In this document: positions 1-42,801 of the stretch, piece after piece
Numbering within the stretch: the first letter of the stretch is position 1
Layout of the letters: each line of letters begins with the position of its first letter
DNA from: Planctomycetota bacterium
GTDB lineage: Bacteria > Planctomycetota > Brocadiia > Brocadiales > Brocadiaceae
Length of the DNA stretch: 42,801 bases
Assembly (NCBI GenBank): GCA_023261485.1
Contig: JAHFOY010000006.1
Span: forward strand, 1-42,801
Direction of reading: 5' to 3'
Made by a program: the position numbers and the translations under genes
The notes under the pieces: model-generated
What the model saw: only the letters and a program-made list of their open reading frames with translations
Databases searched by the model: none
Told to the model about the DNA's origin: nothing

Positions 1-1
1 G

Positions 2-841
2 AAAATAAGGTTACCCACCGGTAAAAACTTTAATCAGATAAAAGACATTTTACGGGAAAATGAGCTTCATACGGTATGTGAAGAGGCGTTTTGTCCGAAT
101 ATTGGTGAATGTTTTGAACAGCGGACTGCAACATTTTTAATACTTGGGGATACCTGCACTAGAAAATGCGGATTCTGCGCCGTGAAGAAGGGAATGCCCT
201 TAGGGATAGACAAAGGGGAACCTCTCAGGATCGCAGAAGCTGTTCAGAAGATGCAACTCAAATATGTGGTAATCACCTCTGTGACGAGGGACGACCTTGC
301 CGATGGCGGCGCATCGGTTTATGCTCAGACAATTCAATGTATATGTGAGCGCATTCAAGATTGCACGATTGAAGTATTGATACCCGATTTTAGTGGATCG
401 TCGGAGGCTTTAGAGATAGTGCTCAATGCCCAACCTGACATACTCAATCATAACATAGAAACCGTTCCCCGCCTTTACTCACAAGTCAGGCCGATGGCAA
501 ATTATGAACGTTCCCTGGGATTATTGAAGCATGCGAAAGAAACAGTAAACGAGTTAACGACAAAATCGGGCTTGATGTTGGGTCTGGGTGAAGAGTGGCA
601 TGAAACAATCAGCGTCATGCAAGACATAAGGGACGTTGGTTGCAATATTCTTACGATAGGGCAGTACCTGAGCCCGAAGAGAGACGCCTTGCCAATCCAC
701 CGTTATTATACTCCAGAAGAGTTTGAAATGTTGAAGATAGAGGGTGAACAGATGGGGTTTAAACACATAGAAGCAGGCCCGCTCGTGCGGAGTTCCTATC
801 ATGCAAAGACGCAATCAGACCAAGTATTCGCCAAAGTCTGA
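2..841 (+). CDS. lipA: Lipoyl synthase, 5' end outside window
   Basis: Radical-SAM enzyme that inserts two sulfurs into protein-bound octanoate to make lipoyl cofactors of 2-oxoacid dehydrogenases and the glycine cleavage system. The frame is open from base 2, giving 279 visible residues. Since family members are about 280-320 aa, only a short N-terminal piece is missing. Both LipA iron-sulfur cluster motifs are visible: the auxiliary cluster cysteines C-x4-C-x5-C at visible residues 26, 31 and 37, and the radical-SAM C-x3-C-x2-C at residues 52, 56 and 59 (CTRKCGFC). The conserved RSSYHA near the C-terminus, which supplies the auxiliary-cluster serine, is present. An internal ATG at 182 lies after the cluster cysteines and cannot be the true start. 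Confidence 0.96.
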   Translation, partial: KIRLPTGKNFNQIKDILRENELHTVCEEAFCPNIGECFEQRTATFLILGDTCTRKCGFCAVKKGMPLGIDKGEPLRIAEAVQKMQLKYVVITSVTRDDLADGGASVYAQTIQCICERIQDCTIEVLIPDFSGSSEALEIVLNAQPDILNHNIETVPRLYSQVRPMANYERSLGLLKHAKETVNELTTKSGLMLGLGEEWHETISVMQDIRDVGCNILTIGQYLSPKRDALPIHRYYTPEEFEMLKIEGEQMGFKHIEAGPLVRSSYHAKTQSDQVFAKV

Positions 842-940
842 ACATATACGATAGGAATACATCATGCAGTATTTTGTCAATTTACAAGTGTGTAAGTTGA
901 AAAAAAGTTAATTACATTAACCATATAAATTTTTGGAAAA

Positions 941-1510
941 TTGATGGATTGCACTAATAATGTTGGCTATGTCAGGATGCATTTTCTAGATACATGTGCA
1001 CTTGTAAAACTTCTATTATACGATGGTGGTGTACCCGCGAAGATATTAGAGGATAAGGAACCTGGCAGCAAAGAACTTTATGAATACATATACAAAGCTA
1101 ATAGTGTTCGTATGATTTATACAAATAGTTTGTGTTTAGCAGAAGCTTTGGGAATAATTAAATCAAAGTATTTTACATCAAAAAAGCAGATATTAAGTTT
1201 TGATGGCTATTTGATTATGATTAGTAATTTAAAAATAAGGATAAAGCACCAAAGTCTTAAGCTTTCCGAGTTAGACTGGTTGGCGGATAATAATTTCGAA
1301 GAAGCTGTAAATCTTGTTGAAAAATATCGTGATGAATCTATAGATTTAGTAGACGCGCTTCAAATTGTGGATATTAAATATGGTCAATATAGCACACTTA
1401 AGCGGAAATCACAAACATTGCTTATAACGGCTGATAAAAATTTAGCAAACGCTGCTAAAAAAGAAGGTGTTAAGGTGTGGTATTGTATTAATGAACCGGT
1501 ACCTGAATAA
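941..1510 (+). CDS. Orphan PIN-domain protein (putative ribonuclease)
   Basis: 189 aa with the layout of a PIN nuclease. The N-terminal strand FLDTCALVKL carries acidic residue D17, E68 lies in SLCLAEALG, D138 in DLVDALQI, and D165 in the C-terminal LITADKNL strand. These four acidic positions match the metal-binding set of PIN RNases. It is longer than a typical VapC toxin (about 130 aa), and no antitoxin-like frame lies directly upstream (842-940 is AT-rich and empty), so it is an orphan here. The start is uncertain: ATG 941 is listed, but the homologous part begins at the ATG at 977. Function (toxin or housekeeping RNase) cannot be decided from sequence. Confidence 0.75.
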   Translation: MMDCTNNVGYVRMHFLDTCALVKLLLYDGGVPAKILEDKEPGSKELYEYIYKANSVRMIYTNSLCLAEALGIIKSKYFTSKKQILSFDGYLIMISNLKIRIKHQSLKLSELDWLADNNFEEAVNLVEKYRDESIDLVDALQIVDIKYGQYSTLKRKSQTLLITADKNLANAAKKEGVKVWYCINEPVPE

Positions 1511-1876
1511 TAGCAATGTATGAAGGGGACAAACAATTTCGAATATTTTATTATACACACAGGGAGTTTGTAAAGTTAATGTAGGATGGGTTAAGTGAAA
1601 CGAACCCATCACTTCCTTGTTTCGTTAGGTGTGCTCTGTAGAACCAACCTTTTGCAGAAATTAGATTTGATGTAAAGGGGCAAGAAAAATCTGCTAATGG
1701 GTAAGAAGCGTTAATTAAAACAAATAATAAGTTTTGAAGAGATAAAACTATGTCAATTTTAAGCAATAAAATAAGCCCAACGCTGGCAACCTTGTTAAGC
1801 GAATTTAGGGACTAATGTTTATCAACGATCAAATTAATTCATCCGGTAACGATGTCATAAATATAAAAAGTGGAGT
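1511..1876. other. Gene-poor AT-rich spacer with short inverted repeat
   Basis: No convincing gene. It contains an 8-bp inverted repeat, GATGGGTT at 1585-1592 and AACCCATC at 1603-1610, with a 10-nt loop. It resembles the small GGGTTA/AACCC hairpin elements often dispersed in bacterial intergenic DNA. The rest shows no motif I recognise. Confidence 0.45.
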
Positions 1877-2032
1877 TCAAGTTGCAAACCCGCAAAAGGA
1901 TGGGTAAGGAGTATGAGAAATGATTAGTCGGTCATGCTCTTTGATGTATTCCGATGTCCTTGCCTTAACAATGGTATTCCCTTTAAAAAGTTCTGACAAT
2001 ATGTCGGTATCAAGAAGTGACGATGGATGCAT
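1877..2032 (-). pseudogene. Truncated VapC-like PIN toxin
   Basis: A 51-codon frame starting at ATG 2032, nine bases after the stop codon of the antitoxin gene, as in toxin-antitoxin operons. Its N-terminus, LLDTDILSELFKGN, is the canonical first strand of VapC-type PIN toxins, with acidic D8 and D10. Similarity to VapC continues for about 39 residues to RLIIS. The sequence then turns into unrelated residues and stops at 1877, inside a GTTCAAGTTGCAAACCCGC tract that resembles the dispersed repeat at 25792-25872. Roughly the last 90 residues of a normal toxin, including the later catalytic acids, are missing, so it should be inactive. Insertion or recombination of the repeat is the likely cause (inference). 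Confidence 0.75.
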
Positions 2033-2041
2033 TGGTAAGTT

Positions 2042-2269
2042 TCAATCTCTAGAGAAGTGGCTTCTGTCAAATGCCAGTTTTTCTATATCCTCGATGTCTT
2101 TTAGGGAAAGACCATCGTATATCTTAGCGGCAATAGAAAGAATGTCACGCGACTCTTCATGGTTATCTTCGATAACAAGGGTTACTTTCTTGTGTTCAGA
2201 AATATCAGGAAGTGGAGATATTGGTTTAAAGACACCGTTTTCATAAATTGCTTCAATTGTTTTTACCAT
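2042..2269 (-). CDS. DUF104-family antitoxin (AF2212-like)
   Basis: 75 aa. The N-terminus MVKTIEAIYENGVFKPI, followed by a VTLVIED strand, is the hallmark of the DUF104/AF2212-like antitoxin family, which usually precedes a PIN toxin. The C-terminal half is acidic and helical, as expected for the toxin-binding part. The start has a plausible Shine-Dalgarno (AGGAGAAAATC just upstream on the minus strand). Its toxin partner at 1877-2032 is truncated, so this is an antitoxin left without a working toxin. It could still autoregulate its promoter or neutralise a related toxin elsewhere (inference). Confidence 0.85.
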   Translation of the reverse strand: MVKTIEAIYENGVFKPISPLPDISEHKKVTLVIEDNHEESRDILSIAAKIYDGLSLKDIEDIEKLAFDRSHFSRD

Positions 2270-2595
2270 GATTTTCTCCTGATCTATGAGAGGAGTAAAA
2301 ATTAGGGCATTTTCTGATGAAAAAAACAGGTTTTTATAGGAGAGTCAATTGTTTTAATTTTATCGGAATTGATAATGTGTAATCGTATGTGACAGGATTT
2401 ACAGGATGTATGACGGTGAACCGCAAAGATGCAGAGGTCGCAGAGGGTGGCAAAAAACCGAGAGGCTGGGAAATTGTGAAGATGAGGGGTTGTGAAGGTC
2501 ATGTTAAAAGATAAGGAGAAAGTGAGAAACGGGGAGTTTTTGTGAAGGTAGGGTGAGGCAGATCGAAACCCAACAAATTAAGAAAGGGGTGTTTT
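2270..2595. other. Spacer with decayed dispersed-repeat text
   Basis: No gene supported. It contains phrases typical of degenerate intergenic repeats, such as ACAGGATTTACAGGATG near 2394 and AACCGCAAAGATGCAGAGG near 2420. The last 50 bases should hold the promoter and ribosome-binding site (AGAAAGGGG) of the gene at 2596. Confidence 0.4.
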
Positions 2596-2922
2596 ATGCC
2601 AAAAGAAAAGTTACCGAAACAGTATCTTCAGATTAAAAAGAGGCATGCAAAATATTTCAATGCAGTTGAGGAGCTTGGAATGGTGGTTAAACAGGAAGGA
2701 CCGCTTGATGAAAGGACTGCACACCTGATTCAGCTTGCAGCGGCGGCAACAGTGCATTCCGAAGGCGCTGTCCACAGTCACGTGAAAAGGGCGATTGAAG
2801 CAGGGGTACAGCCTGAGGAAATATATCACGCAATTATTCTCCTTACCAGCACCATCGGGTTTCCAACCGTCGTTGCTGCACTAAGCTGGGCAGATGACGT
2901 CATAAAAGCCAAAAAGAAATAA
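2596..2922 (+). CDS. Carboxymuconolactone decarboxylase (AhpD)-fold protein without cysteines
   Basis: 108 aa, a single all-helical CMD/AhpD-type domain. The pattern around residues 55-80 (VHSEGAVHSHVKRAIEAGVQ) followed by PEEIYHAI matches the CMD motif of cysteines, histidine and then a GxxxEEI helix. The protein contains no cysteine at all: the two redox cysteine positions are Ser and Ala, while the histidine-containing segment is kept. A peroxidase or disulfide function like AhpD is therefore unlikely. A lyase-like or binding role as in gamma-carboxymuconolactone decarboxylase proper is possible. It has a good Shine-Dalgarno (AGAAAGGGG) and lies 8 bases before tex, so the two are probably co-transcribed. 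Confidence 0.85.
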   Translation: MPKEKLPKQYLQIKKRHAKYFNAVEELGMVVKQEGPLDERTAHLIQLAAAATVHSEGAVHSHVKRAIEAGVQPEEIYHAIILLTSTIGFPTVVAALSWADDVIKAKKK

Positions 2923-2930
2923 GGAGAATA

Positions 2931-5129
2931 ATGAACGAAGCACACGTTACAAAAATTGCAGCCGAACTCAATTTAATGCCCAGGCAGGTCAGGGCGACTG
3001 CCATACTTTTTGATGAAGGGGCTACCATTCCGTTTATCGCACGTTACAGAAAAGAAGCTACCGGCAGTCTTGACGAGGTTGCCATTGCCGCCATACGTGA
3101 TCGTCTGAGCAAATTAATCGAATTGGATAAACGGCGTGAGGCTATCCTTAAAGCCCTTGAAGAACGAGGCCAGCTTACTGACGAATTAAAGGAGAAAATA
3201 GCTAAGGCCGAGTCTCTTGCAGTCCTGGAAGATATTTACCTGCCGTATCGTCCCAAACGCCGCACACGGGCTACTATTGCGAAGGAGAAAGGACTTGAAC
3301 CTCTGGCAACGTCAATTTTTGCTCAGGACGGCATTGACCCGGCAGCAGAAGCAGCGGCTTTTGTTAATGACGAAAAGGGGGTTGATTCTGTGGAAGATGC
3401 CCTTGCGGGTACGCGGGACATTATTGCGGAATGGGTAAGCGAAGATCAAAGTGCCCGTATGCAAATGCGTGAACTGTATCTTCAAAAAGGAGTTTTCAAA
3501 TCAAAAGTGATTACCGGCAAAGAGGAGGAAGGGATAAAGTACAAAGATTACTACGAGTGGGAAGAACCTGTGGCAAAAGCGCCATCGCACAGGATTCTTG
3601 CCATGAGGCGCGGGGAAAAGGAAGGATTCCTGAGTTTGCGCATCAGTCCTCCGGAAGATAAGGCGCTGATACGGCTGGAAACGCTTTTTGTAAAGAGTGA
3701 CGGATTAGCCTCTCATCAGGTCAGGATGGCGGTTCATGATAGTTACAAGAGGCTTTTGTCTCTTTCGATAGAAACGGAGATACGCCTTGCAACAAAAGAG
3801 CGTGCAGAGGAAGAGGCCATCAAGGTTTTTGCCGGGAATCTGCGACAACTCCTGCTCGCCCCTCCCCTTGGACAGAAAAATATCCTTGCCATTGATCCCG
3901 GTATCCGTACAGGGTGTAAGGTGGTCTGCCTGAATAGTCAGGGAAAGTTAGTGCATACCGATACCATATATCTCCATCAATCTGAGAAATCGTCAGCCGA
4001 GGCAGCTTCGAAAATCATCGATCTCTGCGAACGATTTCAGGTAGAAGCCGTTGCCGTAGGGAACGGCACCGCCGGAAGGGAAACAGAGACCTTCATTCGT
4101 TCCTTAAAGCTTTCCAGAAAGGTTCCCGTTGTGATGGTAAATGAAAGCGGCGCCTCGGTGTATTCCGCTTCGGAAGTTGCACGTGAGGAATTTCCTGAAT
4201 ATGATGTAACGGTGCGCGGCTCGGTATCCATTGGCAGGCGTCTTATGGACCCGCTGGCAGAGTTGGTAAAGATAGATCCAAAATCTATCGGCGTGGGACA
4301 ATACCAGCATGATGTTGACCAGGGTGCGATAAAGAAGAGTCTTGACGATGTGGTCATCAGTTGTGTGAACAAAGTTGGTGTTGATGTGAATACAGCGAGC
4401 AAGCAGCTCCTTATGTACGTTTCTGGTCTTGGGCCACAGCTTGCCAGGAATATCGTGGAATACCGAAACGAACACGGCCCTTTTCCTTCCAGAGAAGAAC
4501 TCAGGAAGGTATCCAGGCTGGGGCCGGGTGCGTTTGAGCAGGCGGCGGGTTTTTTACGTATACAGGAGGGGGAAAATCCTTTAGACGGGAGCGCCGTGCA
4601 TCCTGAAAGTTATCCTATCATAGATGCTATGGCGCGTGACCTGGAATGCCCGGTTACCGATTTGATGTGTAACGAAAAACTTAGGGAAAAGATCGATCTT
4701 AAAAAGTATGTAACGGAAAAGGTCGGTATTCCAACGTTGACCGACATAATGGATGAATTATCCAAGCCCGGCCGCGACCCCAGAGAAAAATTCGAAAATG
4801 TTGAGTTTGCCAAAGGGATTGAAAAATTAGAGGATGTGCAACCCGGCATGAAACTTTCCGGCATTGTCACCAACGTTACCGCATTTGGCGCTTTTGTGGA
4901 TATAGGGGTGCATCAGGACGGATTGGTGCATATCAGCGAGCTTGCAGACCGGTTTGTAAAAAATCCCAATGATGTGGTTAAAGTTCAGCAGAAAGTAACG
5001 GTTACTGTATTAGATGTGGACTTAAAAAGAAGAAGGATTTCGCTGTCCTTGAAAAATAATCCGGGAAAAAAGCAACCCCCGGTTTCTCTATTCGGAATCG
5101 AGTTGCAAACACAAAGCCGCGGCGGGTAA
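2931..5129 (+). CDS. tex: Tex-family RNA-binding transcription accessory protein
   Basis: 732 aa, close to the usual Tex length (about 720-785). The domain order is complete: an N-terminal helical Tex region (1 to about 190), a YqgF/RNase H-like fold beginning with NILAIDPGIRTG at about residue 318, a helix-hairpin-helix segment at about 492-545 (VSGLGPQLARNIVEYR, then a second HhH), and a C-terminal S1 RNA-binding domain at about 635-708 (GIVTNVTAFGAFVDIG, LVHISEL). Tex proteins bind nucleic acid and affect transcription and toxin expression. The start ATG 2931 follows GGAGAATA. It is preceded by the CMD gene and followed by a repeat-rich spacer. Confidence 0.97.
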   Translation: MNEAHVTKIAAELNLMPRQVRATAILFDEGATIPFIARYRKEATGSLDEVAIAAIRDRLSKLIELDKRREAILKALEERGQLTDELKEKIAKAESLAVLEDIYLPYRPKRRTRATIAKEKGLEPLATSIFAQDGIDPAAEAAAFVNDEKGVDSVEDALAGTRDIIAEWVSEDQSARMQMRELYLQKGVFKSKVITGKEEEGIKYKDYYEWEEPVAKAPSHRILAMRRGEKEGFLSLRISPPEDKALIRLETLFVKSDGLASHQVRMAVHDSYKRLLSLSIETEIRLATKERAEEEAIKVFAGNLRQLLLAPPLGQKNILAIDPGIRTGCKVVCLNSQGKLVHTDTIYLHQSEKSSAEAASKIIDLCERFQVEAVAVGNGTAGRETETFIRSLKLSRKVPVVMVNESGASVYSASEVAREEFPEYDVTVRGSVSIGRRLMDPLAELVKIDPKSIGVGQYQHDVDQGAIKKSLDDVVISCVNKVGVDVNTASKQLLMYVSGLGPQLARNIVEYRNEHGPFPSREELRKVSRLGPGAFEQAAGFLRIQEGENPLDGSAVHPESYPIIDAMARDLECPVTDLMCNEKLREKIDLKKYVTEKVGIPTLTDIMDELSKPGRDPREKFENVEFAKGIEKLEDVQPGMKLSGIVTNVTAFGAFVDIGVHQDGLVHISELADRFVKNPNDVVKVQQKVTVTVLDVDLKRRRISLSLKNNPGKKQPPVSLFGIELQTQSRGG

Positions 5130-5383
5130 CTTGAATATACAGGAATTTCAAAGTTGTCCGATTCCTCTCTAAAAAGAGGAGATGCAGGGGTGTGTAAATT
5201 TTCTGCGACACCCCCCCCGCCCCTCTTTCTAGCGGGGATCTTAAGAGTCGCTGCTGTAGGCAGCCTAATTGATGGAATCATAACATGGGTAAACTTTTCC
5301 CCCTTTCTGCCGGTAATACCTATTCGCGGTTGTTACAAACTTTTATCCTATCCATTTTTGTGAAAGGGTGTATAATAAATGAA
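5130..5383. repeat. Intergenic mosaic of short inverted repeats after tex
   Basis: Holds the 14-mer ACAGGAATTTCAAA (5139-5152), found again exactly at 38287-38300. It also holds a hairpin TCCTCT/AGAGGA (5163-5180), an inverted repeat GGGGTGT/ACACCCC (5187-5214), and AGGCAGCCTAATT (5258-5270), which recurs exactly at 31068-31080. The hairpins may act as the tex terminator. TATAAT at 5371-5376 sits just before the ATG at 5384 without a matching -35 at standard spacing. An in-frame ATG exists at 5285, but it would translate repeat sequence. Confidence 0.55.
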
Positions 5384-7504
5384 ATGAAAGCAAATGACGA
5401 TACTGTTCCCGTAAAAATTTCTCAGCAAGAAACCAAGACCCATCGCAAGGGAAAGCCCAATCACCTGATTAATGAAAAAAGTCCTTACCTCCAGCAGCAT
5501 GCCTATAACCCGGTTGACTGGTATCCGTGGGGTGAAGAGGCGTTTCAGAAGGCTGTCAGGGAAAACAAACCCATCTTTCTTTCTATCGGGTATTCAACGT
5601 GTCACTGGTGTCATGTCATGGAATACGAATCGTTCGAGGATGAAGAGGTGGCAAAGATTTTAAATGAGAATTTTGTTTCGATTAAAGTTGATAGGGAAGA
5701 ACGGCCTGATATTGACAATATTTATATGACCGTATGCCAGGCCATGACCGGCAGCGGCGGCTGGCCCCTCAATCTTTTCCTGACGCCGGAGAGGAAACCA
5801 TTCTATGCGGGTACGTATTTCCCAAAAACAGAGCGGTACGGAAATCCGGGGTTTATTGCCATTCTTAAGCAAATATCCAATCTGTGGAAGACAAACAAAG
5901 AGAGTGTGCTCAATTCAAGCGAACAGGTGGTAAAAGTTCTGCAAACGGTATCTGAACCGTCAACCACGGAAACGCTTACTCAAGAAACGCTGAAGCATGC
6001 CTATGAACAATTGAGGGATAATTACGATAATATTTACGGCGGTTTTGGCACGTCGCCGAAATTTCCAACTCCCCACAATTACACCTTTCTCCTTCGATGG
6101 TGGAAACGCAGCAAAGACCCCACAGCCCTTGAGATAGTTGAAAAAACGCTTGACCGGATGGGTCGTGGTGGTATTTACGATCAACTTGGCGGCGGATTTC
6201 ATAGATATTCTACAGACGAATATTGGCTTGTACCGCATTTCGAAAAGATGCTCTACGACCAGGCACTGCTCGCTATTGCTTATACGGAGGCATATCAGGC
6301 TACAGGAAATGCGTTTTATGCAGAAATTCTAAGGGGCATTTTTAATTATGTACTGAGGGACATGACCTCTCCGGAGGGTGGTTTCTACTCTGCCGAGGAC
6401 GCTGACAGCGAAGGTGTGGAGGGGAAGTTCTACGTCTGGACGCCTGATGAGGTCATGAAAGTATTAGGTGAAAAGGACGGGAAAATATTCTGTGATTTTT
6501 ACGATGTTTCTAAAGAAGGCAATTTTGAGGAAAAGAACATCCTGCATGTAGATAAAGAAATAAATGCCTTTGCCAAGCTTGAAGGTATAAAGCTCGAAAT
6601 GCTTCAGGAGATGATCAGCAAAGCAAGGGCAAAGCTCTTTACGGTACGTGAGAAACGCATACATCCTCACAAGGACGACAAAATACTTACCGCATGGAAC
6701 GGGTTGATGGTTGCTGCGCTGGCCAAGGGCGCTCAGGCGCTCAATGAGCCGAAATATGCACAGGCTGCGATGCGTGCGGCAGATTTTGTGTTAAACACGT
6801 TACGCCAGAAGGACGGGTCATTACTAAAACGATATAGACAGGGCGAGGCCGCTATCCCTGGTCACTTGGATGACTATACGTATTTTGTCTGGGGTTTGAT
6901 CGATCTCTACGAAGCAACCTTTGAGGTGAAATATTTGAAAACCGCCGTGGAACTTAATAAGCTAATGATCGATGATTTCCGGGATGAAAAGGGGAGTGGT
7001 TTCTTCTTTAGCGGCAAGAGGAATGAACAACTCATTGCCCAGACAAAGGAGATATACGACGGAGCTACGCCTTCGGGGAACTCTGTTGCTTTCATGAATA
7101 TTCTACGATTAAGCCGCATGACTGGAAACCCGGATTTAGCAAATATTTCCGGACAACTTATGAGAACCTTTGCTGAAACGGTAAACAATTATCCGTCCGG
7201 ATATGCCCAATTTCTGTGTGCACTTGACTTTGCATTAGGTCCTACCAGGGAGATTGTCATTGCAGGAGAATCTGGCTCTGATGATACAAAGCGGATACTT
7301 ATGGGAATAAGGAAACGCTTCCTGCCCGGGAAGGTCATAATATTACATCCGGAAAAGGATAAATCTATCGAAGGAATTATCGGGTTCGTCAAGGAGCAAA
7401 AGGCAATGGATGGCAAGGCTACGGCTTATATCTGTGAAAATTATGCCTGCAAGGCGCCTACGAATGATATGAACCAGATACTGAAACTTTTGGACGAACG
7501 CTGA
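5384..7504 (+). CDS. YyaL/SPATA20-type thioredoxin-domain protein (DUF255)
   Basis: 706 aa from ATG 5384. The N-terminal domain is thioredoxin-like, with signature [19 protein letters not shown] and CHWCH at about residues 73-77. It is followed by a long alpha/alpha-toroid region typical of glycosidase- or epimerase-like folds ([36 protein letters not shown]). Family members are about 650-780 aa, conserved from bacteria to human, and their biochemical activity is not well defined. The frame stays open upstream to ATG 5285, but those 33 residues are not family-like and derive from the repeat spacer, so 5384 is preferred. It ends 10 bases before hpnB, so co-transcription is likely. Confidence 0.93.
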
Positions 7505-7514
7505 ATATCTTAGT

Positions 7515-8672
7515 ATGATTGATGTAATATTGCTCTCCGTGTGTTCTGTTTCTGCATTTATCTGGCTTGTATTGTTATTCATGCCCGAGCGCTGGCGGAT
7601 GTCGGAACGTTGGGAATCTTCCAAAAATTCACTCACGCCTGTATATCAATTACCAATGTTATCTGTTATTATTCCGGCGCGTAACGAATGTGCCTCTCTC
7701 CCATTAACATTACCATCGTGGCTCGCCCAGGACTATCCTGAATCGGAAGTTATATTGATAGACGATGAATCAACTGACGGCACGGAGGAGTGCGCAAAAA
7801 GTATTGCCGCACGGTCCAATCGTACCATCCGCATTATTAAAGGAACTCGGCCTCCTCCTGGGTGGACTGGCAAGCTATGGGCGCTTCAGCAGGGGATTAA
7901 TGTTTCTTCCGGAGAATGGTTATTATTTACCGATGCCGATATACTCCATTGCCCAAACCTGTGGCACGGGTTGGTGACAAAGGCATTAACCGAACAACGG
8001 GCAATGGTTTCTCTCATGGCGCACCTTGATACTGAAGGGATGTGGGCAAGACTGTTGATACCGGCTTTCATTTACTTCTTTCACTTTATGTATCCATTCG
8101 AGAAGGTAGGGGATTCACGTTCCAAAATATCTGCGGCTGCTGGTGGATGTGTGTTAATTTCCCGTAAAGCCCTTGATGAAATAGGCGGTATAGCAGGACA
8201 CAGTAATGCGTTGATAGATGACCTTGCACTGGCCGGACGCATTAAGCGTGCCGGTCTGCCGCTGTCACTTTCATTGACAAGATCAGCGGTAAGCATTCGT
8301 CCTTATCGTTGGCTTTCTGATGTCTGGAACATGGTTGCGCGCAGTGCGTTTACCCAGTTACGGTGTTCATGGCTGGCTCTGATTGGTACGGTACTGGGGA
8401 TGTTGATTTTATTCGTAGCACCAATGGCAGGTATTTGTGCATTCATTGACCAAACCGTTTCTCCGGCTACACCCATAATTTCATTTGGGGCACTCTTGTT
8501 GATGGCAAGCACGTACATACCCACGATTCGTTTTTTCGGGCTGGGCTTAAGCAAAGCGCTTACACTACCCCTTGCCGGTACGCTTTATATGGCTATGACG
8601 GTATATTCTGCCATTAATCATATTTCAGGTCGACATGTGTGGCGAGGTGCCCGCGGCAGAGCTACTCAGTGA
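7515..8672 (+). CDS. hpnB: Hopene-associated glycosyltransferase HpnB
   Basis: 385 aa GT-A family-2 glycosyltransferase with an N-terminal membrane segment (about 5-23), IIPARNE near residue 55, LIDDESTDG (about 81-89) and a TDADI metal-binding DxD-like motif (about 138-142). HpnB-specific text follows: RPPPGWTGKLWAL, RLLIPAFIYFF, AAAGGCVLISRKAL and LIDDLALAGRIKR. Hydrophobic helices end the protein. HpnB occurs in hopanoid biosynthesis clusters, but its exact substrate is unsettled. No other hpn gene is in the window. Codons about 77-126 exist a second time as a fragment at 12353-12503. Confidence 0.93.
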   Translation: MIDVILLSVCSVSAFIWLVLLFMPERWRMSERWESSKNSLTPVYQLPMLSVIIPARNECASLPLTLPSWLAQDYPESEVILIDDESTDGTEECAKSIAARSNRTIRIIKGTRPPPGWTGKLWALQQGINVSSGEWLLFTDADILHCPNLWHGLVTKALTEQRAMVSLMAHLDTEGMWARLLIPAFIYFFHFMYPFEKVGDSRSKISAAAGGCVLISRKALDEIGGIAGHSNALIDDLALAGRIKRAGLPLSLSLTRSAVSIRPYRWLSDVWNMVARSAFTQLRCSWLALIGTVLGMLILFVAPMAGICAFIDQTVSPATPIISFGALLLMASTYIPTIRFFGLGLSKALTLPLAGTLYMAMTVYSAINHISGRHVWRGARGRATQ

Positions 8673-8674
8673 AA

Positions 8675-10703
8675 TTATAGAAAAAAAATTAATCCAGGGA
8701 TATTCGTTTTATTGACATAATTAAGGTCAAAGAAATCAAAATAGCTGACGTGTACATTACCGGCTGTGTCAAGAGCGAGAGAGTTGTACGCACCCTGATT
8801 AGCATCTATAGTCTCCGTAGCCCATGCCCTACGTACAGTAGAAGTATCTTGATTTATAGTAGCTTCAATCCATTCGCTCACTAAAAGTAGCAGTAATCGT
8901 AGTACTTACTGCTACGCCTGTTGCACCATCAGAGGGACTTACCGAGATGACTGAAGGTGGTGTAATATTAAGCACAGAGGCAGTGTCTGTTACCGTTCTT
9001 AAGGATACAGTTGTATTAACAACATCAAAGTAGCTAATCGTCAATGTATCCCCTTCTGCAGCCTGTATCTGGCTGAACACTGTCGTGCCACCGGTGGAAG
9101 CAATCTTTATTGAACCCTGGAATGTACCTGTATCTACACCCGTCTCAACCATCCTTATTATTGTACTATTTAATATAGAAGTCTGGATGAATACATCTGC
9201 TAGGAGAAATTGTGCTGAGATGATGTTCGTATTCATCTCAGCATCAATTAGCGTAACTAATGCATATGAATCTAAAGAATACGTATCTTTATCGAAGTAT
9301 AAAATTGCATCAAATGAACTGAATGATAAGGTATTTGTGGTTGAAGCAAGACTAGTATCAGTATAAATAACGCTTGCTATACCACCCTGGATCGCCAATA
9401 GTATACCGTAATTCACTCCACTACCAGCTGCGCCACCACCGCTACCCACACCACCTGTCGTTACAGTTCCTGTTTCTATTGTAGCAAGGAATGTACCTGA
9501 ATTAACACCTGTTTCAACGAGATCTAAGTCCAAATCCGTTCCTATAAAATAATTCGACCCTGTTACTTTAAGTGCGGTAGTCAATATTTCTGCTGCTGTC
9601 GAATTTGTATTTCTATCTGCATCTACAACTGTAGCAACAATTGTATCTCCTAACAGATAAGCTGTATCCTTGCTCAACGTTAAAATACCAAGTTCAGGTG
9701 TAAGAGAGAAATTTACAGAAGTAGTTCCTCCTGCTGTTACGGTGACTCCTGAGACTGTTTCGGAGTTATAACCGTCTTTAGAGGCCGTGAGGTCGTATGT
9801 TCCAGCAGCTACGTTTGACAGGGTATAAGAACCGTTTGAATCCGTAGTAGATCCGCCGGCATTCGTTGAAACCGTAGCACCAGAAATGCCGACACCTGTA
9901 TTAGCATCACTCACAACGCCTGTGATATTGCCCGTAGATATTGGTGTTAAAGAAAAATCAACCTGGTTTCCCTTCTCTGTCACCGTTACCGTAACGGACT
10001 GTGAGGATTCTTGATACCCATCTGCTGATGCTGTTATGGTATACGTACCAACAGGTACATCCACAAATTGATAGAAACCATTACTATCCGTTGTGTACTC
10101 TATTTTTAAATCAACGATTGTTACCGTAGCATTTATAGGAATTCCGGTCGCATTCTCTACAATCCCTGAAATACCTTTCGGCCACATCCGAAACCTACCC
10201 GCACCATATTTATCATCATTTTTCCAATCGCCTGTTAATTGTCGTAATCCCCTTTCATTTTCTACAGGTTTCCCATTATAATATTTGTAACCCACACAAA
10301 TACCACCATCTTCGCAAGTTTCAGTACGGCTTATCACTTTGAAATTTAATTTATTTTTATAACTACCTTTTTTAATTTCCTGATTACCGCAACAGGGATG
10401 TATTGCAGTGCCAGCAATTTCTTTTTTCTCATTATTACTAAAAGTCAAATCGAATTCAATTCCGTAATTATCTTCCATAATAACCTGGGGCCCAAAAACT
10501 TCATCCAAAGAAACCTTGAGTTTATTGACTTTATCATTGTTCCTTTTCTTCTGCATCCTATCAAGCATGGCTTGTGTACTTTTCGTATTAACTGACCGAA
10601 TACCAGGACTACGATGCTTTTGATTGGCAAAAATTTCTCCGTTAATGTCTATTATTAACCCCAGTAATAATATAATTCCTATTAATAACTTCCTCATACC
10701 CAT
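8675..10703 (-). pseudogene. Secreted multi-domain (carboxypeptidase-regulatory-like / Ig-like) protein, frameshifted near 3' end
   Basis: The main frame (10703 to 8865) encodes 612 aa: a signal peptide (MRKLLIGIILLLGLIIDINGEIFA), a Cys-containing N-terminal domain (HPCCGN, TCEDGGICVGY), two carboxypeptidase-regulatory-like beta-sandwiches (about 178-255 and 258-335), two homologous beta-domains each with an ETGVxxGTF motif, and the start of a bacterial Ig-like (Big_5) domain (SPSDGATGVAVSTTITATFSE). The frame stops at TGA 8865-8867 right after ERMD. Removing one T there restores EATINQDTSTV, the expected Big_5 continuation. The other frame runs on to 8675 with a propeller-like repeat (WATETIDANQGAYNSLALD, NVHVSYFD) that ends abruptly. 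It has a strong Shine-Dalgarno (AGGAGG) before ATG 10703. The truncated protein may still be secreted. Confidence 0.8.
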
Positions 10704-10797
10704 AATATCCTCCTATGTCTTCCCTTTAAATAATCTACTAATCTGTCATTCGATACAAAGAACTCCTTCTGGTTGCGGTATACCAATCTACAGATCG

Positions 10798-12102
10798 TTA
10801 GAACTCAAACCGCACACCAGCAGTAATAGTATGTGCAGTTACGTCATCTAACCCAAGGGGCGTTTCATAATAAACATAGGCGGAAATTCCACCGGCAAAT
10901 ACAGATGTTAGACCAAGACCAAAATTAAGAAAGTCCTTGTCCGGACTATCAGTCGAAAAACTCAAAGGTGTGTTAAGAGAACCCTTCACAAAGTTCGCAT
11001 CTATATCACGAGAATCATTTTCATATTCATGCACCCATTCAAGACGTATGTGAGGCACTAACACTCCCAATCTCACCTTTTCTAAGCTTTTGGGCACTTT
11101 AAGGGCATAGGATGCCTCTATACCTAAAAAACTCGTTAAGGATTCGATGTCCTGATGGTCAATCTCCAGATTTGATTCTGAATCATCTTTAACTTGATGC
11201 CCTTCGATATCTACCCTGGTATAATTTACTCTACCCACTGGTCCAATTGTAAAGCTCCTGATATTAAAGTCATAGCCAGTGCTAACGCTTGAAGAGTATT
11301 GAGTCCCATCAGGATTTCCTTTTAACCCTGAACTACCTACTTTGTATTTCGAATCGTAGTCATCCCAGCCGTATGATGCAATACCGTCTATATAGAAATT
11401 TTTTGATAAATACATCCCATAGAATGAGCCATTATATCCATTAATATCTAAACTATCACTGGATGAATCAAAATCAACATCTTTATTGTTGTAACCAAAC
11501 ATTGTACCTAGAATTAAATTGTCTGTGAATTTATAGTCAATGCCTGCAACGGTACCTATAGTATCAAAGTCAAAACCAGCCTCTCTATTCGTTTGGTCTT
11601 TATCTCCAAAGGACCCTGTACTGCTTACGAAAGTGCCGAATCTGTCTAAAATACTTGATTCATTCGCACTCGCAGATTCCCCCCTTCCAATGTTAGTTAT
11701 AGGACCAGCATATCTGTTGGCAGGGGGTATTTCTTCATTACTACTTAATAAGCCCTTATATTTCATTCCCACCGCTCCATGTCTTAAAGCATCGAGACGC
11801 GCTTTTACATTGGTAAAAACAAAATTCAATGTCTGAATGGCAATGGTTCCTTGTGATGCTATTTCCGGAATTGTATCAGAAAAGGTCGATACACCAGGAA
11901 CAACTCCCGGAGTTCCCTGTGCCTGAACCGACTTCACCGTTTGAAAACCCAAAATTAACAGAATAGCAGATATCAATACCACAATCTGCAAATTATTAGT
12001 TCCCTTCCTCTGACGCTGTTTTAAATACCCCTTGCACTGACAAAAGATTTGCCTTTTTATAATGCTTCTTTGTTCAAACCATGGTGTTTTAACCCTAACC
12101 AT
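10798..12102 (-). CDS. Autotransporter-type outer-membrane beta-barrel protein
   Basis: 434 aa. An unusually long basic N-terminus (about 37 residues) precedes a signal helix (LQIVVLISAILLILGF, ending SVQAQ). Residues about 65-160 form a short passenger or linker. From about 170 on there are alternating amphipathic strands typical of an autotransporter barrel (GTVAGIDYKFTDNLILGTMFGY, FYGMYLSKNFYIDGIASYG, FTIGPVGRVNYTRVDI), ending in the outer-membrane signature GVRFEF with a C-terminal Phe. Function is otherwise unknown. The start is supported by AAGGAGAG. A GAGAG microsatellite lies 95-124 bases upstream. The downstream secreted gene (10703) follows after 94 bases and may be co-expressed. 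Confidence 0.85.
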   Translation of the reverse strand: MVRVKTPWFEQRSIIKRQIFCQCKGYLKQRQRKGTNNLQIVVLISAILLILGFQTVKSVQAQGTPGVVPGVSTFSDTIPEIASQGTIAIQTLNFVFTNVKARLDALRHGAVGMKYKGLLSSNEEIPPANRYAGPITNIGRGESASANESSILDRFGTFVSSTGSFGDKDQTNREAGFDFDTIGTVAGIDYKFTDNLILGTMFGYNNKDVDFDSSSDSLDINGYNGSFYGMYLSKNFYIDGIASYGWDDYDSKYKVGSSGLKGNPDGTQYSSSVSTGYDFNIRSFTIGPVGRVNYTRVDIEGHQVKDDSESNLEIDHQDIESLTSFLGIEASYALKVPKSLEKVRLGVLVPHIRLEWVHEYENDSRDIDANFVKGSLNTPLSFSTDSPDKDFLNFGLGLTSVFAGGISAYVYYETPLGLDDVTAHTITAGVRFEF

Positions 12103-12196
12103 TTTTACTCTCCTTATTTAAAGACTACAAAGAAACCCCTTGATACCATGGCCAAGGCTGTCCATACTGAATACCAGGAACTCCAATAGATGAGAT

Positions 12197-12230
12197 GAGA
12201 GGAGAGGAGAGGAGAGGAGAGGAGAGGAGG
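12197..12230. repeat. Pentanucleotide microsatellite (GAGAG)6 plus partial unit
   Basis: Six perfect tandem GAGAG units at 12197-12226, then GAGG. It lies upstream of the minus-strand beta-barrel start at 12102, in the place of a promoter or leader. Non-coding 5-bp repeats upstream of surface-protein genes can change length and phase-vary expression. That role is inference here. Confidence 0.85.
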
Positions 12231-12338
12231 TGATAGGAAATTGCTTTTTCCCTTTGGGGCGATATTAGAACAAAAACGATGAAGATTGCAAGCTTTTTTT
12301 AATTATTTCAGCAAAATTAAAAATCAAAGGAAAGAGGA

Positions 12339-12506
12339 ATGGGAAAGAATGGATCGGAAGTTATCTTGATAGACGATGAATCAATTGACGGTACGGAGGA
12401 ATGTGCGAAAAGTATTGCATCACGATCCAATCGTACCATCCGCATTATTAAAGGAACTCGGCCTCCTCCTGGGTGGACTGGCAAGCTATGGGCGCTTCAG
12501 CAGTGA
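12339..12506 (+). pseudogene. Fragment of hpnB (glycosyltransferase), 151 bp match
   Basis: Bases 12353-12503 align without gaps to 7742-7892 in hpnB. There are nine mismatches, all in the first 73 bases, and the last 78 bases are identical. Seven of the nine changes are silent (two replacements, T to I and A to S), so the copy derives from a once-functional hpnB allele or paralog. In frame it reads LIDDESIDGTEECAKSIASR and ends in LWALQQ followed by TGA. An ATG at 12339 with an AAAGGAAAGAGG Shine-Dalgarno gives a 55-residue frame. This is probably fortuitous, since only a piece of the nucleotide-binding region would be made. Confidence 0.85.
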
Positions 12507-12569
12507 ATTGTAAGGTATCTCCTCAAAAGACTTGATTTATGCGTAAAATGATATTGATGTCGCTTATGG

Positions 12570-14975
12570 TCAGGAATCCAGGATAAATTTAGAATAGGAT
12601 TTTATTTCCTTGAGGAGATGGTCTGTTTGCGGGTACCGTTCTTCCGGACTTTTCCTGAGGCATTTGAGAACAATATTTTCAAGCCATCTGGGGATTTTTG
12701 AATTTAGCGATGCTGGAGGTACAGGCTCTTCATTAATGTGCCGATAGGCAATGTCGCCGTCATTAAATGGGGGTTTTCCCGTGAGCATCTCATAAAGGAT
12801 AATACCAAAGGAATAGATATCACTGCGATAGTCTACCGTTTCTCCCTTTATTTGTTCTGGAGACATATACACTGGCGAGACTAACACCTGGCCTGGCTGT
12901 GCTATAACAGAAGGCGTCATTAATTGAGCAAGCCCAAAATCGGCTATTTTTATCTTCTGATTCTTCATGACGAGTATATTACTGGGTTTGACGTCACGAT
13001 GAACGACCCCATTTTGATGTGCACAACTCAAGGCATCGCTTACGTTAATTGCAATCTGAACGGCTTCTTTTATAGGTAATGCGCCGTTTTTCATAAGACG
13101 CTGGAGGTCATCTCCCTCAATATAATCCATTACAATATAAAAATGTTTGTTAATATTTATATCGTATATTGTAATAAAGCCGGGATGTTTAAAATGGCTC
13201 ACTAATTGAGTCTCACGAACAAAACATTCGACAGCATCTTTATTATTCTTATATTCATCTTTGATAATCTTTAAGGCCACTTTCCTCTTCAGGATTTTAT
13301 CCACTGCCTTGTAAACGGCGCCGATACTTCCTTGCCCGATAAGCTGAATATCTTCATATCGATCCTTGAGCACAAGTTCAGATGCATTCATTGCCAATTC
13401 CACTTCGAGCTTTTTTGTGGCTAGTTCAAGCCGTTTCGTGACGTCTTTGTAACCAATATCAAAAGAGATTATTCTCTTGTAAATGGCCAGCGCCTTCTCA
13501 AGAAATCCGTGTTCTTCGAACGTAGTACTTATTTGATAGAGGAAATCCACCTTTTTATCCATAGGTATGACGGCTTCAACTATTTTATCGTAGTACTCTT
13601 CAGCAGTGTTCGGAACGCCTTTTTTAAAGAATAACATGCCAAGCCTGAATTGGGCGTCAAGTTGATATTCGGATGGGGAACGCTCAACCGTTTGGAGCAA
13701 TGACAACGCCCTGTCATCTTCCTTTTCTTCGTAAAGGATTGCAAGTTCATATCTGATCTTATTAGCCTCTTCTTCCGGAAGATTTATATTCGACAACATT
13801 CCCTCAAGATTTTTAATCTTCGGTTCGATAATTATTTTGTGTACGTCTTTATAGCGTTTTGCGTAATCAGAATTATCAGGTCTTAAATTTATGAGCTTTT
13901 GTAGTTTTTCATATGCCATATTGACCTGGCCTTCCTTCAGATACTGTTCAGACGCATTGGCAAGTAAAATTTCTAATTTGTTTTGGTAGGCGCTGTCATT
14001 TGGTTTTAGCTTTATGATTTTTGCCAGGATGTTTTCTGCTAACGGGATATCTGTTACCTTCACTTTTGTACAGAATTCGCTCAATGAATTCAGGAGGCTC
14101 TGTGTCTGTTTTTCGTCTAATTTACGTATTAATAATTTTTCAAGGTGTGAGATGACAGTTCCGAGTTTTGCGGGATCTTTTACGATTAAATCCTGAAAAA
14201 TACCCACGGCGCGTTCTATTTCATTATTTTCAGAATAAATGTATGCAAGGAAAAATTGTATGTTTGTATCGATTGGTTGTATTGTAAGATACTTATTAAA
14301 TATTGCAATGCTGTCTTTAATTCTCCCTGCAAAACAGTAGAGATGTCCCAGAATATATTTATTAATAGAATTATTGTTAAGCCGGGAGGTGGTTTCATAT
14401 TCCGAGATGGCCTTGTCCAACACTCCTCTTTTCTTATATGCGTCGCAAAGAGATTTGTATGCAGATTCGTTCATCGGATCCAATTCTATAATTTCTACAA
14501 ACCCTTTGAGCGCCGTATCAAGACGATGTGGACAGAGATGGAACAGGTTCCTATATTCGTCCAATGCCTTATCTACAAGCCCCTTTTTGATATAGATTTT
14601 AGCGAGAATATAGAATTTATCTGAGAAATGGCTTCCAATAAGTTTCAATTTATTAAGGATACGCAAGGCCTCATCATATTCTACTTTTACATACAATAAC
14701 TCTCCCATAACGAGATGGTATCTCATGTACCGTATTCCGATGTTGATACTTTCTTTTAAAATATCAGATGCGGGATAGTTTTCGTATATTTTCTGGCAAA
14801 CGAGAAATGCATCGTTGTCCCGGCCTGTTTTCTTATAAGCAACAGCAAGGTCGTTTAAAACTTTTATATCCGTTGTGCCACCCTTGAAATGGCGTTCAGC
14901 AATTTTAATAATGCTGTTCCAATCGTGTTCTTGATAAAGTTTATCAAGCTTTTTATTATCAGTGAAATTAAACAT
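12570..14975 (-). CDS. TPR-repeat Ser/Thr protein kinase (Hanks type)
   Basis: 801 aa with no membrane segment. Residues 1 to about 520 are tetratricopeptide-like helical pairs (LLYVKVEYDEALRILNKL, AISEYETTSRLN, YAKRY). The kinase domain fills about 534-795: glycine loop GQGSIGAVY, VALKII lysine, HRDVKPSN catalytic loop, DFG, SPEQIKG and YRSDIYSFGIILYEMLTGKPPF. All key residues are present, so it should be active. The usual bacterial order is kinase first and TPR last; here the TPR array is N-terminal, suggesting a soluble scaffold-kinase that senses partners through TPRs. The start has no strong Shine-Dalgarno. It stands alone between long spacers, and no phosphatase or FHA partner is in the window. 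Confidence 0.95.
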   Translation of the reverse strand: MFNFTDNKKLDKLYQEHDWNSIIKIAERHFKGGTTDIKVLNDLAVAYKKTGRDNDAFLVCQKIYENYPASDILKESINIGIRYMRYHLVMGELLYVKVEYDEALRILNKLKLIGSHFSDKFYILAKIYIKKGLVDKALDEYRNLFHLCPHRLDTALKGFVEIIELDPMNESAYKSLCDAYKKRGVLDKAISEYETTSRLNNNSINKYILGHLYCFAGRIKDSIAIFNKYLTIQPIDTNIQFFLAYIYSENNEIERAVGIFQDLIVKDPAKLGTVISHLEKLLIRKLDEKQTQSLLNSLSEFCTKVKVTDIPLAENILAKIIKLKPNDSAYQNKLEILLANASEQYLKEGQVNMAYEKLQKLINLRPDNSDYAKRYKDVHKIIIEPKIKNLEGMLSNINLPEEEANKIRYELAILYEEKEDDRALSLLQTVERSPSEYQLDAQFRLGMLFFKKGVPNTAEEYYDKIVEAVIPMDKKVDFLYQISTTFEEHGFLEKALAIYKRIISFDIGYKDVTKRLELATKKLEVELAMNASELVLKDRYEDIQLIGQGSIGAVYKAVDKILKRKVALKIIKDEYKNNKDAVECFVRETQLVSHFKHPGFITIYDININKHFYIVMDYIEGDDLQRLMKNGALPIKEAVQIAINVSDALSCAHQNGVVHRDVKPSNILVMKNQKIKIADFGLAQLMTPSVIAQPGQVLVSPVYMSPEQIKGETVDYRSDIYSFGIILYEMLTGKPPFNDGDIAYRHINEEPVPPASLNSKIPRWLENIVLKCLRKSPEERYPQTDHLLKEIKSYSKFILDS

Positions 14976-15101
14976 TCTATTATTGTGGCTGATTAAAATT
15001 GTGAAACTAAATATTGCCGGCTTGATTCTTAGATAAAATACCTTGAATTTTTGAAATATCCAATTGCATTTTTAATTTATCAAGGCATTCATTCCTTTTG
15101 T

Positions 15102-16307
15102 TCATATGATTATGGTGTTCAAATGGTTTAAGAAATATTCAAAACCGTTATCTACTTTCTCCATTTTCTCTGTAATTTGCCCCTTCCTGCCCCAGTTCAT
15201 GCCAACTGCATACTCATTATACTTGCAGATCAGATCATCCGTGACTATCGGACACTCGATCCCCGTGCCGCTCAACAGGCTTCTTGTGTTCGTTGAGTCA
15301 AAACATGCCTCTCCAAACATATAGGGCTGAAATATCGCTGTCCTCCGTAAAAATAGCTGCTCCTCCAGGGTGTGCGGCTGCATCTTAAATTCATGCAGCG
15401 GCGCTATTTTTATACGATTGTTGCCCGTTGCAGCCACGAGCCATACTGCAAGTTCCCCCAACGTCGGCGGAGATGGGTTTACGATATGGAATGTCTTGTT
15501 TATACTTTCCGCCTGCATGGAGATGGCTGCTATCGCACGTGCTGCATAGTCCACAGGCAACAGATTTATGGTGCTATACTTATCCCCGGGAATTCTCAGC
15601 GGAGTCATAAAAGAATTGCCGTTGCGGGGCATTCCACGAGCCTTAAGACGATTCAATTCCCTGAAAAACACATAAATATTATCGCAATTCCTTGTATACC
15701 CCGTAATCGTATCCCCCGTGATTATACTTGGACGATAGATGGTGCATGGAATCCGGTATTGTCCCAAAAACACGGCAAGGTACCTCTCTGCTTCGTATTT
15801 CGACCTCTCGTAGCCATTGTTGAACGACTGTCCCCTCTCCAATTCGCCTTCCAAAACGGTGCCGCGCCTATTCCCTGCAACGTATGCCGTACTGATATAG
15901 TGAAGCCGCTTGGGCCTTTTCGTTATGCAGAACAGGCTAATGAGCGCCGTTCCCAACACATTTATCCTGGCAAGGGCATCACCTTCCCCTTTTCTGAGTT
16001 TTGTTGTCTCGGCGCAGTGAAACACTTCATCCACCGTATCTGCCAATTTAAAATACTCCCTGGCACTCAGCCCCAGATAATTCCTGGAAATGTCCCCCTC
16101 GATTATTTCTATACGTTTCAGGAGCGCCTTTAACCCGTAGCTCAAAATCCGAGTTGCCGGAAATATCTCATACAGTCTTTCCTTTGCACTCGTTGTTGTC
16201 TTTCTGACAAGGAGTTTTAAGTGAAAACCTGCATCAAACAGTTCCCTGGCAACGTAACTCCCTAAAAATCCCGTTGCGCCCGTTATGAATATTGTTTTCT
16301 GCTTCAT
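15102..16307 (-). CDS. Extended SDR / thioester-reductase-like NAD(P)-dependent protein
   Basis: 401 aa. It has a Rossmann start with GATGFLG (10-16), a GDIS acidic strand (71-74), and a catalytic triad of S139/T140 in YISTAYVAG with Y166-x3-K170 (GYERSKYEAE). The overall pattern (TGATGFLGSYVARELF, INVLGT, YRPSIITGD) is that of the NAD_binding_4/male-sterility family. Members reduce thioester-bound acyl chains or act as epimerases or dehydrogenases. There is no carrier-protein or adenylation domain, so it is a free-standing reductase. Substrate is unknown; a lipid role would fit the hopanoid gene nearby but is not shown. The start ATG 16307 has AAAAGGATA upstream. Confidence 0.87.
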   Translation of the reverse strand: MKQKTIFITGATGFLGSYVARELFDAGFHLKLLVRKTTTSAKERLYEIFPATRILSYGLKALLKRIEIIEGDISRNYLGLSAREYFKLADTVDEVFHCAETTKLRKGEGDALARINVLGTALISLFCITKRPKRLHYISTAYVAGNRRGTVLEGELERGQSFNNGYERSKYEAERYLAVFLGQYRIPCTIYRPSIITGDTITGYTRNCDNIYVFFRELNRLKARGMPRNGNSFMTPLRIPGDKYSTINLLPVDYAARAIAAISMQAESINKTFHIVNPSPPTLGELAVWLVAATGNNRIKIAPLHEFKMQPHTLEEQLFLRRTAIFQPYMFGEACFDSTNTRSLLSGTGIECPIVTDDLICKYNEYAVGMNWGRKGQITEKMEKVDNGFEYFLNHLNTIII

Positions 16308-16747
16308 TATCCTTTTCGAGTATACGACTCCGGTAAAAGGGCTAAACGCAGCAAGCTGCCATTATCGTTATAAAACTAAAACAGAACATCGGAATTTATT
16401 TGCAAGTGAAGAGAGCAATGATAGTACCAAATGTTATTGATGTGGTTAGTAAATGTTGTAAATATAATCTATGTTTAAACTAAGAATTAAAATAATTATT
16501 ACCCTATTTATTTAAAGCCATTGTTAAAAATAAAAACATGTAATTTTTACATTAGATATTTGTAAATATTACAAAAACAAGTTGTTGCATACTTTGAGGA
16601 TAAATGTAAAAATATTCGTGGCTAATTAGTTCTTATTTACATACGTGAAAAAAGAGATTGTCTTTTTAATTTTGATTTGTAATAATCATTGCTATTGTAG
16701 TGCTGATGTATACATAATATACACATAAATAATAACAATAATAGAAT
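16308..16747. other. AT-rich divergent promoter region
   Basis: 440 bases with no gene, between the minus-strand SDR gene and the plus-strand PilZ gene. It is very AT-rich, with many runs of T and A, and should contain promoters for both directions. A candidate for the plus strand is listed separately. Confidence 0.6.
16695..16723 (+). promoter_or_regulatory. Candidate sigma70-type promoter for pilZ operon
   Basis: TTGTAG (16695-16700), 17-base spacer, TATACA (16718-16723), about 25 bases before the ATG at 16748. A moderate match to consensus. Confidence 0.4.
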
Positions 16748-17191
16748 ATGTCTTCTAAAGAAAAGGTGTTGAAAATATTAGAAGGGTTATCTCTAAACGA
16801 GCTTTGTGAGGCGCAGAGTTGCATTAATGATTTGATTACAAGATTGGAAAAAAATGGTGCAACATCTCAAAAAAAAGCTGATGATGAAGCTCGCATACCC
16901 ATGGAGAGACGGGAGCAGGAGCGCTTTTATGAAATCTTTCCCTGTAAACTTGAAAGAGCGGATAAACAGGAAGAAGCAACCTTCGAGGGGACAGTCGTGG
17001 ATATTTCAAAAACCGGGTTGCGTTTAAAAATAAATAAAAAACTTGAAGCAGGAAGCGTCCTGGTTCTTTCTCCGGATTATGACCGAATTTATAAAAAGAT
17101 TTTTGTTGAAGTAGTTCGTGTAAAGGAGTTTATGGGACAGTACGAAATAGGTGTAAAGCACATTCTGATAAATGACAATACGAAAAAATAG
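16748..17191 (+). CDS. PilZ-domain protein (c-di-GMP effector)
   Basis: 147 aa. The N-terminal helical stretch (1-45) precedes a PilZ domain with both binding motifs: RxxxR at R55-R59 (within ERREQER) and DxSxxG at D85-G90 (DISKTG). Beta strands follow (LRLKINKKLEAGSVLVL, FVEVVRVKEF, YEIGVKHI). Such proteins bind cyclic di-GMP and relay it to motility, pili or secretion. The next gene starts 8 bases after the stop, and an HD-GYP gene follows, so this is a c-di-GMP-related group. Confidence 0.93.
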   Translation: MSSKEKVLKILEGLSLNELCEAQSCINDLITRLEKNGATSQKKADDEARIPMERREQERFYEIFPCKLERADKQEEATFEGTVVDISKTGLRLKINKKLEAGSVLVLSPDYDRIYKKIFVEVVRVKEFMGQYEIGVKHILINDNTKK

Positions 17192-17199
17192 GATATATA

Positions 17200-18078
17200 T
17201 TGAAGGTTGGAATTAAAGTTAAATTTTGGGGTGTACGGGGATCCATTCCTACACCTGGGGCAAAGTATATCAAATATGGTGGAAATACCCCGTGCGTGGA
17301 GGTCAGACTACCGAATAATCAATTGTTTATTTTTGATGCGGGCACTGGCATCAGAGAACTTGGGAATATATTGTGTAAAGGAGAGGGAAGGCTTAAAGCC
17401 CATATATTTCTAAGCCACTTCCATTGGGATCATATTCAAGGCCTGCCTTTTTTCAAGCCCTCTTATATTAAAGGGAACGAGATTGTTATTCTTGGAATGG
17501 ATTTGCAGGAGGCAAGGTTAGACAGAATTATCTCCAATCAAATGGAAAGTATATATTTCCCCGTTAAGCTGCAGTCTTTGTCCGCGCATATGAAGTTTCA
17601 AATACTCTCGGAGGGAAGCAACATAATCGATGGGGTGAAAGTTGATACTGTATATATAAATCATCCGGGCCAGGCAATGGGATACGTAATAACTTTTGGA
17701 AAAATAAAAATATGCTACTTTACAGATAATGAATTGGTGCCATCATGGGCAACCGGGAGTTTTAAATTAAAATATAAGTCAGACACCAGAGAAAATATTT
17801 TAAAAATTATTAGCGGGGCGGATTTGCTCATCCATGATGCCCAATACACAGATGAGGAATACAAAACCAACGTTGGTTGGGGACATTCATCCCTTAGCGA
17901 AGTATTGGGTCTTGCGAAAGAGGGCAGAGTAAACAGGCTGGCGCTCTTCCATCACGATCCGGATCATTTCGATGAACAAATTGACATTTTTGCGGCAAAT
18001 TGCAAGGAAAACCTGAATGGGTCTAATCATGTTATGGAATGTTTTGCTACGCACGAAGGCATGGAACTCCATTTCTAG
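17200..18078 (+). CDS. Metallo-beta-lactamase-fold hydrolase (PhnP/cyclic phosphodiesterase-like)
   Basis: 292 aa. VKFWGVRGSIPTPG near the N-terminus, FDAGTGIREL, and the metal motif HxHxDH at 73-78 (SHFHWDH) define the MBL-fold subgroup related to PhnP and to PdeM/class-II-like phosphodiesterases. Further ligands are probable in YINHPG, CYFTDNE, LIHDAQYTDEEY and GHSS. Members of this group often adjoin signalling genes and may cleave cyclic nucleotides. The start is TTG 17200 with AGGA upstream; no ATG is possible before the conserved N-terminus. Confidence 0.88.
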   Translation: MKVGIKVKFWGVRGSIPTPGAKYIKYGGNTPCVEVRLPNNQLFIFDAGTGIRELGNILCKGEGRLKAHIFLSHFHWDHIQGLPFFKPSYIKGNEIVILGMDLQEARLDRIISNQMESIYFPVKLQSLSAHMKFQILSEGSNIIDGVKVDTVYINHPGQAMGYVITFGKIKICYFTDNELVPSWATGSFKLKYKSDTRENILKIISGADLLIHDAQYTDEEYKTNVGWGHSSLSEVLGLAKEGRVNRLALFHHDPDHFDEQIDIFAANCKENLNGSNHVMECFATHEGMELHF

Positions 18079-18158
18079 GTATTTTCACATCGGTATTTAA
18101 TTTGCTACTTACTCCATACCGACAGTTATCTGAGTGTGATTTATCTTGGGAAAATACC
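18078..18158 (+). other. Nested inverted repeats between MBL and HD-GYP genes
   Basis: Outer arms GGTATTTTC (18078-18086) and GAAAATACC (18150-18158) are perfect 9-bp complements. Inside them TCGGTAT (18090-18096) and ATACCGA (18116-18122) are perfect 7-bp complements. This can fold as one nested stem and lies in the 248-base spacer before the HD-GYP gene. It could be a leader RNA structure or a degenerate mobile-element end. No T-run follows, so a simple terminator is unlikely. Confidence 0.5.
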
Positions 18159-18326
18159 TCCGCAACGATTAATTGCCATATTTCCCATCATTTTGCGCAA
18201 CAAAGACTTATATTGTCGTTCCTAGAAGTTACTCTTTTACTGATTCCAGCACTATGGTTCTTTAACTGGACTCGGTATGTTTAGATAGTGAACATTTTTG
18301 TAAGTTATTAGGATTTATTAAAAGTT

Positions 18327-19511
18327 ATGAGAAGAATGCACATACAAAATGTAGAACCGGGTATGGTACTTGGTAAGGCCCTTTATGGAGATAATTACGA
18401 GGTATTGTTGAACAAGGGGGTAGAACTGACTGAGGGTTATATTAACAGATTGAAAAACAAAGGATTTATCAAAGTTTATATCGACGATGAGGATACTGCG
18501 GATGTTATCATTAAAGATCCGATATCTGATAAAATCCGCATCATGGCTACAAAAGATATTCTTAAAACATACGAACTAACACAGTCGGCAATAGTAAGTA
18601 TAGAAGCAGAAACTACCGAATCCGTTATCAAAAGTATTAATACGCCAAAGATCAAAAACGCTTTTCAGGAGAATCAAGCGTTTAAACAAATGTGTAAAGA
18701 CATTAATTCCTTTGTTGATGAACTAATGAACGAGAATATTTTGTCAGGGTTGAATTCGATTAAGAGTTTTGATAATTATACCTTTGAACATTCTGTTGAT
18801 ACGGCAGTATTATCAATAATTATAGCAAAAAGATTATTTCTTAATAAAGACAAACTGAGGCAAATCGCCATCGGCGAGTTTCTTCACGATATTGGAAAAA
18901 TTTTCATCGATAAAAACATTATTAATAAACCGGGTAAATTAACGGCGGAAGAATATGAACAAGTGAAGCAACACACCACCTATGGATATGAGTTGCTCAA
19001 GGACATCGGAAATATAGGAGAAGTCTCGAAGCACATTCCTTATCAACACCATGAGAGACAGGACGGGAAAGGGTATCCCCGTGGTTTGAGAGGCAACAAT
19101 AAAATTGAGGAAAGTAATGTTGGTTACACTGATCAGGATAAATTGATCATGATTGCAGAGATTGCAGCCATTGCGGATTTTTACGACGCATGTATCTCAG
19201 ACAGACCGTATCGTAAAGGATTGTCTCCTGATTTTGTATACGGGCTTATAAAAGAAGGTTCTGGAACACAGTTTAACAGTGAATTGGTAGAATGTTTTCT
19301 TGGTGTGATTCCTAAATATCCCGTGGGCTCCGAAGTGAAAATCAAGAATGGTAAGTATAAGGATTTTACAGGGGTTGTACTGTCTTTAAATATCCAGCAA
19401 CTAACTAGGCCAAAAGTGAAATTGCTGTGCGATGCCAGAAAGAATAAGATCACACCGTGTGAAATTGATTTGAGTTCTGATATTAGTACCGATATGGAGT
19501 GTATTTGTTAA
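18327..19511 (+). CDS. HD-GYP domain protein (putative c-di-GMP phosphodiesterase)
   Basis: 394 aa. The N-terminal domain (1 to about 110) resembles the DUF3391 region common ahead of HD-GYP (VEPGMVLGKALYGDNYEVLLNKGVEL). The HD-GYP domain has HDIGK at 187-191, HTTYGYELLKD, HHERQDGKGYP with GYP at 249-251, and DFYDACISDRPYRKG. All catalytic metal ligands seem present. A short C-terminal beta domain (VGSEVKIKNGKYKDFTGVVLS) follows. It should degrade cyclic di-GMP to pGpG/GMP. Its stop overlaps by 4 bases the stop of the convergent malic enzyme gene. Confidence 0.94.
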   Translation: MRRMHIQNVEPGMVLGKALYGDNYEVLLNKGVELTEGYINRLKNKGFIKVYIDDEDTADVIIKDPISDKIRIMATKDILKTYELTQSAIVSIEAETTESVIKSINTPKIKNAFQENQAFKQMCKDINSFVDELMNENILSGLNSIKSFDNYTFEHSVDTAVLSIIIAKRLFLNKDKLRQIAIGEFLHDIGKIFIDKNIINKPGKLTAEEYEQVKQHTTYGYELLKDIGNIGEVSKHIPYQHHERQDGKGYPRGLRGNNKIEESNVGYTDQDKLIMIAEIAAIADFYDACISDRPYRKGLSPDFVYGLIKEGSGTQFNSELVECFLGVIPKYPVGSEVKIKNGKYKDFTGVVLSLNIQQLTRPKVKLLCDARKNKITPCEIDLSSDISTDMECIC

Positions 19512-20920
19512 AATAATTGTCGTGTAGCAGTGCCACTTTTAATGGCCGCGTTAGCCACTGCTTTAGCTACGTCTTTATGAACCTTTTCATTGAAAACACT
19601 CGGTATAACATAGTCCTCAGACAAATGGTCCTCGTCAATAGCATTTGCAATGGCGTATGCCGCCGCCATATTCATCTCATCGTTGATTGCCGTCGCTCCA
19701 ATATCTAACGCCCCCCTGAAAAGACCTGGGAAACAGAGTACGTTATTGATCTGATTATGATAATCTGACCTGCCTGTGGCTATAATTCTGGCTATACCCT
19801 CAATCAAATCAGGTTCGATCTCCGGTGTGGGATTCGCCATTGCAAACACTATAGAATCCTTATTCATAGTATTTACCATGTCCTTCGTGATGATATTCGG
19901 CCCGGAGACACCGATGAAAACATCCTTTCCCCTCATCGCATCGGCAATCATTCCTTTTTCATTATTAGGATTTGTGATTTCTGCCAGGGCATCCTTGTCC
20001 GGATTCATGTGGGCTTTTCTGCCTTTATAAATAATGCCGGCAGTATCGCATACTACAACGTTCTTTGCGCCTGCGTTGATGAGTATTTTGGCGATTGCCG
20101 TTCCGGCAGCGCCTGCGCCGCTGATAACGATAGAAATCTTTTCTATCTTTTTCCCTACCACTTTTAATGCATTAATGAGTCCCGCCAGACAAACCACAGC
20201 AGTGCCGTGCTGGTCGTCATGAAATACGGGTATCTTCAAAGCGGCCTTTAATCTCTTTTCGACCTCGAAGCAGCGGGGCGCTGAAATATCTTCAAGATTG
20301 ATGCCGCCAAATGTTGGAGCAATGGTTATAACGGTATTGACTATTTCGTCTACATCTTTCGTATTCAGCAAGATTGGGAATGCATCGATACCCCCAAATG
20401 CCTTGAATAACATGGCCTTGCCTTCCATAACAGGCATTCCCGCTACAGGGCCGATGTCACCCAAGCCTAAAATAGCAGTACCATCCGTAATAACCGCTAC
20501 GGTATTCTTGATAATGGTATATTCCCTGGCCAGTTCTGGACGTTCATGAATGGCCATGCACACTTTGGCCACGCCAGGTGTATATACTCGCGAAAGGTCT
20601 TCAAAGGTCGTAATGCTAATGCGGTTATTCAAAAATATTTTTCCCTTCTCATGAAGTTCAAAGACCTTATCCTTGACGCTGACAACCTCAACGAATTCTT
20701 TTCCAATAGCCGAAATGGCGCTTACAATATCTTTGACCTGTTTGTCGGTGCTGACATAGACGGCCAGATCCCTGATTTTGAAATCCCTTTCAGCTTTGAT
20801 AATCTGTATATTACCCATGCTGCCACCCAGCTTGCCAATAGCAGTAAGGGCCATGCCCAATGTGCCGGGGACATTTTTTAACTTTAAGCGAAAGGTTACG
20901 AGGTTTTCAGTGAGTTTCAT
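19508..20920 (-). CDS. NAD(P)-dependent malic enzyme with N-terminal ACT domain
   Basis: 470 aa. Residues 1-80 form an ACT domain (FRLKLKNVPGTLGMALTAIGKLGG), a likely allosteric amino-acid or metabolite sensor. The malic enzyme core follows: YTPGVAKVC, VITDGTAILGLGDIGPVAGMPV, KAMLFKAFGG, metal-binding ED in GGINLEDISAPRCFEVE, FHDDQHGTA, Rossmann GAGAAGTA (about 265-272) and FAMANPTPEI. It oxidatively decarboxylates malate to pyruvate, linking the TCA pool to gluconeogenic or anaplerotic flow. GGAGG precedes ATG 20920. Cofactor preference cannot be read reliably. Confidence 0.95.
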   Translation of the reverse strand: MKLTENLVTFRLKLKNVPGTLGMALTAIGKLGGSMGNIQIIKAERDFKIRDLAVYVSTDKQVKDIVSAISAIGKEFVEVVSVKDKVFELHEKGKIFLNNRISITTFEDLSRVYTPGVAKVCMAIHERPELAREYTIIKNTVAVITDGTAILGLGDIGPVAGMPVMEGKAMLFKAFGGIDAFPILLNTKDVDEIVNTVITIAPTFGGINLEDISAPRCFEVEKRLKAALKIPVFHDDQHGTAVVCLAGLINALKVVGKKIEKISIVISGAGAAGTAIAKILINAGAKNVVVCDTAGIIYKGRKAHMNPDKDALAEITNPNNEKGMIADAMRGKDVFIGVSGPNIITKDMVNTMNKDSIVFAMANPTPEIEPDLIEGIARIIATGRSDYHNQINNVLCFPGLFRGALDIGATAINDEMNMAAAYAIANAIDEDHLSEDYVIPSVFNEKVHKDVAKAVANAAIKSGTATRQLF

Positions 20921-20955
20921 TTAATTATCAGCCTCCGATTCATTTGTAATATTTT

Positions 20956-22182
20956 TTAATCAGCCTGTACGCCTCTTGTTGCGATTTGGAATTTTGGAGC
21001 ATAGGCTTTTTTCCTGCAGAATAGCATTAATACTGCGCCTGTTACAATAACACACCCTGAAGTTAAAAGCGTCAAACGCATGCCGATGTGCTGATATAAC
21101 ATCGTTCCGATGAATGGAGCAGTGAGTCCCCGTATGCCGATAAGAGAATATTGTATGCCAAATATGCCGGGCGTGTGTTCTCTCCTGACTTCCTGAATGA
21201 TATGGTTATACCAGCATAAGTCCCACCCATTCATGATTACACCACTGATGACAGATGCGAAGAATATGGGATATATATTATGTGAAATTGCGTAAAGAAA
21301 AGGAATAGCGACGGCAATAAGCATGATGACCTTTAGTAGACTCAGTGGCTTAAAGCGATCAATAAGATGTCCCCAGAAGAAGAAAGAGATCGAACCTGAA
21401 AGCGCTGTAATGGAGCCTAAATATCCAATATTCGTATTTGATAATGAGAGTTCGTCGACCAGGAAGAGCGGATAGAAGGGCACGCCAATGAGATAGCCAA
21501 AGCCGGCAACAAAGAACGACATAGTAAAATATTTAAGATGCTTGTTTTTGCCGAACTCATTTATGATAACCGACAAACGGTCGAGTGCGTTGATCTTTGT
21601 TTCGCGTCGAATCTTGATCTTTCTGAAAAGAAGTGAAGAAGTCATCCCAAATACGGCGCCGGCAGGAAAAATGAATCGATAAAAAGTGCCGTTGCCAAGG
21701 TCTAGTAAATATCCCCCTGCAAATGAGGCCAGTACTGTCGACATATTACAGAAGAACCGCACGTATCCCATAGCCTTTCCACGGTAATTTTCGTGATAAA
21801 CCTCTTTCATAACGCTGCTGTAAGCTGGCATTGCCATCGATTCCAGAACTGCTGCGCATACGACAATGGATGTAAAGATTAAGGGATTTTTTACAAAAAA
21901 GACGGATAAATACAAACTCCTTGAAAAGAATGTGGGGAACACCACCCATAATACTTTTTTGCCGTTTCTGCAGAGTTTTGCCCAGATTAAGGTAAGCAGG
22001 AAGCATGCCGTGGGAGCGGCTGTAATGACAGCAACTTCCAGTGAGTTTGCACCCATCCTTAGTCCGATAATGGGTGCAAAGAATACAACTAATCCGTTGA
22101 AAATACCAAAAAATATGCCCGATCTGACGTCGTAAAAATAGGCAATGCGGGTATAGTATGGAAATTTTTTAGCAAGAAACAT
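20956..22182 (-). CDS. Major facilitator superfamily transporter
   Basis: 408 aa with about 11-12 hydrophobic helices. MFS features include the cytosolic loop [19 protein letters not shown] between helices 4 and 5, a basic central loop ([18 protein letters not shown]), and the repeat of the first half in the second ([18 protein letters not shown], resembling motif A). Substrate unknown. The Shine-Dalgarno is weak. It lies 35 bases downstream of... the malic enzyme lies downstream of it on the same strand (stop 20956, malic start 20920), so the two are probably one operon with the transporter first. A role in organic-acid export is possible but only inferred from position. Confidence 0.9.
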
Positions 22183-22289
22183 ACAAATATAGGAATAATC
22201 AAGATAAACCTTGATTGCAGGTGTTTATAACAATATAATTTTGCAATTCTATAACATTTATTTATATTAAGGCAAGAAAAATATAAAAC

Positions 22290-22985
22290 ATGAAATTACT
22301 GATAATATCCGACATCCACGGTAATCTGGCGGCATTAGACGCCATTCGTGAAGAAGCAGATAAGGTTATTTGTCTGGGTGATATTGTAAATTACGGACCC
22401 TATCCCGCAGCATGTCTTGAAAGGGTTCGTAACTTAACGGACGCAATAGTTCGTGGGAATCATGACAACGCCATAGGTCGGGATGTGGATTGTGGATGTT
22501 CTGTAAAATATAAAGAACTAAGTAATGCAGGTAAAATCTTTACTATGGCTGCATTAAATAAATCTGAAAAGGACTATCTAGGCAACTTGCCGCTAACAAT
22601 AAATATAAAAGTAGACGGGAAAAAATTCTTATTTGCACACGGTTCGCCTAGTGGTGATATATACAAATATCTTAAGCCAGATGTTCCTGACAAAGAATTG
22701 GAAAATGTGTTAAAAGGTATTGATGCTGATATTGTCTTTGTTGGCCACACTCATTTCCCAATGATGCGCATGGTAAACGGTATAACTATTGTAAATCCAG
22801 GAAGTATAGGGCAGCCACGGGATGGTATTCCAATGGCGTCGTACGCAGTTTGGGAAGACGGTAGTATTGGTATAAAACGAGTACCTTATGATATAGAAGC
22901 GACTGTTAAAGGGTTACAGGGAACAACTATACCTTCCCACCATGTTACAACGCTTACTAAGATTTTAAGAGACGGCGGGATGTAA
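22290..22985 (+). CDS. YfcE/MJ0936-type metallophosphoesterase
   Basis: 231 aa calcineurin-like phosphoesterase. Metal-binding blocks are in order: SDIHGN (D8, H10), LGDIVNYGP (D31), RGNHDN (N57, H58) and FVGHTHFPM (H153, H155), followed by VNPGSIGQPRDG, typical of the YfcE/YmdB side of the family. A cytosolic phosphodiesterase or phosphatase of unknown natural substrate. A short hairpin (AAAGG, loop CTTG, CCTTT at 23005-23018) follows the gene. Confidence 0.93.
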   Translation: MKLLIISDIHGNLAALDAIREEADKVICLGDIVNYGPYPAACLERVRNLTDAIVRGNHDNAIGRDVDCGCSVKYKELSNAGKIFTMAALNKSEKDYLGNLPLTINIKVDGKKFLFAHGSPSGDIYKYLKPDVPDKELENVLKGIDADIVFVGHTHFPMMRMVNGITIVNPGSIGQPRDGIPMASYAVWEDGSIGIKRVPYDIEATVKGLQGTTIPSHHVTTLTKILRDGGM

Positions 22986-23094
22986 CTGAGTGTTTGGTTA
23001 TTTGAAAGGCTTGCCTTTTCTGAATTGTTGTGTTATATTTATTCATTCAAATAATTGAGATTTTTGTGGGATATTGTTTAAGGATAAGATAACA

Positions 23095-23703
23095 ATGTCA
23101 AACGGAACTGAAAAAGATACTGGGACGTCCGACAAGGTTGAAGTTGTGCATGCATCAGAGGTGTTGTTTACAGAACAACAGGCAATAATCCAGTCTCTCA
23201 GGCAGGAATCAGAAGCAAGCAAGAAAAAGGTTAATGAACTTCAGGATTCCATGCGACGTCTTGCAGCCGATTTTGATAATTACAAAAAATGGGCTGCCAA
23301 AGAACGTCAAACCACCCAGCGAATGGCTGCAGAATCGCTGATTAAAAAGTTGTTGGATATTTACGAAAGTCTGGAAAAAGCCGTTTCTACGGTAAATAAT
23401 GCAGCGGGAAATGAATTCAAAGATGGAATAAAATTGATATACAAGGAATTTTCCAGAATATTAAAATCAGAAGGCCTTGAGCCTATAGAGTCTGTGGGCG
23501 TTCCCCTGAATGTTAACAGGCATGAGGTTTTAATGAGAAAAGTCAACAATGACGTGCCGGAAGATACCGTAATAGAGGAAATTCAAAAGGGCTATTTATT
23601 AAATACATTTGTATTAAGAACCGCAAAAGTGGTAGTATCACAGAAATCATCACACGAAAATATTCAGAATCCAGAAAAGCCAGAAGAGACAAAAGGAGGG
23701 TAA
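23095..23703 (+). CDS. grpE: GrpE nucleotide-exchange factor
   Basis: 202 aa from ATG 23095. A long coiled coil (EQQAIIQSLRQESEASKKKVNELQ... to about residue 80, with MRRLAADFDNYKKW) is followed by the beta domain (LEPIESVGVPLNVNRHEVLM, GYLLNTFVLRTAKVVVS). It releases ADP from DnaK. The frame can be opened at TTG 23074, but ATG 23095 has AAGGA at a workable distance and is preferred. dnaK starts 3 bases after the stop. No CIRCE operator was seen upstream, so HrcA-type control is not evident. Confidence 0.95.
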   Translation: MSNGTEKDTGTSDKVEVVHASEVLFTEQQAIIQSLRQESEASKKKVNELQDSMRRLAADFDNYKKWAAKERQTTQRMAAESLIKKLLDIYESLEKAVSTVNNAAGNEFKDGIKLIYKEFSRILKSEGLEPIESVGVPLNVNRHEVLMRKVNNDVPEDTVIEEIQKGYLLNTFVLRTAKVVVSQKSSHENIQNPEKPEETKGG

Positions 23704-23706
23704 GAT

Positions 23707-25575
23707 ATGGCAAAAATTATTGGTATAGACCTGGGAACAAGCAACTCCGCTGCAGCCGTGTTAATTGGCGGAAAACCCACAATTATTCCAAGCGCTGAGG
23801 GCGTAACTATTGGAGGGAAGGCATTTCCTTCTTACGTTGCATTTACAAAGGATGGCGAAAAACTCGTGGGAGAACCGGCAAGAAGACAAGCTGTCAGTAA
23901 CCCGGAAGGCACTATCTATGCAATTAAGAGAAAGATGGGTACAGACTATAAAGTCACCATTCGTGGACAATCCTTTACCCCACAGCAAATCTCGGCCTTT
24001 ATCTTACAGAAAATAAAACACGATGCAGAGGCATTTCTGGGTGAACCAGTTCAAAAGGCTGTGATCACCGTTCCTGCATATTTCAATGATAACCAAAGGC
24101 AAGCAACTAAAGATGCCGGGACAATTGCCGGACTGGATGTTGTACGAATTATTAATGAACCCACTGCTGCATCATTAGCTTATGGGTTGGACAAGGTTGA
24201 AGAATCTCAAAAAATCCTGGTGTTTGATTTGGGCGGCGGCACGCTGGATTGTACGGTTATGGATTTCGGTCAGGGTGTCTTTGAGGTGGTTTCCACCAGC
24301 GGAGATACCCAGTTAGGCGGCACAGACATGGACAATGCCATTGTTGACTATCTGGTGGCTGAATCCAAGAAGGAATACGGCATAGATATTAAAAATGATA
24401 AAATGGCTATGCAAAGGCTGAGAGAGGCGGGAGAAAAGGCTAAAATAGAACTTTCAACTACCCTGACAACGGATATAAATCTTCCGTTCCTTACGGCTGA
24501 TGCCTCAGGACCAAAGCACTTTACACATACAATGACAAGGGCCAAGCTGGAGCAATTGGTCTCTACAATTGTCAACCGGTGTGGACATTCAGTTGAACAG
24601 GCTTTAAAAGACGCTAAATTGACACCGAAAGATATCCACAAGGTTATCCTCGTTGGCGGCCCTACACGCATGCCAATCGTTCAAAAATTTGTAGAAGAAT
24701 ACGTGGGGAAAAAGATCGAACGTGGAATTGACCCGATGGAATGCGTTGCTATGGGCGCCGCAATCCAGGCAGGAGTGCTGTCTGGAGAAGTTAAAGACCT
24801 CGTACTTCTTGATGTGACACCACTGTCTCTTGGAATAGAAACACTGGGCGGCGTTTTAACTCACTTAATTGAGAGAAATACAACTATTCCGACAAAGAAG
24901 AGTCAGGTCTTTACAACGGCCGAAGACAATCAGACGAGCGTGGAAGTGCACGTCCTTCAGGGTGAACGGTCTATGGCTCGAGATAACGTAACACTGGGAA
25001 GATTTCACCTTACGGGTATTCCTCCGGCGCCAAGAGGTGTTCCTCAAGTTGAAGTGTCTTTTGATATAGACGCAAACGGTATCATTAACGTTCATGCAAA
25101 AGATCTGGGTACTGGAAACGAGCAAAAGATTACTATTACAGCTTCAACAAAGTTGAACAAGGATGAAATTGACCGCATGGTCAAACAGGCACAGGAATAT
25201 GCAGATCAGGACAAGCAAATAAAAGAAAAAGCTGAAACTAAAAACAAAGCTGACAGCCTTGCTTATAGCGCTGAAAAGACCTTGAAGGATATGGCAGGAA
25301 AGATTGATGCTGCTCAAAAACAGAAAGTTGAGGCCGCTATTAAGGATTTGAGAGAATCGATAAAATCCGATGATGAAAAAGACATGCAGCAGAAGATGGA
25401 TGCTTTAACTAATGTACTGCACGAAATCAGTTCGAAGATGTATCAGGAATCGGCTAAAAAGGGAGAACAACAGCCTCCGCCACCACCTCCAGGCGATGAA
25501 GGCAAGAAGAAGAGGAAAAAGGGAGAAGGCGGAGAGGAAGATATCATCGATGCCGATTACGAAGTAAAAGAGTAA
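23707..25575 (+). CDS. dnaK: Chaperone DnaK (Hsp70)
   Basis: 622 aa, near the usual 610-640. The ATPase domain shows [62 protein letters not shown] and [11 protein letters not shown]. The linker [16 protein letters not shown] and the substrate-binding domain ([14 protein letters not shown]) follow, then a lid and an acidic tail [18 protein letters not shown] replaces the more common GTTNS. It forms an operon with grpE; no dnaJ follows, since a terminator lies downstream. Confidence 0.98.
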
Positions 25576-25598
25576 TTTATAAACTCAGGTGTTTTTTT

Positions 25599-25660
25599 AA
25601 GGGTAGGAAGCGCTCAGTTCGTTACAATAATCTGAGTATGTTTTCTACCCTTTATTTTTT
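25599..25660 (+). terminator. Terminator after dnaK
   Basis: AAGGGTAG (25599-25606) pairs with CTACCCTT (25645-25652). An inner CTCAG/CTGAG pair extends the stem, and a T-rich tail follows. Intrinsic terminator of grpE-dnaK. Confidence 0.65.
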
Positions 25661-25713
25661 GTAACAATTTAGTTTTTTGATAAATTTCAGTAATGGTGCA
25701 TTTATCACGCAAT

Positions 25714-25741
25714 GTAGTGGCAAGGCGCGCCTTGCCACTAC
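25714..25741. repeat. 28-bp perfect palindrome, copy 1
   Basis: A perfect palindrome with 14-bp arms, GTAGTGGCAAGGCG and its complement. An identical copy lies at 26919-26946, so the two copies flank cbiB. No loop. REP-like element. Confidence 0.9.
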
Positions 25742-25791
25742 AAAAAGGTGGTTTGAAATTCCTATACATGAACGTAGAGACGACCCCCGGC

Positions 25792-25872
25792 GGGTTCAGA
25801 TTTGCAATTTGAACCCACTTTTTGGCTTATTATCCGAACAAACTCATGGGTTCAGGTTGCAAATTTGAACCC
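25792..25872. repeat. Two near-identical 25-bp imperfect palindromes
   Basis: Units at 25792-25816 and 25848-25872, each starting GGGTTCA and ending TGAACCC around a TTGCAA-type centre, separated by 31 bases. A degenerate relative sits at about 1873-1892, where it ends the truncated toxin gene. Only two units, so not a CRISPR array. Confidence 0.8.
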
Positions 25873-25891
25873 GCGTAGTAGTGAGTGTTAA

Positions 25892-26863
25892 ATGATTAAC
25901 AATGAGAATATGCGGTTTATTGAATTGTCCTTTGCTTTTGTTCTGGACCTGGCCATCGGCGATCCACAATGGTCATACCATCCGGTGCGGCTGATTGGTA
26001 GATCGATAGAAGGTATGGAGTCTCTGCTAAGAAAATTACCCATACCCGTGCGTATAAGCGGGATACTCCTGACCATGACCATTGTTTCTGGGACTTATCT
26101 ATCAATTTATGCGTTGTTGTCATTATCAAAACAGTGGAGTATACTGGGTGAAATAATAATTGGAGCAGTTATTATTTATTTTGCTATTTCTGTAAAAAGT
26201 CTGTCAGATGAATCCAAAAAGGTAATGACAGCTCTGAAGGAACATGATTTAATAAAGGCTCGAAAGGCGTTATCATTGATTGTAGGACGGGACACCGCAA
26301 ACCTCGGTGAAGAGCAGATAGTGCGCGCCTGCATAGAAACCGTTGCGGAGGGGAGTGTGGACGGTGTTTTGTCGCCGTTATTTTATGCCTTTGCCGGAGG
26401 ACCAACTGCTGCAATGGCATATAAGGCCGTGAATACGCTTGATTCCATGGTAGGACACAAAGACGAAAAATATATCCGGTTCGGATGGGCTTCGGCAAGA
26501 TTGGATGACCTAGCCAACTATATCCCGGCCAGAATTTCTGCGATATTAATTCCGATGGCTTCCTTCTTGTGTGGTTATGGTTTCAGGGATTCTTTAAGGA
26601 TTGCCTGTCGTGATGGGCGTAAGCACGATAGTCCCAATAGCGGTATTCCCGAAGCGGCTATAGCAGGTGCATTAGGAATTCAGATAGGGGGGCCAAGTAC
26701 ATATCAAGGCGAGATCGTGGAAAAGCCCTGTATCGGAGACGCCCAAAATCCACTGACTACTAAGTCAATAGAGGCAGCCACTAGGATAATGTACGTTACT
26801 TCCATTTTATTCATTGCCTTTGGAATTGGAGCAATTCTCTGTTTAAAATATTGGTTCTTCTGA
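25892..26863 (+). CDS. cbiB: Adenosylcobinamide-phosphate synthase CbiB/CobD
   Basis: 323 aa integral membrane enzyme that attaches the aminopropanol (or ethanolamine-type) arm to adenosylcobyric acid. Family text is clear: DLAIGDPQWSYHPVRLIG near the N-terminus, VGRDTANLGEEQIVRACIETVAEGSVDGVLSPLFYAF, AYKAVNTLDSMVGHKDEKY, FGWASARLDDLANYIPARISA, and DGRKHDSPNSGIPEAAIAGALGIQIGGPSTYQG. Helices lie at about 55-75, 85-105, 205-225 and the C-terminus. The start is ATG 25892, with no strong Shine-Dalgarno. Identical 28-bp palindromes stand on both sides. Part of a cobalamin/cobalt block with cbiQ, cbiO and cbiA. Confidence 0.96.
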   Translation: MINNENMRFIELSFAFVLDLAIGDPQWSYHPVRLIGRSIEGMESLLRKLPIPVRISGILLTMTIVSGTYLSIYALLSLSKQWSILGEIIIGAVIIYFAISVKSLSDESKKVMTALKEHDLIKARKALSLIVGRDTANLGEEQIVRACIETVAEGSVDGVLSPLFYAFAGGPTAAMAYKAVNTLDSMVGHKDEKYIRFGWASARLDDLANYIPARISAILIPMASFLCGYGFRDSLRIACRDGRKHDSPNSGIPEAAIAGALGIQIGGPSTYQGEIVEKPCIGDAQNPLTTKSIEAATRIMYVTSILFIAFGIGAILCLKYWFF

Positions 26864-26918
26864 TATTTCCTGAATAAATAAAGTTAAAATTCCTAACCAG
26901 AACAAGTCGGAAAAGACC

Positions 26919-26946
26919 GTAGTGGCAAGGCGCGCCTTGCCACTAC
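26919..26946. repeat. 28-bp perfect palindrome, copy 2
   Basis: Identical to 25714-25741. It lies between cbiB and cbiQ, 62 bases before the preferred cbiQ start. A GTG inside it could open the cbiQ frame upstream but would translate the repeat. Confidence 0.9.
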
Positions 26947-27008
26947 TTAAAATATTTTTGCTGAAAAATGTCAAAATATTTTTTGTAAGGTATTATACAA
27001 TTAGCATT

Positions 27009-27806
27009 ATGAAATTATCTACCAGCTTATTGGAAAAACTCGATCCAAGGACAAAGATCATTTCATTCCTTTCCGTTATTCTCTGCATGATACTGACTCC
27101 AATTACACATATCAGAGAGTTTGGACTGTATTTTTTATTAATATTAGCTATTGGATTTTGCTCAAAGATTACGCCAAGACAGATATTGAAAAAGGTATGC
27201 ATCTTAATTCCTTTTGTCCTCTTTATTGCGATGTTTGTGCCATTTGTAAAGGAAGGGAACGTATGCTGGTCATTGAAAATAAGCAATTGGAAATTTGATA
27301 TTACGTACGAGGGCGTCTGGACGTTTCTTAATATTATCGTCAAGTCTACATTATCTGTATTTCTCCTGGTGATCGCTTCTTCAACAACAACATTTCCTGA
27401 TTTTTTAAAAGGACTGGACATGCTCCGCATACCGCGGCTGCTTGTTATGCTCATGTCGTTTATGTACCGTTATATCTTTGTGCTGATAGACGAGGCAGGG
27501 AGGCTTATGCGCGCCAGGTCTCTTCGTTATTTCGGTTCCGGGTATAAGGAACAATTTCGGGTAATAGGATACATGATTGGGGTATTATTTATCAGGACGT
27601 TTGAGCGCGCCGAGAGAATTTTCAACGCAATGATTATTCGGGGATTTAGCGGAGAGGTAATTAGCGTTAAACGTTTCAGATTTTCTTATATGGATATTTT
27701 ATTCATGGCTGGTATAATCGTATCGTTGGTTTGTATTGTCTCTGGTCTGATTAATAAAATCGAATATATTGGGGTTAGCGGCGCACATCTATGGCAAGGA
27801 TTATAA
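27009..27806 (+). CDS. cbiQ: Cobalt ECF transporter T component CbiQ
   Basis: 265 aa from ATG 27009. The N-terminus STSLLEKLDPRTKIISFLSVI is the CbiQ/EcfT signature. Four or more membrane helices follow, then the coupling helices with ARSLRYFGSG and ERIFNAMIIRGFSGE, equivalent to the Ala-Arg-Gly-type motifs that contact the ATPase. It is the energy-coupling membrane subunit of a cobalt (or nickel) importer. The frame extends upstream to a GTG in the palindrome at 26922, which is unlikely to be used. It overlaps cbiO by 16 bases. The substrate-specific subunit CbiM and CbiN are absent from the neighbourhood. Confidence 0.94.
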   Translation: MKLSTSLLEKLDPRTKIISFLSVILCMILTPITHIREFGLYFLLILAIGFCSKITPRQILKKVCILIPFVLFIAMFVPFVKEGNVCWSLKISNWKFDITYEGVWTFLNIIVKSTLSVFLLVIASSTTTFPDFLKGLDMLRIPRLLVMLMSFMYRYIFVLIDEAGRLMRARSLRYFGSGYKEQFRVIGYMIGVLFIRTFERAERIFNAMIIRGFSGEVISVKRFRFSYMDILFMAGIIVSLVCIVSGLINKIEYIGVSGAHLWQGL

Positions 27807-28579
27807 AAGTATCAAACTTAAATTACCGTTACCCTGATGGAACAACGGGCCTAAAGGACGTTAGTTTCGAAGTCGAAGAAGGGGAGACCATGGTTATTCT
27901 CGGCGCCAATGGAACCGGGAAATCGACGCTGTTTATGAATCTGATGGGCATTCTGGATGGTGACGGACATATAGAGGTTATGGGGTTACTGCTCGACAAA
28001 AAAAATGTGAAGGACGTCAGGCGCGGGATGGGAATGGTATTTCAGAATCCCGACGATCAGTTATTCTGTCCTACAGTTATAGACGATGTTTCCTTCGGGC
28101 CATTAAACCTGGGGCTGGAGGCAGATCAGGTTATTGAGGCGTCGCAAAAGGCATTAACCATGGTTGACTTACAAGGTTATGAATCTCGCACGTCATACCA
28201 TCTGAGCTTTGGCGAGAAGAAAAGGGCAGCTATAGCCACGATATTGTCCATGAATCCAAAGATACTGTTATTGGACGAACCCACCAGTGGATTAGACCCC
28301 AGAAGCATATCAAAATTTATCAATATCCTATACACCTTGAAATCTCAGGGTAAGACGCTCCTGATTGTAACACATGATCTGTTTCTTACCCAGGAGATAG
28401 CAGACCGGGTACTCGTATTTAGTGAAGAGAAAAGGCCGGTTGCTATAGGGAATTACAAAGAAATTTTAAATAACTACGACTTATTACTAAAAAACAATCT
28501 GGTTCATCAACACCGCCATCGTCATGAAACAGTTGTACATGAGCACGAACACCGGCATGGTTACATCCACGAACATTAA
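27791..28579 (+). CDS. cbiO: Cobalt ECF transporter ATPase CbiO with His-rich tail
   Basis: 262 aa ABC ATPase. Walker A GANGTGKST (38-46), Q-loop VFQNPDDQLF, signature LSFGEKKR (in place of LSGGQ-type), Walker B ILLLDEPTSGLDP, and switch His in VTHD. Energises CbiQ. The last about 25 residues are unusual: nearly half are His, in HRHRHE, HEHEHRHG and HEH groups, a probable cytosolic metal-binding or sensing tail. The tail DNA overlaps the start of the next gene. It overlaps cbiQ by 16 bases, so the two are translationally coupled. Confidence 0.96.
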   Translation: MARIIKVSNLNYRYPDGTTGLKDVSFEVEEGETMVILGANGTGKSTLFMNLMGILDGDGHIEVMGLLLDKKNVKDVRRGMGMVFQNPDDQLFCPTVIDDVSFGPLNLGLEADQVIEASQKALTMVDLQGYESRTSYHLSFGEKKRAAIATILSMNPKILLLDEPTSGLDPRSISKFINILYTLKSQGKTLLIVTHDLFLTQEIADRVLVFSEEKRPVAIGNYKEILNNYDLLLKNNLVHQHRHRHETVVHEHEHRHGYIHEH

Positions 28580-29330
28580 TAACAATATAAGTTTTACCGA
28601 CGATATCTGTGCGGATGGGATATGCTGTTTTATGAGTATTCCCAGGAAACAGACCCATTTGGGCATGTGGAAGACTTTCCTGAAGCGGAGAAATGCGTCT
28701 TACGGAGTCAAACTGCTTTACACAAGCACTCAGGCGAAAGACATAGTTTATAATCCTTGCAGATGTTTGGAATTTTATCTGAAGGAGATTGTCTCCGAAG
28801 ATGGTCCAACCCTGAGAGTATTATTACGATGCGGCATATTTACGAAAGGGTGCCGGCCATATACCTGTAAGGGATTTCCCGATAAGACGGATAGTTTTAT
28901 GCATGACGTGCTTGCCCCATGTGTTTATAATGAATATATAGCACATGAAAATTATGTCCAGCTTAAATACTCACACGTCTTCCGTCTTTTTTACGCTATT
29001 AAAGACGATAATAAATTACTCGGAAAGATTTTCCCCGGGTATTCAGCCGAAGATGTTCGGGAAAAATTAAACCAGTGTAAAGACGTTGTGAAGATTAGCG
29101 CCATCTGGAATGAAAAGCCGTCCGAATACTTTTTACTTGAGGTGCCTAAAACAAAATCTGTATTATATACTTCCGATGTCCATCCACAGATAAAGGGTGT
29201 AAAACAAGCATACGATTTGTGGCAAGGACACATTGAAGGCTGGCTTGAAAGGCATTATGGCAGTAAATGGCATGACCATTTGGAAAGTACAATTGAGAGA
29301 GAAAAGGATGCGGTAAAAAGAACAAAATGA
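28557..29330 (+). CDS. Cysteine-rich cytosolic protein (possible YkgJ-like metal cluster)
   Basis: 257 aa from ATG 28557 (ATG 28524 is also possible). No signal peptide or helix is visible. Cysteines cluster in the first 130 residues: DDICADGICCF, NPCRCLEF, LRCGIFTKGCRPYTCKGFPD and LAPCVYN. The spacing CxxxxCC ... CxC ... C(x7)C(x4)C and the ending C+GFP recall the YkgJ/UPF0153 family, which binds iron-sulfur or zinc. The match is partial and by memory only. The start overlaps the His-rich tail of cbiO by 23 bases and the stop overlaps the next ATG (ATGA), so it is tightly bound to the cobalt transporter operon. Role unknown; a metal-handling partner of CbiQO is the natural guess. Confidence 0.7.
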   Translation: MVTSTNINNNISFTDDICADGICCFMSIPRKQTHLGMWKTFLKRRNASYGVKLLYTSTQAKDIVYNPCRCLEFYLKEIVSEDGPTLRVLLRCGIFTKGCRPYTCKGFPDKTDSFMHDVLAPCVYNEYIAHENYVQLKYSHVFRLFYAIKDDNKLLGKIFPGYSAEDVREKLNQCKDVVKISAIWNEKPSEYFLLEVPKTKSVLYTSDVHPQIKGVKQAYDLWQGHIEGWLERHYGSKWHDHLESTIEREKDAVKRTK

Positions 29331-29758
29331 GTAAATGTAATAAAATATTTGCTTGTATTCAAATATTTGTCATTATTTTTTTCATGGTATGCAATGGTGG
29401 GTTAGCGGTAAACCCTGCCATTAAATCTGGCGCATATCCTTGCAAAGATCATCAATGTGGCTGTAAATCCGAGTCTGATTGTAAAACACATTGTTGCTGT
29501 GCACCTAAAGGAAATCAAGACACGTTCCATACCGCTATCGAAAAACGGAACGGTTTCAAAACTTTTATAAGCAGCGTAAACTGCAAATATGGAAATGACC
29601 CGCTTACACCCATAACCTTTACGGCTAAATATATATTGGAGAGCCGGGTACATGCGATAAAGGAGTCATTCCTGTGCTTTCTTTGCAGGGAAGCGCCCTC
29701 AAACATTCCTGATGTAGTAATATTTCCTCCGGAAAAACCACCACGATATTTCATATAA
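29327..29758 (+). CDS. Small secreted cysteine-rich protein
   Basis: 143 aa. A signal helix (IFACIQIFVIIFFMVCNGGLA, about 7-27) is followed by a dense Cys/His block YPCKDHQCGCKSESDCKTHCCC, and later single cysteines in VNCKYG and FLCFLCREAP. I recall similar CGC...CCC segments in uncharacterised secreted planctomycete proteins (low confidence). It is a periplasmic or exported protein likely to bind a thiophilic metal. It overlaps the previous gene by ATGA, so it belongs to the cbiQO operon. Tail rich in Pro and hydrophobic residues. No enzyme motif seen. Confidence 0.7.
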   Translation: MSKCNKIFACIQIFVIIFFMVCNGGLAVNPAIKSGAYPCKDHQCGCKSESDCKTHCCCAPKGNQDTFHTAIEKRNGFKTFISSVNCKYGNDPLTPITFTAKYILESRVHAIKESFLCFLCREAPSNIPDVVIFPPEKPPRYFI

Positions 29759-29803
29759 CTCCTTATTCACCTCTTAGAATTACTAAATTTCGATTCATTG
29801 ATT

Positions 29804-29883
29804 TGCTCAAGCATTAGATACGGGACCTCTACGGCATTTCCAATATGCTGGAGATACCTCCGATATGCTATCGGTATTGAGCA
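29804..29883 (+). promoter_or_regulatory. Structured leader before first beta-barrel gene
   Basis: TGCTCAA (29804-29810) pairs with TTGAGCA (29877-29883). Inside is a tight hairpin CCGATA-TGC-TATCGG (29860-29874). It lies 37 bases before the ATG at 29920. No cobalamin-riboswitch consensus is seen. Part of it (CTCAAGCATTAGATACG, 29806-29822) recurs with one change at 36918-36934, so it may instead be a dispersed repeat. Confidence 0.45.
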
Positions 29884-29919
29884 TCAAAAGAACTCTGTAT
29901 TAAAAAGGAGATATATGTA

Positions 29920-30966
29920 ATGAAAATACTGGTTGCAATTTTTTTGTTTTTCATGTTTATGAACAGCACTGTATACGCCCACGGCGAATGCTGCCTGTCA
30001 AGGTCTCTTACCGAGGCAACAACTTCTGATATGGCCGTTGCAGAGAATCTTGGGCTTTCACTCCAGTATGAATACTCGAACATGAAAACGATACGAGACG
30101 GCAGTAACAGTATAAGCCACAATACTGTGCTGGACAGAGTAACCGAAGAGTGGCCTGAGATGTCGCCGGAGACGAGGAGTTTTTCAATTCCGACAAGAAT
30201 GATTATGCAAAAATATACGTTCCTGGCCGCATACCACCTCACGGAGCGATTCCAGTTCCTGGTCAATATTCCCTATGTTATAAACGATATGTACATGAGG
30301 AAAATAACAAGGAACAATATGGGCATGGATATGAGAATGGACATGAAGATGGATACGGTCGAGGGACCAGGTGACATGACACTGATGGGACTTTATACGC
30401 TCCTCGCCGATGAACCTGCTAATCCAACAAAAAAACTCACTCTGGGTTTGGGCGTAAAAACTCCAACGGGAGAAAACGATGAAGTGTCTGAATCCGGTTC
30501 TCTGGTTCATGCCATGATGCAGCCAGGCACAGGTTCGTGGGATCCCTTATTTTTGGTCAATTATATGCGGTCATTTTATCCTCTGGTATTACAGGCCAAT
30601 CTCCTTTACCATATGACGACAGAAGGGGATCAAGGTTATGAATTTGGAGATAAGGTGTCTTTGGATATTATTGCCAGATACCGGGTCGCCAGTTATTTGA
30701 ATCCCGGCTTGGAATTGAACGGATTGTATGCAGGAGAGGACACCGACCACGACGGCAAATACTCAAGACCCGATACATCCCTCCTGGATAACACAGACAA
30801 TACCGGCATTACATCCCTTTCTGTTACTCCAACTGTCCGGGTAAATATTCCCAAAACCGGCGGCAGTGTTGATTTAAAGTTCCAAAAGCCAATTTATCAA
30901 AACGCCAACGGTACGCAGCAAGTAGTGGACTGGAGGGCGATGGCATCGGTTGTGTGGGCTTTTTAG
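29920..30966 (+). CDS. Outer-membrane beta-barrel channel, paralog 1
   Basis: 348 aa. Signal peptide KILVAIFLFFMFMNSTVYA, with the mature protein predicted to begin HGECCLSRS, a potential metal ligand cluster. The rest is alternating strands ending in VVWAF (C-terminal Phe). A Met/Asp-rich loop MGMDMRMDMKMD lies at about 133-145. It shares with the gene at 31280 the blocks KTPTGEND, QPGTGSWDPLF, and LLYHMTTEGDQGYEFGD. It resembles the MetA-pathway/phenol-degradation-type (Phenol_MetA_deg) outer-membrane proteins. In this setting a channel for cobalt or a cobalt chelate is possible, but unproven. AAGGAG precedes the ATG. Confidence 0.8.
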   Translation: MKILVAIFLFFMFMNSTVYAHGECCLSRSLTEATTSDMAVAENLGLSLQYEYSNMKTIRDGSNSISHNTVLDRVTEEWPEMSPETRSFSIPTRMIMQKYTFLAAYHLTERFQFLVNIPYVINDMYMRKITRNNMGMDMRMDMKMDTVEGPGDMTLMGLYTLLADEPANPTKKLTLGLGVKTPTGENDEVSESGSLVHAMMQPGTGSWDPLFLVNYMRSFYPLVLQANLLYHMTTEGDQGYEFGDKVSLDIIARYRVASYLNPGLELNGLYAGEDTDHDGKYSRPDTSLLDNTDNTGITSLSVTPTVRVNIPKTGGSVDLKFQKPIYQNANGTQQVVDWRAMASVVWAF

Positions 30967-31026
30967 AGATGGAAAGCGGCTGTAAAAAGCCTCGTAGCAG
31001 AGGTATTTAGCGTTTGGAAATTTCAG

Positions 31027-31055
31027 TGTAGGGGTTGAAATCTTCAACCCCTACA
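31027..31055. repeat. 13-bp-arm hairpin after paralog 1
   Basis: TGTAGGGGTTGAA (31027-31039), loop ATC, TTCAACCCCTACA (31043-31055): perfect arms. No T-run follows. REP-like, or a transcript-end stabiliser. Confidence 0.85.
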
Positions 31056-31067
31056 TACTCCTGTCCG

Positions 31068-31254
31068 AGGCAGCCTAATTCCATGCATAAGAATTTCAAT
31101 CTTTTAAATATGCAATTAATAAACACACCCCTACCCCTCTCAAGAGGGGAATTTGAGAAGTCCCCTCTTGGGAGGGGATTAAGGGGTGGGTAAAAAATAA
31201 AACTTGTTCTCGTGTAAACGGGGAGTCGTTGGGTTTTTGTCTTGCAAAACCCAA
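31068..31254. repeat. Composite intergenic repeats before paralog 2
   Basis: Contains AGGCAGCCTAATT (31068-31080, also at 5258-5270), a CCCCTC-rich inverted repeat with outer CACCCCT/AGGGGTG (31126 and 31182) and inner CCTCTCAAGAGGGG-type pairing up to 31188, and a further hairpin TTGGGTTTT/AAAACCCAA (31229-31254). The last hairpin ends 25 bases before the start of the gene at 31280 and could influence its expression. Confidence 0.65.
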
Positions 31255-31279
31255 TCTGATTTGATTTTGGAGGAGGCAT

Positions 31280-32260
31280 ATGAAAACCACTGTAATAAAA
31301 TACCGTTATATAATTATTTTCATAATCTGGATGATTGCGACAGTATGTAAAAACAATGCTTATGCCTGTGATTTGTGTTCTCTCGGCGGATTCGGCGGGA
31401 CTACGGGCGCCGTCAATCCGATTTCTGCGGAGTCGCCTAAGAAAAACAAATACACCCTGGGATATATATTGGAGTATCAGGATTGGCAATCCGTCAACAT
31501 AAGGAAAGCACATGAATTGCACGAAGAAGGCCGGGATGCACATGCCCGGAAGAATGATATTTCGAATAGCGTTTTTTTTGGCTATGGGATTACTGATGCG
31601 CTTTCCGTCAGTCTGCAGGTACCCTATGTAGAAAGACGCTTTAAGGAAGTACATGAAGAAGAATTTTTAGGTGATAGCGAAAAAGCTACGGGTCTTGGAG
31701 ACTCAATTCTGCTTGGAAAGTACAAATTTTATGACAAACAATTTGGGCTGGCCGGGATATTTGGTTTGAAATTGCCTACAGGAACTACAGACGAAAGGAA
31801 TAAGACCGGAGAAAAATATGAGCCGGAATTACAGCCAGGTGCGGGGTCTCTGGATTATCTATTTGGTATCTCAGCCAACAAAAAAATCAATCATTTGATT
31901 GTAGTGGACGGTACGGTGTTATACCATCTTAAGACAGAAGGCGATCAGAATTATGAATTTGGCGATATCGTTAGAGTGACCACCGGTGCGACCTTTAATG
32001 TCATTGATGGGAATAAAAAACCTACACTTAATTTCTTATCGGAAGTTATTTCACAATTTGCCAATAAAGATGTACAAGACGGAGAGACGATTCGTGATTC
32101 CGGCGGCACGACCATCTTTTTTGCACCCGGCGTTTCCTCTTACCTTACAGAGCAGTTAAAAACAACGCTATCCGTTCCAGTGCCTGCGTATCAAGGATTA
32201 GGGGGAGAACATCAGGAACTGGATTTCAACGTTCTTTTCAGCATGAGTTACAGTTTCTAA
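31280..32260 (+). CDS. Outer-membrane beta-barrel channel, paralog 2
   Basis: 326 aa. A basic start and signal helix (YIIIFIIWMIATVCKNNAYA) lead to a predicted mature N-terminus CDLCSLGGFGG, a CxxC motif at the very start. Barrel strands follow and end in FSMSYSF. It shares KLPTGTTDE, QPGAGSLDYLFG, and VLYHLKTEGDQNYEFGD with the gene at 29920, so the two are paralogs of one barrel family. A His-containing segment KAHELHEEGRDAHARK (about 72-87) adds further possible ligands. The start has GGAGGAGG close upstream. Together with paralog 1 it forms an outer-membrane pair between the cobalt importer genes and cbiA. Confidence 0.8.
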   Translation: MKTTVIKYRYIIIFIIWMIATVCKNNAYACDLCSLGGFGGTTGAVNPISAESPKKNKYTLGYILEYQDWQSVNIRKAHELHEEGRDAHARKNDISNSVFFGYGITDALSVSLQVPYVERRFKEVHEEEFLGDSEKATGLGDSILLGKYKFYDKQFGLAGIFGLKLPTGTTDERNKTGEKYEPELQPGAGSLDYLFGISANKKINHLIVVDGTVLYHLKTEGDQNYEFGDIVRVTTGATFNVIDGNKKPTLNFLSEVISQFANKDVQDGETIRDSGGTTIFFAPGVSSYLTEQLKTTLSVPVPAYQGLGGEHQELDFNVLFSMSYSF

Positions 32261-32285
32261 ATATTTGTATTTTCCAGTGAAATTC

Positions 32286-32314
32286 TTGACCATTCATGCG
32301 TAACGGTATATAAT
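32286..32314 (+). promoter_or_regulatory. Strong sigma70-type promoter for cbiA
   Basis: TTGACC (32286-32291), exactly 17 bases, TATAAT (32309-32314). Transcription would start near 32321, leaving a leader of about 43 bases before ATG 32364, too short for a riboswitch. Confidence 0.7.
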
Positions 32315-32363
32315 TCAAAACCTTTAATTATCGTTTAGCAGCCAATCAGTTTTTATTTAAATC

Positions 32364-33755
32364 ATGCATCATACTTCACATAAATATCCCAGGATATTAA
32401 TAGCAGGCACGCACAGCGGTGTGGGTAAAACAACCGTTACCCTCGGCCTGATGTCTGTATTGAAAGAAAAGGGTTACAAAGTGCAGGGGTTTAAGGCAGG
32501 ACCTGATTATATTGACCCCTCACATCACACGGCAATTACCCAAAAACCTTCGCGTAATCTCGATACGTGGCTCATGAGCCAGGATGTGTGCCTGGAATTG
32601 TTCGAGCATGCCCTGGCAGATTCAGATATGGCGGTTATCGAGGGAGTAATGGGACTCTATGACGGCTGCCTGGACGGGAGCGAACTGGGAAGTACGGCAC
32701 ACCTTGCCAAGATATTGAATGTGCCTGCGATATTGGTAATGGATTCCAAGGGAATGTCGCGCAGCGCAGGCGCAGTTGTATTGGGATATAAATATTTTGA
32801 TAGAGACGTAAAAATTCAAGGGATAATTCTTAACAGAGTTAAGAGCGAGCGGCATTATCGTTCTCTGAAAGCATCTATAGAAGGAAATTGCGGCATTCCT
32901 GTTTTAGGGTATTTGCCTTTCAATGATGATATAATACTCCCGGAGCGTCACCTGGGTTTAGTGCCGTCAGTAGAGCAGGAATTTTCAAAGTCTACATATC
33001 AAAAGATCGGTGATTTGCTGGCAACTACTGTGGATATAGATAAATTTATTGATATTGCATCGTCATCCGGCGGTATTCCCTCATATAAAAAGACGGTATT
33101 TAGCGGGATAAATGAAAGGTTTTATTTCAGAATTGCCGTCGCTGTGGACGAGGCATTTAATTTTTATTATCAGGACAACCTTGACCTGCTGGAATTGTAT
33201 GGTGTAGAGCTTACTTATTTTAGTCCATTGTATGATAAGTATCTGCCAGCGGATATCGATGGATTATACATTGGCGGGGGTTTTCCTGAACTATATGCTA
33301 ACCTGCTTGCTTCAAACACCACAATGAAGGAGTCCATACGTAAAGCGCACAAAAAAGGTGTGGTCATATACGGCGAATGCGGGGGGATGATGTACCTGCT
33401 TGAACAAATGGCAGACTTTAAAAAGAAGACGCATGAAATGTGCGGAATACTCAAGGGAACTACCATTATGGAAAATAAAAGGCAGGGGCTTGGATACATT
33501 ACAGTTCAAGCGCTGCACGATAACATCTTATGCAAAAAAGGGGAGATGTTCAAAGGCCATGAATTTCACTGGTCATCACTGCATGTTCCTGAAGGTACGC
33601 CGTATGCTTATGCGATTTCCAAATGTGATGACAAGAAATCAAAAATGGACGGCGTCTTTACAGACCATGTATTAGGTTCCTACACTCATGTCCATTTTGC
33701 AACTGACCCCAGGTTGTTAAAACATTTTTTGTATACTATTGCAAAAAGGGCTTAA
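32364..33755 (+). CDS. cbiA: Cobyrinate a,c-diamide synthase
   Basis: 463 aa. The N-terminal ATP-binding domain has GTHSGVGKTT (15-24), GFKAGPDYIDP and VIEGVMGLYDG. The C-terminal glutamine amidotransferase domain has GGGFPELYANLLA, the nucleophile Cys in YGECGGMMYL (about residue 339) and the terminal THVHF histidine block. It amidates the a and c side chains of cobyrinic acid (or hydrogenobyrinate), an early committed step of corrin maturation. It has its own promoter, so it can be expressed apart from cbiB/cbiQO. No other corrin-ring gene is in the window. Confidence 0.95.
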   Translation: MHHTSHKYPRILIAGTHSGVGKTTVTLGLMSVLKEKGYKVQGFKAGPDYIDPSHHTAITQKPSRNLDTWLMSQDVCLELFEHALADSDMAVIEGVMGLYDGCLDGSELGSTAHLAKILNVPAILVMDSKGMSRSAGAVVLGYKYFDRDVKIQGIILNRVKSERHYRSLKASIEGNCGIPVLGYLPFNDDIILPERHLGLVPSVEQEFSKSTYQKIGDLLATTVDIDKFIDIASSSGGIPSYKKTVFSGINERFYFRIAVAVDEAFNFYYQDNLDLLELYGVELTYFSPLYDKYLPADIDGLYIGGGFPELYANLLASNTTMKESIRKAHKKGVVIYGECGGMMYLLEQMADFKKKTHEMCGILKGTTIMENKRQGLGYITVQALHDNILCKKGEMFKGHEFHWSSLHVPEGTPYAYAISKCDDKKSKMDGVFTDHVLGSYTHVHFATDPRLLKHFLYTIAKRA

Positions 33756-33820
33756 CTACATAAGGTAATAACGTATAGCCTTGCGCTGCGTAGCCGCAGA
33801 TAAAGAATGCAAAACAGGTG

Positions 33821-33859
33821 ACGAGTGGCAGGTGACGGGTACATCCCCGTGTCACTCGT
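33821..33859. terminator. Hairpin between convergent cbiA and hemerythrin genes
   Basis: Outer arms ACGAGTG (33821-33827) and CACTCGT (33853-33859), inner ACGGG (33835-33839) with CCCGT (33846-33850). It reaches the hemerythrin stop codon. Possible bidirectional terminator, though T-runs are poor. Confidence 0.45.
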
Positions 33860-34251
33860 TATGCGCACTTCTTTATAAACGTGCAGAATTTTTTATCCTC
33901 CCTTGCTATATGACTTTTCAGCCAATTATATAATAGCTGATGGGTTTGTATGAGTAACTGTGAACTGACGCCCTGTGTTTCCAATTCTCTTTTTATGCTG
34001 AAAAAATATTTTATAAATAGCATATGTTCTGTCTTCTGTTTTACGTAACTGATGTAGTTGTATTTATTCATCAAGTTCTCTTCTGTATTGAAATGTACAC
34101 CTACGTATTCTATTATCTCAACAATGTATTTCTCACCCTTGCCCAGCACCATTGCATCAAGCAGATTATTCACCCGTATGAATATCCCTTTATGTTGGTT
34201 ATCAATTGCATCTACACCTACTGCCAAATTTTCGTTCCACTGCATTGCCAT
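33859..34251 (-). CDS. Bacteriohemerythrin, copy 1
   Basis: 130 aa, four-helix di-iron O2-binding fold. Iron ligands by position: H20 (DNQHKG), H53 and E57 (HFNTEE), H76 (TEHMLF), H114 and D119 (HIAREDK). The first His of the usual HxxxH pair is Gln (Q72), the same change as in copy 2. Compared with copy 2 (41157) it lacks four residues near position 40. The leader TTTTACAAGGAGG is strong and closely resembles that of copy 2, so the pair arose by duplication. Bacteriohemerythrins carry or sense O2 or NO. It ends the signalling block. Confidence 0.93.
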   Translation of the reverse strand: MAMQWNENLAVGVDAIDNQHKGIFIRVNNLLDAMVLGKGEKYIVEIIEYVGVHFNTEENLMNKYNYISYVKQKTEHMLFIKYFFSIKRELETQGVSSQLLIQTHQLLYNWLKSHIAREDKKFCTFIKKCA

Positions 34252-34418
34252 GTTTCCGCCTCCTTGTAAAATGTTTACACTGTTCCTTTAATACAATTCG
34301 TAACAAACAAAACCATCTATGCAGTTTTGAAGGTAGAGGTTGCACCCAATGTTTGTATCCACTCGAATTGCGTTTAATGGTATTGGTACATAATCATCCA
34401 TACGTATTTCAGCCCCTG

Positions 34419-35597
34419 CTAATGTTTCATCAATTCAACTTCAGCGTCCTTAGCAGGATTCACTGGAACGAAGACCTTTATCGGCTCACATATTTCTTTT
34501 GTCTGCGCCAGATTAATGAGTCGAATTCGTGCTAATGGGGCGATCTCGTGTCCTTTGGTAAGAAGTATTTTTCCTGAACTCGTTTTTATGTCCTCAGCGA
34601 GAGTCATATTTTTTGTAAGTTCATGTGCCTTGACAAATTTAATTTCATAACCTTTTTCTGTCGTGAGTACCTTTTTAAGCGCGACAACAATATTCTGATC
34701 ATACCATTTCTGCCTCTCCTGAATTACCGTATATGCCTGGGCATTATTCATTCCTGACGTAACAAGCGAATCAAAATCAAGGGCGAGATTGAGTATTCTT
34801 GCGCCCATCGGAATATCCGCTCCACTTTTGGAATTACACGGTATACCGGAACCATCAAAATGCTTCTCTTGATAAGCAATAATTTCAGCAACGTTTTCCA
34901 GACGGGGAATGCTGGATATTAGACTACTGCCTATCTGAGGATGTGCATGAAAAGTTTGTAATTCCTGTTCATTGAGATTAATGCTACTATATAGCTTCGT
35001 TAGAATATCCTCAGATATTGTAATACATCCGAGCTGAGAGAGCATTGCAGCAATTTCAATCTGCCAGGGCTTTTCTACTTTAAGTTCTGCAGAGATTGCC
35101 TGAACGAGCCGCTGTACGCGTGATGCACGGCCAAATGCCGTTGGATTAACCAGCGTAAGCACATCGGTAAGCACCTTTATGCAGCCATGCAAGGTCTTCT
35201 CCAGTAATTCTTTTTCCGCTGTGATTAACCGATATTGTTCGATTCCGGCGGTAAGCGCTTTGGTAATAATGTCTGGTAAACAGGGTTTTGTGAGGAAACG
35301 GAAGATATTCCCTTCATTGACGGCGTCGATTGCTGTTTGCTGGTCGGCATTGCCCGTAAGCATCATACGTACGCTATCAGGCGCCTTTTCCCGCACCTTT
35401 GACAGGAACTGAATACCGTCCATGCCGGGCATGCGCATGTCGGATACGATAACTGCAAAGGGACCGCGGGCATCAATTGCCTCTAATCCAAAATTTCCCC
35501 CAAGCGCCGTATCAATGGTAAATTGCTTATGTAACTGCCGTTGATAGGCTGACAATATGTTGGGGTCATCGTCAACAAAGAGAATTTTTTCAGACAT
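34419..35597 (-). CDS. Response regulator with degenerate HD-type output domain
   Basis: 392 aa from ATG 35597. The REC domain is complete: ILFVDDDPN, phospho-acceptor Asp in VIVSDMRMPGMDG, and FLTKPC. The output resembles HD-GYP in layout, but the metal motif is lost: AAMLSQLGCIT stands where ALLHDIGK is expected, and DGSGIP replaces DGxGYP. It is therefore unlikely to hydrolyse c-di-GMP and may act as a binding or protein-interaction module. A C-terminal region (VKAHELTKNMTLAEDIKTSSGKILLTKG) resembles the small domain next to HD-GYPs. Stop and start overlap with the upstream gene (TAATG), so it is translationally coupled. A longer frame to 35642 is not needed. Confidence 0.88.
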   Translation of the reverse strand: MSEKILFVDDDPNILSAYQRQLHKQFTIDTALGGNFGLEAIDARGPFAVIVSDMRMPGMDGIQFLSKVREKAPDSVRMMLTGNADQQTAIDAVNEGNIFRFLTKPCLPDIITKALTAGIEQYRLITAEKELLEKTLHGCIKVLTDVLTLVNPTAFGRASRVQRLVQAISAELKVEKPWQIEIAAMLSQLGCITISEDILTKLYSSINLNEQELQTFHAHPQIGSSLISSIPRLENVAEIIAYQEKHFDGSGIPCNSKSGADIPMGARILNLALDFDSLVTSGMNNAQAYTVIQERQKWYDQNIVVALKKVLTTEKGYEIKFVKAHELTKNMTLAEDIKTSSGKILLTKGHEIAPLARIRLINLAQTKEICEPIKVFVPVNPAKDAEVELMKH

Positions 35598-36802
35598 TAC
35601 ACATTTCCTTCCTGTCTCATTTTTTGGCACGATTCGCGCCACACAGACAGTCGCTCTGACAAACCCAGTCCTGCAATATAGTCGTAATCAACAGGTGATC
35701 CTGCCCCTATCTCACTTGGACATGTCTCATTTCCAAGTACGTTGGCAACATGCACCGCTGTCACCAACGTAAAGGTTTTAGTCGGACACGTTCCTGGGTT
35801 ATGATGGAATGCAAGCGCCTCAACGATTGTGTCAGTTATACCCCACAGCCCGATCAGGTATGCGCCTACTTCGGCATGCGTTCCGTTGAATACTTCATGC
35901 TCCGCATCCAAATGTGATAGTCCCTTCTCTTGTATCAAAGTTAACTTTTTATTATATTGTTCGGGCAGGTTTGCAACGAGCACCAGCTTGCCCAGGTCAT
36001 GAAGCATACCGGCAACAAAAGCATCATCAATCATCTTCGAGGAATAGTTCTCAATCCTCGCAATTTGTCGTGCAAACGATCCAACGATCATACTGTGTTT
36101 CCAGAGTGTGTCGGGAGAGAATCCCGGCAACTTGAAGTGCTCTAAGCGCGAAAACATATGGTATGATAAGACCAGCGACTTGATGGAATTCAAACCCAGG
36201 ACAACCGCCGCCTCCGTTGGATTCGAGATGCGGCGGCGAAGCCCGTAAAACGCTGAGTTAACCAGTTGGAGAACTTTTGTTGTCATCCCAAGGTCTTTTG
36301 ATATAATCTGTCCGATCTTTTCCATGGAGGTGTTCGGTGATTGTAGCTCATGTATTATTTCAGTATAGAGCTTAGATAAGCTGGGGAGTGAAGCTGTTTG
36401 CAGCACCAGTTTCTTGAGAGATTCATTTTTCAACAAACCCTGCAGGGTACAGGAGCGTGTAATCGCCGCTTTCAACAGCTCCGTGTCACACGGTTTTGAA
36501 AGGAATTGATGCATTATGCCGGACGATGACAGAAAAGCCTCCTGATCCGTCTGTCCGGACAGGATGATTCGCACCACATTGGGATATTTCTTCATTACTT
36601 CCATCAAAAGCTGGACACCGTCCATGCCTGGCATACGCATATCCGACACGATTACATCAAAAGGCGATTTCGACAGAATTTCCAATGCCTCCTGTCCACT
36701 TGTGGCAAATTCCGTATCCCACTCATGCCGCATGGAACGCAGCATACGCTGTAGTCCCTGCAGCACTTTTGGTTCGTCATCAACTAAAAGAATTTTTCTC
36801 AT
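35597..36802 (-). CDS. Response regulator with HDOD output domain
   Basis: 401 aa. REC domain with ILLVDDEP, Asp in VIVSDMRMPGMDG, and FLSKPC. Then an HDOD domain (LPSLSKLYTEIIHELQSPNTSMEKIGQIISKD, VLQLVNSAFYGLRRRISNPTEAAVVLG) and, within it, HDLGKLVLVANL. HDOD proteins generally lack proven enzymatic activity and are scaffolds in signalling. It sits between two RRs with HD-type outputs on the same strand, sharing the REC family and probably one transcript with the degenerate-HD regulator. Confidence 0.93.
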   Translation of the reverse strand: MRKILLVDDEPKVLQGLQRMLRSMRHEWDTEFATSGQEALEILSKSPFDVIVSDMRMPGMDGVQLLMEVMKKYPNVVRIILSGQTDQEAFLSSSGIMHQFLSKPCDTELLKAAITRSCTLQGLLKNESLKKLVLQTASLPSLSKLYTEIIHELQSPNTSMEKIGQIISKDLGMTTKVLQLVNSAFYGLRRRISNPTEAAVVLGLNSIKSLVLSYHMFSRLEHFKLPGFSPDTLWKHSMIVGSFARQIARIENYSSKMIDDAFVAGMLHDLGKLVLVANLPEQYNKKLTLIQEKGLSHLDAEHEVFNGTHAEVGAYLIGLWGITDTIVEALAFHHNPGTCPTKTFTLVTAVHVANVLGNETCPSEIGAGSPVDYDYIAGLGLSERLSVWRESCQKMRQEGNV

Positions 36803-36873
36803 TTTCGGTACTTCCTTACAATAATAAACATCATAAAATAGGCATTAGGCGGTCTATCATTTACACAGAGACT

Positions 36874-36899
36874 TAGAGACGCAAGATTTTGCGTCTCTA
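36874..36899. repeat. 11-bp-arm hairpin between response regulator genes
   Basis: TAGAGACGCAA (36874-36884), loop GATT, TTGCGTCTCTA (36889-36899). GTTTGAAATTCCT follows at 36907-36919, a motif shared by other spacers of the window. A degraded relative (TGCGTCTCTACTCCTGTTTG) lies near 38229. Confidence 0.85.
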
Positions 36900-36967
36900 C
36901 ACTGTTGTTTGAAATTCCTCAAGCATTAAATACGCCTCATTCGTAATTACCCTCATCTTAACTCATT

Positions 36968-38170
36968 TTACGCTACTACTGGGGAGGGTAAGACACATTT
37001 ATCTTCCTTTGCGCCCCAGCCCGGCACTGGTGTTTCATCTTGTAATTGCATTCTGATTGACCTTACCTCACCGATTGATTTATCAAAAGCAGCATATACC
37101 TCTGGATCAAAGTGCTTACCAACTTCGTTTCTAATGATCGTCAGAGATTCGCTTTCCGGGTAGGCCGGCTTGTATGGGCGCTCAGAGCACAGCGCATCAA
37201 ACACATCAGCCAATGCAACTATTCGGGATTCAACAGGAATTTCATCTCCTGCCAGACTGCCTGGATAGCCAGTTCCATCCCATCTTTCATGATGTGTCAT
37301 GGATATGGCGGAGGCCATTTCCAGAAAGGGGTTGCTGCTTCTTCCGTTTCCTTTCCTTTTTTCGTACACCGGGGGTGTTCTTATGTCTCGCCATGCAAGA
37401 AACGATTCCGCACCCTTGTAATCTTGTTGGAGTATTTCAACGCCTATGGCACAGTGCCGTTTCATGATTTCAAACTCTTCGGTTGTCAGTTTTCCGGGTT
37501 TCAGGAGGATGTGGTCTGGAATACCTATTTTCCCTATATCGTGAAGCTGGCTGGTCAGGAACAGAGACTCGACAAATTCCTGTTTCATGCCAAGCGTCTC
37601 TGCAATAATGCGGCAATAACACCCTACTCTCACGATATGATTTCCGGTTTCGTAGTCCCGATACTCGGCTGCCTTGCCAAGGCGCCAGAGGATATCCAGG
37701 CGGGATTCTTCCAACTCCTGCGTTCGTTCCCTGACCTTTCGCTCAAGCAGCGCATTTTGAGCCACGATCTCATCCTGATAGGCCTTCAGGCGAAGCATGC
37801 TATTGATACGGGCAATGATATCCTCCCTGTTGACTGGTTTGTTCAGCAAATCCGTGGCTCCCAGATCAAGCGCCCGTTGTTTGAGATGATTTTCGTTCGA
37901 ACCCGTTAGTATAAGCACGGGGATATCTTTGGTCCATTCTGTGCTTCGTATCTTCTCCAGGAGTTCAAAACCATCCATACACGGCATCATAATGTCAGAT
38001 ACGACGGCATCAACACCTGTCTTACATATCTGATCAAAAGCTGCATAGGGGTTAGAGAAAAAATACATATCCCATGTTTCGCTCTGGTTACGCATCAAAC
38101 GCCGCAATCCGTCAAGGAAGTTTGGCTCATCGTCGACAAACAGGATTTTTTTCTTAGTATTCAAATTCAT
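36968..38170 (-). CDS. Response regulator with HD-GYP output domain (RpfG-like)
   Basis: 400 aa. REC domain (ILFVDDEPN, Asp in AVVSDIMMPCMDG, LTGSNE, LLNKPV), a coiled linker (ERKVRERTQELEESR), then a complete HD-GYP domain: YETGNHIVRVG, LHDIGKIGIPDHILLKPG, HHERWDGTGYPG and DVFDALCSERPYKPA. It should hydrolyse c-di-GMP when phosphorylated. An extra segment of about 25 residues (AWRDIRTPPVYEKRKGNGRS) interrupts the domain before the HHERW motif. The histidine kinase gene lies upstream in the direction of transcription, across a 284-base repeat-rich spacer. Confidence 0.94.
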   Translation of the reverse strand: MNLNTKKKILFVDDEPNFLDGLRRLMRNQSETWDMYFFSNPYAAFDQICKTGVDAVVSDIMMPCMDGFELLEKIRSTEWTKDIPVLILTGSNENHLKQRALDLGATDLLNKPVNREDIIARINSMLRLKAYQDEIVAQNALLERKVRERTQELEESRLDILWRLGKAAEYRDYETGNHIVRVGCYCRIIAETLGMKQEFVESLFLTSQLHDIGKIGIPDHILLKPGKLTTEEFEIMKRHCAIGVEILQQDYKGAESFLAWRDIRTPPVYEKRKGNGRSSNPFLEMASAISMTHHERWDGTGYPGSLAGDEIPVESRIVALADVFDALCSERPYKPAYPESESLTIIRNEVGKHFDPEVYAAFDKSIGEVRSIRMQLQDETPVPGWGAKEDKCVLPSPVVA

Positions 38171-38454
38171 ATTATGAAATCATTTTAACGCTTGGGAAAT
38201 TCAAAACGATTAAGTAGAAAGGCAAAATCTGCGTCTCTACTCCTGTTTGTAAATGAAAAGACGACGAAAACCCAATCCGAGTACGTACAGGAATTTCAAA
38301 CGATTAGTGCCGCCCCCTTTCTCCCCCTCCGTGAGGTGGACAGGGGGGCAGGGGGAAGCCAGGTGGGGGTGAAGGAACCGCAGACTACTTTGCACCCTCC
38401 CTATGTCCCTCCCATTAAGAGAGGGAGATTTTCATTCGAGCAGTTGCTGAAGGA
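38171..38454. repeat. Repeat-rich spacer between kinase and HD-GYP regulator
   Basis: No gene. It holds a degraded GTAGAGACGC hairpin near 38213-38240, ACAGGAATTTCAAA (38287-38300, identical to 5139-5152), C- and G-rich runs with inverted character (38310-38360), and CTCCCT/AGGGAG pairing (38397-38430). The same module order appears in other spacers of the window. Confidence 0.6.
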
Positions 38455-40992
38455 TTAATTTGCCCCTTTACTATCACTGTCATCAATTGGTATGTGTACG
38501 ATAAAGGCGGTTCCCTTACCTATCTCTGTCTCAAAGCTGATGGACCCTCCGTGTTTCTTCACTATAATGTCATGGGCAATTGCCAACCCCTGACCAGTTC
38601 CCTTACCAACCGCCTTGGTAGTAAAGAATGGATCGAATATCTTCGGCCTCGCTTCCTCCGGTATTCCCGTTCCTGTATCCTGTATGCGCACCTCCGCCGA
38701 CTTTCCGTTGCGATGGGTACTGACGGTAATGATACCTTTGCCTTTGTTCCCGTTATCAACCACATCACCAATGGCATGGGCGGCATTGATGATAATGTTC
38801 AAGATCACCTGATTAAATTCATCCGGCAGACACGGTATCAGTGGTAACGACGTATCAAAGATAGTCACCATTTCAGCAACATACTTCCACTCATTCCTCG
38901 CCACAGTTGCGGTACTTTCGATGGCCTTGTTGATATCGATAAGCGTCTTTTCATCCGTTCCGGGATGTGAAAATTCTTTCATGGCGCGCACAATCTTAGA
39001 AACGCGCTCAACACCCTCCAGCGACTGCTGAATTGCCCTGGGAATTTCCTCCGTAAGATATTCCACGTCGGCTTCCTCCTCCGTAGCTTCCACCTCTCTG
39101 ATGAGATCATCCGGTACACTGCCAGACTTACATACCGTATGCATCTTTCTATACTTTTCGATAACTTTACACAAGTCGCTGAATGCGTCATTCAGAAATC
39201 GTGTATTGTCGCCGACATATTGTGTGGGTGTATTAATTTCATGCGCAATACCGGCAGCCAACTGGCCGATTGACTCCAGCTTCTGAGCCTGAACCAACTG
39301 GCTCTCCATGATCTTTCTCTGCGTAATGTCGCTACCAATAATCAATAAAGTGAATTGCTTTTTCCCGGTCTCCTGGATGGGATTTACGGTAATACCTAAA
39401 AAGCCGACTTTGCCAAGATGATTTTTGAAACGGACGTCGTCTATACGTGTTGGCTGAACCGTAGTTCGGCAGTCCAGAATCTGTTCCATCACACCTCTAT
39501 CCTGCCACTGGATTCCACACTCACCAAACGGCCTTCCGACTGCATCTGCCGATGAAATCCCAAAAACTCTCTCTGCGGTCTTATTCCATTCTACAACCCT
39601 GTTGTCAATGTCAATATAAATAAGTATTGCTGGGATAGCGGCAATCAACTGCCTGTTCTGATCGTGCGCCAGCCGCAGATTATCTTCAAGCTGTTTCCGG
39701 TGTATGAACATACCCATCTGGGCAGCAATCGTTGCGATCGTTCTAATCATTTTTTCATTAGGGTCATATTGTTCTAGAACAAAAAATACCATCACGGCGA
39801 TAACAGTATCATTACAAAGGATAGGAATAGCTATTCCTGTTTTAAAGCCGCATTCCCTGGCAATCTGTGAACGCGCGAAATTAGTATCAAGGGTAACATT
39901 CAATATCCATACGGGTTTCTTTGATGACCACGCACGTCCGGGAAGGCCGACCTCCGGTGGAAAAGTAAAGGTTGTGCTCGCTTCTCTGAATGTATCAGTA
40001 CCCTTGACGGAACTGTACCACGATGGACTGCATTCGAGGTGGGTGCCATCGGGGTGAGGAACCCATGCTTCTCCAAAAGACCACCCGGTGGCGTCGCAGA
40101 TCGCACGCAAGACAACTTCAATCGCCTCATTAAAATTATCCACATGAGCTATTGACATAGTTATGGTCTGCAAGAGGGCAATTTCATTCTCTGCTTGTTT
40201 ACGTTCAGTGATCTCACGTATCGAACCACGAACACCGAGAAATGTTCCTTCATTATCCGTAATTGGCCGATATGCAATTGATACCCACTTGATTTTTTGG
40301 TCTTTGTGAATAATTCTGTAGTCAAAACCTGTTTGTGTATGCCGTAAAAACGCGTGCTCTAATTCCATTTGCAGGGGGTGGGAATCTTCTGGATGTACTA
40401 TGTTAGAAAAGTGTGTCGCATCTTTCGTAAAGTCGGAAGGTGTATATCCCGATATTCGTTCACATGATGGACTAATATAGAGAAACCGTTTTTGAGGAGA
40501 CATCCAGAACTCCCAATCCCAGGTAAAGTCTGCCACTGTGCGGTACTTAAATTCAGACTCGATTATCTTCTCTTCAATGTGTTTGCGTTCAGCAAATTCC
40601 TGCATAGCGCTGAGTTGCATATGCAGGTTTATAATCCTCTCTCCAGCACGGACCCTTGCAAGCAATTCATCGGGGTTGAACGGCTTACTGATATAATCGC
40701 TTGCTCCTGATTGAAGCGCAGAAACGATGTCTTCATTGCTTTTGTTACTCGTTAATATAATCACGTGAACAAGGTAGGGCAGGTTTTCATTAAGGATATT
40801 ACGGCATACCTCAGGGCCGGTCATACAGGGCATTTTCCAATCAAGTATGGCAAGGCGTATGCCACACCTGCGAATTTCATTAAACGCCTGCTGGCCGTTT
40901 TCGACAACAACAACTTCGTACCCTGCCTTTTTAAGTATGGTTTGCAAAAGTTCCCGTATAAATTCATTATCGTCAGCAATGAGTATTTTCAT
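38455..40992 (-). CDS. REC-PAS-GAF-PAS sensor histidine kinase
   Basis: 845 aa from ATG 40992, without membrane helices. N-terminal REC (ILIADDNEF, Asp in [22 protein letters not shown]), PAS 1 (about 150-265, ending [10 protein letters not shown]), GAF (about 275-435), PAS 2 (about 455-575, ending ITQRKIMES), then the HisKA/HATPase core: H-box [17 protein letters not shown]-box [15 protein letters not shown]1 [11 protein letters not shown]-box FDPFFTTK and G2 [14 protein letters not shown]. All catalytic motifs are intact. A cytosolic kinase with an N-terminal receiver, so it is itself regulated by phosphotransfer. Likely partner kinase of the three regulators downstream. The frame also opens 12 codons earlier (41028), but the Met directly before KILIADD is preferred. 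Confidence 0.93.
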
Positions 40993-41044
40993 AAGTAGTT
41001 TTCCCTGTTTATTTATAAAAGGGCACATCTGCGAAATATACAGC

Positions 41045-41121
41045 CTGGTTCAACAAAGATAGTATTGTAGGCGTAATATTGTTGAGGGAAACGACTGTTT
41101 CTGCCGCGCCTAATTTTATTG
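41045..41121 (-). pseudogene. 3' remnant of a second cheB
   Basis: 77 bases align without gaps to the last 77 of cheB (41800-41876), with 16 differences. In frame it encodes IKLGAAETVVSLNNITPTIL, with 10 silent against 3 replacement codons, and the stop codon has become CAG. The silent excess shows that it was a functional gene copy after the duplication. It lies between hemerythrin 2 and the kinase. Both copies are followed by GCTGTATATTTCGCAGAT, but at cheB that text is about 110 bases further on. Confidence 0.8.
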
Positions 41122-41156
41122 TAAAACTTTTTTGTACCATACAAAGTGAGCAAATA

Positions 41157-41561
41157 CTACGCACATTTTTTCAGGAACGCTCCTATTTGTTTATCCTTGT
41201 TTGTAATGTGATTTGTCAACCAATCGCATAGCTGCCGCTGGGTTTGCAGCACCAAGGTCGAAGTAACACCCCGTGATTCAAATTCCGTTTTTAACAGAGA
41301 AAAGTCTTTTATAAATTTTGCATGCTCTGCCTGCTGTTCCGCATAACCGGCGAAGTTGTGTTTCTTCATCAAGCCCTCTTCCGCGCTGAAATGCTTAACC
41401 ACATAATCCGCTAAAAATGTCAGTACTTTACCTACCTCATCCTTTCCTTTGCCCTGTGACATTGCATTTAGCAGATTGTTTATTCTGCTAATTATTCCCT
41501 TGTGCTGGTTGTCAATTACATCCACACCTACAGACAGATTTTCGTTCCATTGCATTGCCAT
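41157..41561 (-). CDS. Bacteriohemerythrin, copy 2
   Basis: 134 aa. Iron ligands H20, H57, E61, H80, H118 and D123 are present. Q76 replaces the first His of the HxxxH pair, as in copy 1. MAMQWNENLxVGVDxIDNQHKGI at the start and KKCA at the end are shared with copy 1. Very strong Shine-Dalgarno (AAGGAGG). It lies between cheB and the histidine kinase, a position suggesting O2- or NO-related input to the same signalling unit. Confidence 0.94.
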   Translation of the reverse strand: MAMQWNENLSVGVDVIDNQHKGIISRINNLLNAMSQGKGKDEVGKVLTFLADYVVKHFSAEEGLMKKHNFAGYAEQQAEHAKFIKDFSLLKTEFESRGVTSTLVLQTQRQLCDWLTNHITNKDKQIGAFLKKCA

Positions 41562-41594
41562 GTTTCAGCCTCCTTATAAAATGTTTAATAAGTT

Positions 41595-41799
41595 AATCCC
41601 CCCTTACCAAAGGGGGATTCTACGCTTCGCGCCACTATAAAAATCACATGAATAAAATGTAATATCTGCGAAATATACAGCTTGGTAGGAGTCAACTCCT
41701 GTTGGCAACCGGGCACATGCACACCGTTGTGAGTTGCCGGTTGCCGTCGGGAGACGGCTCTTACCTATAGAACATTTAAAACTTCAAGCCGCCAAAGGT
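41595..41799. repeat. Repeat-bearing spacer after cheB
   Basis: AATCCCCC/GGGGGATT inverted repeat (41595-41619), AGGAGTCAACTCCT palindrome (41687-41700), GGCAACCGG/CCGGTTGCC (41704-41745) and a compact hairpin GCCGTC-GGGA-GACGGC (41743-41758). About 41690-41799 has no counterpart after the cheB remnant at 41045, so it is a likely insertion or its deletion there. Confidence 0.6.
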
Positions 41800-42801
41800 C
41801 TAATTTAATAGCGAGAGAATCGTAGGCGTTATTTTATTGAGTGAAACGATATTTTCTGCCGCGCCTAATTTTATTGCCTCCTTCGGCATACCAAAGACTA
41901 CACAGCTTTCCTCATTCTGTGCTATCGTTTTTGCGCCCGATTCTTTCATCTTCAGAAGTCCCCCTGCGCCGTCATCGCCCATACCGGTCATGATTACCCC
42001 AACGGCATTAGAACCGGCATATTTAGCAACCGATTCGAACAATACTTCAACGGACGGCCTGTGGCGGCGGACAGGCAGTTCCTGATTCGTCGCTACATAA
42101 TACCGGGCGCCGTTTCTTCGCAGCTCCATGTGATAATTTCCGGGCGCAATCAGCGCCAGGCCTGGAATAATACTATCGCCGTCTTTTGCCTCTCTTACCT
42201 CGATAGCACAAAGGGAATTCAACCGTTCAGCAAACGATTTTGTAAATAATTGAGGCATGTGCTGTACGATCAATATTCCGGGTGCATTTGGCGGCATTTG
42301 TATCAACACCTCCTTGAGCGCCTCAGTTCCCCCTGTGGATGCACCTATTGCAACAATCTTATGCGTACTGTTGATTAGTGCATGACTTGTCTGCGGCTGT
42401 CTGGATTCCGTACTTTTAAAATATTCCCTCTTTTTAACCTTAACGGCTGCAGATTCTTTTATCTTTTCTGCTAATTCAGTAACGATCTCTTCGAGCGTAT
42501 GCGACACGTCAATGGATGGCTTTGTAACAAAATCCAATGCCCCAACTTCCAGCGCCTTTAACGTAGTATCGCAGCCGGCTTGTGTCAGTGAACTGACCAT
42601 AATAACGGGCAGAGGAAAATATGTCATTAATCTTTGGAGGAAGGAGATACCGTCCATTCTGGGCATTTCAACGTCCAGGGTTATGACGTCGGGTCTTAGA
42701 TTTATTATTTTGTCCCTGGCAATAAATGGGTCTGCCGCCGTTCCTACTACTTCAATTTCCCTATCCTTGCCTAAGCCCGTTGATAATATTTTTCTGACTA
42801 C
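41800..42801 (-). CDS. cheB: Chemotaxis protein-glutamate methylesterase CheB, 5' end outside window
   Basis: 333 codons visible; the frame is open to the right edge. The receiver domain's phospho-acceptor is in VITLDVEMPRMDG, with FVTKPS near its end. The methylesterase domain carries the catalytic triad: Ser in IGASTGG, His in VQHMP and Asp in MTGMGDDGAGG. It removes methyl groups (and deamidates) chemoreceptors when phosphorylated, or does the analogous job in an alternative chemosensory array. The frame opens internally at ATG 42666, but that is inside the receiver motif. No CheA, CheR or MCP is visible, so they would be to the right of the window. Confidence 0.96.
   Translation of the reverse strand, partial: VVRKILSTGLGKDREIEVVGTAADPFIARDKIINLRPDVITLDVEMPRMDGISFLQRLMTYFPLPVIMVSSLTQAGCDTTLKALEVGALDFVTKPSIDVSHTLEEIVTELAEKIKESAAVKVKKREYFKSTESRQPQTSHALINSTHKIVAIGASTGGTEALKEVLIQMPPNAPGILIVQHMPQLFTKSFAERLNSLCAIEVREAKDGDSIIPGLALIAPGNYHMELRRNGARYYVATNQELPVRRHRPSVEVLFESVAKYAGSNAVGVIMTGMGDDGAGGLLKMKESGAKTIAQNEESCVVFGMPKEAIKLGAAENIVSLNKITPTILSLLN

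Follow-up and report, generated by a model that had tools for sequence, protein, structure and literature searches.

Known systems closest to the locus

Copper, nickel, and cobalt are known to enter through the outer membrane mainly via TonB-dependent receptors. FapF (5O65-5O68), a 12-stranded outer-membrane barrel, is an exporter of polypeptides (amyloid). Channels of the related COG4313/PF13557 fold, e.g., Pput2725 (4RL8), take up hydrophobic compounds where their role is known (PMC4493636). In the copper receptor OprC, Cu(I)/Ag(I) is bound along a track of methionines (PMC8610252). At the inner membrane, the described importers are the CbiMNQO and NikM(K)LQO systems. The delta-proteobacterial nikMNQO operon is composed of NikR, CbiM/NikM, a NikL-like protein, NikQ, and NikO, and has the operator GTGTTAC-N13-GTAACAC (PMC545781).

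The locus described here lies in the window, the stretch of DNA analysed, which is the first 42.8 kb of the 62-kb contig C124. The contig begins at window base 1, with nothing upstream in the same contig, and belongs to an anammox-family MAG that is 84% complete. The named relatives of the organism are Candidatus Brocadia, Jettenia, Kuenenia, and Loosdrechtia. Like the CbiMNQO and NikM(K)LQO systems, the locus has clear CbiQ and CbiO members with coupling motifs, and its neighbours make corrins. It differs in that CbiM, CbiN, a cobalamin riboswitch, and a NikR site are all absent, CbiO has a His tail, and barrels and Cys-rich proteins are linked to it. The barrel OMB1 shares the 12-stranded fold and the sequence profile of COG4313/PF13557 channels and FapF, but is distinguished by a conserved methionine ladder, the residues HGECC after its leader, and linkage to metal genes. 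With OprC and NosA (TIGR01778) it shares a methionine track inside an outer-membrane barrel, yet it is small, with 12 strands, has by profile neither a plug domain nor a TonB box, shows no sequence homology to these receptors, and does not match TIGR01778.

The initial annotation had suggested that all of these genes could belong to one cobalt/nickel uptake pathway. We consider it about an even call that the locus instead holds two metal systems: a CbiQO-type ECF transporter with the barrel OMB2 or OMB3, and a CysSec-OMB1 pair that probably handles copper.

Gene order and overlaps

Table 1. Features of the locus, in window positions
Feature	Position	Strand	Evidence
cbiB, adenosylcobinamide-phosphate synthase	25892..26863	+	PF03186 344 bits; TIGR00380 255.4 bits (cut-off 165.9)
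cbiQ, ECF T component, type A	27009..27806	+	TIGR02454 150.4 bits (cut-off 111.8)
cbiO, ECF ATPase	27791..28579	+	PDB 3gfo CbiO E 5e-52; NCBIfam cobalt-type models
CbiO His-rich C-terminal tail	28505..28576	+	18/18 type A CbiO
CysCyt, Cys-rich cytosolic protein	28557..29330	+	no family; kept beside cbiQ
CysSec, small Cys-rich protein, secreted or membrane-anchored	29327..29758	+	homologues in 41/59 relatives
OMB1, 12-stranded outer-membrane barrel with methionine ladder	29920..30966	+	AlphaFold, Foldseek, Met conservation
OMB1 Met ladder, densest part, residues 124-144, MYMRKITRNNMGMDMRMDMKM	30289..30351	+	Met conservation
OMB2, second barrel, same family, not Met-rich	31280..32260	+	PF13557; co-retained with CbiO
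cbiA/cobB, cobyrinate a,c-diamide synthase	32364..33755	+	TIGR00379 516.9 bits (cut-off 261.4)

Open reading frames of all eight genes were found where the initial annotation had placed them. The overlaps it described were confirmed at 27791-27806 (16 bases), 28557-28579 (23 bases, presuming that CysCyt starts at the ATG at 28557; its longest open reading frame begins at 28524), and 29327-29330 (4 bases). cbiB and cbiQ do not overlap.

The gene order, here called type A, is grpE-dnaK-cbiB-cbiQ-cbiO-CysCyt-CysSec-barrel(s)-cbiA and is kept through the anammox family. The upstream grpE-dnaK pair is conserved as well as the remainder. The placement of CysCyt and CysSec is not due to chance, because their homologues hold the same position across the family. 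The proposed co-occurrence of the unknown genes with cbiB, cbiQO, and cbiA is a stable linkage in this family. Beyond it, the unknown genes lie for the most part apart from cobalt genes, and CysSec and a barrel are present with no CbiQ or CbiM alongside.

The CbiQO transporter and the other operon types

The best matches of CbiO are cobalt-type models, and its NCBIfam TIGR01166 score of 208.2 bits is just below the cut-off of 211.8. CbiQ also matches the CbiQ of PDB 5x3x (E 1e-9), and its coupling motifs, RARS and IRGF, are intact. The His-rich tail noted earlier on CbiO is real: all 18 intact type A relatives possess 7-11 His among the C-terminal 35 residues, whereas the CbiO of types B and C has 0-2 and no tail.

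A CbiM/S component was found neither in the locus nor in the 84%-complete assembly of the organism, an absence that the initial annotation had missed. Relatives encode a solitary CbiM and a PDGLE-domain partner (PF13190) away from the type A locus; in G004, for example, the pair shares a contig with the locus and precedes it by 36 kb. The missing CbiM may be an assembly gap, because the corresponding place precedes the start of the contig.

Most anammox-family genomes have three CbiQ genes, and besides type A there are two complete CbiMQO operons, types B and C. The nickel operon, type B, is made up of NikR (NF003381, 190.7 bits, cut-off 105), CbiM/NikM, a NikL-like protein, CbiQ, CbiO, a barrel, and a secreted His/Cys protein. 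Its promoter site, GTG[TC]TAT-N13-GTAACA[CT], was derived without prior knowledge and agrees with the published delta-proteobacterial NikR consensus (PMC545781). Type B thus has the components and the operator of nikMNQO, to which it adds the barrel and the secreted protein (DUF3347-like); the window locus is not concerned. Of the 28 family genomes having NikR, 20 encode it no more than 5 kb from a barrel. Sister barrels sit in NikR-linked nickel operons, which makes a metal-envelope role of the barrels credible. Type C is composed of CbiM-small protein-CbiQ-CbiO-aminotransferase-CobQ, and a cobalamin riboswitch was found at one of its loci (L145), among the part of the type C loci that was scanned.

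Strong NikR sites occur at type B only. At the type A loci, that of the window included, there is no NikR gene or operator and no cobalamin riboswitch, and control of the window locus by NikR or a B12 riboswitch was rejected. No copper regulator site was found.

The outer-membrane barrels

CysCyt, CysSec, and OMB1 have no Pfam or NCBIfam match above cut-off, PF13557 included in the case of OMB1. The AlphaFold model of OMB1 is a 12-stranded barrel (pLDDT 81.5, pTM 0.79). Its best Foldseek match is the COG4313 channel 4rl8 (E 3e-12), followed by FapF, which a profile search also found from sequence (E 1e-7). OMB2 is a PF13557 protein (32.7 bits, cut-off 22) and one of 23 of the 34 aligned barrel relatives that match this family. 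A limited literature search found no report of a metal role for COG4313/PF13557, which is weak evidence of absence.

The barrels form five subfamilies that are told apart by the residues after the predicted leader: HGECC in OMB1, CDLC in OMB2, NHGPG in OMB3, HHGGVS in OMB4 (NikR loci), and HHGSV in OMB5. HGECC and CDLC both follow hydrophobic leaders, as had been claimed, at what would be the mature ends. The two barrels of the window belong to different subfamilies, and one of them is methionine-rich; both points had been overlooked. OMB3 is followed by a YHS-domain lipoprotein.

OMB1 residues 55, 94, 96, 124, 126, 140, 144, 156, and 200 are Met in 21/21 sequences, and M138 and M142 are Met in at least 90%. 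Each OMB1 has 7.1 MxM motifs, against 1.0 in shuffles (largest 1.57). The ladder is absent from the sister barrels OMB2-5. By strand alternation, M55 groups with S47/Q49/E51/S53, M94/M96 with K98/T100, M124/M126 with Q112/N116/N122, and M156 with D152/T154, which suggests that the ladder methionines face the polar, lumen side. Such a ladder is typical of copper more than of cobalt and resembles the track of OprC; it may serve as a lead for copper, not as a test.

Across 392 Planctomycetota-wide genomes, no barrel from beyond the order was located 10 kb or less from a CbiM among the matches listed. The metal association would therefore be a trait of this order and not of the barrel family. COG4313/FapF-fold barrels seem to have become metal-envelope components in anammox bacteria. 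Upstream of the barrels, the conserved dyads are low-complexity repeats only.

The Cys-rich proteins

CysCyt has invariant Cys at 7 positions and the motif RPYTC..FPD. It stays beside cbiQ in the anammox family, and a second paralogue is located elsewhere. No PDB relative was found, and its AlphaFold model (pLDDT 49) is unusable. By eye it resembles the YkgJ-type Cys cluster proteins, and the Pfam scan gave no match to PF03692.

CysSec has an N-terminal hydrophobic segment followed by PCxxHxCGCKxxxDCxxxCCC. At the family loci, a barrel lies within 2.6 kb of 38 of the 40 copies; of the other two, one is at a contig end and one has a broken barrel nearby. The CysSec-barrel pair is also a mobile unit within the family, located close to type B or by itself, and a further secreted protein is often encoded in between. 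CysSec pairs with Met-rich and with ordinary barrels and is therefore not copper-specific. In Phycisphaerae and others, proteins with the CysSec motif commonly have a prepilin-type gene on the 3' side, so the motif is broader than any single metal pathway. Inspection by eye revealed no obvious shared operator upstream of the CysSec cassettes. In some genomes the protein c60 is encoded between CysSec and OMB1, and in one it has the heavy-metal-binding domain PF19335. A suspected assignment of c23 to YcnI/DUF1775 was dropped after Pfam and NCBIfam gave no match. At L106, an RND-type efflux gene set, recognized by eye, adjoins the cassette.

Full-length TonB-copper receptors (TIGR01778) were identified in 3/59 relatives (G041, G046, and G055), all Scalindua-side, and none occurs in the anammox family, where OMB1 is found. 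A CysSec relative lies ~1 kb from each receptor; these neighbours come from three genomes only and lack part of the Cys cluster. OMB1 and CysSec are probably copper-related, as judged from sequence and gene neighbourhood, to which the PF19335 domain of c60 and the YHS-domain lipoprotein after OMB3 also contribute.

Gene loss across the anammox family

The comparison covers 27 family genomes, several of them incomplete, of which 18 have an intact CbiO and 9 have lost it; solitary CbiM was scored in 17 and 9, respectively. CbiO has left no remnant in eight genomes and carries an internal deletion in the ninth. Genomes without CbiO keep a CbiQ relic, and the CbiQ coupling motifs are intact in 20/20 cases with CbiO and destroyed in 8/8 without it.

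OMB2/3 is present in 16/18 CbiO-intact and 1/9 CbiO-lost genomes (Fisher p 0.0002), and solitary CbiM in 13/17 and 1/9 (p 0.003). These p values disregard shared ancestry, and the tree suggests only ~3-4 independent losses. CysSec and CysCyt each occur in 17/18 CbiO-intact and 9/9 CbiO-lost genomes, and OMB1 in 8/18 and 8/9. Between G009 and G016, members of sister genera, CbiO, solitary CbiM, and OMB3 were lost together and CysSec was kept. There are exceptions: g6, G010, and G013 retain CbiO without solitary CbiM and G023 is the reverse, while G024 and G032 have CbiO without OMB2/3 and G021 is the reverse. The direction is clear despite these: CysCyt, CysSec, and OMB1 are independent of a working CbiQO. 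The locus divides in two because these three survive where CbiO, the CbiQ motifs, CbiM-PDGLE, and OMB2/3 tend to go jointly.

Two metal systems or one

A single cobalt (or nickel) route, in which CysSec, CysCyt, and both barrels feed CbiQO and corrin synthesis, would account for the tight overlaps, the family-wide synteny, and the conserved His tail. Sister barrels in NikR/NikMQO operons and the joint loss of OMB2/3 with CbiO also fit, and to this extent the initial proposal is supported. The co-loss pattern weakens the remainder: CysSec, CysCyt, and OMB1 survive a dead CbiQO, and OMB1 is missing from 10/18 genomes in which CbiO is intact. The Met ladder, the copper receptors beside CysSec, and the occurrences outside the family without CbiQ or CbiM point the same way, and unlike the other two operon types this locus has neither a cobalamin riboswitch nor a NikR site. 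We consider the single route unlikely. The barrels could also be COG4313 channels of the usual kind, whose substrates are hydrophobic or otherwise organic, or FapF-like secretion channels, with conserved synteny and no functional link. The fold matches and the described roles of the family (PMC4493636) favour this, as do the equally conserved grpE-dnaK linkage and the barrels that, beyond the order, lie apart from cobalt genes. It is made quite improbable by the repeated, independent association of barrels with NikR, CbiQO, and a copper receptor, by metal ligands that are subfamily-specific, and by a CysSec-barrel pair that relocates as a unit.

Met- and Cys-rich ligands are equally common in copper tolerance and copper uptake proteins. 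OMB1 and CysSec might accordingly serve copper export, sequestration, or tolerance, in keeping with the efflux genes at L106. The TonB-dependent copper receptors that CysSec adjoins are of the uptake class and the sister barrels belong to nickel uptake operons, and such a role is improbable.

Under the two-system reading, the His-tailed CbiO would power CbiQ in a cobalt/nickel-type ECF transporter. CbiM and its PDGLE partner would be supplied from elsewhere in the genome, and we infer that such a remote CbiM serves CbiQO. OMB2, or OMB3 in other genera, would be the likeliest outer-membrane entry and is a likelier partner of CbiQO than OMB1. The metal brought in this way is plausibly cobalt, destined for the flanking corrin enzymes. 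In the second system, the OMB1 channel is probably a conduit or a binding site for a soft metal, with copper(I) as the likeliest candidate, and CysSec would receive or retain the metal just inside the outer membrane. We infer these substrates, the uptake direction, and the action of CysSec with the barrels. The two systems would share one genomic site, and probably transcripts.

Implications

Anammox bacteria depend heavily on metalloenzymes, and their cells have extra compartments. We tentatively suggest, at somewhat less than even confidence, that their COG4313/FapF-type barrels have diversified into metal-specific, TonB-independent channels, i.e., NikR-linked nickel channels, CbiQO-tied channels, and methionine-lined copper channels (OMB1), and that each form is paired with a small secreted protein rich in Cys or His. 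Two systems that would pass for one by gene order alone can be told apart by the loss of genes in relatives. If the proposal is true, passage of copper through the methionine-studded OMB1 would be an unusual outer-membrane copper route for a bacterium, and a family of small barrels whose lumen residues are metal-specific would be a second outer-membrane route besides the TonB-dependent receptors.

Palindromic repeats

The gene cbiB is flanked, with one copy on each side, by GTAGTGGCAAGGCGCGCCTTGCCACTAC, a perfect palindrome of 28 bases, and no third copy of it is found elsewhere in the whole window. Other palindromic repeat units lie in two intergenic gaps and are probably small repeat elements.

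Palindromic sequences of the window
Feature	Position	Description
Palindrome GTAGTGGCAAGGCGCGCCTTGCCACTAC, copy 1	25714-25741	perfect 28-base palindrome
Palindrome GTAGTGGCAAGGCGCGCCTTGCCACTAC, copy 2	26919-26946	perfect 28-base palindrome
Palindromic repeat units	25790-25874	gap upstream of cbiB
Palindromic repeat units	about 31120-31190	OMB1-OMB2 gap

Related genes at other loci

The window's own genome encodes a second paralogue of the cytosolic Cys-rich protein CysCyt (L158, contig C29, 9005-9796), with about 38% identity to CysCyt. This paralogue is present as a single copy in each family genome and neighbors a carbonic-anhydrase-like gene and glutamine synthetase, with metal genes not close by.

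Proteins with a motif like that of the small Cys-rich protein CysSec occur in Phycisphaerae and others (L194-L206), where the next gene is commonly of the prepilin/DUF1559 type; in L204, it is DUF4198.

NikR-linked nickel operons (type B) of anammox bacteria, L146 and L150 among them, contain an outer-membrane barrel and a secreted, DUF3347-like His/Cys protein. In G008, G044, G004, and G049, the barrel adjoins NikR without CbiM nearby. The type B CbiM-CbiQ-CbiO-barrel set is tandemly duplicated in G015 (L148).

Follow-up and report, generated by a model that had tools for sequence, protein, structure and literature searches.

We consider it highly probable that the cbiQ and cbiO genes described here encode the T and A components of a dispersed group I ECF importer for cobalt (or nickel), and that the gene for its S component, cbiM, was most likely left unassembled. 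The absence of cbiM beside cbiQO is true, and its absence from the organism is not established by a draft genome that is 84% complete. The missing gene is likely to result from an assembly gap and not from replacement; there is no need to assume a replacement protein, because the closest relative carries cbiM approximately 36 kb from cbiQ, on a segment absent from the present assembly.

The window, i.e., the whole stretch of DNA that was analyzed (42,801 nucleotides; G000:C124:1–42801), is part of a 62,368-nt contig in the draft genome of the source organism (G000; 217 contigs). The family set comprised 33 genomes (G000–G032), including the source genome itself. Among 34 named loci carrying a related cbiQ, the first 25 belonged to Brocadiaceae, Brocadia, Jettenia, Kuenenia, Loosdrechtia, or unnamed Planctomycetes, and the remaining nine to distant Actinomycetota and Firmicutes, with 19–20% identity. 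Brocadia, Jettenia, Kuenenia, and Loosdrechtia are anammox bacteria. Several contigs of the family break off within cbiQ or cbiO or immediately behind them, and the neighborhoods are seen only to the contig ends. The features of the window are as follows.

2–841, + strand: lipA, truncated by the left contig end (open frame 2–841, used as the BLAST target; ORF 182–841)
25718–25737, no strand: 20-bp perfect palindrome, copy 1, upstream of cbiB
25892–26863, + strand: cbiB, adenosylcobinamide-phosphate synthase (PF03186, 344 bits; TIGR00380, 255.4 bits, cut-off 165.9)
26923–26942, no strand: 20-bp palindrome, copy 2, between cbiB and cbiQ
27009–27806, + strand: cbiQ, ECF T component (TIGR02454, 150.4 bits, cut-off 111.8; PF02361, 125.7 bits, cut-off 25)
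27791–28579, + strand: cbiO, ECF ATPase (PF00005, 99.5 bits, above the cut-off; TIGR01166, 208.2 bits, just below the cut-off of 211.8)
28524–29330, + strand: YK268, Cys-rich, with no hydrophobic span and no Pfam family (ORF counted from the first ATG)
29327–29758, + strand: S143, with one N-terminal hydrophobic span (a probable signal) and a conserved Cys-rich motif
29920–30966, + strand: OMP1, probable outer-membrane barrel, assigned with no Pfam match
31280–32260, + strand: OMP2, outer-membrane barrel (PF13557, 32.7 bits, cut-off 22)
32364–33755, + strand: cobB/cbiA, cobyrinate a,c-diamide synthase (profile matches)

The order in this part of the window is cbiB, cbiQ, cbiO, YK268, S143, two putative barrels, and cobB, and cbiQ overlaps cbiO by 16 nt. 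As the preliminary description had stated, cbiQ and cbiO lie together with neither cbiM nor CbiN beside them: the profile matches fell at 27009–27806 and 27791–28579, and PF01891 (CbiM) and PF02553 (CbiN) gave none. The source genome has one copy of CbiQ, in which both coupling motifs are intact (RARS in LMRARSLRYF and IRG in AMIIRGFSG). CbiO contains GANGTGKST, LSFGEKK, and ILLLDEPT, which we take to be its nucleotide-binding motifs, and its C-terminus is a His-rich tail (about 28500–28576); a similar tail occurs in the relatives whose sequences were printed and in the outgroup genome G034. S143 has a conserved Cys motif (HxCGCxS...CxxxCCC) and a PPEKPPR-like end, occurs in two copies in some relatives, and belongs to no Pfam family; it may be an exported metal binder. 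When the alignment members of YK268 (16) and S143 (14) were compared with Pfam, only weak, scattered matches were obtained (best E = 0.0041), and the predicted fold of YK268 was unusable (mean pLDDT 52.3). The palindrome, TGGCAAGGCGCGCCTTGCCA, occurs twice in the window, flanking cbiB, as against no occurrence in 100 shuffles; it was found in three of the 192 loci scanned, all from the source genome, two of which are stretches of the window itself.

The preliminary description had proposed a genome-wide search for cbiM, in which a negative outcome was to support replacement by a protein of the locus. The search did return nothing: the PF01891 profile had no match in the whole source genome (the identical search was positive in 44 of 59 genomes), a search with the nearest relative's CbiM protein, run without its own positive control, gave no match at E ≤ 10, and PF02553 had no match either. 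The conclusion attached to it does not follow, because the assembly is incomplete just where cbiM is expected, so that a cbiM-free genome is misleading as a test of replacement.

In the relatives, the S component is indeed encoded elsewhere, as the same description had allowed. A separate CbiM of 211–214 aa was found in all six congeners searched (E = 1.6e-67 to 3.2e-66). This one CbiM type is present in 18 of the 33 family genomes, these six included, where it lies at least 24 kb from any CbiQ match or on another contig, and it shares at least 78% identity with the G003 protein across the portion available. In all 33 genomes, cbiB has cbiQ behind it, and no CbiM match was found beside cbiB–cbiQ in any of them, as far as the contigs reach. 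The subunits are thus not gathered into one operon at the cbiQO of the window family; a single operon for all group I ECF subunits is usual, and not strictly defining.

The closest relative, G004, holds the window gene order and cbiM together on one contig (C35). This contig contains cobB, the barrels, S143, YK268, cbiO, cbiQ, cbiB, dnaK, and grpE, and follows the window order to lipA. Beyond lipA come lipB, the pyruvate dehydrogenase E2, E1-beta, and E1-alpha genes, a methyltransferase (SAM_MT), and an epimerase, followed by an M50-like protein, MGMT, cbiM, and an archaemetzincin-like gene (Amz), several of these gene names being a reading of the sequence. The cbiM gene, at 58794–59438, lies 14.4 kb beyond lipA, at a distance of 35.9 kb from cbiQ. 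The cbiQ of G004 is split over two frames, by either a frameshift or an assembly error. In G009, too, a cbiM–PDGLE pair and cbiQO share one contig, 24 kb apart.

The window contig breaks inside lipA, approximately 14 kb before the expected cbiM site. When the cbiM contig of G003 (11.8 kb) was compared with the source genome, only scattered matches of ≤ 157 nt were obtained (40 of 60 first-look candidates scored), and only short scattered matches came from the opening 3 kb of the G001 contig (40 of 57 scored). For the G003 pyruvate dehydrogenase E1-beta protein, only paralogues at 26–32% identity were detected (10 of 10 candidates scored). Because both the cbiM segment and the pyruvate dehydrogenase genes were not found in the source assembly, we interpret their absence as an assembly gap: the assembly seems to be missing a block of household genes beyond lipA, and, judging from its relatives, the source genome would have cbiM in this gap. 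A co-regulated cbiM elsewhere, the finding that the preliminary description had set against replacement, was not recovered as such: no Rfam family, and hence no riboswitch, reached its gathering score in the window, and an Rfam scan of 14 cbiM loci of this type (13 genomes) detected no cobalamin riboswitch, the hits there being three tRNAs and one c-di-GMP-I riboswitch.

The pairing of this CbiM with CbiQO was also examined in an outgroup. In G034, which belongs to the same order, cbiQ (48% identical), cbiO (62%), and a cbiM that is 64% identical to the separate type and truncated by the contig end are adjacent, whereas the other CbiMs in the loci compared are 29–38% identical to the separate type. 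Since orthologous cbiQ, cbiO, and cbiM are adjacent in the outgroup, we regard the separate CbiM as the cognate subunit. The G034 cluster also appears to include a NikR-like gene, judging by a reading of its sequence.

A CbiN-like partner, PDGLE (PF13190), is encoded in the source genome at C136:5269–5586 and represents there the small two-span partner (CbiN or PDGLE/NikN-like) of such systems. PDGLE was present in 10 of the 13 genomes asked, i.e., in all seven of the genus, the source included, in all three of group g6 (Jettenia-type), and in none of three cbiO-less genomes (G015, G016, and G026); PF02553 CbiN was absent from all seven genomes of the genus. In several other genera, PDGLE directly follows CbiM, whereas in the window genus it is located away from CbiM in the genomes whose neighborhood was inspected; a single cluster has thus come apart. 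The PDGLE gene on C136 adjoins a gene for a 315-aa methyltransferase-like protein, and the G009 relative of the latter lies close to cbiM–PDGLE.

In the system that we propose, CbiM would be encoded at a second site, next to the archaemetzincin-like gene and near the pyruvate dehydrogenase genes, a stretch that in the source organism most likely lies just past the left contig end; PDGLE is encoded at a third site, on C136. CbiM and PDGLE would bind the metal, and CbiQ would hold CbiM and use its two Arg motifs for coupling to a pair of CbiO ATPases, so that the dispersed subunits presumably form one complex. The imported metal would then enter corrin synthesis (cbiB and cobB flank cbiQO), and the barrels together with S143 could carry it across the outer membrane and periplasm. 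Cobalt is the putative substrate because cbiB and cobB lie beside cbiQO, and nickel is a possible one in view of the NikR-like gene in the outgroup cluster.

An improbable alternative is that the source organism truly lost cbiM and that its cbiQO is a decaying relic. Its assembly shows no cbiM, and such loss does occur in the family. In nine genomes (G014–G017, G020, G021, G023, G026, and G029), cbiO is absent or a remnant, and the separate-type cbiM is gone from all nine as well (from G023 only when a contig regarded as foreign is excluded). The three g6 genomes (G011, G018, and G022) retain cbiQ with a full or frameshifted cbiO (that of G018 is split over two frames) and lack this CbiM. Beside the archaemetzincin-like gene, codons 1–12 of cbiM (MHIPDGFLDTKT, allowing three differences at most) form the beginning of their PDGLE frame, giving in-frame cbiM–PDGLE fusions at 8037–8462 of L189, 8170–8541 of L190, and 8126–8575 of L191; this 12-codon stub fused to PDGLE is a deletion scar common to the three genomes. 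In G013 (85% complete), cbiQ and cbiO were present and this CbiM was not found. These four genomes, the two-frame cbiQ of G004, and the failure to find shared regulation count against the dispersed system that we propose. Against loss in the source organism, however, all six congeners searched retain cbiM, and its cbiQ is as constrained as theirs (omega 0.09–0.17 against four congeners, in all three regions). Furthermore, the entire cbiM neighborhood was not found in the assembly, which the loss of a single gene would not cause.

We also scored the co-occurrence of the separate cbiM and cbiO in 27 genomes: 15 had both, nine had neither, three (the g6 genomes) had cbiO only, and none had cbiM only. 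This score omits the source genome and G013, and two genomes (G001 and G030) have no cbiO score because their contigs end; G018 and G031 were counted as cbiO-positive despite a cbiO in two frames. G023 was counted as lacking cbiM and set aside as an exception, because its 4,050-nt cbiM contig (C116, L180) is 100% identical to a contig of G001 (C125, L113), a member of another genus, and was taken as mis-binned; a foreign contig is probably present in one of these bins. On a tree obtained by a quick search, from which G007 and G028 were dropped because they had too few columns (each has both cbiM and cbiO), cbiM changes five times and cbiO four times, and among independent pairs the count is 4 to 0 in favor of agreement (p = 0.125 in a sign test; 3.5 to 0 with p = 0.125 when G023 is scored as having cbiM). 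The events are too few for co-loss to reach p = 0.05.

It is very improbable that CbiQO relies on an S component from a different ECF system in the cell. Many relatives have further CbiM–CbiQ systems, and the CbiMs of such systems are the only ones in the g6 genomes, which do have cbiQO. However, the source genome, G003, and G006 show one CbiQ only, and G003 and G006 show the separate CbiM only, although these genomes are incomplete (84, 86, and 58%, respectively). The least probable explanation is the replacement suggested in the preliminary description, with YK268, S143, or a barrel as the S component: these genes do accompany cbiQO in most of the family and the Cys-rich motif of S143 could bind metal, but S components cross the membrane several times, a single hydrophobic span is the most seen in any unassigned ORF of the locus (YK268 none, S143 and the barrels one N-terminal span each, compared with four in the separate CbiM and five in CbiQ, in a crude hydropathy scan that found only three in CbiB), YK268 is retained in eight of the nine genomes without a working cbiO, and the segment where cbiM is expected was not found in the assembly.

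We next turn to the CbiQ of the relatives, since cbiQ persists behind cbiB in all nine cbiO-less genomes. The coupling motifs of these orphan CbiQs are destroyed in seven genomes and intact in G017. The coupling region is deleted in frame in G029 and G030, the contig of the latter ending soon after cbiQ. Beside all nine altered CbiQ loci (L120, L134, L109, L133, L130, L132, L121, L135, and L131), cbiO is missing, except at L131, where the contig ends. The orphans keep their membrane helices, and most keep a C-terminal tail containing H-x-W. For the first membrane part, omega was 0.20–0.51 for orphan pairs within a genus and 0.08–0.33 for intact pairs, suggesting that the constraint is relaxed but present. 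The coupling region of the orphans evolved more rapidly than the membrane part (the ratio of dN values was about 1.1 to 3.2 across the seven full-length pairs), with an omega in full-length pairs of 0.28–0.58, still below 1; in intact CbiQ genes, it was usually not faster. In a neutral simulation with assumed distances, 0 to 4 of 1,000 copies were stop-free for four orphan genes, and 99 of 1,000 for the G029 gene, which is short and was simulated at a smaller distance. We take the retention of the orphan CbiQ as real. The fold of one orphan (Ca. Brocadia pituitae) was predicted from an alignment that also included intact CbiQs, and confidence was low for the coupling region; the 11 top PDB matches were chains of ECF transporter entries, seven of them at E ≤ 0.001, and these are presumably T chains, in keeping with a predicted EcfT fold.

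We tentatively raise the possibility that in at least three anammox lineages CbiQ outlived the transporter, perhaps with a new job and without the ATPase. In such a role, it may be a membrane scaffold for late membrane-bound cobamide synthesis, or alternatively it may serve the remaining Ni/Co systems as a passive partner. If true, this would be an ECF T component working without an ATPase. Among the open papers searched, none addressed in its title or opening abstract lines an anammox CbiQ that is split or orphaned. The family offers a natural series, i.e., the intact split system, the cbiM deletion scar, the broken cbiO, and CbiQ without an ATPase, that makes a function of the T component on its own testable, and in the host bacteria the metal supply matters for nitrogen removal. 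The orphan CbiQ of the relatives is the part worth following, and the missing cbiM most likely has an ordinary cause: the case shows that a gap in a draft genome combined with a dispersed gene set can produce a “missing subunit,” and the place to look for the gene can be named.

Among known systems, a 2009 survey lists no ECF Ni/Co system in the three Planctomycetes examined there (PMC2667541). One of the closest counterparts of the window system is CbiMNQO (Salmonella; CbiMQO structure 5X3X). For cobalt transport, CbiM and CbiN are described as the minimal proteins, and the complex has one CbiQ and two CbiO (PMC7689651). The window proteins belong to the same T and A families, with both coupling motifs in CbiQ, the congeners' CbiM belongs to PF01891, and cbiQO is flanked by cobalamin genes. 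Unlike in CbiMNQO, the genes of the genus are spread over three places, PDGLE is found instead of PF02553 CbiN in all seven genomes, and the window CbiO has a His-rich tail. The nickel ECF systems (NikM, a small NikN/PDGLE partner, and NikQO) are matched by the position of PDGLE right after CbiM in several genera and by the apparent NikR-like gene beside the outgroup cluster, whereas the window cbiQO sits among cobalamin genes. As in BioN, the T unit of the biotin transporter BioMNY, whose ARS and ARG motifs contact the ATPase (PMC3246461), both coupling motifs of this type are present in the window CbiQ; the substrate and the S component differ from those of BioMNY, and nine relatives of the window have a CbiQ without intact motifs.
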